From NCBI RefSeq assembly GCF_008629675.1, contig NZ_VWOX01000001.1, forward strand, positions 1 to 64,000: DNA of 64,000 nucleotides. Direction: 5' to 3'. Of this stretch, positions 1 through 64,000 are shown piece after piece (within the stretch, counting starts at the first letter, position 1; each line of letters opens with the position of its first letter). The stretch comes from Roseiconus nitratireducens (GTDB lineage: Bacteria > Planctomycetota > Planctomycetia > Pirellulales > Pirellulaceae). The notes beneath the pieces are model-generated. The model was not told the DNA's origin. It made no database searches and was given only the letters and a program-made list of their open reading frames with translations. A program made the position numbers and the translations under genes.

Positions 1-47
1 CAGGTCGTTATTAGTCCTGGAGTCTGAAACGAGGTGCGTCCCCTTTA
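1..47. repeat. Miniature RAYT-associated palindrome, cut by window start
   Basis: Positions 31-47 read GAGGTGCGTCCCCTTTA, almost identical to the transposase-proximal end at 1449-1466. Positions 3-14 (GGTCGTTATTAG) resemble the distal end of the same element, where GCTCGTTATTTA is found at 749-760. The two ends are only about 20 bases apart here, so this looks like a non-autonomous miniature (REP/BIME-like) copy whose outer arm lies left of the window. This is an inference from similarity to the full element at 736-1466. Confidence 0.6.
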
Positions 48-120
48 CGACGCGGTGAAGTGCCGGGAGGCGACGTCGAGGACCCTCAGAAATGGACAGC
101 GTGTGCGGCAACAGCGTGAT

Positions 121-702
121 TTAATCGCTGCGCCGCCGGTGCCACGCATTAAACAAAAATGCACCGACCATGCTGACCGCGAAGAACACGGCACCACCAT
201 AGGCCGCGTAGATGTTAGCCGCGTCAATCCCCGATGGCTCGATTATCAACCCCGTAAAGACGCATAGGAAGATTGCGACAAGGAATGCCCCGATCGTGAC
301 CCCGGTGAGCGGGATGGGGTCACCGTCGTGAGCAGGGTCAGAGTCAAGGTCCTGCGTGTGGTCGGTCGGCCGGTAAGGGTTGTCTGACAAAGTTAGCCCC
401 TTCATGCAGCATGCGGCAACGACGCTTTGACGGCAACGACGCCTGCGCCATGCGTTAATCAACATTGCAGCGACAAGGCTGCCTGTGGAAATGAGGGCAA
501 AACCGCAAGCCAAAGCCATAGCGAACCATCCCCCACCTAACGACGCCAACGGCAAGTTTACTGCAAACAAGTAGCTGATATAGAGTCCGCAAATGGCTGC
601 GATGAGGGTGATCTGGGAACCCAGAACGTCAGCGTCACGCTGACTACCGCCAGAGTCGCAGTCCTGCGTGTGGTCGGTTGGTCGGTATGGGTTGTCTGAC
701 AA
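121..702 (-). CDS. Membrane protein made of two fused tandem copies
   Basis: The 193-residue product consists of two related halves. Each begins with the hydrophilic motif SDNPYRPTDHTQD (from residue 2 and again near residue 106), then carries two hydrophobic helices and ends in NAW followed by an arginine run (NAWRRRR and NAWHRRR). Function is unknown; short planctomycete membrane proteins beginning with an NPY-type motif are common. The start read here is TTG at 702, with no clear ribosome binding site. The second half could be translated alone from ATG at 405 or TTG at 387. The copies are marked at DNA level by a repeat of about 52 bases (349-400 and 661-713), and the copy-1 version has one extra T before the start. 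Probably a tandem gene duplication that lost the stop between copies. Confidence 0.6.
   Translation of the reverse strand: MSDNPYRPTDHTQDCDSGGSQRDADVLGSQITLIAAICGLYISYLFAVNLPLASLGGGWFAMALACGFALISTGSLVAAMLINAWRRRRCRQSVVAACCMKGLTLSDNPYRPTDHTQDLDSDPAHDGDPIPLTGVTIGAFLVAIFLCVFTGLIIEPSGIDAANIYAAYGGAVFFAVSMVGAFLFNAWHRRRSD
349..400. repeat. Direct repeat, copy A (copy B at 661-713)
   Basis: About 52 bases beginning GTCCTGCGTGTGGTCGGT are repeated at 661-713 with a few substitutions and one indel in a T run (GACAAAG versus GACAAAAG). The repeat covers the start codon, the SDNPY-coding region and a short upstream piece of both halves of the 121-702 gene, and marks the boundary of the duplication. Confidence 0.8.
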
Positions 703-735
703 AAGTTAGCCCCAGGTTGCAGCGCGAGCCCCGGG

Positions 736-1466
736 AAAAGGGGACGCAGCTCGTTATTTAACGCGGTGTCGACTTCTTGGGTCGACCGGGAGGCCGGAGT
801 GTATGAGTTAACTTCATTCGAGTTGCTGCTTGGCAAACCCAGTCCTCGTTGCCGAAAGGCCTGCAGCGCTGAACACACTTTCGAAGAGCTTGCAACTCGG
901 ATTCGCTCTGAGGCTTGTTGACGTGCGACCGCCAGTTTTTGGGACGTGGCAGCGGCCAATCCGCAAGAAAGTCCGTTTTGGTTGCCTGGTCACGTCCCCA
1001 CAGGCTGCCCCACTGCCAGTCCTCGGCGCGGTCACACAAACCCGCGCGAAGCGCGTTCCGCTCGACATACCTCAACACCACGAGCAGGTGTTCGTCTTCC
1101 TCGATCGGGAACGACTTGAAGCGACCCTGATACAGGTGCCCGGTACCGCCGGTGCCATGGTGGGCGTGCCACCGCATAGTGTGCGTGTTGGTTAGCCAGC
1201 GAAAGAAATCCGTCACTTGATGATCCGATTTGGGTCGCACCACGAAGTGCCAGTGATTCGGCATCACGCAGTAGGCCAAAATGGGGAGGTTCACCCGGTC
1301 GTATGCCTCTTCCATCACACTTTCAAACGCCCGGTAGTCCGCCGCCTTGTTGAACAATGGCAGGCGAGCCACGGCGCGGTTGAGAACGTGAAAGCAGACT
1401 CCGGCAGGACAAGCTCGAGGTCGACGAGGCATCGATAGCTCCTGAAATGAGGTGCGTCCCCTTTTA
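736..1466 (-). mobile_element. RAYT (REP-associated tyrosine transposase) element with terminal inverted repeats
   Basis: The transposase gene is bounded by AAAAGGGGACGCAGCTCG (from 736) and the inverted GAGGTGCGTCCCCTTTTA (1449-1466); about 15 of 17 positions match when one is reversed. The left end directly follows the transposase stop codon (TAA at 758-760). The right end contains the TAA stop codon of comM (1464-1466), so the element abuts or was inserted into the comM 3' end. A third end copy lies at 31-47. Single-stranded palindromes of this type are the substrates of RAYT/IS200-type enzymes. Confidence 0.75.
758..1432 (-). CDS. RAYT, Y1 transposase family
   Basis: The product is a 224-residue single-domain HUH/Y1 nuclease that would cut and rejoin single-stranded DNA through a covalent phosphotyrosine. 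The metal-binding HUH motif is HWH at residues 60-62 within MPNHWHFVVRP, and the probable catalytic tyrosine is Y122 in LRYVERNALRAG, the usual arrangement of REP-associated transposases. The ATG at 1432 was chosen because the FHVLNRA strand follows shortly after; the frame is open further upstream but that part has no domain. The C-terminus is basic. It sits between matching terminal palindromes, so it is probably intact and active or recently active. Confidence 0.85.
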   Translation of the reverse strand: MPRRPRACPAGVCFHVLNRAVARLPLFNKAADYRAFESVMEEAYDRVNLPILAYCVMPNHWHFVVRPKSDHQVTDFFRWLTNTHTMRWHAHHGTGGTGHLYQGRFKSFPIEEDEHLLVVLRYVERNALRAGLCDRAEDWQWGSLWGRDQATKTDFLADWPLPRPKNWRSHVNKPQSESELQALRKCVQRCRPFGNEDWVCQAATRMKLTHTLRPPGRPKKSTPR

Positions 1467-3011
1467 GGTCCAGAGGTCGCGATCGAGGCTGCGGTAGCCG
1501 ATGGCTTCGGCGAGGTGGACTTCGTTGATGGCTTCGTCGCCGGCGACGTCGGCGATGGTGCGGGCGACGCGCAGGATCTTGTCGTGGGCGCGGGCAGACA
1601 GGCCCATCTCCTCGACGCTGTGGCGAAGCATTTGGCGACAGGTCGGGTTGAGCGGACAATGCTCTCGGATCTGGCGGCTGGACAGATGTGCGTTGTAGCG
1701 CACGCCGGCGGACGCATTGCCAAATCGCTGTTCCTGAGCGGCCCGAGCGCGAACGACGTTCTCGCGCATTTGAGCGCTGCTGGTGCCGGGCTCCTGCGAC
1801 GAAGAGAGTTCCTCAAACGGTACCGCGGGGACTTCGATGTGAATGTCGATGCGGTCCATCAAAGGCCCCGAGATCCGTGACATGTACTTTTCCACTTGCG
1901 GGGGTGTGCAGTTGCAGTGGCGTCGGGGATCGCTTCGATAGCCGCAAGGACAGGGATTCGCGGCCGCGACCAACATGAACTCGCTGGGAAAGGTCGTCGA
2001 ACGCATTGCTCTTGAAATGGTCACCACCCCGTCTTCCAGCGGTTGTCGCATGACTTCCAAGGTCTTGCGGTTGAACTCCGGCAACTCGTCCAGGAACAGA
2101 ATCCCGTGGTGGGCTTTGCTGATTTCTCCCGGGGCCGGAGGGCTGCCGCCGCCGACCAGTCCGGCATCGCTGATGGTGTGATGGGGAGAACGAAAGGGCC
2201 GCTTTGCCAGCAGGGGCTGGCCGCTGGGCAGTTGTCCCAAAGCGCTGTAGATCCGCGTCGTTTCGATGGACTCGCCGGAGCCCAACTGCGGCAACACCGT
2301 CGGGATCCGTTTGGCCAGCATCGTCTTTCCGCTGCCCGGCGGTCCGATCATGATCAGGTTGTGTCGACCAGCCGCGGCGAGCGTGACGGCGCGTTTGGCG
2401 GATTCCTGGCCGCGGACGTCTCCGAAGTCGACTTCGTAGACGCTGAACTCCTCAAAGAGTTGCTCCAGCCGGCTCGGGGCGGGAGGGATCTCGATTTCCT
2501 CGGCGAAGAAGGCGACGGCCTGGGCGAGACTTTCCACCGGAATCACCTCCAAGCCTTCCACCACCGCGGCTTCCCCGGCGTTCTCGGCGGGAACGACGAT
2601 CCCGCGCAGGTCCGCGTCCTTGGCCGCTTCGATCGCGATCGAAAGGCCGCCTTTGACCGGCCGCGTATGACCTTCCAGAGCGAGTTCGCCGATGATCGCG
2701 TAGTGCTCCAGCCGATCCGGAGCCAGCTGGCCGCTTCCGGCCAGCACGCCAAGCGCCACTGGCAAATCGAACGAAGCCGCTTGTTTGGGCAAGTCACCTG
2801 GGGCCAGGTTGATCACGACGCGATCGTGCGGCCGCGTGAAGCCGCTGTTGACGATTGCCCGCTCGACCCGGTGGGTACTTTCCTTGACCGCGGTGTCGGG
2901 CAGCCCAACCAGAATGGTCTTGGGCATCGCTGCCGGGGAAATGTCCACCTCCACATCGACCGGCATCGCCTCGATGCCTAGCAGCGTGAACGTTTTTAGT
3001 CGCGCAAGCAT
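1464..3011 (-). CDS. comM: YifB/ComM-type Mg chelatase-like AAA+ ATPase
   Basis: The 515-residue product matches the usual length of the ComM/YifB family. ComM is known in other bacteria as a hexameric helicase promoting branch migration during natural transformation; whether this organism is transformable is unknown. An N-terminal Lon-like ChlI domain is followed by the AAA+ core with Walker A GPPGSGKT (about residue 220), Walker B GILFLDELPEF, a cysteine cluster CPCG...CNC between them and the arginine-finger region, and a C-terminal Mg-chelatase domain. The ATG at 3011 gives the conserved MLARLKTFTLLGIEA start; the open frame continues upstream without conserved sequence. The stop codon lies inside the end of the neighbouring RAYT element, so the last residues may have been altered by insertion. 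Confidence 0.92.
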   Translation of the reverse strand: MLARLKTFTLLGIEAMPVDVEVDISPAAMPKTILVGLPDTAVKESTHRVERAIVNSGFTRPHDRVVINLAPGDLPKQAASFDLPVALGVLAGSGQLAPDRLEHYAIIGELALEGHTRPVKGGLSIAIEAAKDADLRGIVVPAENAGEAAVVEGLEVIPVESLAQAVAFFAEEIEIPPAPSRLEQLFEEFSVYEVDFGDVRGQESAKRAVTLAAAGRHNLIMIGPPGSGKTMLAKRIPTVLPQLGSGESIETTRIYSALGQLPSGQPLLAKRPFRSPHHTISDAGLVGGGSPPAPGEISKAHHGILFLDELPEFNRKTLEVMRQPLEDGVVTISRAMRSTTFPSEFMLVAAANPCPCGYRSDPRRHCNCTPPQVEKYMSRISGPLMDRIDIHIEVPAVPFEELSSSQEPGTSSAQMRENVVRARAAQEQRFGNASAGVRYNAHLSSRQIREHCPLNPTCRQMLRHSVEEMGLSARAHDKILRVARTIADVAGDEAINEVHLAEAIGYRSLDRDLWT

Positions 3012-3281
3012 TGCCCCATGCCCCAGCTGATCTGTTGATCCTTGCCGTATTTGTATCTCCGACGCATTTCGCACCGCCGCTCTCATGGGACGTCGGGAAA
3101 ATGCCGCGAAGATTCGCAACCAAAATGGTGACGACTTCACCCGGCTGAAGCAACCCAGCTGGAAACGCCACTGTCGGGATCCGCTTGAATCGATGCCACA
3201 GAGCACACGAAGAGCACCATTCTCGGTGAACTCTGTGACCTCCGTGGCTCGATCGGCCACACGGGATCGGTTCGCCGCCGG

Positions 3282-4097
3282 TTAGAACTGTTTCGTCTTG
3301 TGTCGGATCACACCCAGACGGTCTCTTTCCTGGATCAATTGGGCAAGAATGCTGACGGAGATTTCCGGTGGCGTGTTGTTTCCCAGCGGCAGTCCGACGG
3401 GGCAGTGAAAGGAGGCTCGCGACTGTTCGGAGACGTCCAACTTTTCCAGATCACGCCGAAGCACCTTCGCTTTCTGCAGGCTGCCGATCACACCCACGTA
3501 GGGAGCCGTTTTGTTTTTCAGGATCTCCGCCAGAATCGGAAGGTCGGTCGCGTGACCCTGCGTCATCAGCAGGAAAAAGCTTCGCGAGTCCAACGGCTGG
3601 ACGTGGTCAGCTAACGTCTCGCCGCAAATTGCTTCCAGCCGCGGATGCGCCGGAAGTCTCGACAGCCAGTCCGTGCGTGTGTCGAGACACTTGACCGTGC
3701 AGGGCAGTTGAAGCAGCATCGGAATGAGACTCTGGGCGACATGGCCGGCCCCGAAGATGACGATCCTCCAATCCAGGCGATTGACGGCTTCAAACAGCAG
3801 CCGGACTTCACCGCCGCAAGTCATGCCGATTTCCGACTGCAGGTTCCAGGTGACCAATTGACAATCTTGCTGGGATGACGATTGCAGCATTGCTTGGGCG
3901 TGCCGAATCGCGCGGGCCTCCACTCGGCCGCCACCGATGGTCCCCGAGACCAAGCCGTCAGGTGTGACGACCGCCTTGGCGCCCACGACCTGCGGCGCGC
4001 TGCCACGGGCATCGGCCAAGGTCACCACGACAAACGGTCCGGCGTCATCCAACAGTTCCTGGACGATGCGCGCGTGCCTGTGGAAGTCGACCGGCAT
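3282..4097 (-). CDS. XdhC/CoxI family molybdo-hydroxylase maturation protein
   Basis: The 271-residue product has the two-part layout of XdhC proteins: an N-terminal segment with VVTLADARGSAP and a glycine-rich SGTIGGGRVEARA, and a C-terminal Rossmann-type domain beginning IVIFGAGHVAQSL. XdhC binds molybdenum cofactor, promotes its sulfuration and delivers it to xanthine-dehydrogenase-type enzymes. That fits its position: the divergent neighbour is a MobA/MocA-like nucleotidyltransferase (110-bp shared upstream region), and the hydroxylase subunits lie about 1 kb away. ATG start at 4097. Confidence 0.88.
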   Translation of the reverse strand: MPVDFHRHARIVQELLDDAGPFVVVTLADARGSAPQVVGAKAVVTPDGLVSGTIGGGRVEARAIRHAQAMLQSSSQQDCQLVTWNLQSEIGMTCGGEVRLLFEAVNRLDWRIVIFGAGHVAQSLIPMLLQLPCTVKCLDTRTDWLSRLPAHPRLEAICGETLADHVQPLDSRSFFLLMTQGHATDLPILAEILKNKTAPYVGVIGSLQKAKVLRRDLEKLDVSEQSRASFHCPVGLPLGNNTPPEISVSILAQLIQERDRLGVIRHKTKQF

Positions 4098-4207
4098 GTC
4101 TGCCGCACCTCGGCTGATAAGACTCGGCTGGTAAGATACGAGATCAACGTTTCTCGCACTGGCGAAATCGTTTCAGCAAGTCTAACGAAACTGTCGCACC
4201 GTCTGCC

Positions 4208-4804
4208 ATGTCCTCGCAAGCATTCTTCGCCATCGTTCCCGCCGCGGGGGACAGTCGCCGGATGGGACGCAATAAGTTGATGTTGCCCTGGCAGGGCCGG
4301 CCGATCTTGCACCACGTATTGAGCGCCTGGCGGGCGAGCGATGTGGACGCGGTGTTGGCGGTCGTTCGAGCGGACGATGATCCGGTCCGAAGCGTGTGCC
4401 AGGAACTTGGGGTGAAGGTCTTGTGTCCCACGCCGCGACCGCGGGACATGAAGGAATCCATCCAACACGGATTGCGATTCCTGCAGGAAGACGCACAGCC
4501 GACGTCCGGGGATCGGTTTCTGATTGCTCCAGCCGACATGCCTCGATTGTCGTCGGATTTGATCAACCAGGTGGTCCGCGCCAGCAATGGCCGCGACGAA
4601 ATCGTCTTGCCCTGCTTTGGAGAGCATTTGGGGCATCCGGTCTCGCTGCCCTGGACGCTGGCGGCCGATGTGTTCGAGTTGCCCGAACATGCGGGGATCA
4701 ATCGTATCGTGTTCGAGCAGCGAAAGTTTGTGCTGGAGTTGCCGGCCGCCGAGATCCTCACCGATGTCGATACGCCGGAGGACTATCGCCGGTTGTGCGA
4801 TTAA
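4208..4804 (+). CDS. MobA/MocA-like molybdenum cofactor nucleotidyltransferase
   Basis: The 198-residue GT-A fold nucleotidyltransferase has the signature PAAGDSRRMGRNKLMLPW at residues 11-28 and the metal-binding APADMPRL near residue 103, with GHPVSLP further on. Members of this subgroup transfer CMP (MocA) or GMP (MobA) to molybdopterin; proximity to XdhC and to a hydroxylase that normally uses the cytidine dinucleotide form favours MocA, but CTP versus GTP use cannot be read from sequence. It is divergent from the XdhC-like gene and followed by the tandem repeat block. Confidence 0.82.
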   Translation: MSSQAFFAIVPAAGDSRRMGRNKLMLPWQGRPILHHVLSAWRASDVDAVLAVVRADDDPVRSVCQELGVKVLCPTPRPRDMKESIQHGLRFLQEDAQPTSGDRFLIAPADMPRLSSDLINQVVRASNGRDEIVLPCFGEHLGHPVSLPWTLAADVFELPEHAGINRIVFEQRKFVLELPAAEILTDVDTPEDYRRLCD

Positions 4805-4834
4805 GCGCGGCTGGAACTTCCATCACTTCGTCGC

Positions 4835-5186
4835 GGCTGTCGCCCCTCCGGGGCTGGTGGTGAAGGGGGCTCGTGAACCGGCGGCCGAGGCCGCCGGCAG
4901 GGAGCTGTCGCCCCTTCGGGGCTGGATGCGAGAAGGTTGCTCTTTTGGGGCTGGCGCGTGGAAGTGCTTGGTGGCCTTCAGGGGTCTGGGCGGTGAGGCG
5001 GCTGTCGCCCCTTCGGGGCTGGTGGTGAAGGGGGCTCGTGAACCGGCGGCCGAGGCCGCCGGCAGGGACCTGTCGCCCTTTCGGGGCTGGCTGCGAGAAG
5101 GTTGCTCTTTTGGGGCTGGTGCGTGGAAGTATTTGGTGGCCTTCGGGGGCTTGGACGGCGAGGCGGCTGTCGCCCCTTCGGGGCTG
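4835..5186. repeat. 165-bp tandem repeat, two full copies plus partial third
   Basis: Units begin with GGCTGTCGCCCC at 4835, 5000 and 5165, exactly 165 bases apart; the third copy stops after about 20 bases. Each full unit contains two copies of the short palindrome GTCGCCCCTTCGGGGCTGG, able to form a GCCCC-TTCG-GGGC hairpin, so about five hairpins lie between the MocA-like gene and the hydroxylase gene. The open frames read across it are repeat translations and not believed. The rest of 4805-5260 holds no gene. Confidence 0.9.
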
Positions 5187-5260
5187 AAGTCGCGGAATGT
5201 TTGTTGCCAGTTTTGGGGCGGGGCGCGAAGTGCAACTTGAAGCGGCGCTCGTCCGCCGCT

Positions 5261-7492
5261 TCAAGAGAGTCGCAGTGGCATGGAACGGCATCGCGTTCCG
5301 GTGGCAGCGAACAGTGCGTTGGCGACCGCCGGCGCGATGGCGATGATCGGTGTCTCGCCCGCTCCGACCGAGGGCAGGTCCGGTCGGTTCAACTGGACGA
5401 TGTTCAGCTTGGGCAGATCGCTCAATCGGGGAACGCGGTAGGAAGAGAAACTGGGATTGGTGATCTTTCCCTCGGAGAACTCGATCGATTCGGTCAGGGC
5501 GCCGCCCAGACCCATCATCAAGGCGCCGACCTGCTGGGCCCGCAGGTTGCGTGGGTTGTGAACGGCACCGCATTCGAACGCCTGGCAAACTTCCACCACG
5601 TGCAGTTCGCCGTCGCGGATTTCTACTTCGGCGCAGGCCGCCACGAACGATCCTTTCTCCGTTCCGCACGCCAATCCGACACCGCGTTGGTTCGGTTTTT
5701 CGCCTTGTCCCGTCTCCGCGACACGGCGCGGCCAATGGAACGCGTCGGCCGCGGCTTTCAGGACGTCCTTCAGGCGGCCGTCGGCCAGGTGACGCAACCG
5801 AAAATCCAACGGGTCCGCATCGCTCCGCGCGGCCAGTTCGTCCATCGCGGATTCTCTGGCAAACGTGTTCGCGGTTGAGGCGAGGGCGCGATACGACCCT
5901 TGGCGCAGGGGGGCGTCGCAGCGAACGAAGCGGGTGCTCCCGTGCGGAACTTTGTAAGGGGTTTCGATCGCGGATCCGCCGGAGTTGTAGTTGGTGAATT
6001 CCCAGAGACAAAGGTCTCCTGCGGCATCCAGTCCGGCGTGGACGGTGATCACGCCGGCGGGACGAAAGTAAGCCCACGTGAATTCTTCGTCTCGGGTCCA
6101 CCGCAATGAGACGGGACGCCCGGCAGCTTTGGCCAGTCGCGCCGCCTCCACGGCCGCTTCACCGGTGTGCTTTCCGCCGAATCCGCCACCGGTATCCGGC
6201 ACGATCACGCGGGCTTGCTGTGGAGACAGGCGAAACGTCTGGCACAGTTCGCCGTGAACGCGAGCAGGCTGCTGCGTGCCGGTCCACACGGTGAGCTGGT
6301 CGTCTTGCCACTGGGCGACCGCGGCACGCGGTTCCATCGGCGCGTGTTGGACGTAAGCGATTTCGTACTCACCGCGGACAGTCTGTTTTGCTTTGGCGGT
6401 TCCCTCCGCGGGGTTCCCCCACACGTCCCGACCGCGATCTCCTTGCGAGTCGCCGCTGCGTTTGAGTCGATCGAACAACTGGTCGCTGGGAAAGCTTGAA
6501 CCAGCTTTCCATTGACAAGTTGCCGCGATCGCGTCTCGCGCTTTGGCCGCCCGCCAGCTCGTTGGTGCGGCGCAGCCGATGAAATCTCCGTCGCGCACCA
6601 CGACCACGTCATCAAGCTGTTGCGCCGGCGTCAAGTCGACCGAGGCAAGGGTTGCTCCGTAGGAAGTCGGACGCAGCACCTTGCCATACAGCATGCCCGG
6701 CAGTTGGATGTCCGACGGGTACTTGGTCTGTCCGGTGACCACGGCTGGGCCATCGACCTTGTCGACACTGGTGCCCAGCACGCGCCAGCGATCGATGGGG
6801 ACGATCGACGCGTCTTCCGACGGGGCGGCATTCAACCTCTCCTGCAAGGCTTCGTCGCGGGCGAGTTCGGAGAGCGAAAGCTGTTGTTGGTCGCCACCGC
6901 GGAATACGCCTTCGGAATAGGTGACTTGTTCGGTGTTCAAGTCGAATTGCTCGGCGGCGAATTGATGCAGCAGGCCACGCAACGCGGCGGCAGCGTTGCG
7001 AACCCGCGGAACGGTGGATGGAGTCGTTCGGCTGCCGGCCGTGCCCCCGTCATCGGGACAGCGTTGCGTATCCGCCATGACCAGGCGAATGCGGTCGATT
7101 GGCAGGCCCAGTTCTTCCGCCGCGGCCTGGGACAGCTGCGTCCGCGCTCCCTGGCCGACCGACACCTTGCTGGTCAGCACGGTCACGATACCGTCGTCAC
7201 CCAGCTGGAACCTTTGTGACAAGAGCTCCTCGCGTCGTGCGGATCGGCCTCTTCGCTGAGCGTGGGCCGTTCGCGCCGAGACCGTGATCAGCAGCCCGGC
7301 ACCGACCACCTGCGTGAATTCGCGACGATTGGCAGCGAATCGATAGCGGGGCGGCTCGCGCAGTTCATAACGTTCCACTTCAAGTGGTTCGTCGTCGATC
7401 GACAGGTCATCGTTGCTGGGTGAGCGATCGATGAGGGGATCGGAGGACGGTGGATTTAGATCAGGGATCGGGCGGCGATGCGGTCGGGCCAT
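5261..7492 (-). CDS. Molybdopterin-binding large subunit of an IorB-like aldehyde/isoquinoline oxidoreductase
   Basis: The 743-residue product belongs to the xanthine oxidase superfamily, catalysing hydroxylation or oxidation of aldehydes or N-heterocycles with electrons passing to the 2Fe-2S partner. Family marks include GGGFGGKHTGE (cofactor binding) and the C-terminal VGAGETP with the expected active-site glutamate. The length and layout match the two-subunit IorAB type without an FAD subunit. A twin-arginine-like motif ANRREFTQVVG is at residues 54-64, followed by a hydrophobic stretch and an Ala-x-Ala region, so it is probably exported folded to the periplasm; the about 50-residue acidic extension before the motif is unusual. 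It follows the 2Fe-2S subunit gene by 57 bases, evidently one operon. Substrate unknown. Confidence 0.87.
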   Translation of the reverse strand: MARPHRRPIPDLNPPSSDPLIDRSPSNDDLSIDDEPLEVERYELREPPRYRFAANRREFTQVVGAGLLITVSARTAHAQRRGRSARREELLSQRFQLGDDGIVTVLTSKVSVGQGARTQLSQAAAEELGLPIDRIRLVMADTQRCPDDGGTAGSRTTPSTVPRVRNAAAALRGLLHQFAAEQFDLNTEQVTYSEGVFRGGDQQQLSLSELARDEALQERLNAAPSEDASIVPIDRWRVLGTSVDKVDGPAVVTGQTKYPSDIQLPGMLYGKVLRPTSYGATLASVDLTPAQQLDDVVVVRDGDFIGCAAPTSWRAAKARDAIAATCQWKAGSSFPSDQLFDRLKRSGDSQGDRGRDVWGNPAEGTAKAKQTVRGEYEIAYVQHAPMEPRAAVAQWQDDQLTVWTGTQQPARVHGELCQTFRLSPQQARVIVPDTGGGFGGKHTGEAAVEAARLAKAAGRPVSLRWTRDEEFTWAYFRPAGVITVHAGLDAAGDLCLWEFTNYNSGGSAIETPYKVPHGSTRFVRCDAPLRQGSYRALASTANTFARESAMDELAARSDADPLDFRLRHLADGRLKDVLKAAADAFHWPRRVAETGQGEKPNQRGVGLACGTEKGSFVAACAEVEIRDGELHVVEVCQAFECGAVHNPRNLRAQQVGALMMGLGGALTESIEFSEGKITNPSFSSYRVPRLSDLPKLNIVQLNRPDLPSVGAGETPIIAIAPAVANALFAATGTRCRSMPLRLS

Positions 7493-7549
7493 GGCGGACT
7501 TCCTGGGAGAAAGAGTTCCATTCGGATCTGGAACGGCAGGCGAGGCAGG

Positions 7550-8134
7550 CTAGCTTTGTTGCACTGCCTGCTGGACCGCGGCGAGAATGTTTTCGTAATT
7601 GCAGCAACGACAAATGTGCTGACTCATCTCAGCGACGATTTCATCGCGAGAAGCGTTAGGGCGTTCTTTTGCCAGAGCGACCGCCGTCATGATGTGGCCG
7701 GGGACACAGTAACCACACTGCATCGCCTGATGGTCCAGAAACGCTTGCTGGACGCCGTGCAATTGTCCGGCCTGCGCCAACCCTTCGATGGTTTGGACCT
7801 CGGTCCCGCCGACTTCACCAACGGAGGTGATGCAAGAGCGAGTGGGCACGCCGTCGACCAGCACCGTGCAGGCGCCGCATTCTCCTTCGCCGCAACCGAA
7901 CTTCGTCCCGGTCAGGTGGAAATCTTCGCGGAGGACGTCCAGCAGCGGTCGATCTGGATCGGTGTCGGCGGATTGTCGCTGTCCATTGATTTGCAATTCA
8001 ATCGTCTCTTCAGCCACCGATTCGTCCTCCGTCGGGTCAGGCAGGAAACGCCGCAGAAGTCTGGCAACCGCGTTGCCGGCAGTCGGCGCCGTGGTCACGC
8101 CGGTCCGGTCGATCATACCGCGCCGCGAAGTCAC
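7550..8134 (-). CDS. 2Fe-2S small subunit of the molybdo-hydroxylase (IorA-like)
   Basis: This is the electron-transfer subunit for the downstream large subunit. It has the plant-type ferredoxin cluster motif CGEGECGACTVLVDG followed by a fourth cysteine in TRSC, and the second all-helical cluster motif QCGYCVPGH...ICRCCNY near the C-terminus. No export signal was found, as is usual when the partner carries the Tat signal. The start is uncertain: GTG at 8134 or ATG at 8116, neither with a good ribosome binding site, and about 40 residues precede the ferredoxin fold. A different frame upstream (from ATG 8258) reads protein-like and may be a frameshifted or overlapping leader. Confidence 0.88.
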   Translation of the reverse strand: MTSRRGMIDRTGVTTAPTAGNAVARLLRRFLPDPTEDESVAEETIELQINGQRQSADTDPDRPLLDVLREDFHLTGTKFGCGEGECGACTVLVDGVPTRSCITSVGEVGGTEVQTIEGLAQAGQLHGVQQAFLDHQAMQCGYCVPGHIMTAVALAKERPNASRDEIVAEMSQHICRCCNYENILAAVQQAVQQS

Positions 8135-8304
8135 GAATCAAATATGGTCCGGCTTCCTGTTCCCACGATGTGGGTCCGCCGTCACCGCGCCGCTGCGGTC
8201 CGGTCTTCAGAGTTTGGGATCGACGGCGACCTCCGAACAACTTCCTCACGGCATGCATCGTGATCGCGACTGCGTCCGGTCGTTGGAAGAGGTTGGAAAT
8301 GAAA

Positions 8305-8337
8305 AACGGCCGCCGGTCGTCGTGACCAGCGGCCGTT
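8305..8337 (-). terminator. Rho-independent terminator of the lipoprotein gene
   Basis: AACGGCCGC pairs perfectly with GCGGCCGTT, with a further GGTC/GACC inner stem around GTCGT. Read on the minus strand the hairpin ends in a run of five T and lies about 50 bases after the stop codon at 8386. Confidence 0.8.
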
Positions 8338-8385
8338 CATGCATCCAGATTGGATTCTATTTGCACTTGCAAACAGTAAACGATT

Positions 8386-8568
8386 CTATCCTTCGCCGAC
8401 CGTATCGTTTTCAGCAGCTTCCATTTCGGCTTCGTATTCCGCGTCCATCTTATCAATTTCTTCTTGGGACATCGTTTGTTCGATCGCCGCAGGTTGCGAG
8501 TCATCACATCCGACGGAGCTTCCAAGGCAAAGAATCACGAGAACCGCGGGCAGGAAAATCAATTTCAT
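8386..8568 (-). CDS. Small lipoprotein, unknown function
   Basis: The 60-residue product has a classic lipoprotein signal: MK, then a hydrophobic stretch LIFLPAVLVILCLG, then a lipobox ending SVGC. The mature part is only about 40 residues and strongly acidic (SQEEIDKMDAEYEAEMEAAEND), probably a single helix. The ATG at 8568 gives the proper signal peptide; the frame is open 14 codons further up but that would bury the signal. A strong terminator follows. No function can be assigned. Confidence 0.7.
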   Translation of the reverse strand: MKLIFLPAVLVILCLGSSVGCDDSQPAAIEQTMSQEEIDKMDAEYEAEMEAAENDTVGEG

Positions 8569-8785
8569 TGAATAATACTCCAGAAAAATAAATGGTCGTT
8601 TGAATGGCATTCATCTAAACGGCGGAAAGGAACTCGCGTTAAGACAATGCCTGACTAGCAGCGTCACATTCCAGCAGAATGCTCGTCAATCACGATTTCG
8701 ATGTAGCTGCCGTCGCCAAGCGGCGGCAACGCTCAAATCTCACGCGCTGGCGAGCGACGTGACAAGTTTTCGGACAAAGCCCAAC

Positions 8786-8813
8786 GGACAGCGTCACTTT
8801 GTGTGAACCGCGT
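8786..8813 (-). repeat. Dispersed 28-bp intergenic repeat (other copy at 38089)
   Basis: GGACAGCGTCACTTTGTG and the following ten bases match, in reverse complement, the sequence at 38089-38116 with two mismatches in 28. The copies lie in unrelated intergenic regions about 29 kb apart and in opposite orientation. Confidence 0.7.
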
Positions 8814-8921
8814 GACGCTAGCCGCGGATTTCTCACATCAACCGGCGGCAGATGCCTTGCCGCTCATTGCACCGCAATTCACGGTGTTGTTGATTGAACG
8901 TGGCGCTGTCCAGCGAAGACC

Positions 8922-8950
8922 GACCTCGCCCGAAACGATCGGGCGAGGTC
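8922..8950 (-). terminator. Hairpin terminator after the DUF1559 gene
   Basis: GACCTCGCCCGA is followed by a five-base loop and its exact complement TCGGGCGAGGTC, a 12-bp perfect stem 18 bases past the stop codon at 8969. The T-tract on the minus strand is poor, so it may act as a strong hairpin rather than a canonical intrinsic terminator. Confidence 0.7.
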
Positions 8951-8968
8951 GTCAGAATCAAAGTCGGG

Positions 8969-10222
8969 TTACTGATTCAGCTGTTCCTCGATCGTTTCGC
9001 TATTGGCGCGTGTACCGAGGGCACCCCAAAGTCCGTACGGGCTGGCGAAACCGGGGCCGTTGGGGCTACCGTCGCGACAAACCGTCGGGGCGTTTTGATC
9101 GCCGGATTCGATGCTGTCCGTCAGGAACACGACCGCGCCATCTCCCATCAAGACGTGAGCACCACCTTGGTGGCGACTACCGACGCTGAAGAAACCGTGG
9201 TTGCCGTCGCTGTTGTTGCGAACGCAACTGGGACTGTTGGGAGGCAGGATGGTTTGCACGCCTGCATAGGCGATTCGACCGTCACACCAGCGAGCGCCCC
9301 GACCGTTGTTGATCCCACCGTTGACGTTCGCCGTTTGCGAAAAGAACTTGGGTCGATTGGGGTCGATGTGGGGTCCGGTGGCACAATTCGCCGGGACGCC
9401 GATGTGCTCGGAGCCCGAATTGAAAAGCAAGTCCGTGATCTGCCGGGCGTAGTCGGCATTCACTTCTCGTTTGCCCAACGAAGTCGCGATTTCTCCACAG
9501 GCGACGGTGTTGGAAAGGCCGTCCAGAACATCACGAAATTTCATCTCGGTCCGTCCTTGGAAGAAGCCTCGCTGGCCAGCCCGTGCTCGGGTGACCATCC
9601 AGTTTTCGTCAAAATCGTTGCCGTTGCCGTTGCCATTTTGGATATAGCCACGCTCGTTCTTTCCGCCATTCCAGACGTAATTGAAGGTGTCACCATAGGA
9701 CGCCGCGTAGTTGGTGCGGCCGAGTTGGACACCGAACCCGGGGTCGCTGGGGCAACGCAGGGTCGGAATCCGAGTTGCCCACGGGCGGTACTGCTGGCGC
9801 CAGGGGGCGGGGCCCATCGGAGGCCACATCCCGTTGGTCACTTGGCCGGGCATCGTGTTGATCCCCGGGGCCAAGTCGGTGCTGGGATTGGAGATTGATT
9901 CCCACAAGCCCTGTTGCTCGAAGAACGGCAACAACGACACGAGGTAGCTCAGGCGGAGCCGATTGCTGTTGTAGGTGATGTCACCGTTGTAGCAGCGGTC
10001 GGTGCCGGTCATGTTCGTCGGCAATTGCTTGAATGCCGAATGGTAATTGTGGATGGCCAATCCGATCTGCTTGAAATTGTTGCTACACGACATCCGCCGC
10101 GCGGCTTCGCGAGCCGCCTGCACGGCCGGCAACAAGAGGCCGACCAGAATTCCAATGATGGCGATGACAACGAGCAATTCCACCAACGTGAATGCCCCTC
10201 GCCGCGAAATAGTGCTTCGCAT
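8969..10222 (-). CDS. DUF1559 protein with prepilin-type N-terminus
   Basis: The 417-residue product starts with a type IV pilin-like signal, RRGAFTLVELLVVIAIIGIL, then an AREAARRMSC helix, the usual opening of the very large planctomycete DUF1559 family. Near the C-terminus RHQGGAHVLMGDGAV fits the H-x9-DG prepilin-processing-associated motif. These proteins are thought to be surface-exposed pseudopilins; function is not established. ATG start at 10222, with a hairpin terminator directly downstream. Confidence 0.93.
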   Translation of the reverse strand: MRSTISRRGAFTLVELLVVIAIIGILVGLLLPAVQAAREAARRMSCSNNFKQIGLAIHNYHSAFKQLPTNMTGTDRCYNGDITYNSNRLRLSYLVSLLPFFEQQGLWESISNPSTDLAPGINTMPGQVTNGMWPPMGPAPWRQQYRPWATRIPTLRCPSDPGFGVQLGRTNYAASYGDTFNYVWNGGKNERGYIQNGNGNGNDFDENWMVTRARAGQRGFFQGRTEMKFRDVLDGLSNTVACGEIATSLGKREVNADYARQITDLLFNSGSEHIGVPANCATGPHIDPNRPKFFSQTANVNGGINNGRGARWCDGRIAYAGVQTILPPNSPSCVRNNSDGNHGFFSVGSRHQGGAHVLMGDGAVVFLTDSIESGDQNAPTVCRDGSPNGPGFASPYGLWGALGTRANSETIEEQLNQ

Positions 10223-10619
10223 GGATCACTCAAAAATACGAGAAGAGAAAAAGGAGAAACTTCGAATCTGTCGCCCCAGTCCGCAAGAAAATATTGCTAA
10301 GGGCCGAAACCGAATGTCCTAGGTTGTAGCCCAATGGAGTTAGATGATGGGGGGATACAGTATAATTCCGGAGTTTTTTTACGGGCGGTTCCGTCTCCGG
10401 TCCGGATTAATCGCATTCGGACAACTGCAGGTTGCCACGTTTTGCTTGCCAGGACGGAAAAATTGCGTTGGCACGTGATGAACCGGTGTTCGCTGCGGTT
10501 CGTACAGGGGGCATCGATCAGATCGCATCGGGCCCCGCGATTTAGCGGCTTTTGATTGACATGAATGCGACCCAATCCTAAGTTGGAGGGTTGGATTTTC
10601 ACCCTCTCTGCGTCCTCTG
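10223..10619. other. Divergent intergenic region
   Basis: No coding region is convincing. It should hold the promoters of the DUF1559 gene (minus) and of the secreted protein gene (plus). A perfect TATAAT occurs at 10361-10366 on the plus strand without a good -35 box. Confidence 0.5.
10556..10584 (+). promoter_or_regulatory. Candidate sigma70-type promoter
   Basis: TTGACA at 10556-10561 is followed after 17 bases by TAAGTT at 10579-10584, 35 bases before the ATG of the secreted protein gene. The -35 box is perfect; the -10 box is weak. Confidence 0.4.
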
Positions 10620-11003
10620 ATGCTGCGTTTTCTAGCACTTGTCGTGATTCTGACGTCGACGATCGGCCTCGTGTCGTCGCGGCCGGCGTATGGAAGTTGC
10701 GGTGATTGGCTAGCCCACCCGAACGGGTTGGCTGCGGCTGAACGGGCTGCCGACGGGACCGCAGGGCAGTCGCCGTCGATACCGAACCCGCCCTGCAACG
10801 GTCCGCTCTGTCGGCGGGCTCCCGCGAACCCGCTGCCCGGGCCGTCGGCACCAACAACGCAGCAGTACCATCACGAGGCGGTGTGTCCGCCCGAGGGTGC
10901 TCTCTCTGGTTTCATTCTGGAAACGGAGTTGGCGGGCGAGGATTTTCTTGGGTCCGCTCGTCGTTATCTGGGGCGGATCGACCGGCCACCACGGGCCTGG
11001 TGA
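10620..11003 (+). CDS. Small secreted Cys-containing protein, unknown function
   Basis: The 127-residue product begins with a signal peptide (MLRFLALVVILTSTIGLV, cleavage likely after PAYG). The mature part has two paired-cysteine motifs, SCGDWLAHPN and PCNGPLCRRAP, a proline-rich stretch, then an acidic-to-neutral tail. The cysteines could form disulfides outside the cytoplasm. The family is not recognised, but similar short secreted proteins with a CxGPxC-type motif seem to occur in planctomycetes. A possible promoter lies just upstream. It is followed by about 260 bases before the multiheme cytochrome gene, same strand. Confidence 0.6.
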   Translation: MLRFLALVVILTSTIGLVSSRPAYGSCGDWLAHPNGLAAAERAADGTAGQSPSIPNPPCNGPLCRRAPANPLPGPSAPTTQQYHHEAVCPPEGALSGFILETELAGEDFLGSARRYLGRIDRPPRAW

Positions 11004-11267
11004 CGCATCGCCGTCAATGGTCATCGTCAGGCGTGCGCCTTGGATGACCCTGGGAGAGCCGCGCCGCCCAGCGTGCGAGGTTTTTCGAATCCGTCGTTCT
11101 AGATGAAACAGGCGGATTCCGGTTTCCCCAGGCCCCTGCGAACGCGGGGGCTGATCGGCGATGGCTGACACTGTGATTGATCCGAATCGCGATGCGGTTC
11201 GGATCCGCGACCCGGTGTGATGGCACCGGTCGCAGCTGCCACCCGTCTTGTCACCAGGAATGCTTCG

Positions 11268-14168
11268 ATGTCATCGGTCCCCTATGGCGCCGCTCCGGCG
11301 ACGCCGCGAAAGAAGTACGTGCGTGCCGTCGGCCCACGACTTCGCAAACTGCTGTATTTCATTTTTGTCCTTGTCGCACTTTTATTTGCCAATTCCGGCT
11401 ATCTGGCTCTGATCACCTTTTTGGAATGGTTGCGCGATCAGACCTATCAGGATTTTTACTACCAATACATGTTCCTGGCTCACTTGGTGCTGGGGCTGGT
11501 TCTGATTGTGCCTTTGGTGGTTTTTGGTTTCGTTCACATGTGGAACACCAAGAACCGACGCAACCGCCGAGCGATTCGGATCGGTTACGCCCTGTTCGTG
11601 ATCAGCCTGTTGGTATTGATCACCGGGATTCTGTTGGTGCGAATCGGCGGGTTTGATTTGAAGCAGCCGCTGGCGCGCAACACGGTGTATTGGCTGCACG
11701 TGGCGTGTCCGCTTGCGGCGGTTTGGCTGTACTGGCTGCACCGCCTGGCCGGCCCGCGGATCAAATGGCGAATCGGCATGAGCTTTGCCGGAGTGGCCGG
11801 CGTGGCGATCGCGGCGATGGTGGTGTTGCAAATGCAGGACCCGCGGCAGTGGAATGCCGTGGGGCCGGAATCGGGAGTGAAGTATTTCGAGCCGTCGCTG
11901 GCACGGACATCCAGCGGCAATTTCATTCCCGCCGATGCATTGATGAACGACGCGTATTGCGTCAAGTGCCACGCCGATATCCACAAGGATTGGAGTGACA
12001 GCGTGCACCGCTTCAGTTCCTTCAACAATCCTCCGTACCTGGCCAGCGTCAGCGAGACCCGCGAAGTTTCGTTGGAGCGGGACGGATCAATCCAGGCTTC
12101 GCGTTGGTGTGCCGGCTGCCATGATCCGGTCCCGTTTTTCTCCGGGGCATTTGATGATCCGAAGTTTGACATGCTGCAGCACGCGACCGCCAAGGCGGGC
12201 ATCACCTGCACGGTGTGTCACGCGATCACGAATGTCAACAGTGTCCGCGGGAACGCCGACTACACGATCGAAGAACCCTTGCATTACCCGTTTGCCAGCA
12301 GCGACAACGCCGCGCTGCAGTGGATTAACAATCAATTGGTCAAGGCCAAGCCGTCGTTCCACAAAAAGACGTTCTTGAAGCCGTTTCACAAAACGGCGGA
12401 GTTCTGTTCGACGTGCCACAAGGTTCACTTGCCCCAGGCGCTCAACCACTACAAGGAATTCTTGCGCGGGCAAAACCACTACGATCCGTATCTGTTCAGT
12501 GGCGTCTCGGGTCACGGCGCGCGAAGCTTTTACTACCCGCCCAAAGCTGTCGACAACTGCAGCAAGTGCCACATGCCGTTGGTCGCTTCGAACGACTTCG
12601 GCGCCAAATTGTTTGACGATGCCGAAGAGCTCAGCGTGCACGATCACCTGTTCCCGTCGGCCAACACGGGCATCGCCTGGCTTCGCGATCGGGAGGGCAT
12701 CATCGCGGCGCACCAGGAGTTTTTGAAAGACGTGATGCGGGTGGACATTTTCGGGATCCGCAATGAAGGCGAAATTGACGGCGAATTGATCGCGCCGCTC
12801 CGTCCCGAGGTTCCCACCTTGCAGCCGGGGAACAAGTACCTGCTGGAAACCGTGATTCGCACCTTGAAGCTCGGGCACCTGTTCACCCAGGGCACCGTCG
12901 ACTCCAACGAGATCTGGTTGGATGTGACGGTCACCAGCGGTGATCGCGTGATCGGCCGCAGCGGGGCGATCGACTCGGAGAAAGGAAACGAAGTGGACCC
13001 TTGGTCCCACTTCGTCAACGTGTTCATGTTGGACAAGGACGGGAATCGAATCGATCGGCGGAACGCCCAGGACATCTTCACGCCGCTGTACAACCACCAG
13101 ATCCCACCGGGAGCCGGTCAGACCGTCCACTATGCTCTGGAGGTCCCCGATGACCTGACGGCGCCGGTGACGGTCGAATTGAAGCTGCAGTATCGGAAAT
13201 TCGATCAGCGTTACATGGATTTCGTCGCGAAGAAGAATGAGCAGTTGGGGCAAGTCATCCGCGGGCATCAGCCGGGACAAGACTATGTCAACGAACTGCC
13301 GATCACCACGCTGGCGGTGGACACCGTGACGTTCCCGGTCGACGGCGTCGACGCTCCGGTCGAGAACCAGCCGCGTGAAGTCCCGACCTGGCAGCGCTGG
13401 AACGACTACGGAATCGGCTTGCTCTTGAAGGGCAAGGCCGAACTTCGTCAGGCGGAAGAGGCGTTCAAGGAGGTGGAAAAGCTGGATCGCTGGGACGGCC
13501 CGATGAACCTGGCACGCGTGCTGAATGAAGAAGGCCGATTGGATGAGGCCGTCGAGGCACTCAATCGGGCCGAGCAATTCAGTGACGCGGAAGGGTTTCC
13601 GCGATGGACGTGGGCCTGGCTATCCGGCGCCGTGAACGCGCAGCAAGGACGCTTGGAGGAAGCCGAGCGGAACCTGCGCAGCGTGTTGGAAGATAGCACC
13701 GAAGACATGCAGCGGCGCGGCTTCGATTTTAGTCTGGACATCGAAGTGATCAATCTGCTGGGACGGACCCAGTTTGACCTCGGCAATGTGCGCGAACGCC
13801 AGCAGCGCGAGGAAGAAAGCCGACGCTATTTCGACGAAGCCATTTCGCGTTTCCAGAAGACGTTGGAGATCGATCCGGAGAATGTGACGGCGCATCACAA
13901 CCTGCAGCGGCTGTATGAGAAGCTTGGCGACAAGGAGAAGGCGGCCGAGCATCAGAGACTGCACCTGCGGTACAAACCTGACGACAACGCCAAGGGCCGG
14001 GCCGTGCGCTTGGCTCGCGAAAAGTACCCGGCGGCCAACCATGCCGCCGAAGCGGTGGTGATTTATCCACTCAACCGCGAAGCCCATGAATCGGAAACCA
14101 ATGAAACGAAAATCATCGCGATCGAAAACAGCCAGGAGGCGACCCATGTCGAAACCAAAGGCTCCTGA
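11268..14168 (+). CDS. Membrane-anchored pentaheme cytochrome c with TPR tail
   Basis: The 966-residue protein probably carries electrons across or along the cytoplasmic membrane. Five hydrophobic helices lie at about residues 29-51, 68-90, 104-126, 138-160 and 169-187. Helices 2 and 4 carry histidine pairs (H72/H90 and H144/H158) that could bind b-type heme. Five CxxCH motifs follow: CVKCH 231, CAGCH 281, CTVCH 314, CSTCH 380, CSKCH 431, arranged as in cytochrome c554-like proteins, then a beta-rich region and C-terminal tetratricopeptide repeats (about 715-930). The ATG at 11268 was preferred over GTG/ATG at 11217/11220 because AGGAA lies 8 bases before it. The stop overlaps the next gene by 23 bases, indicating translational coupling to the CRTAC1-like protein. 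The histidine-ligand idea is inference; the substrate is unknown. Confidence 0.85.
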   Translation: MSSVPYGAAPATPRKKYVRAVGPRLRKLLYFIFVLVALLFANSGYLALITFLEWLRDQTYQDFYYQYMFLAHLVLGLVLIVPLVVFGFVHMWNTKNRRNRRAIRIGYALFVISLLVLITGILLVRIGGFDLKQPLARNTVYWLHVACPLAAVWLYWLHRLAGPRIKWRIGMSFAGVAGVAIAAMVVLQMQDPRQWNAVGPESGVKYFEPSLARTSSGNFIPADALMNDAYCVKCHADIHKDWSDSVHRFSSFNNPPYLASVSETREVSLERDGSIQASRWCAGCHDPVPFFSGAFDDPKFDMLQHATAKAGITCTVCHAITNVNSVRGNADYTIEEPLHYPFASSDNAALQWINNQLVKAKPSFHKKTFLKPFHKTAEFCSTCHKVHLPQALNHYKEFLRGQNHYDPYLFSGVSGHGARSFYYPPKAVDNCSKCHMPLVASNDFGAKLFDDAEELSVHDHLFPSANTGIAWLRDREGIIAAHQEFLKDVMRVDIFGIRNEGEIDGELIAPLRPEVPTLQPGNKYLLETVIRTLKLGHLFTQGTVDSNEIWLDVTVTSGDRVIGRSGAIDSEKGNEVDPWSHFVNVFMLDKDGNRIDRRNAQDIFTPLYNHQIPPGAGQTVHYALEVPDDLTAPVTVELKLQYRKFDQRYMDFVAKKNEQLGQVIRGHQPGQDYVNELPITTLAVDTVTFPVDGVDAPVENQPREVPTWQRWNDYGIGLLLKGKAELRQAEEAFKEVEKLDRWDGPMNLARVLNEEGRLDEAVEALNRAEQFSDAEGFPRWTWAWLSGAVNAQQGRLEEAERNLRSVLEDSTEDMQRRGFDFSLDIEVINLLGRTQFDLGNVRERQQREEESRRYFDEAISRFQKTLEIDPENVTAHHNLQRLYEKLGDKEKAAEHQRLHLRYKPDDNAKGRAVRLAREKYPAANHAAEAVVIYPLNREAHESETNETKIIAIENSQEATHVETKGS

Positions 14169-16005
14169 GACGGACCGGTATGAAGAGGAGGAAGTCTTGC
14201 GGGACGACGCGGAAATCGGTCGCGCGTTCCGCCGGTCGTTGATTGCCCTGGTGGCGCTGCTGGCAATCGGTGCGGTCGCAGCGTTTTTGCTGTCTCGTCC
14301 CAAGCCGTCTCCGCCGGTGAAGGAAACCGAATTGGCCGAGGTCAAAACTCGCCAGTTGCCCGACGTGAAAGTGCCTTCGGTGACATTCACGGACGTGACC
14401 GAGCAGGCGGGAATCGATTTCGTGCACAACAACGGTGCCGTCGGGGACAAATTATTGCCCGAAACCATGGGCGGTGGCGTGGCGGCTTTGGACTTTGACA
14501 ACGACGGCGACCAGGACCTGCTGTTCGTCAATTCCCAGGATTGGCCGTGGGATTCGCCCAGCGACCGGTCGAAGTCATCGATGCTGTATCGCAATGACGG
14601 CGGGGAGTTCGTCGACGTGACCGAAGCGTCCGGATTGAAGCTGGCCGACTACGCGATGGGCGTGGCCGTGGGTGACTATGACAACGACGGCCGGGTCGAC
14701 GTTTTTATCACCAGCGTGGGTGCCAACCATCTGTTCCACAACCTGGGTGAGGGTCGATTCGAGGAGGTGACCGATTCGGCCGGAGTGGGTGGCGAGGCAA
14801 ATCGCTGGAGCACCAGTGCCGGTTGGTTTGACTACGACAACGATGGCGATTTGGACCTGTTCGTTTGCAACTACGTCCAGTGGAGCCGCGAGTATGACCA
14901 ATCACAGAACTTCCAACTGGTCGGGGGTGGACGCGCCTACGGTCGTCCGCAGAACTTCGAAGGGACGTTTCCCTACCTGTACCGCAACGACGGCGATGGC
15001 AAGTTCGTGGATGTCTCGGAAGAGGCTGGCGTGCAGGTCCGCAACGAAGCGACGGGCGTTCCGCTGTCCAAGTCGTTGGGGCTGGCGTTTTGCGATTTTG
15101 ACGCCAACGGGACCCTGGACGTGATCGTTGCCAACGACACCGTCCAGAATCTGCTGCTGCGCAACGACGGCGAGGGGCATTTCTCCGAAGTCGGTGCGTT
15201 AACCGGGATCGCGTTTGACAGTAGCGGAAACGCCCGCGGAGCGATGGGGATCGACGTCGCATCGTTTCGCGGACGCAAGGCGTTGGCGGTGGCAATCGGG
15301 AACTTTAGCAACGAGATGACCGCGCTGTATGTGACGCCGACCGGCCGCATGCAGTTCTACGACGAAGCGGTGTCGACGGGCTTGGGGCCCAGCACGCGGT
15401 TGCTGTTGACGTTTGGGCTGTTCTATCTGGACTACGATCTGGACGGTCGATCGGACCTGTTCTGCGCCAACGGGCACCTGGAAGAGGACATCAACCGCGT
15501 GCAGCCGAGCCAGCATTACGAGCAGCCGCCGCAAATGTTTTGGAACGCGGGGCCGAAGTACGGAACGGAGTTCCTGCCGGTCGGCCCGGAGCAGGTTGGC
15601 GAAGACCTGCTAAAACCGATTGCCGGTCGCGGGGCCGCCTACGCGGATTTTGATGGGGACGGTGATCTGGACATCGTGATCACGTCCACCGGTCGCGCGC
15701 CCCGTCTGCTGCGCAACGATCAGCAGTTGGGACATCACTGGTTGCGACTGAAGTTGCGCGGCGACGGAAAACAGTGCAACCGTGATGCGATCGGATCTTG
15801 GGTGGAGTTGACCGTCGGTGACGAAGTCTTGCGTCAACAAGTCATGCCGACACGCAGCTACCTGTCGCAGGTCGAATTGCCGATCACGTTCGGGCTCGGC
15901 GAGTCCGATCGCATTGATTCCATGGTCATCCATTGGGCAGACGGGCACCGGCAAGAGGTCGATCCGCCAGAGGTGGACCAAATGCAGGTGATCGAGCGGC
16001 AGTAA
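14146..16005 (+). CDS. CRTAC1-like FG-GAP/VCBS protein with ASPIC/UnbV domain
   Basis: The 619-residue protein has a short basic/acidic N-terminus, one transmembrane helix (about residues 32-50) and a predicted extracytoplasmic beta-propeller. At least six calcium-binding type repeats are visible, such as DFDNDGDQD, DYDNDGRVD, DYDNDGDLD, DFDANGTLD, DYDLDGRSD and DFDGDGDLD. The C-terminus resembles the UnbV/ASPIC domain (GxWVELTVGDEVLRQQV...YLSQVELP, then a GLG motif). The ATG at 14146 is preceded by a perfect AGGAGG six bases away and lies inside the cytochrome gene, so the two products are probably made together and may form a complex. Function of the family is unknown in bacteria. Confidence 0.88.
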   Translation: MSKPKAPETDRYEEEEVLRDDAEIGRAFRRSLIALVALLAIGAVAAFLLSRPKPSPPVKETELAEVKTRQLPDVKVPSVTFTDVTEQAGIDFVHNNGAVGDKLLPETMGGGVAALDFDNDGDQDLLFVNSQDWPWDSPSDRSKSSMLYRNDGGEFVDVTEASGLKLADYAMGVAVGDYDNDGRVDVFITSVGANHLFHNLGEGRFEEVTDSAGVGGEANRWSTSAGWFDYDNDGDLDLFVCNYVQWSREYDQSQNFQLVGGGRAYGRPQNFEGTFPYLYRNDGDGKFVDVSEEAGVQVRNEATGVPLSKSLGLAFCDFDANGTLDVIVANDTVQNLLLRNDGEGHFSEVGALTGIAFDSSGNARGAMGIDVASFRGRKALAVAIGNFSNEMTALYVTPTGRMQFYDEAVSTGLGPSTRLLLTFGLFYLDYDLDGRSDLFCANGHLEEDINRVQPSQHYEQPPQMFWNAGPKYGTEFLPVGPEQVGEDLLKPIAGRGAAYADFDGDGDLDIVITSTGRAPRLLRNDQQLGHHWLRLKLRGDGKQCNRDAIGSWVELTVGDEVLRQQVMPTRSYLSQVELPITFGLGESDRIDSMVIHWADGHRQEVDPPEVDQMQVIERQ

Positions 16006-16334
16006 CGACCTTGCTTGACTCCCGTCGCGAAGCGGCGTCAGCCCCCCCGCCGTCGGCGCAGGCCGACGGAAACGGCTGCGCGAGACAACACCAGCCACGC
16101 CGCGGCGACAGCATCCGCTTCAGCGAGCCGCGAGGCAAACCTCTCCTCGCTGCGCTCGTCCCTGCTTGGAAAGGAGCGTGACGTAAGACGGCTCGACCTA
16201 CGAGGGGGCGGGCAGCCCGAGCATTGGGGCAGCCAGCGGGTCGGGGCGAGTTTGGGCGGCTGAGGTGACGATGCGGTACATTGGTAGCTGTCCGTCCGTT
16301 CGCCGTTTCCGCTTGCCGTTGGTCCGAGGATGCC
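16006..16334. other. Intergenic, no gene seen
   Basis: GC-rich sequence with imperfect palindromes (for example around CCGTCGGCGCAGGCCGACGG near 16051). No frame looks like protein and no clear promoter was found. Confidence 0.5.
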
Positions 16335-16637
16335 ATGAACGCTTTCGAACCCGAGAGTGCCGGTCTCTGCGATCGCTGTTTGAAAGAACTGATCAGCGGA
16401 CGCGGCGAATTCTATGAGATCCAGATCGACGCCAAAGTCGATTCCTCGCCGCCGATCCTGGATTCCTCGTCGCCGGCCGATTTGGATTCGCTGGACCGAC
16501 AATGGGGCGAGGTGATCCGGCAGTTGGAATCAACGCCTCAGGTGGATGCGGAAAACCAGGTCCGGTGCAGGCGGCGGCTGCTGTTGTGCGGCACCTGCTT
16601 CCCGCTTTGGATCGACGATCCCACCGGCAGCGGTTGA
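16335..16637 (+). CDS. Small protein with two CxxC pairs, unknown function
   Basis: The 100-residue, acidic, cytoplasmic-looking protein has CDRC near residue 12 and CGTC near residue 88, which could form a zinc ribbon across the sequence. The ATG at 16335 was chosen because the first CxxC follows directly; an upstream ATG-like extension has no conserved look. It precedes the acyltransferase gene by 58 bases on the same strand. No family recognised. Confidence 0.6.
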   Translation: MNAFEPESAGLCDRCLKELISGRGEFYEIQIDAKVDSSPPILDSSSPADLDSLDRQWGEVIRQLESTPQVDAENQVRCRRRLLLCGTCFPLWIDDPTGSG

Positions 16638-16695
16638 GCGCCTGCCGCCCGGATTCATCTTGCCGCGATCCAGTTCGCCTTCTATTTAGGACATT

Positions 16696-17427
16696 GTGAG
16701 TTTCACGGTGTCCCCGCCACGTTTTGCTAGCGAACGATCGGACTGGTTCATGAATAAGTGGTTGCCGCAATTGGTGTTCTGGATGGTCAAGTTGCTCAAG
16801 GTCACGTGCCGGATCCGGGCGATCAACGACCAGCGACCCGCACTGCGTGCTGCCGGTCAGCCGTACATTTACGCCACTCTGCACGCGCAGCAGCTGGCGG
16901 TCGTGGTGTACGGGGAACCGGGAACCGGGGCGATCGTTTCACGCAGCAAGGATGGCGACCTGATCGCCCGCAGCCTGGAAAAAACCGGGGTTGTTCCGAT
17001 TCGAGGCAGCAGCGGGACCCGCAAAGGCGGGGCGACCGCTTTGCGAGCAATGGTCAATCACGTCGCGTCGGGGAAACCTGTTTGCGTGATGGTCGACGGA
17101 CCGAAGGGGCCACGCGGCACCGTCAACCCGGGCGTGGCGATGCTGTCGCAAAAGACTGGCGCCCCGGTGATTCCTTTGTTGATGGTCCCGAATCGGCGCA
17201 AGGTGTTTGCCAGCACCTGGGATCGCACGCAGATTCCGTTTCCGTTCAGCACCATCGTCGGCGCGTTCGGCGATCCGATGTTTCCGGTTGAAGGGGAAAG
17301 CGTGAAGCAATTCACCGCTCGAATCCAAGACAAGTTGGCGGAACTGGAATGCGAACACGATCCTGACGAGGCGGCCGTCACAGAGCAATCGGTCGAACCG
17401 ACGTCGGCGCCGGCACGAGCAGCCTGA
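16696..17427 (+). CDS. DUF374 lysophospholipid acyltransferase-like protein
   Basis: The 243-residue product resembles DUF374 proteins, which belong to the PlsC-like acyltransferase group and are thought to act on lipid A or phospholipid precursors at the membrane. It contains YATLHAQQLA with the candidate catalytic histidine, SRSKDGDLIARSLEKTG, IRGSSGTRKGG, and CVMVDGPKGPRG. The start may be GTG at 16696 (AGGA four bases before) or ATG at 16750; the latter leads straight into a hydrophobic N-terminal segment. The tail after residue 220 is acidic and low-complexity. Confidence 0.82.
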   Translation: MSFTVSPPRFASERSDWFMNKWLPQLVFWMVKLLKVTCRIRAINDQRPALRAAGQPYIYATLHAQQLAVVVYGEPGTGAIVSRSKDGDLIARSLEKTGVVPIRGSSGTRKGGATALRAMVNHVASGKPVCVMVDGPKGPRGTVNPGVAMLSQKTGAPVIPLLMVPNRRKVFASTWDRTQIPFPFSTIVGAFGDPMFPVEGESVKQFTARIQDKLAELECEHDPDEAAVTEQSVEPTSAPARAA

Positions 17428-17525
17428 CCCGGCCCGGCAAGCGGTCGCCGCGCGGAACCGGGCAGCTCTCCAGCCTCTCGGCACGCGAAGTGGATCGCGA
17501 CCCGTGCAGGCGGTGCAGACGGTCG

Positions 17526-18470
17526 TTAGGGCTGACCGTTCAGGTCCCACGCATCCAGCCACGTGGTCTTGCCGGGCTGCATGCCGAATTCATTTTCCAG
17601 CCGCTGCGCCATGTCCGACAGGTGACCTGCCCCGTAGAACACCGCCAGCTTTTCCTTGCCCGCGGCCAGTTCTTCCTTTAGCACTTCAAAGGCCTTGGCA
17701 TTGCGCCCTTTGATCAGGGTGTTTTCGCCGTTGGCATCGTTGATCCCCGCCGTGACCGCTTCCATGTCGACCAACTGGGTCGCCATCGCGTTCTTCATGG
17801 CCGTCGGGCGGTCGTCGCTAAACAGCGCCATCAAGACACCGACGTCGCCGCCGGTTTTGGATTGCGTTGCCAGTCCCGCACCCATCATCCGCGCGACCAT
17901 TTTCCAAACGCTGTCGCCGCGCCGCTCCAGGTCCTTGCTGAATTCTTCCGGACTCATGTCGGCGTGACGGAAGTTGGTGGCCAGGTAGTCGATCAATTCC
18001 AATTGGTATTCCAGCCCCAACATGTCCTTCATTCCCGTTTGCATCGACGCAATGATGGAGCGTCGGTTCTTCAGGTCTTCGGGGCGAATCCGGGTGCCGT
18101 CCGGGGCGACCAATTCGTAGAGCACCGTGTCGTATTTGGACAGGCGGTTGTTGAGATCTTCGTAATAGTCGGTTTCGCCGATGTGCACCACACCCACCAG
18201 GTCCACGATCGCACCGTCGTAGCGGGTTCCGGGCTGACCGGTGTACCGCACGATGGCGGTTTGCAACGCCCGCTTCTTTCCGTCCGCATCCCGTTCGATG
18301 CGCAGGTAGGACGGGTCATCGCTTTCGGCGTCCGATTCGGTCTCCGTGCCCGGCTTTTGGACGGCAGTCTTCTCGGCCGAATCGGCCACCGCGGTCTGGG
18401 CCAATGAGACGGCCGAACCGAACACGAGCCCCGCCAGTGCTCCCAGCACCAGGATCACAATCGCACGCAT
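17526..18470 (-). CDS. TraB/GumN-like secreted protein
   Basis: The 314-residue product has a signal peptide (MRAIVILVLGALAGLVFGS, then SLAQTA) and an acidic linker, followed by a TraB-type domain with GVVHIGETDYYEDLN and, near the end, FYGAGHLSDMAQRL; the paired GxxH motifs are the family hallmark and may bind metal. TraB-like domains have been proposed to be proteases (Tiki-like), but activity here is unproven. The ATG at 18470 fits the signal peptide; AAGGTG lies about 9 bases upstream. Convergent with the acyltransferase gene. Confidence 0.82.
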   Translation of the reverse strand: MRAIVILVLGALAGLVFGSAVSLAQTAVADSAEKTAVQKPGTETESDAESDDPSYLRIERDADGKKRALQTAIVRYTGQPGTRYDGAIVDLVGVVHIGETDYYEDLNNRLSKYDTVLYELVAPDGTRIRPEDLKNRRSIIASMQTGMKDMLGLEYQLELIDYLATNFRHADMSPEEFSKDLERRGDSVWKMVARMMGAGLATQSKTGGDVGVLMALFSDDRPTAMKNAMATQLVDMEAVTAGINDANGENTLIKGRNAKAFEVLKEELAAGKEKLAVFYGAGHLSDMAQRLENEFGMQPGKTTWLDAWDLNGQP

Positions 18471-19069
18471 GAAAAACACCTTTCGCAGGAGGTGGGGTTG
18501 GGTTCAGTCTTCATCGAAACGTTTCTGCCCTTCCGATGCGGCGCCCCTCGCAAAGAAGGCGGACCACCATCAGGGGCGAGCAGACCGGGGTGTCCGCACC
18601 GAAACTACCGCAAGCATAGCGCCCGCCGAGACACTCGGCAACTTGATCGCATCGCCCGCCCGGTGGATCCGGAGGTGGACAGGCGTCTCCCCCCCCTCGC
18701 AGATCTGTACGCACCGCCGCCGGTTTGGTTCTGGTTTGGGGGATTTGCCCCGACCCTGTTTCCGACGACGAAGCTCGGCGAACACCGCCTCTCTGATTGT
18801 TCAACGGGGCACTGAGGACTGACGATTGAGTGTCGCTGAGAATTGATTCGCCGCGGACCGGCGAATCTTGGTTCCAAGAATCCGGCGGTGCCGATTCACT
18901 CCGACGCCCCCCGCGGTCAAGGGCCTGCGATCGCGGGGCCGGAAGCCTCCATCCTCCCATTGTGAATCGACCGGACAGGAACGATGATGATCCAAAATAG
19001 GATTGCGTCACGGAGCGTCAAATCGCATGGCCGTGTCTCCCTTTTCTCCTTTGCCTGCCGCCTGGTTTC
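18471..19069. other. Long divergent intergenic region with a hairpin
   Basis: About 600 bases without convincing coding frames on either strand. GATTCGCC at 18845-18852 pairs perfectly with GGCGAATC at 18860-18867 over a seven-base loop; no T-run follows. The region could hide a small RNA or be a decayed gene, but nothing firm is visible. Confidence 0.5.
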
Positions 19070-19297
19070 ATGGAATTCATCGAACTGACTGGGAAAACGT
19101 TGCTTGACGTCGTCAACGAAGGCGAGATCGATTTCAAGCAGCTTCACGATGCCGGGGTGACGGGCGATTCGATCGTGCGCATCAACAAGTTCGGCGAGAT
19201 CGAATTGCGTCGCAAAACCGAATGGGCGCTGGTCGGCGGTCTGATCGGAAACTTCGAAGAACGTCTTCAAAAAATGACCGGCTTGGATTGGGTTTGA
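19070..19297 (+). CDS. Small conserved-looking protein, unknown function
   Basis: The 75-residue soluble protein begins MEFIELTGKTLLDVVNEGEID and has regular amphipathic spacing, with charged residues and a tryptophan in the C-terminal LDWV. It looks like a real protein by composition, but no family is recognised and the ribosome binding site is weak. Its last 31 bases overlap the 3' end of the convergent mfnB-like gene. Confidence 0.65.
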   Translation: MEFIELTGKTLLDVVNEGEIDFKQLHDAGVTGDSIVRINKFGEIELRRKTEWALVGGLIGNFEERLQKMTGLDWV

Positions 19298-20052
19298 AGT
19301 CCGCCTTTTCGCATCTTTGCTGCCGCGGGGCCGTCGAACTGGGCCGCCCACCGGCGCAGCCGATCCGGGCACAACCGGCCTCTGCGATCGCCGTCGCAGA
19401 CGGCACCGCGAACGGCCAGGCAGTCGGGAAACGTGTCGCGGGACTGCCGGAACCAGGATTGCAGCGTTTGAACATCGGCAAGACCAAGAGAGCCGGCAAG
19501 CGCCCACCACTGGGCATGACGCCGGATCTGTGCACCGATTGAGAGCAAGCGTTGCCGGCCGAGCAAAGCCGTGGAGCTCCCCGACGATTTCTGGAACGTG
19601 TCGATCAGAATGCGATGCATCCCGCATTCGGCGGCCAATGCAAGAATCGTTTCCGGGTCCAGGGATCCGGCGGCTTCATGGTCGGCGTAGGCCACTGCAA
19701 CCAGCTCCACCGATTCGGGCAAGGACGCGGTGAGTGTGCCCCAGAATTCACGCAGCTGGTCCGGCCGATCCAGCCCGCTGGGACCCGCTTTGGCGAATCG
19801 AAATGATCGGGGCACCGAAGCGGCGATTCGCGTCGCCAGGCCGGGTTCTCCCAGGGCGGCCGAAAGTGCCGGTCGTGGGCCGCCAACGTGCGATCGGCGC
19901 TGCAACCAGTCCGCAGCCGCGGTCCAGGTTTCCTTCGACACCGGAGCCAACGCTCCGTCGGCCGGCTCTTTCCAGTCCAAAATCGGAACGCCGGACCGGA
20001 TTGCGAGCCGGGCTTCTCGCAGGTCACGCACGCTGATCAGCCACGGGGGCAT
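19267..20052 (-). CDS. mfnB: MfnB-like (5-formylfuran-3-yl)methyl phosphate synthase
   Basis: The 261-residue product matches the MfnB (DUF556) family: an N-terminal LISVRDLREARLAIRSGVPILDWKEP (conserved lysine), RFAKAGPSGL, LIDTFQKSSGS, LAGSL and VRGAVCDG. In archaea MfnB condenses two glyceraldehyde-3-phosphate molecules to the furan precursor of methanofuran. Planctomycetes carry tetrahydromethanopterin-linked C1 enzymes, and a methanofuran-like cofactor would fit, but no other C1 gene is in this window. The ATG at 20052 gives MPPWLISV just before the first conserved strand. The gene end overlaps the opposite small ORF. Confidence 0.83.
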   Translation of the reverse strand: MPPWLISVRDLREARLAIRSGVPILDWKEPADGALAPVSKETWTAAADWLQRRSHVGGPRPALSAALGEPGLATRIAASVPRSFRFAKAGPSGLDRPDQLREFWGTLTASLPESVELVAVAYADHEAAGSLDPETILALAAECGMHRILIDTFQKSSGSSTALLGRQRLLSIGAQIRRHAQWWALAGSLGLADVQTLQSWFRQSRDTFPDCLAVRGAVCDGDRRGRLCPDRLRRWAAQFDGPAAAKMRKGGLQTQSKPVIF

Positions 20053-20213
20053 GGCTCTCGCCTTGTCGTCGTTTGGGGTCGGGGGGACTAGGCCGGGGGA
20101 GATTCCCATCGCGTTTTCCCAGGGACAACATGAAGGTTCATCGGACACGTCGGATGGTCGTTTGGGGCGGGGAAGGTTAAATTTTGGCCCGACAGATCCC
20201 TTGTTTCGATCCA

Positions 20214-21428
20214 ATGACCCGGTCCAGCATAGCCTTGGAATACGAATCGATCACCGCGATCGACGATCTTCGCCAATTCTGCGAGGAATTGGCCGATGCG
20301 CCGATCATCGCCTTTGACACCGAATTTGTTTCGGAGGACCGCTATCGCCCGCAGTTGTGTCTGATTCAGGTTGCCGCCGGTGATCGCCTGGCGATCATCG
20401 ACCCCCTCGCAATGCACACCACGGCTCCGTTTTGGGATCTGCTGGTTCAACCGGACCGCACGGTCATCGCGCACGCGGCGCGGGAGGAGTCCCGGTTTTG
20501 CTATCGCCACACGCAGAAGCCGATCGCCGGTCTGTTTGACACGCAGTTGGCTGCCGGGTTTAGCGGGATGGAGTACCCGATTTCGCTCGGCAACCTGGTG
20601 CACCGGTTGACCGGTCGGACACTTGCCAAAGGCGAATCCAGAACCAACTGGCGGCGGCGTCCGTTGTCCGACGATCAGATCCAATATGCCCTGCAAGATG
20701 TGACCGACCTGCAGGCGATGCATCAGATGCAGCTGGAGAAGATCAACACCCTTGGCCGTCTCGGCTGGCTGGAGGAGGAAACCGAGCTGCGGCAGCGGAA
20801 GGTGATCGATCACGAGACCAGTGAAAACTGGCGGAAGGTCAGCGGTTGTGCCGGGCTGTCGCCACGACAACTGGAAATCATCCGCCATCTTTGGCGTTGG
20901 CGTGAAAAGCGTGCCAGCACGCTGGATCGTCCGGTCCGCCGGGTGATGCGGGACGACTTGATGGTCGAATTGGCCAAACGCGGATCGGCCGACGTGAAAA
21001 AAATCCGCAGCATCCGGGGGATGGATTGGCGGGGCTACAGCGCGCACTACGGTGACATCGCCGCTGCGATCGAAGATGCTCTGGCGGTCCCCGACGACCA
21101 ACTGCCCCGACGACGCCGGCGTTCACGATCGGTGATCTCGCCGATGCTCAGCCAATTCCTGTCGACCTCGATGGCCTGCATCAGTCGTCAAAACAAACTT
21201 GCCCCGTCCATCGTGGGTAACACCGATGACGTGAAAGAAGTCTTGGGATACGAACTGGATCGCAAGGACGATGATGCCACGCCCAGCTTGTTGACCGGAT
21301 GGCGTGGCGAAATCGTCGGCAAGACCTTTCGCAAGCTTCTCAGCGGTGACGTGGCGATTCGTGTGGCTAACGTCCGCAAAGAACAGCCGTTGGAGTTCAT
21401 CGAGATCGACGCACCGTCGGACGGCTGA
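20214..21428 (+). CDS. rnd: Ribonuclease D-like 3'-5' exoribonuclease
   Basis: The 404-residue product has the DEDD exonuclease domain followed by an HRDC-like helical domain. The first motif is AFDTEF (D35, E37), the last YALQDVTDL supplies the tyrosine and aspartate of the DEDDy type. The middle motif reads IAHAAREESRF where E. coli RNase D has HAGSEDLEVF, so a glutamate stands where a metal-binding aspartate is expected. The family trims tRNA and other RNA 3' ends. The last about 60 residues after the RRRRRS linker are of unknown role. The ATG at 20214 is used; an upstream alternative at 20184 has no support. Confidence 0.86.
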   Translation: MTRSSIALEYESITAIDDLRQFCEELADAPIIAFDTEFVSEDRYRPQLCLIQVAAGDRLAIIDPLAMHTTAPFWDLLVQPDRTVIAHAAREESRFCYRHTQKPIAGLFDTQLAAGFSGMEYPISLGNLVHRLTGRTLAKGESRTNWRRRPLSDDQIQYALQDVTDLQAMHQMQLEKINTLGRLGWLEEETELRQRKVIDHETSENWRKVSGCAGLSPRQLEIIRHLWRWREKRASTLDRPVRRVMRDDLMVELAKRGSADVKKIRSIRGMDWRGYSAHYGDIAAAIEDALAVPDDQLPRRRRRSRSVISPMLSQFLSTSMACISRQNKLAPSIVGNTDDVKEVLGYELDRKDDDATPSLLTGWRGEIVGKTFRKLLSGDVAIRVANVRKEQPLEFIEIDAPSDG

Positions 21429-21458
21429 ACGCCGTCAGCCTTGCCGGCGTGAACCGCT

Positions 21459-23282
<1,824 letters not shown>

Positions 23283-23385
23283 CGATCTTGGGGGCGACAG
23301 AGGCAGGGACGGGGAAACGCCAAGCGGGGACGCAGCATCCTAGCAGCTGCCGGCGTGGTCTGCCCGTCCGAGGGCGATCCCGCGA

Positions 23386-25152
23386 TCAATCGGTCGACAG
23401 CGGAGTCACGGCAGGCCGGGTCCCGCTGGGTGCTGCGACTGGCGTGGCTTCCAACGGCTTGGTTTCCACGGGAGGACGAACGAACGTTTGCGCTCCCCCG
23501 GTTGCCCACGTCTGCTCACCGGAGACATGCACGCGGACGGCGAGCACGCCGGACCGAGTCTCCGGCAGCAGCAGTTCAAACTCTTCCGGCCGCTCGGCGC
23601 GGATCGGCCGTTTGATCTGCGCCAGTGTGGTTTGGTTGGGGTCGATCAACCGCTGGTCGGTTGTGTCGGCCCGGCGCTCGCCGAGTGGATGGTCCAGCGT
23701 CACGGAGCAGACGCCATCGATCGGACAGGTCACGCGCACACGGACCGGGCTGTCGGCATCATGGCCGGTGGCCGTTTCGATCTGGATCGATGCGGGTGGG
23801 TGCAGTTCCAGCAACGGATCCCCCAGCAAGCTGTACAGCGCGGCGTGTTCCCGTCGTTCGTCGGCCAATGTCACGCCGGCCGGGCTGACCAGCGTGGCGA
23901 CGCCGTCGATCATGGTTCGCAATTGGTTCTTCTCCGCCGAGTCAGCTTGATGCAGTTGTCGCAGCGTTTGCATCCAGGCTTGTCCAAGGTGTCGCGCCGC
24001 GTTCTGTGGAATTTCGTCGCGACCATAGACCGCATCGATCAGTCCCAGCGTTAGCGATGCGTTGCCGTAGGGCATGGTCACGCGGTTTCCGGCGATCACC
24101 GCGATCGGCCCGCCGTCGTGCACCAGCATCTGTTCGGCCAGGCTTTCACTTTGAGCGTCGATGGCGCCGGTGAAGCAACACAGCAAGACGGCGATGGGAG
24201 CCGATTGGGGGTCGCAGTGCAGATGCTGAAGAGATTGTCGGTCCAGCACGGGAACGCCGCTGGGCCCCGGCGGGACTCGGTCCAGCTGGTTGACCAGACC
24301 GTGCCCGGCGTATACCCAAAACCGACAACCGCGATTGAAGCGGTCGGTGATCGTTTCGGTAAAACGTTTTCGCGGATAGAACAGGTGTCCGGGGCTGCCG
24401 TAGGCGATGCTGGTGCGGACCGCGGTGGGCAGCGAGGCGGTGACGATCAAACGGGTGACCGATTCGATGGCCGCGTCGGCCAACATGCCAAAGCCACCCA
24501 CGCCTCCGACCAGTTCGACACGGTTCCGCCAGGAGGAAAAATCCTGGCTGGTTTCATAGGCCTTGATCCGCCCGATCAAGTTGCTCAGTTGGTCGGGGGT
24601 GTCGACCGGCAGGCGTCCAACGGCGGCGTCAGCCAGTCCGTCGGCGTCAAAGTCGCCGTACGGAAAGTCCGTTGCCATCGTGGGCGTGCTACCAAATTTG
24701 GCGCTGACCGTGGTCGACACGTAGTGCATCGGAACCTGGAAGTCGGGATTGGCCGTCGATCCGATCGCGGGCGCATCCCCCACCAACAGGACGAACCGAA
24801 GCGATGGCGTTTGGACGCGTCGAATTGCCTGGACGACCTGCTCAGCCGACCGAGCCGATTCGACCACCGTGACCTGAATGCCCTGCTGTTGGCGATAGTC
24901 GATCCATTCCTGCAGTGCGTCACGAAAGTGCGTCGGGCAGATCGCCACAGCGGCGGGTGCTTCTGCCGCAAGTTTTTCGGCTGCCGGATTCTCCGCTGAC
25001 GGGGCCTGGCCGAACGCAGGCGTCACGACGACCGTCCCACAGACCACGGTCAGGCACAACCAAATTCGGTGAAATGCGGCGAGATGGCTCAATCGTTTGA
25101 TTCCGTGATTTCGATCCGCGACGCGATGCAAATTCCCACTCCTGGCACTCAA
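23386..25152 (-). CDS. Secreted gingipain-like (C25 family) cysteine peptidase
   Basis: The 588-residue protein resembles peptidase family C25. A hydrophobic signal stretch (residues about 29-48, ending AFGQA) is followed by a Rossmann-like domain with FVLLVGDA and DFPYGDFDADGLADAAVGRLPV. Then comes the catalytic pair expected for the family: WVYAGHG with H284 and LLCCFTGAID with C325/C326. A beta-sandwich-like C-terminal domain follows (after about residue 450). Known C25 enzymes cleave extracellular proteins; Por/type IX export signals cannot be confirmed. The start is TTG at 25152, weakly supported. The organism group is not a classic gingipain host. Confidence 0.75.
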   Translation of the reverse strand: MSARSGNLHRVADRNHGIKRLSHLAAFHRIWLCLTVVCGTVVVTPAFGQAPSAENPAAEKLAAEAPAAVAICPTHFRDALQEWIDYRQQQGIQVTVVESARSAEQVVQAIRRVQTPSLRFVLLVGDAPAIGSTANPDFQVPMHYVSTTVSAKFGSTPTMATDFPYGDFDADGLADAAVGRLPVDTPDQLSNLIGRIKAYETSQDFSSWRNRVELVGGVGGFGMLADAAIESVTRLIVTASLPTAVRTSIAYGSPGHLFYPRKRFTETITDRFNRGCRFWVYAGHGLVNQLDRVPPGPSGVPVLDRQSLQHLHCDPQSAPIAVLLCCFTGAIDAQSESLAEQMLVHDGGPIAVIAGNRVTMPYGNASLTLGLIDAVYGRDEIPQNAARHLGQAWMQTLRQLHQADSAEKNQLRTMIDGVATLVSPAGVTLADERREHAALYSLLGDPLLELHPPASIQIETATGHDADSPVRVRVTCPIDGVCSVTLDHPLGERRADTTDQRLIDPNQTTLAQIKRPIRAERPEEFELLLPETRSGVLAVRVHVSGEQTWATGGAQTFVRPPVETKPLEATPVAAPSGTRPAVTPLSTD

Positions 25153-25232
25153 CGTGGCACCGGGAAACCGGTAAGCTCTCTACCGGTTCGCCACCCCTAT
25201 CTCAACCAATTCGTCGCCAGAACGCCAGTCCA

Positions 25233-26276
25233 ATGTCTCCCGTCCGGTCACCGCACCACCTGAAGCCGCGTGTGGCGATCACCGTGGGAGATGTGGCGGG
25301 CGTGGGACCGGAGATTTCACTGCACTGCGCCGCCATGGCGGCGGTCAACGGGAAATGCCAACCCATTCTAATCGGCCCCGCCGAGGCGATGCAGAAGATT
25401 GCCTTGAAGCTGGGGCTGACGCTGCCGCGGGTGATCACCGAAAGCGAGTGGGTGGGGCACACCGCCGGGGTGCCGCTGTTGATCGATTGTGGCCAGATTG
25501 CGACGCCGGAGTTGCGGCCCGGAAAGTTTTCCGCGGAAACTGGCCAGGCGTCGTTCGATGCGGTCGATCTGGCAATTCGACAGTGCTTGGATGGACAGTT
25601 CGACGCGCTGGTGACCGGACCGATCCAGAAAGAGGCCTGGCATGCGGCCGGCACGGGATTTTTGGGGCACACCGAATTGCTGGCCCAGCGGACGCACACG
25701 GAAGAGTATTGCATGATGCTTTCCGGCCACAGCGTGTCGTCGGTGCTGTGCACGATTCATCTGCCACTGGTCGACGCCATCGCGGCATTGTCGGTGGAAT
25801 CGATCTCACGAGCGATCCGGTTGGGCGGACTGGCGATGGAACGCAAGCATGGCCGACCGCCGCGGATCACGGTGCTGGGTTTGAACCCACATGCCGGAGA
25901 AAACGGGTTGCTCAGCCACGGCGAGGAACGCGATCTGATCTGTCCGGCCATCGCTGAGGCCCAGCGCTGGCAAGCCGAGCGGCAACTCGGATGGCAGATC
26001 GTCGGCCCGGTCCCTCCGGATACCGCGTTCACGCCTGCGATGCGGGCCCGGTCCGATGTGCACATCTGCATGTACCACGACCAGGGGCTGATCCCGCTGA
26101 AAGCATTGTGCTTTGACGATGCGGTCAACGTCACGTTGGGGTTGCCGCTGGTGCGCACCAGCGTCGATCACGGGACGGCGATGGATCTGGCTTGGCAGGG
26201 CCAAGCCAGTCCCAATAGCATGCTGTCGGCCATCGACATGGCGGTGGATCTGTGTCAGCGGCCTCCGCATCACTGA
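25233..26276 (+). CDS. pdxA: 4-hydroxythreonine-4-phosphate dehydrogenase
   Basis: The 347-residue product is PdxA, which oxidises 4-phosphohydroxy-L-threonine with NAD+ in the DXP-dependent pyridoxal phosphate pathway. Motifs seen are VAITVGDVAGVGPEI, FLGHTELLA and MYHDQGLIPLK with the metal-binding histidines, and VRTSVDHGTAMDLA near the end. Length matches the family. Start ATG at 25233. Its last 25 bases overlap the GTG start proposed for the next gene. Confidence 0.95.
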   Translation: MSPVRSPHHLKPRVAITVGDVAGVGPEISLHCAAMAAVNGKCQPILIGPAEAMQKIALKLGLTLPRVITESEWVGHTAGVPLLIDCGQIATPELRPGKFSAETGQASFDAVDLAIRQCLDGQFDALVTGPIQKEAWHAAGTGFLGHTELLAQRTHTEEYCMMLSGHSVSSVLCTIHLPLVDAIAALSVESISRAIRLGGLAMERKHGRPPRITVLGLNPHAGENGLLSHGEERDLICPAIAEAQRWQAERQLGWQIVGPVPPDTAFTPAMRARSDVHICMYHDQGLIPLKALCFDDAVNVTLGLPLVRTSVDHGTAMDLAWQGQASPNSMLSAIDMAVDLCQRPPHH

Positions 26277-27958
26277 GTTGCCACGTGCCCGCCCCGTCCT
26301 CCGCATCCGAATCCGTCGCATCCCCCGTGAGTTGGGGCGCGTGTGCCGAGTGGGGTGCCCTGATCGCTGTGTTCTTTTTGTATGCCGGTGATCCCGTCCC
26401 CGCCGTCAACGAAGCCCACTATTTGGTCAAGGCAAAGAACTTTTGGGATCCCGCGTGGTGTTCCAACGACCTCTTGGCGGCGTCGGGAAAAGCTCACGTG
26501 ACCTACTACGTGACGTTCGGATGGCTGACCCGATTCTGCTCGCTGGCGACGACCGCCTGGATCGGACGTCTGGTCGGATGGGCATTGATCGCGTTGGGGC
26601 TGCAGCGTTGTTGTCGTGCATTGCGGCTGCCAAGGTTCTATTCGCTGGGCGTGGCCGTGCTGTGGATAGCGGGGGTGGAGTACGGGAATCTGGCGGGTGA
26701 ATGGGTGATCGGGGGGATCGAGGCCAAGGTGCCCGCCTATGGGCTGGTGTTGATCGGAATGTCCGAGGTGATGCGACGCCATTGGTCCCGCGCATGGGTC
26801 TGGTTTGGCGCCGCGTCCGCCTTCCACGTGCTGACGGGCGGCTGGGCGGTGGTCGCGGCAATCTTTTCGTTCTTGGTTTGCGAACGCTGGTTGCGACCGA
26901 AGGAGGTTCCGCCGAAGCCGTTTTTCACTTGGGGGTTGTGGGTCGGCGGTGCGCTCTCGCTGCTGGGGCTGGCGCCGGCGATCTTGCTGACGATGTCGGC
27001 CACCCCGGCGGAGAGTGTGTTGGCGGCCAAAATCTACACGTACGTGCGTTTGCGGCATCACTTGCTGCCCAGTGACTTTCCCTGGTCGTGGTATTTGCGA
27101 CACGGCGTGCTTGTCGGAATGCTGCTGGTCTGGATGGGGGCGGACCGAAAACTTTTGGCGCGACGCCCGGCCGAATGGATGGCGTTGGGCGCCGTCTTGA
27201 TCGCGGGCGGTGGTCTGCTGGTGGGGACACTGCAGCCGACGCATCCGGATCTGACCGCGCGGCTGTTGCGCTACTACTGGTTCCGGCTGACCGACGCGCT
27301 GGTCCCGCTGGTCGTGGCATTCATCGTGATGCAGAAGTTGGCCGGTGTGAAAGGGAGCCCGGTCGGCGCCGAAGCGGTCGTTCCGGACAGGGCAGCGAAA
27401 ACTGGCGGTGGAGGTCGCACGCCGGTCGCGGTCGGTGCCGCCGCGTTGACGTTGCTGTTTGGGTTGGGGCTGTTCGGCTGGTCCTCCCTGCAGCGTGTGC
27501 GACTGGGGTTGCCGCCATCGACCAGCCATCGCCTGTTGGGCATTCATCCCGAGGCAGGCATTGCCGAGCAGCACCGTTCGCACGCCGATTGGGTGGCCGT
27601 GTGTGATTGGGTGCGGGTGGCGATGCCCGAAGACGAGGTGTTCTTGACGCCGCGTCATCAACAGACGTTCAAGTGGTACGCGGAGCGCGCCGAAGTCGTC
27701 AACTGGAAGGAGGTCCCGCAGGATGCCGTCGCGCTGCTGGAATGGCGGCGACGATTCGAAGAGATCTTTCCCGAGCGTTTGGGAACCACGCGGGTGAGCA
27801 TCCAATACACCATCCTGAGAGAGATTCGGCAGCGCTACGGGGCACGGTTCATGGTGGTCGATCGTCGTGTCACCGGCCAGCAATTGCCTTTGGTGAAGGT
27901 CTACCCGGTGGGATCGCAGACCAATGCCACGTATGCGGTCTATGAATTGCCGTATTGA
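26252..27958 (+). CDS. Multi-pass membrane protein, DUF6798-like
   Basis: The 568-residue protein has around ten hydrophobic helices. The early periplasmic-looking segment VNEAHYLVKAKNFWDPAWC followed by alternating helices recalls large planctomycete membrane proteins (DUF6798-type) that look like glycosyltransferase-C or oligosaccharide-processing proteins, but no catalytic motif is evident. A linker rich in Gly/Ala occurs near residues 365-390, and the C-terminal about 150 residues are soluble. Start may be GTG 26252 (overlapping pdxA) or GTG 26285. Function unknown. Confidence 0.65.
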   Translation: MSAASASLSCHVPAPSSASESVASPVSWGACAEWGALIAVFFLYAGDPVPAVNEAHYLVKAKNFWDPAWCSNDLLAASGKAHVTYYVTFGWLTRFCSLATTAWIGRLVGWALIALGLQRCCRALRLPRFYSLGVAVLWIAGVEYGNLAGEWVIGGIEAKVPAYGLVLIGMSEVMRRHWSRAWVWFGAASAFHVLTGGWAVVAAIFSFLVCERWLRPKEVPPKPFFTWGLWVGGALSLLGLAPAILLTMSATPAESVLAAKIYTYVRLRHHLLPSDFPWSWYLRHGVLVGMLLVWMGADRKLLARRPAEWMALGAVLIAGGGLLVGTLQPTHPDLTARLLRYYWFRLTDALVPLVVAFIVMQKLAGVKGSPVGAEAVVPDRAAKTGGGGRTPVAVGAAALTLLFGLGLFGWSSLQRVRLGLPPSTSHRLLGIHPEAGIAEQHRSHADWVAVCDWVRVAMPEDEVFLTPRHQQTFKWYAERAEVVNWKEVPQDAVALLEWRRRFEEIFPERLGTTRVSIQYTILREIRQRYGARFMVVDRRVTGQQLPLVKVYPVGSQTNATYAVYELPY

Positions 27959-28089
27959 TCCAGCCTCGCGTTGGGATCGATTCCCGGTCTCGCACGCCAA
28001 TGGCCCGATGGATCAGCCGGTGCCGCATTGGCCGTGCTGGTGCCACGCTGGCACTGGACGTGCCAGCCTGACGTCACTTGTCCGAAGCA

Positions 28090-28608
28090 TCAGGCGGACG
28101 GTTGATCCGCCACACGGATCTGCATCCCAATCCGGTCGAGCGCTGCTTGGACGCGTTGGCGAAACGGGGGCACGGGTTCGCCGGCGGTTGCGGGTTCGCC
28201 GGCGGTCGCGATGTCGGCCGTCGGCAAGTCCGCGGCAATGCGTTGCAGGTGGTTCTCGGCTCGACGTAGAATGGAGCGATGGTCCTGATCCGAAAGCGGG
28301 ACGGTGACCATCCGCAACCTGCGGGGCGCATCTGGCGATGTCGGTGCGGTTTGGTCATCGCGTCCGCGTTCCAAACGATGGAGTCGGCCTTGGATCGCGG
28401 AATACCGGATTCCGTCGACAAAGGCCCGGCGCAGTCGCCCCCGGTGGTCGAATTGGAACACCGGGTCCTGGTCCCAATACACGCTCATCTGTCCCCGGTC
28501 ACGAAAACCGATCACGACTTCGCATCGATCGATCCGCCATCGACCTCGGACCAACATTTGGGTCCCGTCGCGCAACAAATCTTCTCTGTCCTGCGTTCGC
28601 CTTGCCAT
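28090..28608 (-). CDS. Hypothetical soluble protein
   Basis: The 172-residue product begins MARRTQDREDLLRDGTQML and contains a beta-rich core, RGRWRIDRCEVVIGFRDRGQMSVYW, with FQFDHRGRLRRAFVDGIRYSA. The C-terminal third has an Ala/Gly/Pro linker with the repeated TAGEPATAGEP. No family recognised. Divergent from the next gene with 75 bases between starts; ATG 28608 was chosen over upstream open frame lacking structure. Confidence 0.65.
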   Translation of the reverse strand: MARRTQDREDLLRDGTQMLVRGRWRIDRCEVVIGFRDRGQMSVYWDQDPVFQFDHRGRLRRAFVDGIRYSAIQGRLHRLERGRDDQTAPTSPDAPRRLRMVTVPLSDQDHRSILRRAENHLQRIAADLPTADIATAGEPATAGEPVPPFRQRVQAALDRIGMQIRVADQPSA

Positions 28609-28683
28609 GAGTATGTTTCCTGCACTGTTTGCGGTTGCGGACGTTCGGCCCACGCCTCGCTCCGTCTTGGATTGGTAACGCCG

Positions 28684-29268
28684 ATGTCGAACCAACTTCA
28701 GATGCAGCCGACGTTTCGGGTCGAGTTGCCCGACGAATTGGAGCAGGTCAAGCGTCGATTGCGTGCGGCCGTCCGATCGCCCGAGCTATCCGAGCACGTG
28801 AACTGTGCCGGCTACGTGTTCGACTATCGCATCGAAGCGTCACAGCAGCGATTTTGGTCTCCCCACCTTTCGGTGCAACTCGGCGAAGCGACGGAGCCAG
28901 GGACGACGGAAGCATTTTGCCGGTTTTCCCCGCGTCCGGATATTTGGATGATGGTTGCGGCCGTCTACATGGTGGCCGCTTGCTGCCTTTTTGGTGCATT
29001 CGTTTTCGGTTCTGCGCAGTGGATGCTCGGTAACACGCCTTGGGCACTGGCAGCGATTCCCGTGGGCCTGTTGGTGATCCTTGCATTGCACGTCGCCAGC
29101 CTGGTCGGCCAGCGATTGAGTCAGGATCAGATGGAATTATTGCGGCATCGATGGGAACGCACCCTTGAGATCGCGTTCGCAGATCGAGATCGGGGACCGG
29201 GCGAATCGGCACCGGCGGATCCGGGACCGGGAGCCGGGCCGGCGGAAGTGCCTGTTGTGTCCGGTTGA
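28684..29268 (+). CDS. Hypothetical protein with two transmembrane helices
   Basis: The 194-residue protein has a soluble N-terminal part of about 95 residues, then two helices (about residues 99-118 and 122-145, MVAAVYMVAACCLFGAFVFG and LAAIPVGLLVILALHVAS) and a helical, then low-complexity Gly/Pro/Ala tail (ADPGPGAGPAEVP). ATG at 28684 chosen; the frame is open to 28279 but that part overlaps the opposite gene. No family recognised. Confidence 0.7.
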   Translation: MSNQLQMQPTFRVELPDELEQVKRRLRAAVRSPELSEHVNCAGYVFDYRIEASQQRFWSPHLSVQLGEATEPGTTEAFCRFSPRPDIWMMVAAVYMVAACCLFGAFVFGSAQWMLGNTPWALAAIPVGLLVILALHVASLVGQRLSQDQMELLRHRWERTLEIAFADRDRGPGESAPADPGPGAGPAEVPVVSG

Positions 29269-29740
29269 ATCTTGGAAGTGTCCGGTTGCGTCTCGGCAGT
29301 TTCTCGTTGAGTCCGTGTTCAAGCGGTGCGTCGCGAATCTCGCGGCGTTTTTTTTGAGCGGGTTGGGGTTCACCCGTGGGCGGGTCGTGTTCCTGCTGGA
29401 CACGTCAAAGTCACCAACCCCTGCTTGCCACTTCGGGTGTTTGTCAACGGATAGTCGTCTGTCAACTTGTTCGCGCAACCCAGTTGGCCCAAGCTTTGCG
29501 ACCGAGACGGTCGCCGGCACGGCTGGGGGGCAGCACTGCTGGGGCTCTGCATTGTGGGGGCCTGGGCGGTGAGGCGGCACCTGAGAAATCGAGGGACGAT
29601 TCTTCAGGGTGCAGGTGGCGGGTTGATTGGGGATTTTCGCGAGAGCCCGGCAACCCGTTAGAATGATGCTGGGCGTTGAGGTTTGACGCGCCACCAGTGT
29701 TCACAATTTGCGTCGCGCTACCGAGATCGAGAATTCGTCC
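29269..29740. other. Intergenic region upstream of the sigma factor gene
   Basis: No coding frame is convincing. Contains a short direct repeat (GTGTCCGGTTG at about 29258 and 29279) and a T8 tract near 29346. TTAGAAT at 29658-29664 lies about 80 bases upstream of the sigma factor ATG and could be a -10 box; the -35 box is unclear. Confidence 0.45.
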
Positions 29741-30448
29741 ATGCTTGCCGACGACCGCCCTGAACCGGATCCAGCTCCCGAAAAAGCGGGTGGGGACGAT
29801 TCTGTCGGTGGAGAGCAGACCGTTCTTTCGCCCGAGCTGCGTCAACGCTTGAATTCAGAACCGGACAAGGTGCTGGCCGACGCATTTCTGGAATACCGGA
29901 CCTCGTTTCGGTATCTGGTCCTGTTCCGGATGGACCGCCGGTTGTCCAAGCGAATCGATCCGGACGACGTGCTTCAGGAAGCGTTTCTGTCGGCCAAGTC
30001 CCGCCTGCCCCACTTTCTTGCAGCCCGAAAGCACACGCTGTTCGCTTGGTTGCGGATGATCGTCGTCCAGACCCTTTGTGACGTTCACCGCCGACATTTA
30101 ACCGCCGAGCGCCGGTCGGCCGGTCGTGAAGTTCAATTGGGTTCCTCCTCGGTACGTTACCCGCAAACGACATCGCTCTCGCTGGCTGGAAAGTTGGCGG
30201 CCGACCAGCCGACACCCAGCGGCGTGGTGATGCGGGAAGAGTCCGTGGCGTTGCTGGAGCGATTGATCGCGACATTGTCCGAGCAAGACCAGGAAGTGAT
30301 CGCGATGCGACACTTTGAAAACCTGGGCAATCAGCAGGTGGCCGAGGTGTTGATGATCAGCAGCACCGCCGCCAGCAACCGCTACGTCCGCGCCCTGCAG
30401 CGGCTCCGCGACGTGCTGGAGCGTGCCGGCCTGGGGATGGCGTCATGA
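29741..30448 (+). CDS. ECF-type RNA polymerase sigma factor
   Basis: The 235-residue product has sigma region 2 (FRYLVLFRMDRRLSKRIDPDDVLQEAFLSA...LFAWLRMIVVQTLCDVHRRHL) and region 4 (VALLERLIATLSEQDQEVIAMRHFENLGNQQVAEVLMISSTAASNRYVRALQRLRDVL). An acidic N-terminal extension of about 35 residues precedes region 2. It overlaps the downstream kinase gene by four bases (ATGA), so this is the planctomycete ECF-kinase arrangement in which the kinase probably controls the sigma factor by phosphorylation. Promoters it recognises are unknown. ATG 29741 preferred over an upstream TTG. Confidence 0.92.
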   Translation: MLADDRPEPDPAPEKAGGDDSVGGEQTVLSPELRQRLNSEPDKVLADAFLEYRTSFRYLVLFRMDRRLSKRIDPDDVLQEAFLSAKSRLPHFLAARKHTLFAWLRMIVVQTLCDVHRRHLTAERRSAGREVQLGSSSVRYPQTTSLSLAGKLAADQPTPSGVVMREESVALLERLIATLSEQDQEVIAMRHFENLGNQQVAEVLMISSTAASNRYVRALQRLRDVLERAGLGMAS

Positions 30449-33282
30449 CGGCGGATCCTTCCAGCGCGTCCGAGACGGATGTGTTGAAAATCGCCGGGGA
30501 TCACGACGAAGAACTGCGTGCACTCGCGCCCGTGATGAAGCTGTTGGACCAGGCCCGCGAAGCGATGGTCACGCCGCTGGAGCCATCGCCGACGCCCGCC
30601 GACGTCCCACCACCGCCGCGGTTAGGAGATTACGAGTTGCTCTCGCCGATCGGCCGAGGCGGCATGGGCGTGGTGTATGAGGCGCGTCAGTGTTCGTTGG
30701 ATCGCATCGTGGCGCTGAAAGTTTTGCCCAAGTCCGTGCTGCCGGGGTCGGAGCACGATCTGGTGGCCGAAGACGCGACCGAGCGCAAGGTCGTTCAACG
30801 GTTTCATATTGAAGCCCGTGCCGCCGCCCGGTTGCACCATTCCAACATCGTCCCGGTGTACGGCTTTGGGGAGGATGCCGGGTTTTATTTTTTCGTCATG
30901 CAACGGATCTACGGCAAGAGCTTGGACCGCTGGTTTGAGCAGCCGGTGGGGCTGGATGTTTCCCTTCCGGTCGATGACCGGACCCGGGTCCGGTTGCTGG
31001 CCCACTTCGGCAGGCAAGCCGCATCGGGGCTCGCCTACGCTCACGCCGAGGGGATCCTTCACCGCGACATCAAACCGGCCAATCTGTTGGTCGACCAGGA
31101 CTTGAACGTCCAGATCGCCGACTTCGGTGTGGCCCGGATCGATGACGCCGACGCCGTGACCCGAACCAGCGACGTCGTGGGAACGTTGCGGTACATGTCG
31201 CCGGAACAGTTGGCCGGTGAGAGCTGTCCCCAAAGCGACGTGTACAGTTTGGGTGTGACGTTGTATGAGCTGGCCACCGGGGTTCCCGCGGTCAATGAAG
31301 CGTCGGTGCGGCAAGCGATTCTGTTGCAAAAGATGCCCACCGGACCAGTCCCACTGTCGAAGTGCGCGCCCTCTTTGCCGTTGGACCTCAGGACGATCAT
31401 TGAGAAGGCAATGGCACCGGAGCTGTCCCACCGTTACCCCGATGCCCGCGCCCTTGCGGAGGACCTGAGTCGGTTCAACGAGGGGCGGCCGATTCTGGCG
31501 CGGCGTCTGTCCTGGCACGAACGGTCCGCCCGCTGGTTGCGGAAGAACCGGATGGTTTCGACGCTGACGGCCCTGCTGCTAGCCGCGGTCACGCTGACCG
31601 CCGTGGTCGCCATCTCCGGCCAGGCACGCATCTCACAGACGCTGGATCAAGAGATGAAGACCTCCAGGTTGGCGACCGACGCGATGCATGAGATCTTCAA
31701 GCAGTATTCCACCACCGCCGATTCAATGAGCCTGGATTTCGATGCCGACGACTATTCCGCGCCGCTGACGGACCCGAGAGACGCAGTGCTGTTCGAAGAC
31801 CTGCTCGAGTACTACAGCGAGTTGGCTGCACAGCCGGGTGGTGGTGAAACGCAAACCGACGGGAATTTGGATGCGGGGCTGGCAAGAGCGCACTTGGGAA
31901 CGATCCAGCATCAGTTGGGGCGACACGAAGCGGCGCTCCAGTCATTCGAACAGGCTTTGACGGAGATCCCCAGCGATCATCCTTTGTTGCGGGCTCGTGT
32001 CCAGAACAAGATCGGGATCACGTTGAAAGACATGGGACGTCTGGAACCCGCCCGGCAAAGTCACAAATCTGCGATCGCGACTTTGCAACCCCTGATCGGA
32101 CCGGAGGCTTCGCCGCGGGCCCGGTTCGAATTGGCTCGCAGCAAACTTCTGCTTGCCATCCGCGGTCTGCCACGAACCGGGCCCACGGTCTGGCCACCCC
32201 CGCGCGCGTTTCGCCCGCCGCTTTCGAAACGTTCGGGCGTCCGCGGTCGCCGTCTGCCTGGGCGAGCGATTTTTATGATGCGGAATTCGGCAACGCCGCT
32301 TCCGACCGACGGTCCCTCGTCGCCGGAATTGTTCCGCGAAGCCATGCAGGAGTTGCAGCGTCTGCATCGCGAAGTGCCTGACTCACACGCCGTCACCTTG
32401 ATGTTGGCCGCGGCCGTGCGAGAAGCGTTGGGCCCTCAGGTTGCCGGACCACAGCAGGATTTCTTGCGCTGGCACTGGGCCGAAGAGGCGCACTGCATCC
32501 TGTCCGACCAGATTTGGCAGCGGCGCGGCACCGAGCAGGACGCGGCGTTTCGGTATGAACTGGCGCGTCTGCTGACCAACGTGGATGTGCTTCGACCCAT
32601 GAATTCGGCTCACCGAAAGGTCGCTCTGCGACGGATCAACGCGGCCCAACCCCATCTGCAATCGCTGGTGGATCGATTCCCGGGAGTCTCTGCCTACGAA
32701 CGCTTGTCGATCGAGGCGGCCGTCAAAGAGGCGACGCTGCAGTTGGATCTGTTCGACTCGGGCGAACCGACCACCCGCGAGGCCGCCCACGGTGTTCGCG
32801 AACGCCTGCAACAGGCCATGCAAAGGCAACAACGGTTGCGGAGGGTCGGAAAAAACAGCGGCGGAGAAGCCCTGTGGTGCACCCTGATCTTGATGCAATT
32901 GGGCGACATTCAGGCTCGCGTCGGTGCCAACGACCAGGCGATCCGCTTTTATCAACGGGCAATCCGCCTGCTGCCCATCGATTACCTGGACCAGCCGCCA
33001 ACCAGATCGGTCGCCGCGGAGTCGCCGCCGATTCGGTCGACGCATTTGGCCGCGGTCCGGCAGGCCGGGTTGGTCTTGCTGGAGCGTTTCCGCTTGGCTG
33101 CCAGATCCTCGCATCCGGAATTGGCCCAGAGGGCTCGAGTGTTCGCAGATCGACTGGCGGCCGGCGAGCCGGTTTCGAAGCGGGATCTGCGCGAAGCGAT
33201 TGGCGATCATCCGGTGGGGCAGCCTACGTCCACCGTGACCTCCGCCACCGCCCCCACCGTGCCCTCCGGACCAACGCCGTGA
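30445..33282 (+). CDS. Membrane Ser/Thr protein kinase with TPR-like sensor region
   Basis: The 945-residue protein has an N-terminal Hanks-type kinase domain (about residues 63-350): glycine loop IGRGGMGVVYEA, catalytic lysine VALK (K92), HRDIKPANLL (about 205), DFG (about 226), SPEQL activation-segment end. A single transmembrane helix follows (about 371-391), so the C-terminal tetratricopeptide-like region (about 420-900) lies outside. The gene is coupled to the sigma factor (ATGA). The segment at about residues 573-620 is Arg/Pro-rich and reads less naturally than its flanks; it may be natural low complexity or a pair of compensating frameshifts. Probably senses an extracytoplasmic signal and acts on the ECF factor. 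Confidence 0.9.
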   Translation: MTADPSSASETDVLKIAGDHDEELRALAPVMKLLDQAREAMVTPLEPSPTPADVPPPPRLGDYELLSPIGRGGMGVVYEARQCSLDRIVALKVLPKSVLPGSEHDLVAEDATERKVVQRFHIEARAAARLHHSNIVPVYGFGEDAGFYFFVMQRIYGKSLDRWFEQPVGLDVSLPVDDRTRVRLLAHFGRQAASGLAYAHAEGILHRDIKPANLLVDQDLNVQIADFGVARIDDADAVTRTSDVVGTLRYMSPEQLAGESCPQSDVYSLGVTLYELATGVPAVNEASVRQAILLQKMPTGPVPLSKCAPSLPLDLRTIIEKAMAPELSHRYPDARALAEDLSRFNEGRPILARRLSWHERSARWLRKNRMVSTLTALLLAAVTLTAVVAISGQARISQTLDQEMKTSRLATDAMHEIFKQYSTTADSMSLDFDADDYSAPLTDPRDAVLFEDLLEYYSELAAQPGGGETQTDGNLDAGLARAHLGTIQHQLGRHEAALQSFEQALTEIPSDHPLLRARVQNKIGITLKDMGRLEPARQSHKSAIATLQPLIGPEASPRARFELARSKLLLAIRGLPRTGPTVWPPPRAFRPPLSKRSGVRGRRLPGRAIFMMRNSATPLPTDGPSSPELFREAMQELQRLHREVPDSHAVTLMLAAAVREALGPQVAGPQQDFLRWHWAEEAHCILSDQIWQRRGTEQDAAFRYELARLLTNVDVLRPMNSAHRKVALRRINAAQPHLQSLVDRFPGVSAYERLSIEAAVKEATLQLDLFDSGEPTTREAAHGVRERLQQAMQRQQRLRRVGKNSGGEALWCTLILMQLGDIQARVGANDQAIRFYQRAIRLLPIDYLDQPPTRSVAAESPPIRSTHLAAVRQAGLVLLERFRLAARSSHPELAQRARVFADRLAAGEPVSKRDLREAIGDHPVGQPTSTVTSATAPTVPSGPTP

Positions 33283-33499
33283 TCCGTCGGTCGCCGGTTC
33301 GGCGAGTGATCGGGCAATCGCACACCACCGGCTCTTGAGGTGTGACAGCTGAGGGCGCGTGAGCGAATGTGCACGGGCTGTCCGCGTGGTCCGGCTTGAA
33401 ATCCGCTAGTGGCGTCAATTTAATCCATCGGCACCCGGTTTGCTTTCCTACGCTGGCAGGAGAACGGCCCCGCGTCCCGACACACGAGGAGGACACAAC

Positions 33500-34423
33500 A
33501 TGCATAAGGTATTGCTTCCAATCGATGGTTCCGAACCGTCTCTCGAGGCCGCTTGGTTGCTCGCGCACCTGCCGCACCCGGATCGCTTGGATCTGAAGGT
33601 GCTCAGCGTGGTGCAGCGTCCGTTCATCCACAGCAGCTACGCTACCGGTGAGCTGCTGGAGAAGGCTTACGAACAGGATCGCGTGTACGCGGCCCAGGCC
33701 TACACGAAAGTGGCCGAAATGTTCGAGGGTGCCAACGCCACCTTGGATCACGAGATCTCCGAGGGGCCCGTCGGCGAGGCGATTGTCGACGCCGCCGAGC
33801 GGTTCAACGCCGATCTGGTGGTCGTGGGCGCCAAAGGCCATTCGCAGATCGGTCGGATGCTGTTGGGCAGTGTCAGCGACCACGTCGCGACCCACTGCCC
33901 CTGCAGCACGCTGGTGGTGCGTCAGACCGGTTTGAAAGGGTCCGACAAGCCGATCAAGGTTTGCATGGCATACGAGGGGATTGATTCGGCGAAAGCTGCC
34001 CTTGGCGAGATCTCCGAAATCCCCTGGCGTTCCGGGACCGATTTTCACGTGTTGACCGTCGCCACCTACCTGTCCGACTTCATCGGCGTGGACGGCGCGG
34101 CAGCCGATGCCGAGCGAACGCAGCGGTTGGAATCGGATTTGAAGCTCGCCAGTGAGAAGCTTTCCGAGGTCGCGCCGCATGCCAAGACTCATTTGATCCG
34201 CAGCGATCATGTGGGCGAAGGCATTGTCGCGTTTGCTGAAGCCAACAACGTCGACCTGTTGGTGGTCGGCGAGTCGCCTCGCAACGCGGTCAATCGGTTT
34301 CTGCTTGGCAGCACCTCGCGTTACGTGTTGCGGCATGCTCCCTGTAGCGTCTGGGTCACTCGCAACCGTACCGTCCGGGATGCCCGGTCCGGTGCGGAGT
34401 CGCAGCAAACGGTCGCCGGCTGA
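33500..34423 (+). CDS. Tandem universal stress protein
   Basis: The 307-residue cytoplasmic protein has two UspA domains. The first begins MHKVLLPIDGSE and ends VGAKGHSQIGRMLLGSVSDHV, the ATP-binding G-2x-G-9x-G(S/T) pattern. The second ends VGESPRNAVNRFLLGSTSRYV, with a degenerate glycine pattern, so only one domain may bind nucleotide. AGGAGG lies about 8 bases before the ATG. Starts an apparent operon with the small cytochrome (35 bases downstream) and CBS protein. Confidence 0.9.
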   Translation: MHKVLLPIDGSEPSLEAAWLLAHLPHPDRLDLKVLSVVQRPFIHSSYATGELLEKAYEQDRVYAAQAYTKVAEMFEGANATLDHEISEGPVGEAIVDAAERFNADLVVVGAKGHSQIGRMLLGSVSDHVATHCPCSTLVVRQTGLKGSDKPIKVCMAYEGIDSAKAALGEISEIPWRSGTDFHVLTVATYLSDFIGVDGAAADAERTQRLESDLKLASEKLSEVAPHAKTHLIRSDHVGEGIVAFAEANNVDLLVVGESPRNAVNRFLLGSTSRYVLRHAPCSVWVTRNRTVRDARSGAESQQTVAG

Positions 34424-34458
34424 CGGACCCTCGCATTTTCGCATTCAAGGATTGTTTC

Positions 34459-34986
34459 ATGCGTGTTTTCATCGTTCTGATCTGCATCGTCCTTTCGCCG
34501 ATATCGTTGATTGCCGTTCCGCCGCTGGAGGCATCGGGCCAGGCTGGTTCGGACGCTGCGGCGCCGGTGGCTGCCCAGTCCGATGCCCAGTCCGATGCCC
34601 AGTCGGCCGGTGCCGACGCGGAGGGAGACACGACCAGCTACTGGATGGAAAAAAAGATGGGCTACGCGCAGCAGATTTTGCGCAGCCTTGCCACCGGCGA
34701 TTACGACGCAATCCACAAAGACGCCAAACAATTGCGCACGCTCAGCCGGGTCGAGGGGTTTGTGCGCAGTCGCAACCCGGAGTATCAGGTTCAGCTGAAG
34801 ATCTTCGAGCGTGTTTGTGACGAATTGGCGCGTCAGTCGGAGCAGGAGAATCTCTCGGGCGTCACGATGGCCTTCAACCAATTGACGGTCAGCTGCGTGG
34901 AATGCCACCGTTCGCTACGTGTGACCGATGGGTTGCCGAGCGATCAAAACGACACGGAGGGGAATTCTTTGGAGACGCAGAGATGA
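34459..34986 (+). CDS. Secreted single-heme cytochrome c, c-prime-like
   Basis: The 175-residue product has a signal peptide (about residues 1-28) and a low-complexity SDAQ repeat, then a helical domain with one heme motif CVECH at residues 146-150, close to the C-terminus as in cytochrome c-prime-type four-helix proteins. The lack of a distal axial methionine pattern would fit a gas-binding cytochrome, but that is inference. The gene overlaps the CBS gene by four bases. A role in redox or NO handling is possible. Confidence 0.75.
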   Translation: MRVFIVLICIVLSPISLIAVPPLEASGQAGSDAAAPVAAQSDAQSDAQSAGADAEGDTTSYWMEKKMGYAQQILRSLATGDYDAIHKDAKQLRTLSRVEGFVRSRNPEYQVQLKIFERVCDELARQSEQENLSGVTMAFNQLTVSCVECHRSLRVTDGLPSDQNDTEGNSLETQR

Positions 34987-35447
34987 ACGCGACGGTGACG
35001 ATCGACGACCACGTCGAGAGCTGGATGAACCGGAAGGTGCACAGCGTTCATCGCGATGCATCGGTTCGCGATGTGCTGGAGATCATGGCGAAGGAAGTCA
35101 TCGCTTCGGTGCCCGTGGTCGGTGAGAAGGGTGAAGTGGTCGGGATCGTCACGTTGGGGGATTTGGCTCGAGTGGTGTTGTCGACCGAACAGGTGCTCGA
35201 CAGCGATTTCCCGCACTACGAAGACTGCTTCTGGGCCGTCGATCTCTTTCAACGGCGGCTCGGTAGCGATCCGGTGTTGAACGTGATGAGTGAGAACGTG
35301 ACGTGCGTTCGTCCCGATCAATCGATGCGAGAAGCCGCATTGATCATGATCCGAGACCGCATCCGGCACCTGGCGGTGGTGGACGAACGGGGGTTGGTCG
35401 GAATGCTGGCCGCCATCGACTTCGTCCGGCTGATCGCCAAGGTCTAA
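34983..35447 (+). CDS. CBS-domain pair protein
   Basis: The 154-residue protein is two CBS repeats (VESWMNRKVHSVHRDASVRDVLEIMAKEVIASVPVV... and SDPVLNVMSENVTCVRPDQSMREAALIMIRD...), a nucleotide-sensing module that normally binds adenosine derivatives. There is no fused enzyme domain, so it should regulate a partner. Coupled to the cytochrome gene by an ATGA overlap and preceded by a USP gene, suggesting joint control. Confidence 0.88.
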   Translation: MNATVTIDDHVESWMNRKVHSVHRDASVRDVLEIMAKEVIASVPVVGEKGEVVGIVTLGDLARVVLSTEQVLDSDFPHYEDCFWAVDLFQRRLGSDPVLNVMSENVTCVRPDQSMREAALIMIRDRIRHLAVVDERGLVGMLAAIDFVRLIAKV

Positions 35448-35508
35448 CGGGTTCTCAGTCCGTCTTTTCGATGCCAGCGCGGCTAAACCACTCGCTCGAG
35501 TGGTCCAC

Positions 35509-36003
35509 TCAGTCAGCAGCATCATCGCCTTTGCCAGCGAGTTTGCCCTCAAGCGTCGAGGCAGACAGACCGCGGAATGTTCGCGGCAGAAACCCGCCGA
35601 CGTACCGTTGATAGTTCGCATAGGTGGAGAAACGGGTTCGCAGTTGACTCTCTTCGGCGGCGGCCTTTCGCAACAGCACGGCGACCAGCGTCAGCCATGC
35701 CGCCACCCGCCACCACGCCCAAGGGGCTGGCAGCAGCGCGGCTGTGCTTAACAGCAAGCCGACATACATCGGGTGCCGGACCCAGCGATACGGTCCGGCG
35801 GTCACAAGCCGGGCATCCCGGTCAAGATCGGTGTGGACGCGAATGTTGCGAAGGCCCATGGTCAGCCAGGACCACACCGCCAAGGCAATGCCCGGCGCGG
35901 CGGCTGCCAGCGTCAGCATCCAGTGGGACGACAGCTGCGTCGAGAGCACGATGGCGGCCGATAGCACAAACTGCATCACGACCAGAAACCACAGCGGAAT
36001 CAA
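35509..36003 (-). CDS. Isoprenylcysteine carboxylmethyltransferase-like membrane protein
   Basis: The 164-residue protein has three or four helices and the ICMT/PEMT-type signature GPYRWVRHPMYVGLLLS followed by EESQLRTRFSTYANYQRYVGGF. Such small membrane methyltransferases use SAM on hydrophobic substrates; substrate unknown. The likely start is TTG at 36003 with GGGAGG about 10 bases upstream. It lies 27 bases after the stop of the upstream methyltransferase gene, one operon. Confidence 0.8.
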   Translation of the reverse strand: MIPLWFLVVMQFVLSAAIVLSTQLSSHWMLTLAAAAPGIALAVWSWLTMGLRNIRVHTDLDRDARLVTAGPYRWVRHPMYVGLLLSTAALLPAPWAWWRVAAWLTLVAVLLRKAAAEESQLRTRFSTYANYQRYVGGFLPRTFRGLSASTLEGKLAGKGDDAAD

Positions 36004-36030
36004 TGACGGAAGCCTCCCGGAGCACGGCGA

Positions 36031-36762
36031 TCAGTCGGACGAGGTTGGTTTGCGAAATCGCAGGAAGTAGTTTTCCTCAAAGCCCGGGATCTTCACTTCT
36101 TCGGCAAACTGGAATCCGGCCTGCATGATCTCCGCGCGGAACACGTCCTTTCCGCCGCGCACATGCCCCAGAATGAATTCTCGGGACTTGCCGGGAATCC
36201 GTTCGAAGTCGATCACGACCAGGGTGCCTTCCGGCTTCAAAGCGTTTTCGATGGATTCCAGCGTGGCTTGCGGATGCTCGAAATGGTGGTAGGTGTCGCA
36301 GATGAAAACCAAATCCACCGAGTTGGGCGGCAGGCGGATGGAGCGGTCCGAGCCGAGCACGCAGGTGATGTTGGTCACGTCCTGTCTGGCGCCTTGCTCA
36401 TTGATGTGTTGCAGGAACCGTGGCGAAATGTCGACGGCAAAGACCCAGCCTTCCGGTCCCGCCGCGTCGGAGAACAGGCGGCTGAAAAAGCCCGTCCCGG
36501 CCCCCACATCGGCGACGCGATCGCCGGGGCCGACGCCGCACGCCTTGAGCACGGCGTCGCGGGCGGCAAACACTTCCCGGCTTTCGATTTCAAATCGTTC
36601 GACCCACTCTTGAATATCCAGTTGCGGATCGACAAATTTCTCATTGATACCCTCGGGGACTTCGACCGTTTGCGGCGCTGCTTCGACCGCCTCTTGAGCA
36701 AAAACAAGTGGACCCGGGCAACACAGCAACAGGCCGCAGGCGAACGATCGGATCGGAGACAT
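36031..36762 (-). CDS. Secreted-type class I SAM-dependent methyltransferase
   Basis: The 243-residue protein has a hydrophobic signal-like N-terminus (FACGLLLCCPGPLVFAQE) and a class I methyltransferase fold: motif I VADVGAGTGFFSRLFS, then FAVDISPRF, and VDLVFICDTYHHFEHP. A methyltransferase with a signal peptide is odd since SAM is cytoplasmic, but such fusions recur in planctomycetes. The ATG at 36762 (GAGGAT about 10 bases before) gives the signal; the longer frame is not needed. Upstream of the ICMT-like gene, divergent from the second USP gene. Confidence 0.85.
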   Translation of the reverse strand: MSPIRSFACGLLLCCPGPLVFAQEAVEAAPQTVEVPEGINEKFVDPQLDIQEWVERFEIESREVFAARDAVLKACGVGPGDRVADVGAGTGFFSRLFSDAAGPEGWVFAVDISPRFLQHINEQGARQDVTNITCVLGSDRSIRLPPNSVDLVFICDTYHHFEHPQATLESIENALKPEGTLVVIDFERIPGKSREFILGHVRGGKDVFRAEIMQAGFQFAEEVKIPGFEENYFLRFRKPTSSD

Positions 36763-37027
36763 CGGTGGGGATCCTCGGGAGTGGAGAAAGAAAGCTGCCA
36801 ACAAGCGGTCGACCAGAATAGCGTACAATTGATCCCGACGCTCTGAAGATGTGGCGGCAGATTTCCGGCTGGCCGGTTGCCGCCCCAAGTTCGCGTTGGC
36901 ACAAGCGCTGCTATTGATGTCGGAGAGGCCGATAGCGTGCGATTCTGTCGCGATGACGATCGGCGTCCGAGGTTCGCGTGTCCAGGAATACGACCGCGCC
37001 GGAGCCTTCCCCCTGCCGGAGATCACG

Positions 37028-37978
37028 ATGAAAGTTTTGCTCGCCACTGACCGGTCCGATCAAGCAGCTGCCGCCGCGAAGTTTTTGATGTCGCTGCGTT
37101 TCAAGGAACCGATGGAATTGACCATCGTCACCGCCTTGGGCGACCCCTACGGATCCAATCCGGATTCGACGCAGCATTGGTTCCCCGAGCTGCTCAAGCA
37201 GGAACGTGCCCGCATGGAACAACACCAGCACGACCTGAGCAAGCTGATGTCGCCTCGATGCCGGAGCATTGAAACGGTGTGTCGCGCCGGGCACCCGGTC
37301 AAGATCATTTTGGCCGAGGCGCAGAAGGGGGGCCACGACCTGATCGTCATGGGGGCGATCGGTCATTCGTTGATCGGACGACTGCTGGTCGGCAGCGTTT
37401 CCGACAACGTGGCGACACACGCAAAGTGTTCGGTGTTGATCGTGCGTCCCGGCGAGACGTCCGGTGAAAAGGGCGCGGAAGAATCTCACACCGGCACGCG
37501 AATTTCTATCGGCTATGACCGATCCAAGGCTTCGCGTCAGGCCGTTCAGGAAATGTTGGATTTGCAGTGGGAACCGGATACCGAGGTCAAATTGATTGGC
37601 GTCGCGCCGATCTACGACTACCTGCTGGGAAATGGGCTTTCCACCGCGGCGGTCGTCAACGAGGAAGAGGTGTTTCGGGAAATGCAGACCGCCGGCGAAA
37701 ACATGCGCGACGAAATCATCGAAACGCTGCCGAATGTGAAATCCGTCGTCAAGCACGATCAGCGCGTCGGTGATGCCATTGTTGAGGAAGCCGCCAAGAA
37801 TCACAGCGACCTGATCGTGGTCGGGGATTCCGGGCACAGCATGCTGGACGATTTGCTGCTGGGAAGCACGACCAAGTACGTCCTCCGACACGCGCGTTGC
37901 AGCGTGTGGATCTCGCGGCACCATCGACGGGTCGACGCGGGAGCTGAATCCACGGCCACGTCCAACGCGTCGGCTTGA
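37028..37978 (+). CDS. Tandem universal stress protein
   Basis: The 316-residue protein has two UspA domains: MKVLLATDRSDQAAAAAKFL...VMGAIGHSLIGRLLVGSVSDNV and ISIGYDRSKASRQAVQEML...VVGDSGHSMLDDLLLGSTTKYVL. The first retains the ATP-binding glycine pattern; the second GxSG...GS is close. It is a paralogue of the protein at 33500, the two flanking the cytochrome/CBS and methyltransferase genes. ATG at 37028 with GGAG six bases upstream. Confidence 0.9.
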   Translation: MKVLLATDRSDQAAAAAKFLMSLRFKEPMELTIVTALGDPYGSNPDSTQHWFPELLKQERARMEQHQHDLSKLMSPRCRSIETVCRAGHPVKIILAEAQKGGHDLIVMGAIGHSLIGRLLVGSVSDNVATHAKCSVLIVRPGETSGEKGAEESHTGTRISIGYDRSKASRQAVQEMLDLQWEPDTEVKLIGVAPIYDYLLGNGLSTAAVVNEEEVFREMQTAGENMRDEIIETLPNVKSVVKHDQRVGDAIVEEAAKNHSDLIVVGDSGHSMLDDLLLGSTTKYVLRHARCSVWISRHHRRVDAGAESTATSNASA

Positions 37979-38088
37979 TCGTCACGGCGTGGCTCCAGAG
38001 CGGCGGTGATCAGCGGGACAGCTTCACTTTCATCACAAACACCGAGATTGGCAGTGCAACGAGCGGCAAGGCTCTGCCCGCCGGCGCA

Positions 38089-38116
38089 ACGCGGCTCACG
38101 CAAAGTGACGCTGTCC
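38089..38116 (+). repeat. Dispersed 28-bp intergenic repeat (other copy at 8786)
   Basis: ACGCGGCTCACGCAAAGTGA and the next eight bases match the reverse complement of 8786-8813 with two mismatches. Lies between the USP gene and the exchanger gene. Confidence 0.7.
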
Positions 38117-38118
38117 AG

Positions 38119-39153
38119 TTAGATAGCGTACAGGAAGTAAAAGAACATCAGCGAGCTGCCGATCACCGCGATCGCGTCGGGTTCCAAATACCACAATCGC
38201 TTCTCCACGCGATACAGGATTCCCATCAACGCGATCGTGGTGGTGATGATCACACCCAGGGCGGCTAACGCGTGCACCGGCATCAATTCGGCGTACAGCG
38301 GGCGCGGGTGAACGATGTCGACAGCCACCAGGATCAACAGGTTGAAGGCGTTGCTGCCCAAGATGTTGCCGATTGCCAAATCGTGCGCATCCATCCGCGA
38401 CGCTTCCGCGGTCGTGACGACCTCTGGCAGCGACGTGACCAATGCCAGAAAGACCGCGCCAAAGAACGTCCCGGTCAGTCCCAAAGCAACCGACATCCGC
38501 TCGGAGGTGGACGCCAGCGGCGGCGCCAGCAGGAAGATGCCGATCGTGGAGGAAACGTACAGGATCAGGGGACGCATCCGCGGAACGTTCACCGCAGGCG
38601 GTGCCGATTCGATGAATTCCGCTGCCGTGGCCACGCGGCGATCCAGAAACACCATCCGGAAAGTCATCAGGTAGGCCAGCACCAAGACCAGGCTCCCCGT
38701 GCCGATCCGCCACAAACCGGCGGGCCGGAGAGGCAAGAGAATCGCAACCGCAACAATTCCTGCTAGCAGCACCGAAGAAAGGGAGGCCAGAGCGTGGGCC
38801 GCCGCCTGACGCGAGAGCATCCGGATCTTTGAACGTCGCGACAGATCGATCGCCGCCAGGATCAGCAGGTTCATCAGGCAACTTCCCAGCAGGCTGCCCA
38901 CCGCCATGTCGACCGAACCCTGGTAGGCAACCTGGCAGCTGACAACCAATTCCGGCAGGCTGGTTGCGACGGCAAGCATCAGAAAGCCGGTCAGTGAACG
39001 CTCCAGCCGCAAGGCTTCACCCAGGCGATCAGACGCCCGGGCTAAGACCACACCGACCACGCCCACCGCGGCAGCAATCAGCGAGAACCAAACAAAGATC
39101 ATGAGTGTCGTCACGCCCCGAGTGCCAGCAGATGATGATACGTTCCGATCCAT
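38119..39153 (-). CDS. Cation/Ca2+ exchanger of the CaCA superfamily
   Basis: The 344-residue membrane protein has about ten helices and the two inverted alpha repeats of the family: ATSLPELVVS...GSLLGSCLMNLLILAAID and VTSLPEVVTT...IGNILGSNAFNLLILVAVD. It should exchange Na+ or H+ for Ca2+ or related ions across the membrane. The start is ATG 39153 or ATG 39102; the shorter begins directly in helix 1. Confidence 0.9.
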   Translation of the reverse strand: MDRNVSSSAGTRGVTTLMIFVWFSLIAAAVGVVGVVLARASDRLGEALRLERSLTGFLMLAVATSLPELVVSCQVAYQGSVDMAVGSLLGSCLMNLLILAAIDLSRRSKIRMLSRQAAAHALASLSSVLLAGIVAVAILLPLRPAGLWRIGTGSLVLVLAYLMTFRMVFLDRRVATAAEFIESAPPAVNVPRMRPLILYVSSTIGIFLLAPPLASTSERMSVALGLTGTFFGAVFLALVTSLPEVVTTAEASRMDAHDLAIGNILGSNAFNLLILVAVDIVHPRPLYAELMPVHALAALGVIITTTIALMGILYRVEKRLWYLEPDAIAVIGSSLMFFYFLYAI

Positions 39154-39240
39154 CGGTGAGGGCCGCCGATCCCGGCGGCGAGCGGTTCCCCCTACCCTAT
39201 CATGTGCCGATGGAATTGTCCGCTCGGGGCGGCCTGGTCA

Positions 39241-40182
39241 ATGTTTGAACCCGCGGGATGCAAGCGAGTGAATTTGCCCAGTCAGTCGAGTCCTGAGTTG
39301 CCGCTGCGAATGGGCTGTCCGGTCTGGAACTGTGGCGGTTGGCTGGGGCGTGTCTACCCGCGAGGGACTCCCAAGGCCAAATGGCTAGCGTGGTATTCAC
39401 GCATGTTCAACAGCGTTGAAGCCAACAGCACGTTTTACGGATTGCCTTCGTTGGAAACGGCGCAGCGGTGGGCGGAGGAAACAGCCGACGGGTTTTCATT
39501 TTCCCTGAAAGTTCCTCGGGTGATTTCTCACGAACGTGCACTGAGAGACTGTCAGCCGGAACTGGATGCTTTCCTGCAGTTCGCGTCCGTTCTCCGCGAG
39601 GCCGGCAAGCTTGGAACTTCCTTTCTGCAGCTGTCCCCTCGTTTTGCGCCGGACGCGTACGGAACCTTGGAAGCATTCTTGGACCGCTTGCCTGCGGACT
39701 TTCCCTGGGCGGTTGAAGTCCGTCACCACGGCTGGTTTGATCAGGCGGAGCAAGAACATCGATTGAACCATGCACTGCGGAAACGCGGAATCGACAAAGT
39801 GATTTTCGATTCGCGTGCCCTGTTCCAATCAGAACCGGAGGATGCCGCCGAGCAGGCTTCTCAGCGGCGAAAGCCTCGCACTCCCGTTCGACAGACCGTC
39901 ACCGCGACGGCTCCCATGCTTCGGCTGGTCGGTCGCAATCGATTGGAACTGGTCGAACGCTTCGTCCAGCAGTGGGTTCCCATCGCGACGGGCTGGGTGG
40001 AAAAAGGTCTGCGACCGACGATCTTCACTCACACGCCAGATGACGTCTTTGCGCCGGAAATGGCACGGCTGTTCTGGAATCGCTGCTGTGAATCGGCGGA
40101 GGTCGCCGGGGCTCAGAACTGGTCGCCGGATGCCCTGCCGACCCTTTCGCCACCGGCGCGACAATTGGATCTGTTTGATTGA
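39241..40182 (+). CDS. DUF72 family protein
   Basis: The 313-residue product matches DUF72, a TIM-barrel-like family of unknown biochemical function: MGCPVWNCGGW near the start, FNSVEANSTFYGLPS, FSFSLKVPRVISH, FPWAVEVRHHGWFD. The usual sheet strand precedes MGCP, so translation starts upstream of 39310; ATG 39241 chosen, ATG 39202 is an alternative. No operon partner is obvious; convergent with thiD. Confidence 0.85.
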   Translation: MFEPAGCKRVNLPSQSSPELPLRMGCPVWNCGGWLGRVYPRGTPKAKWLAWYSRMFNSVEANSTFYGLPSLETAQRWAEETADGFSFSLKVPRVISHERALRDCQPELDAFLQFASVLREAGKLGTSFLQLSPRFAPDAYGTLEAFLDRLPADFPWAVEVRHHGWFDQAEQEHRLNHALRKRGIDKVIFDSRALFQSEPEDAAEQASQRRKPRTPVRQTVTATAPMLRLVGRNRLELVERFVQQWVPIATGWVEKGLRPTIFTHTPDDVFAPEMARLFWNRCCESAEVAGAQNWSPDALPTLSPPARQLDLFD

Positions 40183-40226
40183 CCCGACGGGACGACGCAA
40201 CGAGCGCCGGCAAACAACGACGAGCG

Positions 40227-41009
40227 CTACTTGACGGGGGTGTTCAGGTTCACCGGGCCACGGCCGCGGCCCAGATGCGGCGCCGAACTGATGGCGTCGG
40301 AAATGAAGGCCTTGGCACCCGAGACCGCCGGAAGCAACGCCTCACCACGGGCCAGACGGGCGGTGATGGCTGCCGACAGGACGCATCCCGATCCGTGCGT
40401 TTGGTCGGTCTCCGTTCTGGGTGAAGAGAACTTGTAGCAACCGGTGGGCATCACCAGCACGTCCACGGCGTCCCCGCTTCCGGCGCCTCCTTTGACGAGC
40501 ACGTTCTCGGGGCCGCGGGATGCCAGTTCCCGCGCCGCTCGCTCTTGGGAATCAACGTCCGTGATGGCAACTCCCGAGAGTTGGGTCGCTTCGTGAACAT
40601 TGGGCGTCAATAGAAACGCCTGTGGCAGCAGTTCGGCTTGCATCGTCGCAATCGCTCCGTCATCCAACAGCGAGTCACCGTGCTTGCTGATCATGACCGG
40701 GTCGACAACCAAGGGGAAATCGAAGTCGCGAACCTGTTCCGCTACCGCGGCGATGATTTCCGCACTTCCCAACGCGCCGGTTTTTGCTGCCGCCGGTTTC
40801 AGGTCTTCGGTGACGGCACGCAACTGTTCGACAATCAGCTCGCGATCGAGCAGTTCGACCCGCGAGACACGAAGCGTGTTTTGCACGGTGATCAGCGTCA
40901 AAACGCTGGTCCCGAAGACGTTGTGTTGCTGAAAGGTTTTCAAATCCGCTTGAACGCCGGCACCGCCGGAGGGATCCGATCCGGCAATGGTCATGGCAAT
41001 TGGCGTCAT
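40227..41009 (-). CDS. thiD: Hydroxymethylpyrimidine/phosphomethylpyrimidine kinase
   Basis: The 260-residue protein is ThiD of thiamine biosynthesis, phosphorylating HMP and HMP-P. Ribokinase-fold motifs seen are TIAGSDPSGGAGVQADLKTF at the N-terminus, VVDPVMISKHGD, NVLVKGG and THGSGCVLSAAI with the catalytic region. Length matches the family; ATG at 41009. No other thiamine gene in the window. Confidence 0.95.
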   Translation of the reverse strand: MTPIAMTIAGSDPSGGAGVQADLKTFQQHNVFGTSVLTLITVQNTLRVSRVELLDRELIVEQLRAVTEDLKPAAAKTGALGSAEIIAAVAEQVRDFDFPLVVDPVMISKHGDSLLDDGAIATMQAELLPQAFLLTPNVHEATQLSGVAITDVDSQERAARELASRGPENVLVKGGAGSGDAVDVLVMPTGCYKFSSPRTETDQTHGSGCVLSAAITARLARGEALLPAVSGAKAFISDAISSAPHLGRGRGPVNLNTPVK

Positions 41010-41168
41010 TCACGTTCCTGCAGGCAAAAAGGGACGGGGGAACGGTTGGCAATCCGTTGATTCTTGGTCCGGGTGTTCGGCAACGTGGTCTGCTGCTTCG
41101 CACGAGCAGCGGGATTGACCGCAGCTTTTATGGAGCGAAATGCGACGATTAAGAAACACGAGGGCTCG

Positions 41169-41192
41169 TAGCTGCCGTCGCCCGACGGCGGG
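41169..41192. repeat. GTAGCTGCCGTCGCC-type hairpin
   Basis: TAGCTGCCGTCGCCCGACGG contains the palindrome CCGTCG-CC-CGACGG. The first 15 bases, GTAGCTGCCGTCGCC, recur near 8704; a relative GTAGCTACGCTCGCCAGAGC (palindrome CGCTC...GAGCG) lies at about 46351. These look like REP-type intergenic palindromes. Confidence 0.55.
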
Positions 41193-41241
41193 AGAGGCCT
41201 TGCTCAGGTGAGGGTGGCTCCCTCCGTGCAACGCTGTCCGG

Positions 41242-42699
41242 CTAGGCCAGCAGGTCATCGACGACGTGGCCGTGGACGTCCGTCAGACGGAAGTCGCGTC
41301 CCTGGAACCGATACGTCAATCGCTCGTGGTCGAAACCCAGCAGGTGCAGGATGGTCGCTTGCAGATCGTGCACGTGAACCGGGTTTTCACTCACGCTGAA
41401 TCCCAGTTCGTCCGATGCGCCGTATTCGAATCCCGCTTTCACCCCGCCGCCGGCCATCCACATGGTGAAAGCATCGGGATAGTGATCTCGGCCCAGGATG
41501 TCGCTTTTCGCGGTGCGTCCTTCGCGGAACGGCGTGCGTCCAAACTCGCCGCCCCAGATGACGAGGGTGTCTTCCAGCATCCCGCGGCGTTTGAGATCAC
41601 GAATCAACGCCGAGATCGGTTGATCCATCGTGGCGCATTTTCGGGTCAATCCATCGGTCAGTCCGGTGTCCGCCTGCGTGCCGTGGAAGTCCCATCCCCA
41701 ATCGAACAGCTGCACAAATCGAACGCCCGATTCGACCAACCGGCGGGCCAGCAGGCAATTGTTTGCCAAACTGGATGCACCGGGCTTGGCGCCGTATTCG
41801 TCAAGCGTCTCCTGGCTTTCCGCGGAGATGTCCATGACGTCGGGAACGGCCGTTTGCATGCGGTAGGCCAATTCGTACTGCGAGATCCGAGTCAGGGTTT
41901 CAGGGTGGCCGAGGGATTGCGCCTGCCACTGATTCAAGTCTGACAACGCGTCCAGCGTGGCACGCCGCATTTCGCGACTCATCCCTGGCGGGTCGGAGGA
42001 GTACAGCACCGGATCACCTTTGGAGCGACACTGAACGCCCTGGTAGACCGAGGGCAAGAATCCGCTTCCGAAAGAGTTTTTGCCGCCGTTGGGTTGGACG
42101 CCGCTGGAGATCAGCACGACGAATCCGGGAAGGTTCTGGTTCTCGCTACCGAGCCCGTAGGTCACCCATGCGCCCATCGAGGGTCGGCCACTTCGGGGCG
42201 ATCCGGTGTAAACCAACAGCTCCGCGGGAGCGTGGTTGAACTGGTCGGTGTGCAACGAATGGACCAGACAGAGTTCGTCCGAGATGTCGTGGAAATGCGG
42301 AATGGCATCGGACATCCACATCCCGGATTCGCCCACGCGTTTCCAATGTCGCGGCGAGCCCATCAACTTCGGCGTCCCGGTGGTGAATGCAAACTCGCGT
42401 CCCGCCAGAAAAGCGTCGGGGCAATCCTGGTCGCTCCGCTTGACCAATTCCGGCTTGTAGTCGAACAGGTCCAGGTTGGGAGGCGACCCGGTCATGTGCA
42501 GGTAGATCACCCGTTTGGCCCGCGGGGCGAAATGCGGTTGTCTGGCCGCCAACGGGTCGGTCGCCGATCGCGGTGGGTCTGCTGCGGGAGCGTCATCGGC
42601 CAACAGCGACGCCAGCGCGGCGGCGCCGATTCCCGCGGTCGACTGTTGCAGGAAATGGCGACGGGTATTCAGAGACAGGTTTTCGATACGTGGATCCAC
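41242..42699 (-). CDS. DUF1501 family secreted protein
   Basis: The 485-residue product starts with a Tat-type signal, NTRRHFLQQSTAGIGAAALAS, and carries family features: YLHMTGSPPNLDLFDYKPEL, GVRFVQLFDWGWDFHG, and TLVIWGGEFGRTPF. DUF1501 proteins belong to the alkaline-phosphatase/sulfatase-like superfamily; function unproven. GTG start at 42699 preceded by GGAAAG. It lies 9 bases after the DUF1553 gene, the common planctomycete pair. Confidence 0.92.
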   Translation of the reverse strand: MDPRIENLSLNTRRHFLQQSTAGIGAAALASLLADDAPAADPPRSATDPLAARQPHFAPRAKRVIYLHMTGSPPNLDLFDYKPELVKRSDQDCPDAFLAGREFAFTTGTPKLMGSPRHWKRVGESGMWMSDAIPHFHDISDELCLVHSLHTDQFNHAPAELLVYTGSPRSGRPSMGAWVTYGLGSENQNLPGFVVLISSGVQPNGGKNSFGSGFLPSVYQGVQCRSKGDPVLYSSDPPGMSREMRRATLDALSDLNQWQAQSLGHPETLTRISQYELAYRMQTAVPDVMDISAESQETLDEYGAKPGASSLANNCLLARRLVESGVRFVQLFDWGWDFHGTQADTGLTDGLTRKCATMDQPISALIRDLKRRGMLEDTLVIWGGEFGRTPFREGRTAKSDILGRDHYPDAFTMWMAGGGVKAGFEYGASDELGFSVSENPVHVHDLQATILHLLGFDHERLTYRFQGRDFRLTDVHGHVVDDLLA

Positions 42700-42708
42700 A
42701 AGGCTTTC

Positions 42709-45700
42709 CTAACGTTTCATGAACGTTTCGTCCAAATTCAAAATCACGTTGGCGACCACCGTCCAGGCGGCGAACTCCGCCGGATCGCTGTTTTCGGGCA
42801 ACGGTCCCAGCGGGTCGGTCGCCATCTTCACGGCCTCATCGGTTGCCTGATCAAAAGCAACGCGTGCTTGCTGGGCCAGTTGCGAGAGGCGTTCGATTTC
42901 GCGCGGTTCCGGATCACGGAGCAGGCAGGCGCGAAACGCTGCGGTGATGCGCTGTTGTGGGGAGTCTTCGCCACGGATGATCTTCCTGGCCAGGGCCTGA
43001 GCGGCTTCGACGTACACCGGATCATTCAATGTCACCAACGCTTGCAGCGGCGTGTTGGTCCGAATGCGTCGCACGGTGCACACCTCGCGGTTGGGCGCAT
43101 CGAATTGCGCCATCGACGGGTACGGACTGCTGCGTCGCCACGTCGTGTAGATCCCCCGTCGGTATCGGTCTTCCCCGTCGCTGGTCTGCCAATCGGTGGC
43201 GGAACCGAAGGCTGCTTTCAGCCCCAATTCGGGCTGGGGTGGTTTGACCGGCGGTCCGAACTTTTTGGGGCTCAGCAGACCACTGACAAACAACGCCTGG
43301 TCGCGAATCATTTCGGCGCTCAGACGAAATCTTGGTCCGCGGCTGAGCAGTCGATTCGCCGGATCTTCGGCCAACTTGTCTGGCGTGACCTCGCTGCTTT
43401 GACGGTAGGTCGACGACATCACGATGGTTTTCAACAGGTGTTTCAGGTCCCAACCGCTGTCCTGCAATTCCACCGCCAGCCAGTCCAGCAGCTTGGGGTG
43501 CGATGGCGGTTCGCCCTGGGAACCGAATTCTTCGCTGGTTTCAACAATTCCGATTCCGAACAGCTGCTCCCAGTGGCGGTTGGCGATGACCCGCGCGGTC
43601 AAGGGGTTCTCCGGGGATACCAGCCAGCGTGCCAGGTCCAGCCGCGAAGGATTGTCTGCGTGATCGATTGCGTGGAACACGTCCGGCGTGCCTTCGCTCA
43701 CCGTCGCGCCGGTGCTCTGGTAATTGCCGCGAATCTGAACCTTAGTTTCTCGCCTCTGATCGGCGGCCAACTGCTGCATGATCGGGACCGTCGTTGACGG
43801 CTTCATTTCATCCCGTTCTCGCTGCAATCGTTTCATTTCGGCGCGGAGCGGAGCGTAGGCGGGCGCAATGGAACGATAATAGGTTTCCACCGCGGCTGCC
43901 TGATCGTCAGACCATTGTTCGGGATCGCTGGTGACCAGCGGGCGAAGGTCGGGTGGCAACTTCGCCCATTGAACGACGCCGGGGTCATCGCTGAGTGAAA
44001 GTCGGAACCGTTCCAACAAGTGTTTCTTGTGCACGGATTCTTGCCGCACCGTCAGCGTCAACACGCCCGGCGTGCGCAGCGGTTGGTTCAGAGTCAGCGT
44101 CAACGTGTGCGGACGGTCCCGCTGCGGGGCGATCGCCCAGCCGGAGTTTGGATCCTGCTTGTCGTCGATGACGCTTTGCGCCGGAAAGCCGTCCTGGGAG
44201 AAATCCGCGGCGGCCGATTGAAAACGCACTTCGCGAGCACCGTTGGGCGACAGCGCGTACCGAGCTTTGCCTTGTTGTTCGGGGGACTGCTTCCAGACCA
44301 CCTCGCGCTCGCCATCCAACAGCGAAACCGTGAATCCGTCCAGGCGATTGGCGATCTTTGGTCCGCCGTCGGTTCGATTCCACAGGACCAGTGAATCGAC
44401 CGCCCGCGGTTGGCCAAGGTCCAATTCGACCCACGGGTCGGCTTGCCTCTGGGTGTGTTGGACCGAGCCCTTGGCGTAATCACCATCGGTGTTGCCGTCG
44501 TTGACTCGGGAGGCGACCGCGTCGCTGTAGGTCGAGCTTTGCGTGGCCGATGCTTCAAGAGCAACGTTCTGGCCGTTCGAAAAAACTTGGATCTCAGCCA
44601 AGTGCAGGTTCTTTTTATTTCCGGGCAACTGCACTCGAACAAAACGAGCTTTGACCGGGTTGGCTTGTTCTGGTTTCCAATCGCCTTGGATTTGCGTGAT
44701 GACAAAGTTTCGTTCGGACGGTTGCGACGTCTCCAATCGAATCGCGGCCGGATGAAGCTGGTCAATCGGGATGGTCACGCGATACACGTCGTTCGCCGGC
44801 ACATCGCCGACCGCCGTGATCCAGCCGTCATCGGATGTTTCGAATTCGTATTGGTCGGACTCCACTTCCGGGTGGCATACCTGCCAGGACGGGGGCTCGG
44901 AGAAGGACTCCAGCCAACGTGCCTGTTGCTGCCGGACTTCGTCGGTTGACGCCGCAAGCTGAGTCTGCAATTGGGTCAAACGTTCGTCGATCTCGCGCTG
45001 ACGACGCTTCTGGGAATCGCTCCACAGCGAAAGTGTTGGTTGTTCGTCTCGTTTGTCTGAATCGCGGGTGTTGTTGAAGAACGCGAAGAACCGAAAGTAC
45101 TCTTCCTGCGTGATCGGATCGTACTTGTGCGTGTGGCACTGGGCGCATGCCATCGTCGTGCCCATCCAGACCGCCATGGTCGTGTTGACCCGATCGACCA
45201 CGGCCACGTTGCGGAATTCCTCGTCATTGGTTCCACCCTCGTTGTTCGTCAGAGTGTTGCGGTGAAACGCGGTGGCAATCAGTTGTTGCTCGGTCGGTTC
45301 CGGCAGCAGATCCCCGGCAATCTGTTCGATCGTGAATTGGTCAAAGGGGCGGTTTTCGTTGAGCGCCTTGATGACGTAGTCGCGGTAGGCCCAGATCGTG
45401 CGCGGGGGATCATCGGCGTATCCGGCCGAATCGGCGTACCGGGCCAGGTCCAACCACACGCGGGCCCAACGTTCGCCAAAAGCCGGTTTGGCAAGCATCG
45501 AATCGACGTAGATTTCGTAGGCATCGCGACGAGAGTCCCGGGCGAAAGCCTGCGCTTCTTCCCAGGTCGGCGGCAAGCCCGTCACGTCAAGTGCGACGCG
45601 GCGGGCCAGGGCCAAGCGATCGGCAGGCGGCGCCGGCTGCAGCCCCGCCTGTTGCATCTTCGCCAAGGTGAAGTGATCGATCGCATTGTGTGCCCAATCA

Positions 45701-46161
45701 GAAGAGTGCGGCCAACCAGACGATTCGACGGCGGGCAATTCGGGCCGCGTGGGGATTTCGTATGACCAGTGCTTGGCATAGGGAGCGCCCTGGTCGATCC
45801 ACCGGCGGAAAAGTTCGATCTCCGCGTCACTCAGACGGTCCTGATGCTCCGGCGGAGGCATTCGCATGTCTTCGTCTTCGGCGGTGATCCGCAGGATCAG
45901 CTCGCTGGCATCCGCATCGCCCGGGACCACCGCGGCATAGCCGCCCAGATCTTCCTTGGCGGCCTGTTCGGTGTCCAAGCGGAGCCCGGCGGCCCGTTCG
46001 GCCTCGTCAGGGCCGTGGCACGTGATGCAGTGATCAAACAGCAGCGGTCGGATGTCGCGATTGAAATCAATCGTCGTGTCGGAGGCACCGGCGGAGGGGG
46101 CGGAGAGGACGCACAGGAGGGTCGCGGCCAGAAGCAGGCAGGTGGGACGAAGCCGAGGCAT
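42709..46161 (-). CDS. DUF1553 (PSD1) protein with planctomycete cytochrome C domain
   Basis: The 1150-residue secreted protein has a signal peptide and a cytochrome domain (PSCyt1) with CITCH at residues 45-49, then DUF1549 (about residues 150-340). A discoidin/F5-8-type carbohydrate-binding-like region (about residues 500-650) and DUF1553 at the C-terminus (about residues 900-1130) complete it. It is the upstream partner of DUF1501. The pair is extremely common in planctomycetes and suspected in polysaccharide or sulfated-polymer breakdown with electron transfer, but unproven. ATG at 46161 chosen to expose the signal peptide; the upstream frame lacks features. Confidence 0.93.
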
Positions 46162-46562
46162 GAAAATGGGCGTTTTCGCGTCGCGGAGGATGGGGCGGGG
46201 GCGGTCCGAGACCGCAATCACCACCATTGTAGGGCGCCCCGTGAGTTTCTTCGTACCTCCGCCGCGGGGATTTGGCTGCAATTTGCCCGGACGTTGGTCA
46301 CGGGGGAATGCCGCTGCGGAATCCAGCTAGGCTTTTTCTAAAAACCGGTAGCTACGCTCGCCAGAGCGTGGCTTTCCGCCGCGAACGCGACGGCAGCGAC
46401 GGGGTTTCGCCAGTTTTCAGACAGGGCCTAGCCTAGAATACCTCGAATAGCTGACATCCCCAGCCCGTTTGGTTTTTGATCAAGCAACCAAGTCGATTGG
46501 CCGGCCCGATACCGGCCAGCGATCCAGATCTCTCCCATCGCCCACCCCAACCACCGCGCGTC
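46162..46562. other. Divergent promoter region
   Basis: Shared upstream region of the DUF1553 gene (minus) and the PVC-type cytochrome gene (plus). Contains the palindrome near 46351 (GCTACGCTCGCCAGAGCGTGGC) and TAGAAT at 46434-46439, a possible -10 box about 125 bases before the plus-strand start. The open frame reaching back to 46476 has no conserved sequence. Confidence 0.5.
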
Positions 46563-49500
46563 ATGTCCCCAGGCCGATCTTTCGCGACCGACGACGACCT
46601 TGTCGGTCAGCTTCCCGAGTCTCCGGCGAATTCGAACACACCCCGTTTGCGTCGCTTGTGGTTTGCCGTCTTCGGATGTTGGCCTCCAGTGCCGAGGCTG
46701 GTCTTCGCGACAGCGGCGGCGGGCTTGCTGGTCGGCCTGTTCCCAGGCGATCGGGCGCACGGCGACGACACCTTTCCCGAGATCGTGAACAACGAGTCGG
46801 ACACGCAGGCGGAGCCGATGGCGGCGCGGCAGGCCGCGGCCGAGATGCAATTGCCCGAGGGTTTCTCGGCCACGGTGTACGCCAGCGAACCGGCGGTTCA
46901 GAATCCGATCGCGATGGCGTGGGACCAGCGGGGGCGAATGTGGATTGCCGAAAACTACACGTATTCAGATCGCACGCAACGATTCGATCTGTCGATGCGC
47001 GACCGAGTGCTGATTCTGGAGGATGCCGATGGCGACGGCCACGCGGAGAAACGCAAGGTGTTTACCGATGCGGTGCAAATGTTGACCAGCGTGGAAGTCG
47101 GTCACGGCGGGGTTTGGCTGATGTGCCCTCCCCAATTGCTGTTCCTGCCGGATGCCGATGGCGATGACGTTGCCGACGGACCACCCCAAGTGGTGCTGGA
47201 CGGGTTCACGGTCGCCGACAGCAACTACCACAACTTTGCCAACGGCTTGCGATGGGGCCCCGACGGCTGGCTCTACGGACGATGCGGACACTCGTGTCCT
47301 GGCAGAATCGGATTGCCAGGGACTCCCGACGATCAACGTGTTCCGATCGAAGGCGGAATCTGGCGGTACCATCCCGATCGGCGGACGGTCGAGGTGCTGT
47401 GCCACGGCACGGTCAATCCGTGGGGCCATGACTGGGATGCCGATGGTGAATTGTTTTTTATCAACACCGTCATCGGGCACCTCTGGCACCTGATGCCCGG
47501 GGCGCACTTCATCGAATCCTTTGGCGAAAGCTCCAACGCGGAAGTGTATGAGCGGCTGGATATGATCGCCGACCACTACCACTACGACCGATCCGGTTCC
47601 TGGCAGGAAAGTCGTGACGGCAAAGCCAACGAACTTGGCGGCGGGCACGCCCACATCGGCATGATGATCTACCAGGGAAATCGTTGGCCGGATCGCTATC
47701 GCGGAAAACTGTTCACATTGAACATGCACGGGTTACGCGCCAACGTCGAACGCCTGGAACGGCGCGGCGCGGGATACGTCGGAAAACACGAAGACGACTT
47801 TCTGATTGCCAAAGATCCGTTCTTTCGTGGCATTGACATTCGAACGGGACCGGACGGCAATGCTTACGTCATCGATTGGAGTGACACCGGTGAATGTCAC
47901 GACCACACCGGCGTGCACCGCACCAGCGGTCGTGTGTACAGAATCGCCTATTCCGATCCCGAGGAAGCGACCGTCGGGCGCCCGAACGGCGACAGTTTCG
48001 CCAAGCCGGCTTGTCTGGCCGGTCCGGGAAAACTGCCACGGCTGTGGCGCGACTATCAACAGGGGACGACGTCCGAGTCGGAGCTGGTTTCGCTGTTGAA
48101 GGATCCCGACGAACATGTGCGGGTGTGGGCGATTCGGCTGTTGACCGATTTTTGGCCGTTGGACACGTGCGAGGGCCCGATGGAGCAGGTGTCCTATCCG
48201 GAGGCTCCGGTGATCAACGCCGCGTTGTTGGAAATGGCGCGGACCGATGATTCGGGGTTGGTGCAATTGACCCTGGCGTCAACGCTGCAGCGGTTGCCTC
48301 TCGAGCGACGATCGGCCCTGGCCGCGGAACTGTGTCGCAAACAGGCGTTTGCGGGCGACCATGATCTGCCGCTGATGGTCTGGTTCGGCGTCATGCCGTT
48401 GGTCAAAGAGGATCCGGACGCGTTGGTCGACCTGGCTCGCAACTGTCGGTGGCCGGAGCTGCTGCAGTGGCTTGCCCGGGGCGTGGCCACCGAGGTGGAA
48501 AGCTCGCCGGAAGCCCTGGACGAACTGCTTCAATTGGCGTCGGGCCTTTCCGCAGCCGAACAGAACCGCGTTCTGGTCGGCGTCTCTCAGGCGTTTCGCG
48601 GTTGGCTGAAAGTCCCGATGCCGGCTACCTGGGAAACGTTCTCGAAGTCCGACGGCGCGCAGCAGCGGGCCGAGTTGGTTCGCGAACTCAGCCTGGTGTT
48701 CGGTGACGGTCGCGCGATCGAGGAACTGAAGACATTGGTCCGGTCACGATCGACCGATCTAAAGGTCCGTCGGTCGGCGCTGGAAACGTTGATCGATGCC
48801 AGGCCCGCCGATCTCCGCAAGATCTGCCAGTCGCTGTTGGGCGAACGCGGATTGAACGCGACCGCGGCACGGGGCTTGGCGCTCTGGGATGACCCGGAGA
48901 TCGGGCGGACGTTGGCCGAAATGTATCGTCGATTCCAGCCCAGCGATCGGCCCGCTTTGATCGAAATCCTTGTCTCACGGCCCAGCTTCGCCGCGGCCCT
49001 GTTGAGCCGCATCGATGCGTCCAAGAACCCGATCCCGCGAGAAGACCTGACTGCATTTCATGCGCGCCAAATCCTGAACCTTGGTGATCCACAGCTCCGC
49101 GAACGTCTGGAACAGGTGTGGGGTGCGGTGCGTGAATCCCCGTCGGATCGTCGCGAGAAGATCGTCCAGATGCAACAACGGCTTTCGCCCGAGGTTCTCA
49201 GCGATGCCGATCTGCCCAACGGTCGATCGCTGTTCAAGAAGACTTGCTCGCAATGCCACCGGTTGTTCGGCGATGGCGAACAGATCGGTCCCGATCTGAC
49301 CGGCTCGCAACGTTCCAGCCTGACTTATCTGTTGGAGAACATTTTGGACCCCAGCGCCGTGGTCGGCAAAGACCACCGCATGTCGATAGTGATGACAAAC
49401 GACGGCCGCGTGCTCAGTGGTCTGGTCGTTTCCAGCAACGATAAAACGCTGGTGTTGCAAACGCAGTCGAAACTGGAAACGTTGCCAGCCGGTGAAATCC

Positions 49501-49634
49501 AGGAGATCAAGGAAACGACACTCTCGCCGATGCCCGACGGCCTGTTGACCACCCTGACGGACGCGCAGATCCGCGACTTGATCGGATATCTGATGCAGCC
49601 AACGCAGGTACCGTTGGCCGATCCGGAATCCTGA
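46563..49634 (+). CDS. PVC-type heme-binding CxxCH protein
   Basis: The 1023-residue secreted protein has a hydrophobic N-terminal segment (about residues 38-60) and a beta-propeller of the membrane-bound dehydrogenase/GDH type (LPEGFSATVYASEPAVQNPIAMAWD..., DADGDGHAEKRKVF, GPDGNAYVIDWSDTGECHD). A helical HEAT-like region (about residues 500-860) is followed by a C-terminal cytochrome c domain with CSQCH at about residue 895. The propeller may oxidise sugars or alcohols and hand electrons to the heme. Start ATG 46563 chosen over upstream TTG. Paralogue at 51397. Confidence 0.9.
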   Translation: MSPGRSFATDDDLVGQLPESPANSNTPRLRRLWFAVFGCWPPVPRLVFATAAAGLLVGLFPGDRAHGDDTFPEIVNNESDTQAEPMAARQAAAEMQLPEGFSATVYASEPAVQNPIAMAWDQRGRMWIAENYTYSDRTQRFDLSMRDRVLILEDADGDGHAEKRKVFTDAVQMLTSVEVGHGGVWLMCPPQLLFLPDADGDDVADGPPQVVLDGFTVADSNYHNFANGLRWGPDGWLYGRCGHSCPGRIGLPGTPDDQRVPIEGGIWRYHPDRRTVEVLCHGTVNPWGHDWDADGELFFINTVIGHLWHLMPGAHFIESFGESSNAEVYERLDMIADHYHYDRSGSWQESRDGKANELGGGHAHIGMMIYQGNRWPDRYRGKLFTLNMHGLRANVERLERRGAGYVGKHEDDFLIAKDPFFRGIDIRTGPDGNAYVIDWSDTGECHDHTGVHRTSGRVYRIAYSDPEEATVGRPNGDSFAKPACLAGPGKLPRLWRDYQQGTTSESELVSLLKDPDEHVRVWAIRLLTDFWPLDTCEGPMEQVSYPEAPVINAALLEMARTDDSGLVQLTLASTLQRLPLERRSALAAELCRKQAFAGDHDLPLMVWFGVMPLVKEDPDALVDLARNCRWPELLQWLARGVATEVESSPEALDELLQLASGLSAAEQNRVLVGVSQAFRGWLKVPMPATWETFSKSDGAQQRAELVRELSLVFGDGRAIEELKTLVRSRSTDLKVRRSALETLIDARPADLRKICQSLLGERGLNATAARGLALWDDPEIGRTLAEMYRRFQPSDRPALIEILVSRPSFAAALLSRIDASKNPIPREDLTAFHARQILNLGDPQLRERLEQVWGAVRESPSDRREKIVQMQQRLSPEVLSDADLPNGRSLFKKTCSQCHRLFGDGEQIGPDLTGSQRSSLTYLLENILDPSAVVGKDHRMSIVMTNDGRVLSGLVVSSNDKTLVLQTQSKLETLPAGEIQEIKETTLSPMPDGLLTTLTDAQIRDLIGYLMQPTQVPLADPES

Positions 49635-49650
49635 CCGCACGGGGCTTGGC

Positions 49651-51189
49651 TCAATCCAATTCTGGCGGCACCGCGCCGTATTGCCAGGCGTTGTCGCCGT
49701 ACGGTGAGGCGGCGGGGCGGGTCGGGAGGGCCGCGGGTTGCATTTCGTTTGCCAGCCGAATCGCCGTCTCCACCAATTGGCGTCCCGCCTTGATGTCCAG
49801 GTTGCTGTAGCTGGTCAAACGTGTTTCATAACCACCACCGGACGCTCCAAACGCTTCTTCGGTGGGCACGTAGCCGACGCATCCGTTCGCCAGCGAGACG
49901 GGGAAGGTGATCGGAAAAGGACTGCCGTCTTTGATCTGAAGTCCCAGGGCGCAGAACAGTTCGGCCGGATCGGTCAGCAACACGGCCGGACCAATCTGGA
50001 TTGCCTGGACCTCCGCGTCGGCGATCGGGTGCTGTTGGATTTTTGCGTCCAGCAGCAGGATCTCCTTCGCAAACGTCCAGACGGTGCTACCGACGGACGT
50101 CGGGCCCGCGTCGACAAGCTCCTTGCATTGTTTCACCCTCCGGGCACTGGGAGCACGCCGCGGAATCTTCAAGGTTTCCGATTTGGACGCGACCTTCACC
50201 GACCCCGTCCTTGGCTCTCGAAGCAGCACTTTCACCGCTTCGGCCCCGACGCAACCGCCGACGAACCGCGATGATTCTTCCGCCGCTCGGGCCTGGTAGT
50301 CGGTCACGTTCTCGACTTGCGTGACGTCCCCCGAGGCTCCGGCCAGGAAGACCAGAATGCACTGATCACCGAAAGTGCCACGAATCACTTGTTCGACATA
50401 GTAGATGTAGTTGGCCGAGATCCCGGGCGGGCTGGCGGTCGCATGGCAGGAAAAATTCACGAGGCAGCCGGTCAACTGGCCTGCTTCGTCCCAGACTCCG
50501 ATCACACCGACCTCGGGATCGGTCGGGCCGGCGACTTTGACAATCTCCGGATTGCCCGGCCGCGGGTGCGTCTGAGTCAATCCGTTGGACATGTGAAAGC
50601 GTCGATTGAAAGCGACCTGATCTTCGTGTCCGACGCCAAAACTGACTTGATGCTCGGTTCGCTGCCGGTTGGCTTCACTCACCGCCTCCACGATTTGATC
50701 TTCGACGTGGGCGACGTAGCCCAAGTTCGCGTTGGACGATTTTTCGTAAGCGAGCTTTCGGATCGGCTCGGCGGCTTCGTCGTACTCGCCGGGATAGATC
50801 ATCCCCGTCGGCCCCGATGAGTGTGAATGCGTGGCGTGAATCAGGACGGCGTCTTGTTCGATTCCACATTCTTCGGCAATTCGCTGCCGCGCCGCTTGGA
50901 CCAATTGGCGGCGCACCAGCAGGGCATCAACACTAACGATCGCCACACGCTGTTCGCCGTCATCAAAGACCGCCGCGCGAACTTTGCACGGGTCATGCAG
51001 ACGGTCGTGGTATGCCTTGCCATAGCCCCCCGGACGCTCCATGCCGATCTCCGGGGTGATCGAGCGTTCGGCAAAACCGGCCTTCAGGGGCGGCGCGGAC
51101 GGGGAGGCGGCGACGGCCGGCAAGGTTTGGGCCGTGAAGGGGACCAGGAAGCCAAACACAAGGCTCAAGGAGAATCGGATTGCGAACAT
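49651..51189 (-). CDS. Secreted neutral/alkaline ceramidase-like hydrolase
   Basis: The 512-residue protein has a signal peptide (about residues 1-27) and opens with KAGFAERSITPEIGMERPGGYGK, typical of the ceramidase-like family. LIHATHSHSSGP supplies metal-binding histidines, followed by FLAGASGDVTQ and the C-terminal VGYVPTEEAFGASGGGYE. The family includes amidases acting on ceramide and other N-acyl compounds; substrate here unknown. ATG 51189 fits the signal peptide. It sits between two PVC-type cytochrome genes, convergent with the first and divergent from the second. Confidence 0.85.
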   Translation of the reverse strand: MFAIRFSLSLVFGFLVPFTAQTLPAVAASPSAPPLKAGFAERSITPEIGMERPGGYGKAYHDRLHDPCKVRAAVFDDGEQRVAIVSVDALLVRRQLVQAARQRIAEECGIEQDAVLIHATHSHSSGPTGMIYPGEYDEAAEPIRKLAYEKSSNANLGYVAHVEDQIVEAVSEANRQRTEHQVSFGVGHEDQVAFNRRFHMSNGLTQTHPRPGNPEIVKVAGPTDPEVGVIGVWDEAGQLTGCLVNFSCHATASPPGISANYIYYVEQVIRGTFGDQCILVFLAGASGDVTQVENVTDYQARAAEESSRFVGGCVGAEAVKVLLREPRTGSVKVASKSETLKIPRRAPSARRVKQCKELVDAGPTSVGSTVWTFAKEILLLDAKIQQHPIADAEVQAIQIGPAVLLTDPAELFCALGLQIKDGSPFPITFPVSLANGCVGYVPTEEAFGASGGGYETRLTSYSNLDIKAGRQLVETAIRLANEMQPAALPTRPAASPYGDNAWQYGAVPPELD

Positions 51190-51396
51190 ACGATCCACGG
51201 TGCAAATGATTGGATGACGCCGGTTGCCGGTAGCGTTGCATACCAGAGCTTGGAAATTGAAATACAGCCACCGTCTGGCGGAGGTCGTTGCATTGAGGCG
51301 CAATCGAACGGCTGTCCGGCTAGAATTCAAGGTTTCTGACACAAGCAGTCTTGTTGTCTCACGTCACCGCCAGTTTAACCGCATGGAGCGACCGAG

Positions 51397-54300
51397 GTGC
51401 TGTCGACTTCTTTCGCCTTTCAGACTTCCCCTGCCCCGAGGGGGCGGGATCAACAGTGTTTTCCGCCAAGAGCTTGGCGACGCGTCGGGCTGCGGTGGGC
51501 GTTGGCCGGCGTGCTCTTCGGAAGTTGCGTTCCTGCGCTGGCGACGGAACCGCCTTCGCCACTACCGCCGTCCGCTGACGTCTCCGGTGAGGTGTCGTCG
51601 GCGCCAGCTCCGCCCTCGGACGCGGATCAGGCAATGGACGCGGATCAGGCAATGGACGCGGATCAGGCAATGGACGCGGATCAGGCAGCGGACGTGGATC
51701 AGCCATCGGCCTTGGAAATGATCGAGGCCAACCGCGGGGGCCGACATTGGATCGACCAGGAAACGCCGGCTCCGCGTTCCCCCGAGCGCTCGCTGGCGTC
51801 GATCCAAATCGAACCGGGGTATCAAATCTCGCTGTTCGCCGCCGAACCGCTGGTCCGCGATCCGGTCGCCATGGCGTTTGACGCACACGGGGACCTGTAC
51901 GTGGTCGAGTACGGTGATTACCCGGTCGGTCCGCCGGAGGGACAGCCGCCCCTGTCCAGGGTCGTGATGCTTCGGGACACCGACGGCGACGGCGTCGCCG
52001 ACCGTCGCCACGATTTCGCCGATCAATTGGACTTTGCCCACAGCTTGATGGCCTACAAAGACGGCCTGTTGGTCGGCGCGAAAACGAAGATCCTTTACTT
52101 ACGTGATACCGACGGCGATCACGTCGCGGACATCCGCGAGACGCTGTTCGACGGTTTCCAACCCGCGCATCCCCAGATGCAGATCGGGAATCCGCGGTGG
52201 GGAATCGACAATTGGGTCTACTTGAATTACGGACCGGGCGAAATCCGTTCGTCCGCCGATCCGGACCAAGTCATCAAGCTTCCACGCAAGGACGTTCGCT
52301 TCGACCCTCAGACGTTGCGGTTGCAGCCCGATAGCGGCATGGGGCAGTTCGGCAATACGGTCGATCGGTGGGGCAGGCGATTCTATTGCACCAACCGCAA
52401 TCCCATCATGACGACGTTTCTGACGCCGGAACAATTGGCCCGAAATCCGTTTTGCGTGGTGACCCAGGCTTCGTACGACGTCGGAAAGTCCGGTGGTGAG
52501 ACTCGGGTGTATCCCCTGGTCCAAATGAAGTCGAACTATCTTTCCCACGCCGGCACGCACACGTCTGCTTGCGGGACCACGGCCTACCTCGGCGACTTGG
52601 GTGAGGAAGACTTCCGCGACAGCGTGTTTGTCTGTGAACCGATCGGGCATTTGGTCACGCGTTCGATCATCCGACGCGATGGTCTGCGATTGCAAGCGGT
52701 ACGAGCCCAACCCGAGAAGGACTTCATCGCTTCGACGGACACCTGGTTCCGCCCGTCCAGTCTGGCAACCGGACCTGATGGTGCGTTGTACTTGGCCGAC
52801 ATGTACCGGTTGTGGGTCGAGCATCCAAAGTTTCTGCCTCCGGAGATCGCCGCGCGAATCGATTGGAGGGCGGGCGACGACCGCGGGCGGATTTACCGGA
52901 TCCTTCCGGAACCGTCTTCACCGCGACCGTATCAGCCACCGCGCGATGTCGCGGATTGGGTGCAACTGTTGAGCGATCCCAACGGCTGGCGGCAATTCCT
53001 CGGCCAACGCTTGCTGGTGGAACATCAGGCGACCGAGGCCGCCGACGCCGTGCGACAGATTCTCAGTGGCGTCACGCTGGATGAAAAACAGCCCGATGAC
53101 GGCCGAGCGACCACCCGTCTGCATGCCCTGTGGACACTGGATGGGTTGGATGCCTTGACGTCGGACGATGTGTTCACGGCCCTGCGGGACAAGAACGCGG
53201 AGGTGCGCCGCGCAGCGATCGAACTCGCGCGCAACTTTTTGGAGCAGCCGGCGGTGCTCAATCGCGTCGTTGAATTGGCCGCCGACGACGAGCCCCAAAT
53301 TCGATTGCAGGTCGCTCTGACGCTGTCGGCTAGCCACTCGGAGCCATCGACCCAGGCCCTCATGCGACTCGCGCTTGGTGATGGGGCCGACCGGATGTTC
53401 GCCGACGCTCTGATGACTTCCTTGGCCGACCGCTCGGGCGTGGTGTTGGAGGGCTTGTTGGGGGACCCGACGTTTATCGCCCACGGCGGGGTGGGCGCCA
53501 TCGCGCTGGTGTCAAGATTGGCTTCCGTTGCGGCGGCTCGCGGCGATGTTGATGAACTGTCGATGGTCTTGGACCAATTGGAACGCGGATCGTCTGGCGA
53601 TTGGTGGAAGTTCGCCGTGGTCGCCGGATTGGGCGAGGGGCTGACACGGTACCGTGGTCCGATGGGGCGTTTGACGCTGGCCAAGCTGATCGAACACCCG
53701 CCGGCGGCGATCAGTGGCTCGGTGATGGCGTTGCGTGCGGTGTTGCAGGACAACCAAGCGACCGCGTTGGATCCCGGGCATCCGATCGCCGACCGGATCG
53801 CGGCGATTGAGCTGTTGGCCTTTCAAGACGTCACTCAAACGAAGGAGACCTTCGGCGAACTGATCTCAACGCAGCAACCCGTGGAGGTGCAAACGGCGGG
53901 AATCAAAGCGTTGGCTGCGAACGGATCGACGGCGGCCGCTGAGATTGTGCTGGACCACTGGCAAGCACTTGGGCCAGCGACGCGCACGCTCGCCAACGGC
54001 TTGTTGCTGCGGCGCGCCGAGTCCATTCGGTTGACCCTGCAGGCCATGGCTGCCGGAAAGGTCCAGCCGTCGATGTTGGGGATCGATGACCGCGCCCGCC
54101 TGTTGAAACATTCCGATCAAACGTTGCGTGAACTGGCCGAGCAGTTGTTTGGTGGAGCCGTATCCGCCGATCGCCGCCAGGTAGCCCAGCAGTATCAGGT
54201 GTCATTGGAATTGTCCGGTGACGCTTCGCAGGGGCAGCAGGTGTTTCAGCGGACCTGCGCCAATTGCCATCGTGTGCACGGTGTGGGACAAGACACGGGA

Positions 54301-54636
54301 CCGGACTTGAGCGACACGCGAAACCGTTCTCACGAAGCGATCTTGATGGATATTCTGGATCCCAATGCGAAGGTCGAACCGCGATACACGTCGTATTCCG
54401 TGTTGACCGTCGATGGCTCGCTGTACAACGGACTGATTGTTGCCGAAACCGATCAGGCAATCGTGTTGAAAATGGCGGGCGGAAAACAGCAGACCATCGG
54501 CAGGGGCGAAATCGACCAAATGAAGGTCAGCGATGTTTCGTTGATGCCTGAGGGAATCGAAAAGGAGGTCACGCCGCAGCAGATGGCGGACTTGCTGAAG
54601 TATTTGATGGGGAATTCGCAGGAGGACCGCGGATAG
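51397..54636 (+). CDS. PVC-type heme-binding CxxCH protein with DADQAM repeats
   Basis: The 1079-residue paralogue of the protein at 46563 starts with a signal-like stretch (WALAGVLFGSCVPALA), then an acidic repeat region (DADQAM, residues about 75-105) and a propeller region (IEPGYQISLFAAEPLVRDPVAMAFD, DTDGDGVADRR, GPDGALYLADMYR). HEAT-like repeats (about residues 515-900) precede a C-terminal cytochrome c domain with CANCH at about residue 954. Start GTG at 51397; TAGAAT at 51321-51326 may be its -10 box. Same extracytoplasmic oxidation role proposed as for the paralogue. Confidence 0.88.
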   Translation: MLSTSFAFQTSPAPRGRDQQCFPPRAWRRVGLRWALAGVLFGSCVPALATEPPSPLPPSADVSGEVSSAPAPPSDADQAMDADQAMDADQAMDADQAADVDQPSALEMIEANRGGRHWIDQETPAPRSPERSLASIQIEPGYQISLFAAEPLVRDPVAMAFDAHGDLYVVEYGDYPVGPPEGQPPLSRVVMLRDTDGDGVADRRHDFADQLDFAHSLMAYKDGLLVGAKTKILYLRDTDGDHVADIRETLFDGFQPAHPQMQIGNPRWGIDNWVYLNYGPGEIRSSADPDQVIKLPRKDVRFDPQTLRLQPDSGMGQFGNTVDRWGRRFYCTNRNPIMTTFLTPEQLARNPFCVVTQASYDVGKSGGETRVYPLVQMKSNYLSHAGTHTSACGTTAYLGDLGEEDFRDSVFVCEPIGHLVTRSIIRRDGLRLQAVRAQPEKDFIASTDTWFRPSSLATGPDGALYLADMYRLWVEHPKFLPPEIAARIDWRAGDDRGRIYRILPEPSSPRPYQPPRDVADWVQLLSDPNGWRQFLGQRLLVEHQATEAADAVRQILSGVTLDEKQPDDGRATTRLHALWTLDGLDALTSDDVFTALRDKNAEVRRAAIELARNFLEQPAVLNRVVELAADDEPQIRLQVALTLSASHSEPSTQALMRLALGDGADRMFADALMTSLADRSGVVLEGLLGDPTFIAHGGVGAIALVSRLASVAAARGDVDELSMVLDQLERGSSGDWWKFAVVAGLGEGLTRYRGPMGRLTLAKLIEHPPAAISGSVMALRAVLQDNQATALDPGHPIADRIAAIELLAFQDVTQTKETFGELISTQQPVEVQTAGIKALAANGSTAAAEIVLDHWQALGPATRTLANGLLLRRAESIRLTLQAMAAGKVQPSMLGIDDRARLLKHSDQTLRELAEQLFGGAVSADRRQVAQQYQVSLELSGDASQGQQVFQRTCANCHRVHGVGQDTGPDLSDTRNRSHEAILMDILDPNAKVEPRYTSYSVLTVDGSLYNGLIVAETDQAIVLKMAGGKQQTIGRGEIDQMKVSDVSLMPEGIEKEVTPQQMADLLKYLMGNSQEDRG
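51619..51708 (+). repeat. 18-bp tandem repeat inside coding sequence
   Basis: GACGCGGATCAGGCAATG is repeated three times exactly (from 51619, 51637 and 51655), followed by two degenerate copies. It encodes the hexapeptide DADQAM in frame, so copy number changes would not shift the reading frame. Confidence 0.9.
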
Positions 54637-54672
54637 AAGTTCGGCGTGCACCATGCCGATCACGAGAGCGAT

Positions 54673-55500
54673 TCAGTCAAACAGAGTCGCTTGCGAACCG
54701 TCACCGGCGGTCGGTGGTGTTTTCTTTGTCGGCGGTTTTCTCGACGGTTTTTTCGGCGGGGGCTTTTCGGGCGACGGTTGCGGGGCATCGATCACTTGGA
54801 CACATTCCGGCGAGTCGTTGCCGGGACGATTGACCAATCGAGAGACGGGGGCGTACTTCAGAAGATCATTGGACGCCGGTTGAAGCAGACGCCGTAACGC
54901 GGTCGGATCGTCTTGCTGGGGATCCAACCAGGCATCCCGTTGGTCGCCCTCCAACAGAACCGGCATCCGGTCATGGATTGTTGCGGTCGTCTCGTTGGCC
55001 GCCGTGGTCAGAATGGTGCAGGTGCGGATCGCGTGGCCGCTCGACGAGACGCGTTTGTTCTGTTCCCACAGCCCGGCCATCGCCAGCATGCCGCCGCTGG
55101 CGCGCTCGATCAGGTAGGGTTGCTTCCCGTCCGGTGTCTTCATCCATTCGAAATATCCGTCGGCCGGAATCAGACAGCGTCGCTGCACAAAAGCTTTTCG
55201 AAACGAGTTCTTTTCGTGAACGGTTTCGCTGCGTGCATTGATCATTCGGTTTCCGATTGCCAGATCGTCGGCCCAGGGTGGAACCAGTCCCCAGCGGAAC
55301 AGCGACCATTGGCGGCGGGAGCCGGCAGACGCACCAGCTTCGGTGTGAATGACGGAGATCGATTGCGTCGGCGCGATGTTGTATCGGGCCGCAATTGCAT
55401 ACTCGGTGGCCGCCGCCGCAATTTCCTCCTCCGACCAGAGCGGCAAAAACTCTTGGGCCCAGGCGGCCGCGGGGGTGCGAAGAGTGAATCGGCCACACAC
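54673..55500 (-). CDS. yedK: SRAP (YedK/HMCES-type) abasic-site crosslinking protein
   Basis: The 275-residue SOS-response-associated peptidase family protein forms a covalent link to abasic sites in single-stranded DNA through its second residue. The start was set at GTG 55500 because this puts the catalytic cysteine at position 2 (MCGRFTLRTP); the open frame runs 30 codons further. Active-site features are RYNIAPTQ (about 40), NARSET (88-93), GYFEW with the glutamate at 118, and TIHDRMP with H176. The C-terminus carries a Lys/Pro-rich extension of about 35 residues (EKPPPKKPSRKPPTKK), possibly DNA-binding, which is not typical. Confidence 0.92.
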   Translation of the reverse strand: MCGRFTLRTPAAAWAQEFLPLWSEEEIAAAATEYAIAARYNIAPTQSISVIHTEAGASAGSRRQWSLFRWGLVPPWADDLAIGNRMINARSETVHEKNSFRKAFVQRRCLIPADGYFEWMKTPDGKQPYLIERASGGMLAMAGLWEQNKRVSSSGHAIRTCTILTTAANETTATIHDRMPVLLEGDQRDAWLDPQQDDPTALRRLLQPASNDLLKYAPVSRLVNRPGNDSPECVQVIDAPQPSPEKPPPKKPSRKPPTKKTPPTAGDGSQATLFD

Positions 55501-56002
55501 GGCGCGGGGTTGCCAAAAAAAGAAGAAGCTTTCCGATCCGGGCCGGATCGGCCGAGCAGGATTCGGGGTCAAGTTGCGACAGTGTATCAAAGTGCGTCAC
55601 GCAAGACGCAACGATCGGTGCTCCCCCTCGCTGGCGAATTCAACGGCCGATGAAACGCCTGGAAACGAAAAAAGTTGGCGGTTGACGCCGCCTCCAGCGC
55701 CAACCGCCGGCCGTCGGTCATCCCCTGGGGAAGGGTTGCTCGGGGCCGGCGGAAATCGATGCAAAGCGAGGGCCAAACGGCTGACGGGGGCGTCCGCGGC
55801 AGGCATCCAACGGCTCCGCCGCAGGCATCCAACGGCATGGCTGAGCCGCTTGAAATGGCGACCGCCCGGAAGACCGATGCCGTGTCGGGCGCGGCGCCGG
55901 CGGACGTTCGTGCGCCGGGCGTCTGGTCGATTCCGACCCCGCGATTTATGGTTTTGGAGTGCTCGTGAGTCCCCTGGTGCCATTTCAAGCGACGAGGAAA
56001 CG
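55501..56002. other. Intergenic upstream of trkH
   Basis: Divergent region between the SRAP gene (minus) and trkH (plus). A short direct repeat GCAGGCATCCAACGGC occurs near 55800 and 55823, and palindromes around GATCCGGGCCGGATC near 55536. No c-di-AMP (ydaO) or other riboswitch consensus was recognised; the frames here are not coding-like. Confidence 0.5.
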
Positions 56003-57592
56003 TTGAACTTCCCATTGCTCAGCCGCGTTCTCGGAATCATCTGCCTGTTGATCGGCGGATCGATGGCGTTCAGCCTGCCGTTCGCGTTTCCGCTGTTGGC
56101 CAATCGAACGCACTTGCCGGCCGCATCGGAGATTGAAACCGGGGGCATTTTCGGGTTGCTGTTCAGCATGGCGATCAGCTTGTTGATCGGCTTGTTGTTG
56201 CTGTTGGCCGGTCGCCGCGGGCGGGCGGCGCATCTGTTTCGCAAAGAGGCGATGGCCATTGTCGGGCTCAGCTGGGTTCTGGCGACGGTGCTGGGCGCCC
56301 TGCCCTACTATCTCAGCGGCACCGAAATCGCCGACGGTCGATCGATGACGTTTATCGAAGCGATGTTTGAATCGCAGTCCGGCTTCAGCACGACCGGTGC
56401 CACGGTGCTCACCGATTTGGAGTCCCCCAGCTCGGTGCCGCACTGCATCCTGTTCTGGCGAAGTTCAACCCACTTCCTGGGCGGATTGGGGATCGTGGTG
56501 TTGTTTGTCGCAATCCTGGGGCAGGGATCCGCCGGCAAGGCGATGGTCCGCGCCGAAATGCCGGGGCCCAGCAAGGAGGGCAGCATGCCCCGAATGCAGC
56601 ACACCGCATTGGTGTTTGCGGGAATTTACGGGGGGCTCAACGCGATCCTGACTGCCATCTACATGTTCGAGGGAATGACGTTTTTTGATGCCCTGTGCCA
56701 CGCGTTCGGAACCATGGCGACCGGCGGCTTCAGCACTTACAACCGGTCGTTGGGTGGATTTGACAGTCCGTTGATCGAGTACACGACGATTCTGTTCATG
56801 ATCCTGGCGGGGACCAACTTCACGCTCCTGTACCTGACCATGGTGGGCGGACCGAAGAAGCTGTTCGGCGACGTGGAGTTTCAAACGTACGTGGGCATCA
56901 TCGCGGTGATGACCGGCGGGATTCTTTTTTTCGGCATGCGGGCCGAGAACGTGGGGTTTGATTCGCTGGCCAGCGGTTTCCGAAATTCCTTGTTCCAGGT
57001 CGTTTCGATCATGACGACGACCGGATACGGCACCGCCGACTTTGACCAATGGAACAACTTTGCACGCGGCAGCTTGCTGGTGTTGATGTTCATCGGCGGA
57101 TGCGCCGGCAGCACCGGCGGCGGCTTGAAGGTGATCCGGCACGTGTTGTTCTACAAGGTTTTGCTGCACGAGATCGAACTCGTCTATCGACCTCGCGTCG
57201 TGCGATTGATTCGGATCGGCGGCAACATCGCCGACGATCCGTCGATGCTCCGCGGGATCATGGTTTACTTCTGTCTGATCCTGGGCATCTTCATCGGATC
57301 CTGGATGCTGTTGGTGACCTTCGAGCCCAGTTCGACTTGGGGTTTCTTGCCAGATTCACCGCAGGCCGTCGATTCCAATACGTTGGATGAGAAGTTGCTC
57401 GATTGCGCCAGCGCCGTGGCGGCAACTTTGAACAACATTGGTCCCGGGTTGGGCGTCGTCGGCGCCACGCAGAACTACGCCGGATTCAGCCAGGGCGCAA
57501 AATTCCTGTTTGTGTGGCTGATGATGCTGGGACGGGTGGAAGTCTTCAGCGTGCTGGTGCTGGTCTTTCCGACGTTCTGGCGACGAAGCTGA
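56003..57592 (+). CDS. trkH: TrkH/KtrB-family potassium transporter
   Basis: The 529-residue membrane protein has the four pore repeats of the family: SGFSTTGATV, GTMATGGFST, MTTTGYGTADF and NNIGPGLG, the selectivity-filter glycines in each. It should import K+ together with a TrkA/KtrA-type regulator, which is not in this window. The start is TTG at 56003 (AGGA about six bases before); no ATG gives a full first helix. The open frame extends back to 55349 without coding character and overlaps SRAP. Confidence 0.9.
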   Translation: MNFPLLSRVLGIICLLIGGSMAFSLPFAFPLLANRTHLPAASEIETGGIFGLLFSMAISLLIGLLLLLAGRRGRAAHLFRKEAMAIVGLSWVLATVLGALPYYLSGTEIADGRSMTFIEAMFESQSGFSTTGATVLTDLESPSSVPHCILFWRSSTHFLGGLGIVVLFVAILGQGSAGKAMVRAEMPGPSKEGSMPRMQHTALVFAGIYGGLNAILTAIYMFEGMTFFDALCHAFGTMATGGFSTYNRSLGGFDSPLIEYTTILFMILAGTNFTLLYLTMVGGPKKLFGDVEFQTYVGIIAVMTGGILFFGMRAENVGFDSLASGFRNSLFQVVSIMTTTGYGTADFDQWNNFARGSLLVLMFIGGCAGSTGGGLKVIRHVLFYKVLLHEIELVYRPRVVRLIRIGGNIADDPSMLRGIMVYFCLILGIFIGSWMLLVTFEPSSTWGFLPDSPQAVDSNTLDEKLLDCASAVAATLNNIGPGLGVVGATQNYAGFSQGAKFLFVWLMMLGRVEVFSVLVLVFPTFWRRS

Positions 57593-57620
57593 GATTCGCT
57601 CCGTCACGGAAGTCTCGTGC

Positions 57621-60092
57621 TCACGATCCGTCACCACCGGTCGGCTGCTTGGACGATATACGGGATCGAATCTGGTTGAAAAGCTGGTCGGTGGTCGCCA
57701 TCTGAACCAGCTGCGCGCTGAATCCGTCGCTCGGTTCGGTCAGTCGCGGCGTCGGACGCCGTGGGTCGTTTCGCAGATAAGCCCGAGCCAACAAACTTTC
57801 CAAGGCAGCGATCGTCTGGGGCGAGCGAACATCGCGCCCCGAATCCCAGCGACTGAGGATCAATTCCACCGCTTGATCCAGGAAGCGACTGGCGCGTCGG
57901 CGTTCGACCCCCAGCCACCAGGCGGTCGGCGCCGTGGAAACCATGGACGCAAACCGCTTGGGCAAATTGTCATCGGTTTGGTACCGACGCCACTCGCCAA
58001 TCAGGGCCGCCCGACGAGCGCGTTGAGTCAATGTCGGATCGGGTAGCAGGTCGCCCGCAAGAATCTCTTCCGCATCAAGCTCTTCCGAATTCAGCCGAGA
58101 TTGGATCGCCGGCGCCGCAATCGCGTCCGCCGCTTCGGCAATCGTCCACAGTCGATTGAAGTCTGCTTTGCCCGCAATCGCCTGCTGACGGGTTTCCCTT
58201 GCCCATTTGCGCAGCACACGCAAGGCCAGCAGGTCACGTCGCGTGTCGCCCTCTTCTGAAGAATGGCTGGAATCTGCTGCGGACGTTGCTGATGGTGCAG
58301 CGGAACCCGGGGGAGCCTCCAGAGGTCGCCAAGTGCGCCGAAGCCAACCGGCCAACTCCGATATCATGACGTGCTCGCCCAGCGCTCGTTCATCCGCTAG
58401 TTCGGCCTCCAAGCGGTCGTCAAAACGAGTCCAGTCACTGGTCCCAGATTCTCTCCAGACATGGTGTTCCGCCGACGCAAGGATCTGCATCGGAGCCCTG
58501 TCTGACGCCGGGGAGGCAAGCTCCGTGGCAAACATTTCGTTGCGCCACTGGGATCGCTCCGGCGGTGTCGTCAGCCAGCGAAAGCCCAGGATCAGCACGT
58601 ACGGAAGGAGCACCGCGGCAACCATGTAGGCAATGAAGCGGTTGACGTAGGCGCGATCCACGTCGCCTCGCATCCAACGCGGTGTCAGGTGCCAACTTCC
58701 GACCAACAGCACCGGGACGGAGAACAACAGCACCCAGGCGCTCTTTTGGTAGAACTCAAACAGCAACGCCAGCGCGAAGAAACTCAGGCTGACGAACACC
58801 GGGGCCGCAAAGAAAGCCAGGATCGGACGCGGTGACCACTGGGATACCAATTGACCCACCGCAAAGCTGAATAACACCGCTGCGATCAAGCCCGATCGGC
58901 CGAAGGAATCGTTCGTTGATCCGATCGTCGCGACCACCACGATAATCGCCAGCAGCGCCAACAACGTTGCCGTCAGTGTGGGCAGCAGTCGCGTCCACCA
59001 GACCAGGGTCGGCGAAATCCCACGGTCGGAAAGGTACTGACAACGTTGACGTACCGAATCGCTGTAAAAGGTGATCGATCCAATCGTCAACAGCGACGTG
59101 GATATCAGAGAAACCGCAAGAAACACTCCGGGACGGTCGATGCCTGCCTCGTTCGCGGAAAAAATCTTCACCGCCGCCACGACGACCAGCAGCAGCAAGA
59201 TGGCTAGGGGCCAGCGGATGGGATGAACTGCCATCCACAACATCGCCGCAAACTTCGAGGGTCGGCCGAAACTGAGTGAAGATCCGTACCAGGAAGCCGC
59301 TCGCGGCGGGTGATACGCATTGGCCGGAGGTCGCTTTGGGAGTTTTCTGATGCGGTTCACCTCCGGTCCGGTCAAGCGGTGTCGTGCGGCTAGTTGGTTG
59401 ATCACGAAAATCAGCAAGGCGGTGATAATCGCTAATCCGACCATCGCCCATCGCTGGGCGTCGCTCAGCAAGCCGATCGGCGATGATCGGTCAGGTCCGA
59501 GCACCCGGTCCGTTGCCCAGCCGAATGAGGTGACGACGATCGCGATGGCCGGCATCACCGCCAGCAATGCGGTGATGGGGGAGCGAAACAGGTAGGCGCA
59601 AATGAAACTGCAGAACAAGAACATCAAGCTGACCGCCACGACCATCAACGCGTAAAGGCTGAACGGTTCGGCCAGATTGTGCGACCTGCGGAGCAACTCG
59701 ATTTGCGAATCGGAGAGCGCCAGCCACTGGATCATCAACCCGATCGATGCCAGGATCCAGGTCATTCCGAGTGCCGCCGCCGCAACGACCAGCTTGCTCA
59801 TCGAAACCGAAAGCCAGTCCGCCGGCAGGCAACGCAGCCAAGCCAAGGAACCACTTTCTTCTTCGCCACCGATCAGCAGTGCCGGGGCGCCGTAGGCCAG
59901 CAGCATCGGCAAGAGGATCCAGATGCTCTGGGCAATTCCCCATCGCGCCGTGACATCCATGCGAGACGATCCGACGACCAGCAACAACATCAGGTTAAAC
60001 ACGACGATCGCGATCGCCACCGCGATCGGAAGCGGTGCGAGGATTCGAGCGTCCTTCCAGGCCAACCGTTGAAACACCTTTGCGTTCATCAT
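57621..60092 (-). CDS. ABC transporter permease
   Basis: The 823-residue protein has about 12 hydrophobic helices in two blocks (about residues 17-240 and 290-510), separated by short loops, and a soluble C-terminal region of about 300 residues. It is the last gene of the GntR-ATPase-permease operon, 42 bases after the ATPase. It resembles ABC-2-type exporters with an unusually large C-terminal extension. Substrate unknown; related YtrA-controlled exporters in Gram-positives respond to envelope-active antibiotics. Confidence 0.85.
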   Translation of the reverse strand: MMNAKVFQRLAWKDARILAPLPIAVAIAIVVFNLMLLLVVGSSRMDVTARWGIAQSIWILLPMLLAYGAPALLIGGEEESGSLAWLRCLPADWLSVSMSKLVVAAAALGMTWILASIGLMIQWLALSDSQIELLRRSHNLAEPFSLYALMVVAVSLMFLFCSFICAYLFRSPITALLAVMPAIAIVVTSFGWATDRVLGPDRSSPIGLLSDAQRWAMVGLAIITALLIFVINQLAARHRLTGPEVNRIRKLPKRPPANAYHPPRAASWYGSSLSFGRPSKFAAMLWMAVHPIRWPLAILLLLVVVAAVKIFSANEAGIDRPGVFLAVSLISTSLLTIGSITFYSDSVRQRCQYLSDRGISPTLVWWTRLLPTLTATLLALLAIIVVVATIGSTNDSFGRSGLIAAVLFSFAVGQLVSQWSPRPILAFFAAPVFVSLSFFALALLFEFYQKSAWVLLFSVPVLLVGSWHLTPRWMRGDVDRAYVNRFIAYMVAAVLLPYVLILGFRWLTTPPERSQWRNEMFATELASPASDRAPMQILASAEHHVWRESGTSDWTRFDDRLEAELADERALGEHVMISELAGWLRRTWRPLEAPPGSAAPSATSAADSSHSSEEGDTRRDLLALRVLRKWARETRQQAIAGKADFNRLWTIAEAADAIAAPAIQSRLNSEELDAEEILAGDLLPDPTLTQRARRAALIGEWRRYQTDDNLPKRFASMVSTAPTAWWLGVERRRASRFLDQAVELILSRWDSGRDVRSPQTIAALESLLARAYLRNDPRRPTPRLTEPSDGFSAQLVQMATTDQLFNQIRSRISSKQPTGGDGS

Positions 60093-60134
60093 GCACCTAC
60101 CCGATTTTCAGATGTTGAACGTTTCTTATCACCA

Positions 60135-61082
60135 TCATGCCGACGCCAGCGGTCCGGTGGTCGGTTGCGTCGCCGCCTCACTTTGCCATGCGGAATCCGG
60201 ACGCGTCTCGCAGACGGCAACGAAAACCTCCTCCAACGATGCCGGACGGGCGTCAGCGGATAAAACGCCGGATTGTTCCCCGTAGTCACTTCGCCAATCG
60301 TCGGCCGCCTCCCGAACGACCCATCGCATCTGACGTCCGTTGCGTGATTCCGAAAGGACGTCCCCACGCGGTGGAACCACCGTCGCGTCGCCGTGTTCCA
60401 GCGTGGCGGTGATCACCAGCGTGTTGTCTCGCAAGGCCTGCAGCGGTTGAACGAGTTTGAGGCGGCCCTGGTGGAGGATGCCCACCCAATCGGCCACCCG
60501 CTCCACTTCGTTGATCTGGTGGCTGGAAAGCAACACGCTGCGTCCCAGTGCCGCGCGGTCGACCATCGACTCGAGGAACTGCCGGCGAACCATCGGGTCC
60601 AGCCCGCTGGTCGGCTCATCCAGAATCAGCAGTTCGGGATCGTGGGCCGTTGCCAACGCCAAAGCCACCTTCGCGCGCTGTCCCTTGCTGAGGTGCTTCA
60701 GTTTGACGTTCGGCGGGACTTCAAAGCCCATCAACGCTTCCGAATAGCGGTTGGCAAATTGGTCGTCATAGAACGCCGAAGTGAACCAGCCGATCTCGTC
60801 GGCCGTCATCCATTCGTACATCGATGGCGAATCGGAAACGTAACCGGTCCGTTGGCGAATCGCTTGGCCGTCTCGCAAACAGGACAGACCCAGCACCGTG
60901 GCGGAACCCGAATCCGGACGGATCAATCCCGTCAGCACGCGAATCAGGGTGGTCTTCCCGGCGCCATTTTCGCCCAGCAAGGCAAACACCTGACCCTTCG
61001 GAATCTCCAAAGACACGTTGATCAACGCCTGCTGACGTCCAAACGAATGGCTGACGTTCTCGATGGAAACGATAGAGTTCAT
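60135..61082 (-). CDS. ABC transporter ATP-binding protein
   Basis: The 315-residue ATPase has Walker A GENGAGKTT (38-46), signature HLSKGQRAKVALA, Walker B LLILDEPTSGLDP and the H-loop SSHQINEVER. Length is greater than a bare ATPase because of a C-terminal extension from about residue 230. It should energise the permease encoded next. Operon order GntR, ATPase, permease. Confidence 0.93.
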   Translation of the reverse strand: MNSIVSIENVSHSFGRQQALINVSLEIPKGQVFALLGENGAGKTTLIRVLTGLIRPDSGSATVLGLSCLRDGQAIRQRTGYVSDSPSMYEWMTADEIGWFTSAFYDDQFANRYSEALMGFEVPPNVKLKHLSKGQRAKVALALATAHDPELLILDEPTSGLDPMVRRQFLESMVDRAALGRSVLLSSHQINEVERVADWVGILHQGRLKLVQPLQALRDNTLVITATLEHGDATVVPPRGDVLSESRNGRQMRWVVREAADDWRSDYGEQSGVLSADARPASLEEVFVAVCETRPDSAWQSEAATQPTTGPLASA

Positions 61083-61121
61083 GTCGCGCGTCCTGAAAAG
61101 AAAGTGAGTTGAGTAGCGCCC

Positions 61122-61532
61122 CTAGGCTTCGCGAGATTTGCCGTTGCCGATCAGGCTGCTTTGTCGTTGCAACTCCATTTCGAAAACCTCGCGGAGTTCA
61201 TCGGCGGTCATCCCGCCGGCAAGCGCGTCGGCCAAGGCTCGGCGCACGCCATCGGCGACCAGAGCATTGCGTGCCTTGGTGCAGCGATTGATCGCGTCGC
61301 GACGGACGATCATTCCGCGTCCTCGCAGCGGTTCCAAAACGTGATCCGCTTGGAGTTCCTGGTAGGCTCGCGCGATCGTGTTGGAATTGATTGCCAATTG
61401 GCTGGCCAATTGGCGGACGCTGGGAACCCGCTGGCCACCGACCAGGATCCCGTCGGCGACGGCCAGCTTGACCTGGCGGACGATCTGTTCGTAGATCGGA
61501 ACCGCCCCATCAGTGTCGATCGAAAAATACAT
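61122..61532 (-). CDS. GntR-family (YtrA-like) transcriptional regulator
   Basis: The 136-residue short GntR protein of the YtrA subfamily has a winged helix (PIYEQIVRQVKLAVADGILVGGQRVPSVRQLASQLAINSNTIARAYQELQADHVLEPLRGRGMIV) and a short C-terminal helical region for dimerisation. It precedes the ATPase and permease genes by 39 bases. A perfect palindrome 34 bases upstream is its likely operator, so it probably represses its own operon; the inducer is unknown. Confidence 0.9.
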   Translation of the reverse strand: MYFSIDTDGAVPIYEQIVRQVKLAVADGILVGGQRVPSVRQLASQLAINSNTIARAYQELQADHVLEPLRGRGMIVRRDAINRCTKARNALVADGVRRALADALAGGMTADELREVFEMELQRQSSLIGNGKSREA

Positions 61533-61565
61533 GTGTGACCCACGCCGGTGAAAGAAGCGTCTTCG

Positions 61566-61589
61566 GGTGTACCGCTGTCATGGTACACC
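61566..61589. promoter_or_regulatory. YtrA-type palindromic operator
   Basis: GGTGTACC and its exact complement GGTACACC are separated by eight bases (GCTGTCAT). The arms match the GTGTAC half-sites known for YtrA regulators, and the site lies upstream of the GntR gene start at 61532. Confidence 0.8.
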
Positions 61590-61643
61590 AGATCGCGTGG
61601 CGGTCAAGCTTTTTTTGATCGGTCCGTGCGAGATTTCCCGCCG

Positions 61644-62594
61644 CTACGGCTCCGCGACTTCATCCGCCGTCGGCTCCCAATGCAATGCGGCGATCGGACT
61701 GCCATCGATCAGCCGTGCTGCAACCACGAACATCAGCAGGATGATCGGCAGGGCGATCGGCAGCAGGACGCCAAAGAGGACGCAACAAAGACCGACCACG
61801 ACCATGGTGATGATCGTCATCAAGAAAGAGGTCATCGTGTTCGGGCCGGTCATCCACCAGGCCACTCGAAACACGCGTTTGCTCGCATCGAGTCGCATCG
61901 AGAGTGGAAACAGCGGCCAAAACCGGGTCAGCAGGAACACGCCGGCTCCAAATACCAAGGACGATGCCAGCACATAGATCGGGATCCGTGCGGCCAAGTT
62001 CGGCATCGTCTCGGCCGATCGAATCGCCATCACCAACGCGGCGATCAGCAGCGCGGCGATTGCCGACGCAAGCGTCACCACAACCAGCAGTGCGACAAAG
62101 CTCCGGCCTTGGGGAATCGCCCATTGCGTCCAACGCAACGGTTGTGGCGCCCTGTCATCCGGGCCCGCATCGCAGACAGCCTGGCTTAGCCGGATGCCGA
62201 CCCACAGGGCGTACGTCAGGATCAGCAATGCGACGGGTGCCAGCGCCACGCCGCCGGCGATGGCCGCCGCCCCGTCACGTTCGGCCAAGCCGTCCAGATA
62301 GACCAGCGGTACCAGGATTCCCAAGAACACGATGACCGTCGGCAACAGGAACGGCAACAGCAGCGGACGGCGACGCTCCGTGAAGACCAAACGTGTTTCG
62401 GCCAATACCGTCTCAATCGGAATTCGGCGGAACGTTTTCGGAATCTTGATCGGTCGGACGGGCACGTTGGGCGACCGATCTTGCGCCACGAACTCCGTCT
62501 CGCAAGCAGGACAAATGGCTCGCTTGCCGGCCGCTTCGGCGGGCAGTTCCAGCTCTCGCTGACAAGACGGACAACGCTGGTGAAAGGTGGTCAT
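61644..62594 (-). CDS. Multi-pass membrane protein with N-terminal zinc ribbon
   Basis: The 316-residue protein starts with a CxxC zinc ribbon (RCPSC at 8-11 region, then ICPAC at about 27), a linker, and about six helices. No catalytic motif is visible. Zinc-ribbon plus helices is a frequent planctomycete architecture. Its stop precedes the GntR operon by about 110 bases on the same strand, but the operator palindrome separates them; it may be the upstream unit. Function unknown. Confidence 0.75.
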   Translation of the reverse strand: MTTFHQRCPSCQRELELPAEAAGKRAICPACETEFVAQDRSPNVPVRPIKIPKTFRRIPIETVLAETRLVFTERRRPLLLPFLLPTVIVFLGILVPLVYLDGLAERDGAAAIAGGVALAPVALLILTYALWVGIRLSQAVCDAGPDDRAPQPLRWTQWAIPQGRSFVALLVVVTLASAIAALLIAALVMAIRSAETMPNLAARIPIYVLASSLVFGAGVFLLTRFWPLFPLSMRLDASKRVFRVAWWMTGPNTMTSFLMTIITMVVVGLCCVLFGVLLPIALPIILLMFVVAARLIDGSPIAALHWEPTADEVAEP

Positions 62595-62634
62595 GTCTTA
62601 TTTCCTATTCAGCGATCGGGCTTCCGCGGCAGGT

Positions 62635-64000
62635 TCAACGGGCACTGCGGAACACGATGGCCAGGATCAGTAGGCCGAGCGCGACGGCATCGGCCGATCG
62701 GAGCCGGTCGCTCGTGGCACTCCGCCGCAGGTAGTCCAGCAGCCGGCCGCTCGGGCACCCCATCCGGCAAAACCCCATCGGCACAAATGCCGAGAATACC
62801 AGGGTAGCGATCGCGAAGGCGATGGCGGTCCAGGGAGCGATGCGGAACAGGTACGCATGGAAAGGCTCCCAGCCGGACAGATCGACCGACGGAGTCAGTA
62901 GCAGTGCGACGTAGGCCGATGCCAGCAACAGACCTGGCAGTCGCCGCAGCCAACGCGAAGTTTGGCGGGAAAGTTGGACGTGGCGGCGCGACGTCCGTGA
63001 GGGTCTGGCCCACTGCTGCAGGGCGCCGTGCGGGCACAGGTGGTTGCAATACGGATTCGACTTGCCCAGCGGCGGTGACAGCAACGCAACGGCTGCCAAG
63101 GCTCCCAGACCTGGCGCAAGTTGCCAGGCGATTCCTTCGGCGCTCCACCCGGCGACCAACGCCAACGAGATCAGGTTGCCGGACCACAGGCCCACGATGA
63201 CGATCACCAGCATCAGCCAAAGTTTTCGAAAACGTGCGTTGCGGAATCCGCCCCAGTGTCGCACCGGCGGGATCGCCAGCAACAATGCCACGCACGCCAG
63301 GTCCGAAGGGGACCAGCGGATTTTCGGAGGCCGCAGCGATCGCCACCACGGGTGATCCCAACGTGATCGAGCCGTCGATTGAGCCCGGGACCGGTCCCGC
63401 TGTTGCAGTTGTGCCGCCGAGCGAACAAGCGTTTTGGCGATCGCCATGCTGGTCATCGTCGCGCCCGAAACACCCTCCACGCCGGCGGACTGCAAATCCA
63501 TCGCGGCGAGCTGGCCGATCGTCTTGCCTTGGAAACGCTTCCAGAATCCGTACTCGGTTCGGCAATACCGCACGTAGGGTTCGTTGTCGTAGGAAGATCG
63601 AATCACGATCTTGCCGACGACCGGAGGTGCCGATTGCGTGCCGGACTGGTCGGCTTGCACGGAGCCGGGTGCCTCGTCGGGTCGCGTGCCGGGCACCTCC
63701 GTGGGGCTCGTCGGGCTGGGTGTCGTTTGCGGATCCAGCCGGATCAGCAACTCGGTGGGACCCTGGTAGCCGGCAAGGTCATCGCAAAGCGGACCGGTTC
63801 GAACGACGCGACCAAGCAGGTTGCCACGTTCGTCCATCGCGAGGATGCGGTCCTGTGCCCGACGAGTTTCCGCGACGGTTTCAAACCAGGGTTGCAGTTC
63901 GTCGGCGGTCACCGCTTTGGGAAATACCAATGAGGGTCGGTCACCGCCCATCCGTCTCAAGACGCCTTCGGCCAAGGCCAGGGAGGTCAGCGTCGCGCCG
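62635..64000 (-). CDS. FMN-binding/ferredoxin-like membrane protein, truncated at window edge
   Basis: Partial: the reading frame runs off the right edge (the first visible codons read GATLTSLALAEGVL). Two FMN-binding type motifs are seen: that GAT at the very edge and VSGATMTSMAIA about 170 residues on. Helices follow, then two cysteine pairs, YCNHLCPHG and FCRMGCPSG, in a NapH/NosR-like polyferredoxin layout. Such proteins transfer electrons from quinol or ferredoxin to periplasmic reductases or Rnf-type complexes. The partners lie outside the window, so the role is unclear. The stop is 40 bases before the zinc-ribbon gene start. Confidence 0.8.
   Translation of the reverse strand, partial: GATLTSLALAEGVLRRMGGDRPSLVFPKAVTADELQPWFETVAETRRAQDRILAMDERGNLLGRVVRTGPLCDDLAGYQGPTELLIRLDPQTTPSPTSPTEVPGTRPDEAPGSVQADQSGTQSAPPVVGKIVIRSSYDNEPYVRYCRTEYGFWKRFQGKTIGQLAAMDLQSAGVEGVSGATMTSMAIAKTLVRSAAQLQQRDRSRAQSTARSRWDHPWWRSLRPPKIRWSPSDLACVALLLAIPPVRHWGGFRNARFRKLWLMLVIVIVGLWSGNLISLALVAGWSAEGIAWQLAPGLGALAAVALLSPPLGKSNPYCNHLCPHGALQQWARPSRTSRRHVQLSRQTSRWLRRLPGLLLASAYVALLLTPSVDLSGWEPFHAYLFRIAPWTAIAFAIATLVFSAFVPMGFCRMGCPSGRLLDYLRRSATSDRLRSADAVALGLLILAIVFRSAR

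Follow-up and report, generated by a model that had tools for sequence, protein, structure and literature searches.

A gene pair conserved in Planctomycetota encodes a predicted b561-like/pentaheme cytochrome c fusion and a CRTAC1-like partner

A pentaheme cytochrome c family comprising ExtKL and proteins of cable bacteria was described in 2025, its members having an Ig-like domain and one heme that is pentacoordinated and potentially catalytic, and structural similarity of these PHC proteins both to cytochrome c552 and to an archaeal cytochrome nanowire was reported (PMC11976967). In CbcL, MtoC and MtrH, one polypeptide unites a b-type domain in the membrane with a multiheme c domain and is predicted to act on the quinone pool; in CbcL the hemes come first and six transmembrane (TM) helices last, three conserved histidines are described, and CbcL-type proteins have been implicated in both directions of electron flow (PMC6295460). 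ImcH has three TM helices at its N-terminus, followed by 5-9 CX2CH motifs plus an atypical CX3CH, and no b-heme histidines are described for it. CRTAC1 genes adjoin hydrazine-synthase-like clusters in planctomycetes, beside multiheme proteins with a c554 domain (PMC12758564), which is the only association of CRTAC1 with cytochromes that we found in the literature. A search of the open-access literature returned no description of a complex of the two proteins reported here.

We analysed a 64,000-nt stretch of the genome of the marine planctomycete Roseiconus nitratireducens (GCF_008629675.1, NZ_VWOX01000001.1), referred to as the window, whose numbering is used for all coordinates. The features of the two-gene unit are listed in Table 1. 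Gene 1 is present in a single copy within the 8.2 Mb genome, and its TGA stop codon (14166-14168) lies beyond the ATG of gene 2, giving an overlap of 23 bp. An earlier note on this DNA had pointed out the five CxxCH motifs, the five TM helices, the histidine pairs 72/90 and 144/158 and the TPR tail of gene 1, as well as the 23-bp overlap and the perfect ribosome binding site in front of an FG-GAP/ASPIC gene, and all of these are confirmed; it did not mention the Ig-like domain of gene 1 or the membrane anchor at the N-terminus of the gene 2 product. This domain anatomy and the pairing of the two genes are firm. The locus is not a product of chance, since homologues at 50-90% identity are found in dozens of genomes, the heme motifs are invariant and the TM histidines persist in distant relatives.

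Table 1 Features of the two-gene unit (coordinates of the window)
Feature	Position	Strand	Basis and remarks
Gene 1: membrane b561-like domain, pentaheme c domain, Ig-like domain and TPR tail	11268..14168	+	966 aa from ATG
Five TM helices, b-type cytochrome-like four-helix core	11334..11834	+	aa 23-189, predicted model
His72, TM2, candidate b-heme ligand on the periplasmic side	11481..11483	+	128/129 sequences, the other a gap; aligned with Dcytb His86
His90, TM2, candidate b-heme ligand on the cytoplasmic side	11535..11537	+	127/129 sequences; one gap, one Gly
His144, TM4, candidate b-heme ligand on the periplasmic side	11697..11699	+	128/129 sequences, the other a gap; aligned with Dcytb His159
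His158, TM4, candidate b-heme ligand on the cytoplasmic side	11739..11741	+	127/129 sequences; one gap, one Ala
Pentaheme c domain	11880..12722	+	aa 205-485; CxxCH at 231, 281, 314, 380, 431
Ig-like beta domain with invariant GHxFxxG (His537)	12735..13337	+	aa 490-690; beta strands in model
TPR solenoid	13386..14027	+	aa 707-920; Pfam TPR at about 716-906; fold matches
Shine-Dalgarno AGGAGG of gene 2	14134..14139	+	Sequence; 6 nt 5' of ATG 14146
Gene 2: membrane-anchored FG-GAP/UnbV_ASPIC (CRTAC1-like) protein	14146..16005	+	619 aa; conserved Asp-rich loops

The TM helices of gene 1 span residues 23-56, 63-94, 100-123, 134-160 and 167-188 in the predicted model. The four intramembrane histidines are kept in all 32 distant relatives (two classes of 16, at ~30-40% identity) and in 95-96 of the 97 closer ones, among which a single row is gapped at all four positions and His90 and His158 are substituted in one row each. 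Their spacings of 18 and 14 residues are retained in the distant family (H60/78/129/143). In the model, TM2 and TM4 each have one histidine 9-10 residues from the helix start and another near the helix end, at matching depths in the two helices, and rotations of 0 and 320 degrees bring both histidines of TM2, and likewise those of TM4, onto one helix face. A placement on opposite faces, which the earlier note had named as an argument against its proposal, is thus not what the model gives, and the arrangement of two axial His pairs on two helices is that of diheme b561-type proteins.

Fold searches with full-length gene 1 returned TPR proteins alone, and residues 1-500 were therefore modelled separately. 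With VIA-align, the 13 best matches of this model all align the TM part with diheme b cytochromes (Z 9.5-10.4, ~140 residues), with cytochrome b6, HyaC, superoxide oxidase and FdnI in the top ranks and bc1 cytochrome b lower; a Z of about 10 does not by itself settle the case for a helical bundle, and a designed four-helix bundle reached 9.2 and channels ~7 in the same search. With Foldseek, no match of the same model reached an E below 1, and the window protein has no Pfam match to a b cytochrome. Distant members show weak Pfam matches to DUF4405 (11 of 22, best 2e-5), to the prokaryotic b561 family Ni_hydr_CYTB (3e-4) and to eukaryotic b561, member 1 falling under both curated cut-offs (DUF4405, Ni_hydr_CYTB). 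Distant members also match Dcytb at 0.015, and the two Dcytb residues on which His72 and His144 fall are histidines that we take to bind the same heme. The near-invariant histidines, their placement on one face, the fold matches (b6f, FdnI, HyaC, superoxide oxidase, bc1) and the weak b561-type profile matches support the b-type membrane domain suggested in the earlier note, and by profile and predicted fold a b561-type relationship of this domain is likely. Positive charges are found at the N-terminus and in the loops after TM2 and TM4, which points to a cytoplasmic location of these segments and thus to c hemes on the periplasmic side. Maturation of c-type cytochromes takes place in the periplasm.

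For the c domain, a profile of 25 members (aa 201-700) matched the pentaheme cytochrome c552 of T. tepidum (5ze8) at E 7.4e-11 and MccSep at 9.7e-5. The confident segment of the c552 match covers hemes 1-3, with heme 5 and the Ig-like motif in order but weakly aligned, and the Ig-like domain aligns weakly with c552 and MccSep at the equivalent place. The VIA-align comparison of the model with 5ze8 (Z 9.4, 4.4 A, 207 residues) lies just moderately over the middling range of the tool, and the pLDDT of the gene 1 model is <60 around residues 370-430. The NCBIfam ExtKL model is matched by 25 of 42 members, the window protein being under its cut-off. Gene 1 thus has five c-heme motifs in one domain, kept in its homologues, together with a sequence relationship to c552/ExtKL and the same fold, and there is moderate evidence that the domain belongs with the PHC family (T. 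tepidum c552, ExtKL/MccSep). The earlier note had called it c554-like; its multiheme nature stands, whereas a plain c554 label was rejected (1bvb, E 0.006 versus 7e-11 for c552) in favour of the pentaheme c552/ExtKL group. Four histidines outside the CxxCH motifs are invariant family-wide and are candidate distal ligands, namely His247, His365, His460 and, in the Ig-like domain, His537 (129 of 129 sequences). With four such residues for five hemes, one heme may be open.

Gene 2 carries FG-GAP repeats (FG-GAP_3, E 4.5e-37) and a C-terminal UnbV_ASPIC domain above cut-off (E 1.4e-18), the combination that defines UnbV_ASPIC/CRTAC1 proteins, and its Asp-rich loops are presumably of the calcium-binding type, as in FG-GAP repeats. 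A hydrophobic N-terminal segment is present in gene 2 and in 78 of 84 CRTAC partners, which suggests that the product is probably a periplasmic protein anchored in the inner membrane, instead of the surface propeller proposed in the earlier note.

Of 134 loci of gene 1 homologues with 700 nt or more of contig, 124 have a CRTAC gene directly downstream in the same orientation, down to ~30% identity; near-identical relatives are included in this count, so that the loci cannot be taken as independent. All four similarity classes show the pairing (63/67, 33/35, 12/16 and 16/16 loci), and the median distance from the gene 1 stop to the nearest possible CRTAC start codon downstream is 8 nt. As the whole genome of the window contains 14 ASPIC genes, chance adjacency is negligible. 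The conservation of the partner across Planctomycetota that had been proposed as a check is therefore borne out, and the other counter-argument of the earlier note, homologues without the histidines and the CRTAC partner, did not apply either. In two genomes of the same genus, the diverged cytochrome copies (L159 and L160) have CRTAC partners that are mutually closest (0.68, versus 0.51 to the CRTAC of the window), and the cytochromes show the matching pattern (0.72 and 0.54), so the examined pairs stay together after duplication. Alignment distances of the two proteins correlate with r 0.96 (0.94 in close members), a value confounded by species phylogeny and no proof of interaction. One subfamily, comprising four members of the 33-40% class (L123, L124, L125 and L130), has five CxxCH motifs and the four TM histidines with no CRTAC downstream, and provides a natural contrast for what CRTAC does.

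The pair does not extend to a larger operon, as no third conserved gene was found and no other neighbour family occurs in more than 13 of ~82 loci; the most frequent neighbour cluster (13 of ~82) is encoded on the other strand and resembles antisense ORFs. In the window, the region upstream of gene 1 (3285-8134, minus strand) encodes, on the opposite strand, an XdhC-type maturation protein, a molybdenum hydroxylase large subunit and a 2Fe-2S subunit.

The TPR tail varies within the family. A median of 263 and 238 residues follows the core in the closer classes, corresponding to the TPRs, and a median of 27 in the most distant class, which leaves no room for them. This distant subfamily (L138-L153) has a CxxxxCH motif at heme 1, so that five sites are kept although its CxxCH count is four. 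Since it is without TPRs yet has an adjoining CRTAC in 16 of 16 testable loci, the TPRs are accessory, and the scaffolding role that the earlier note had given them is not essential.

Gene 1 is present in 13 of 13 sampled genomes of the same genus, at 56-89% identity. Among relatives, some match was found in 46 of 60 genomes (the own genome included) and a strong match in 36 other genomes. When the phylum was sampled evenly, 83 of 294 genomes contained a homologue with E < 1e-30. Among named relatives, Rhodopirellula and Stieleria are the nearest. Outside the phylum the gene is seemingly rare: in the phylum to which a Verrucomicrobia-labelled record belongs, 4 of 194 genomes have it, and homologues occur on one contig each with the labels Gammaproteobacteria, Latescibacterota and Myxococcales, these labels being those of MAG records. 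Two contigs labelled Candidatus Kuenenia stuttgartiensis (L058 and L080) carry homologues at ~65% identity, possibly through an error of binning or naming, and are not taken as anammox evidence.

We consider it probable, with some reservation, that genes 1 and 2 encode one respiratory-type redox unit. Gene 1 would be an inner-membrane protein with five TM helices and, between them, two bis-His b hemes, which we infer to be bound by His72/His144 near the periplasm and by His90/His158 near the cytoplasm. These hemes would pass electrons to, or receive them from, the periplasmic PHC-type pentaheme part with its Ig-like domain, while the membrane part would trade electrons with the (mena)quinone pool. 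The quinone link of the membrane domain is probable, as two b hemes across the membrane and c hemes outside correspond to the layout of quinone-linked electron transfer. The c hemes would in turn trade electrons with a periplasmic partner, or with a substrate at the heme with a possible open site, and the gene 2 product, tethered to the same membrane, may dock on the cytochrome in a putative complex and organise or protect its contact with the electron partner. Against this reading we count that no quinone-site residues were identified in gene 1, that the sister loci hold no conserved third gene to name a substrate, that the c552 profile is strong for the first three hemes alone and that some members are without CRTAC.

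Electrons from quinol could also end at the c domain itself. In such a reductase, a five-coordinate c heme would reduce a small periplasmic substrate and CRTAC would help assembly, a scenario which we regard as rather unlikely while giving it real weight: the number of invariant distal candidates and the pentacoordinated heme described for PHC proteins (PMC11976967) suit it, and the selenocysteine of MccSep is located just after the GHxxxxG motif. However, histidines 374, 404, 458 and 581, conserved in close relatives, could fill the site, and the MccSep residue (Sec325) corresponds to Thr543 of gene 1, in a weak alignment. A periplasmic oxidase that feeds the quinone pool is an unlikely reading. 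Its c domain would take electrons from a periplasmic donor and its b hemes would carry them inward to reduce menaquinone at the cytoplasmic side, like FdnI or HyaC, in a proton-motive redox loop. Two b hemes across the membrane and the FdnI and HyaC fold matches suit such inward transfer, and cultured Rhodopirellula and Stieleria are among the organisms that carry the family, but no dehydrogenase gene is conserved beside the pair and descriptions of the PHC relatives call them low-potential or EET-associated proteins (PMC11976967). That the TM helices are a mere anchor with structural histidines, the working part being the soluble pentaheme protein and its propeller, seems improbable; heme b is invisible in sequence and the window protein gives no b-cytochrome Pfam match, yet the four histidines persist down to ~30% identity, and the b-cytochrome fold matches and the b561-type Pfam matches of relatives also speak against it.

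If the redox unit is as we favour, it would have consequences for how these bacteria respire, because an extra quinone-linked route would matter in a genome without detectable bc1 cytochrome b: PF00033 and PF13631 found none in the own genome (controls worked; the assembly is 93% complete), which encodes three NrfD proteins. In addition, CRTAC1/ASPIC proteins are numerous in such genomes with no known job found, and one set of them now gains a defined partner and a redox role that can be tested. A further CRTAC-redox cluster, running in one direction, is present in the own genome (contig C75, L162:2102-10457) and comprises, with ORFs named by eye, a NapH/NosR-like 4Fe-4S membrane protein, a 1163-aa TPR-CRTAC hybrid, a 628-aa CRTAC and an RnfD/NqrB-like ORF. 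Elsewhere (L163:5410-11339, and C108:272-288 kb of the own genome), a TPR-containing multiheme cytochrome stands beside an opposite-strand TPR-ASPIC gene within a run of several ASPIC genes.

Compared with the hydrazine-synthase-like clusters (PMC12758564), the present pair has another cytochrome, another gene order and a b domain, which those lack. With the PHC family (T. tepidum c552, Geobacter ExtKL/MccSep and the sPHC/lPHC of cable bacteria; PMC11976967) gene 1 shares the five c hemes and, C-terminal to them, an Ig-like domain that carries a motif of the GHxxxxG type, whereas descriptions of the members known so far place them in the periplasm and mention no b-type membrane domain, TPRs or CRTAC partner like those found here. 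The TM domain is predicted to share the bis-His four-helix fold of cytochrome b561, DUF4405, FdnI, HyaC and b6, and no curated family covers this domain of the window protein. Gene 1 is not a member of the CbcL/MtoC/MtrH group, as its domain order is reversed, with five TM helices first, four histidines, a PHC-type c domain and a TPR tail; nor does it belong to ImcH, with which it shares N-terminal TM helices followed by c hemes, as it has five TM helices and all five of its heme motifs are CX2CH. By analogy, CbcL and ImcH appear to be its nearest working counterparts, with a different domain order and TM count. Gene 1 would also tie the PHC family, including relatives of archaeal cytochrome nanowires (PMC11976967), to a quinone-facing membrane domain. 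We tentatively suggest that, beside CymA, CbcL and ImcH, the pair could represent a further inner-membrane, quinone-linked multiheme oxidoreductase family. Common in Planctomycetota, this family would combine a fusion of PHC-type and b561-like diheme parts with a dedicated CRTAC1 propeller, and would perhaps connect menaquinone with an acceptor in the periplasm or outside the cell, or bear a catalytic heme.
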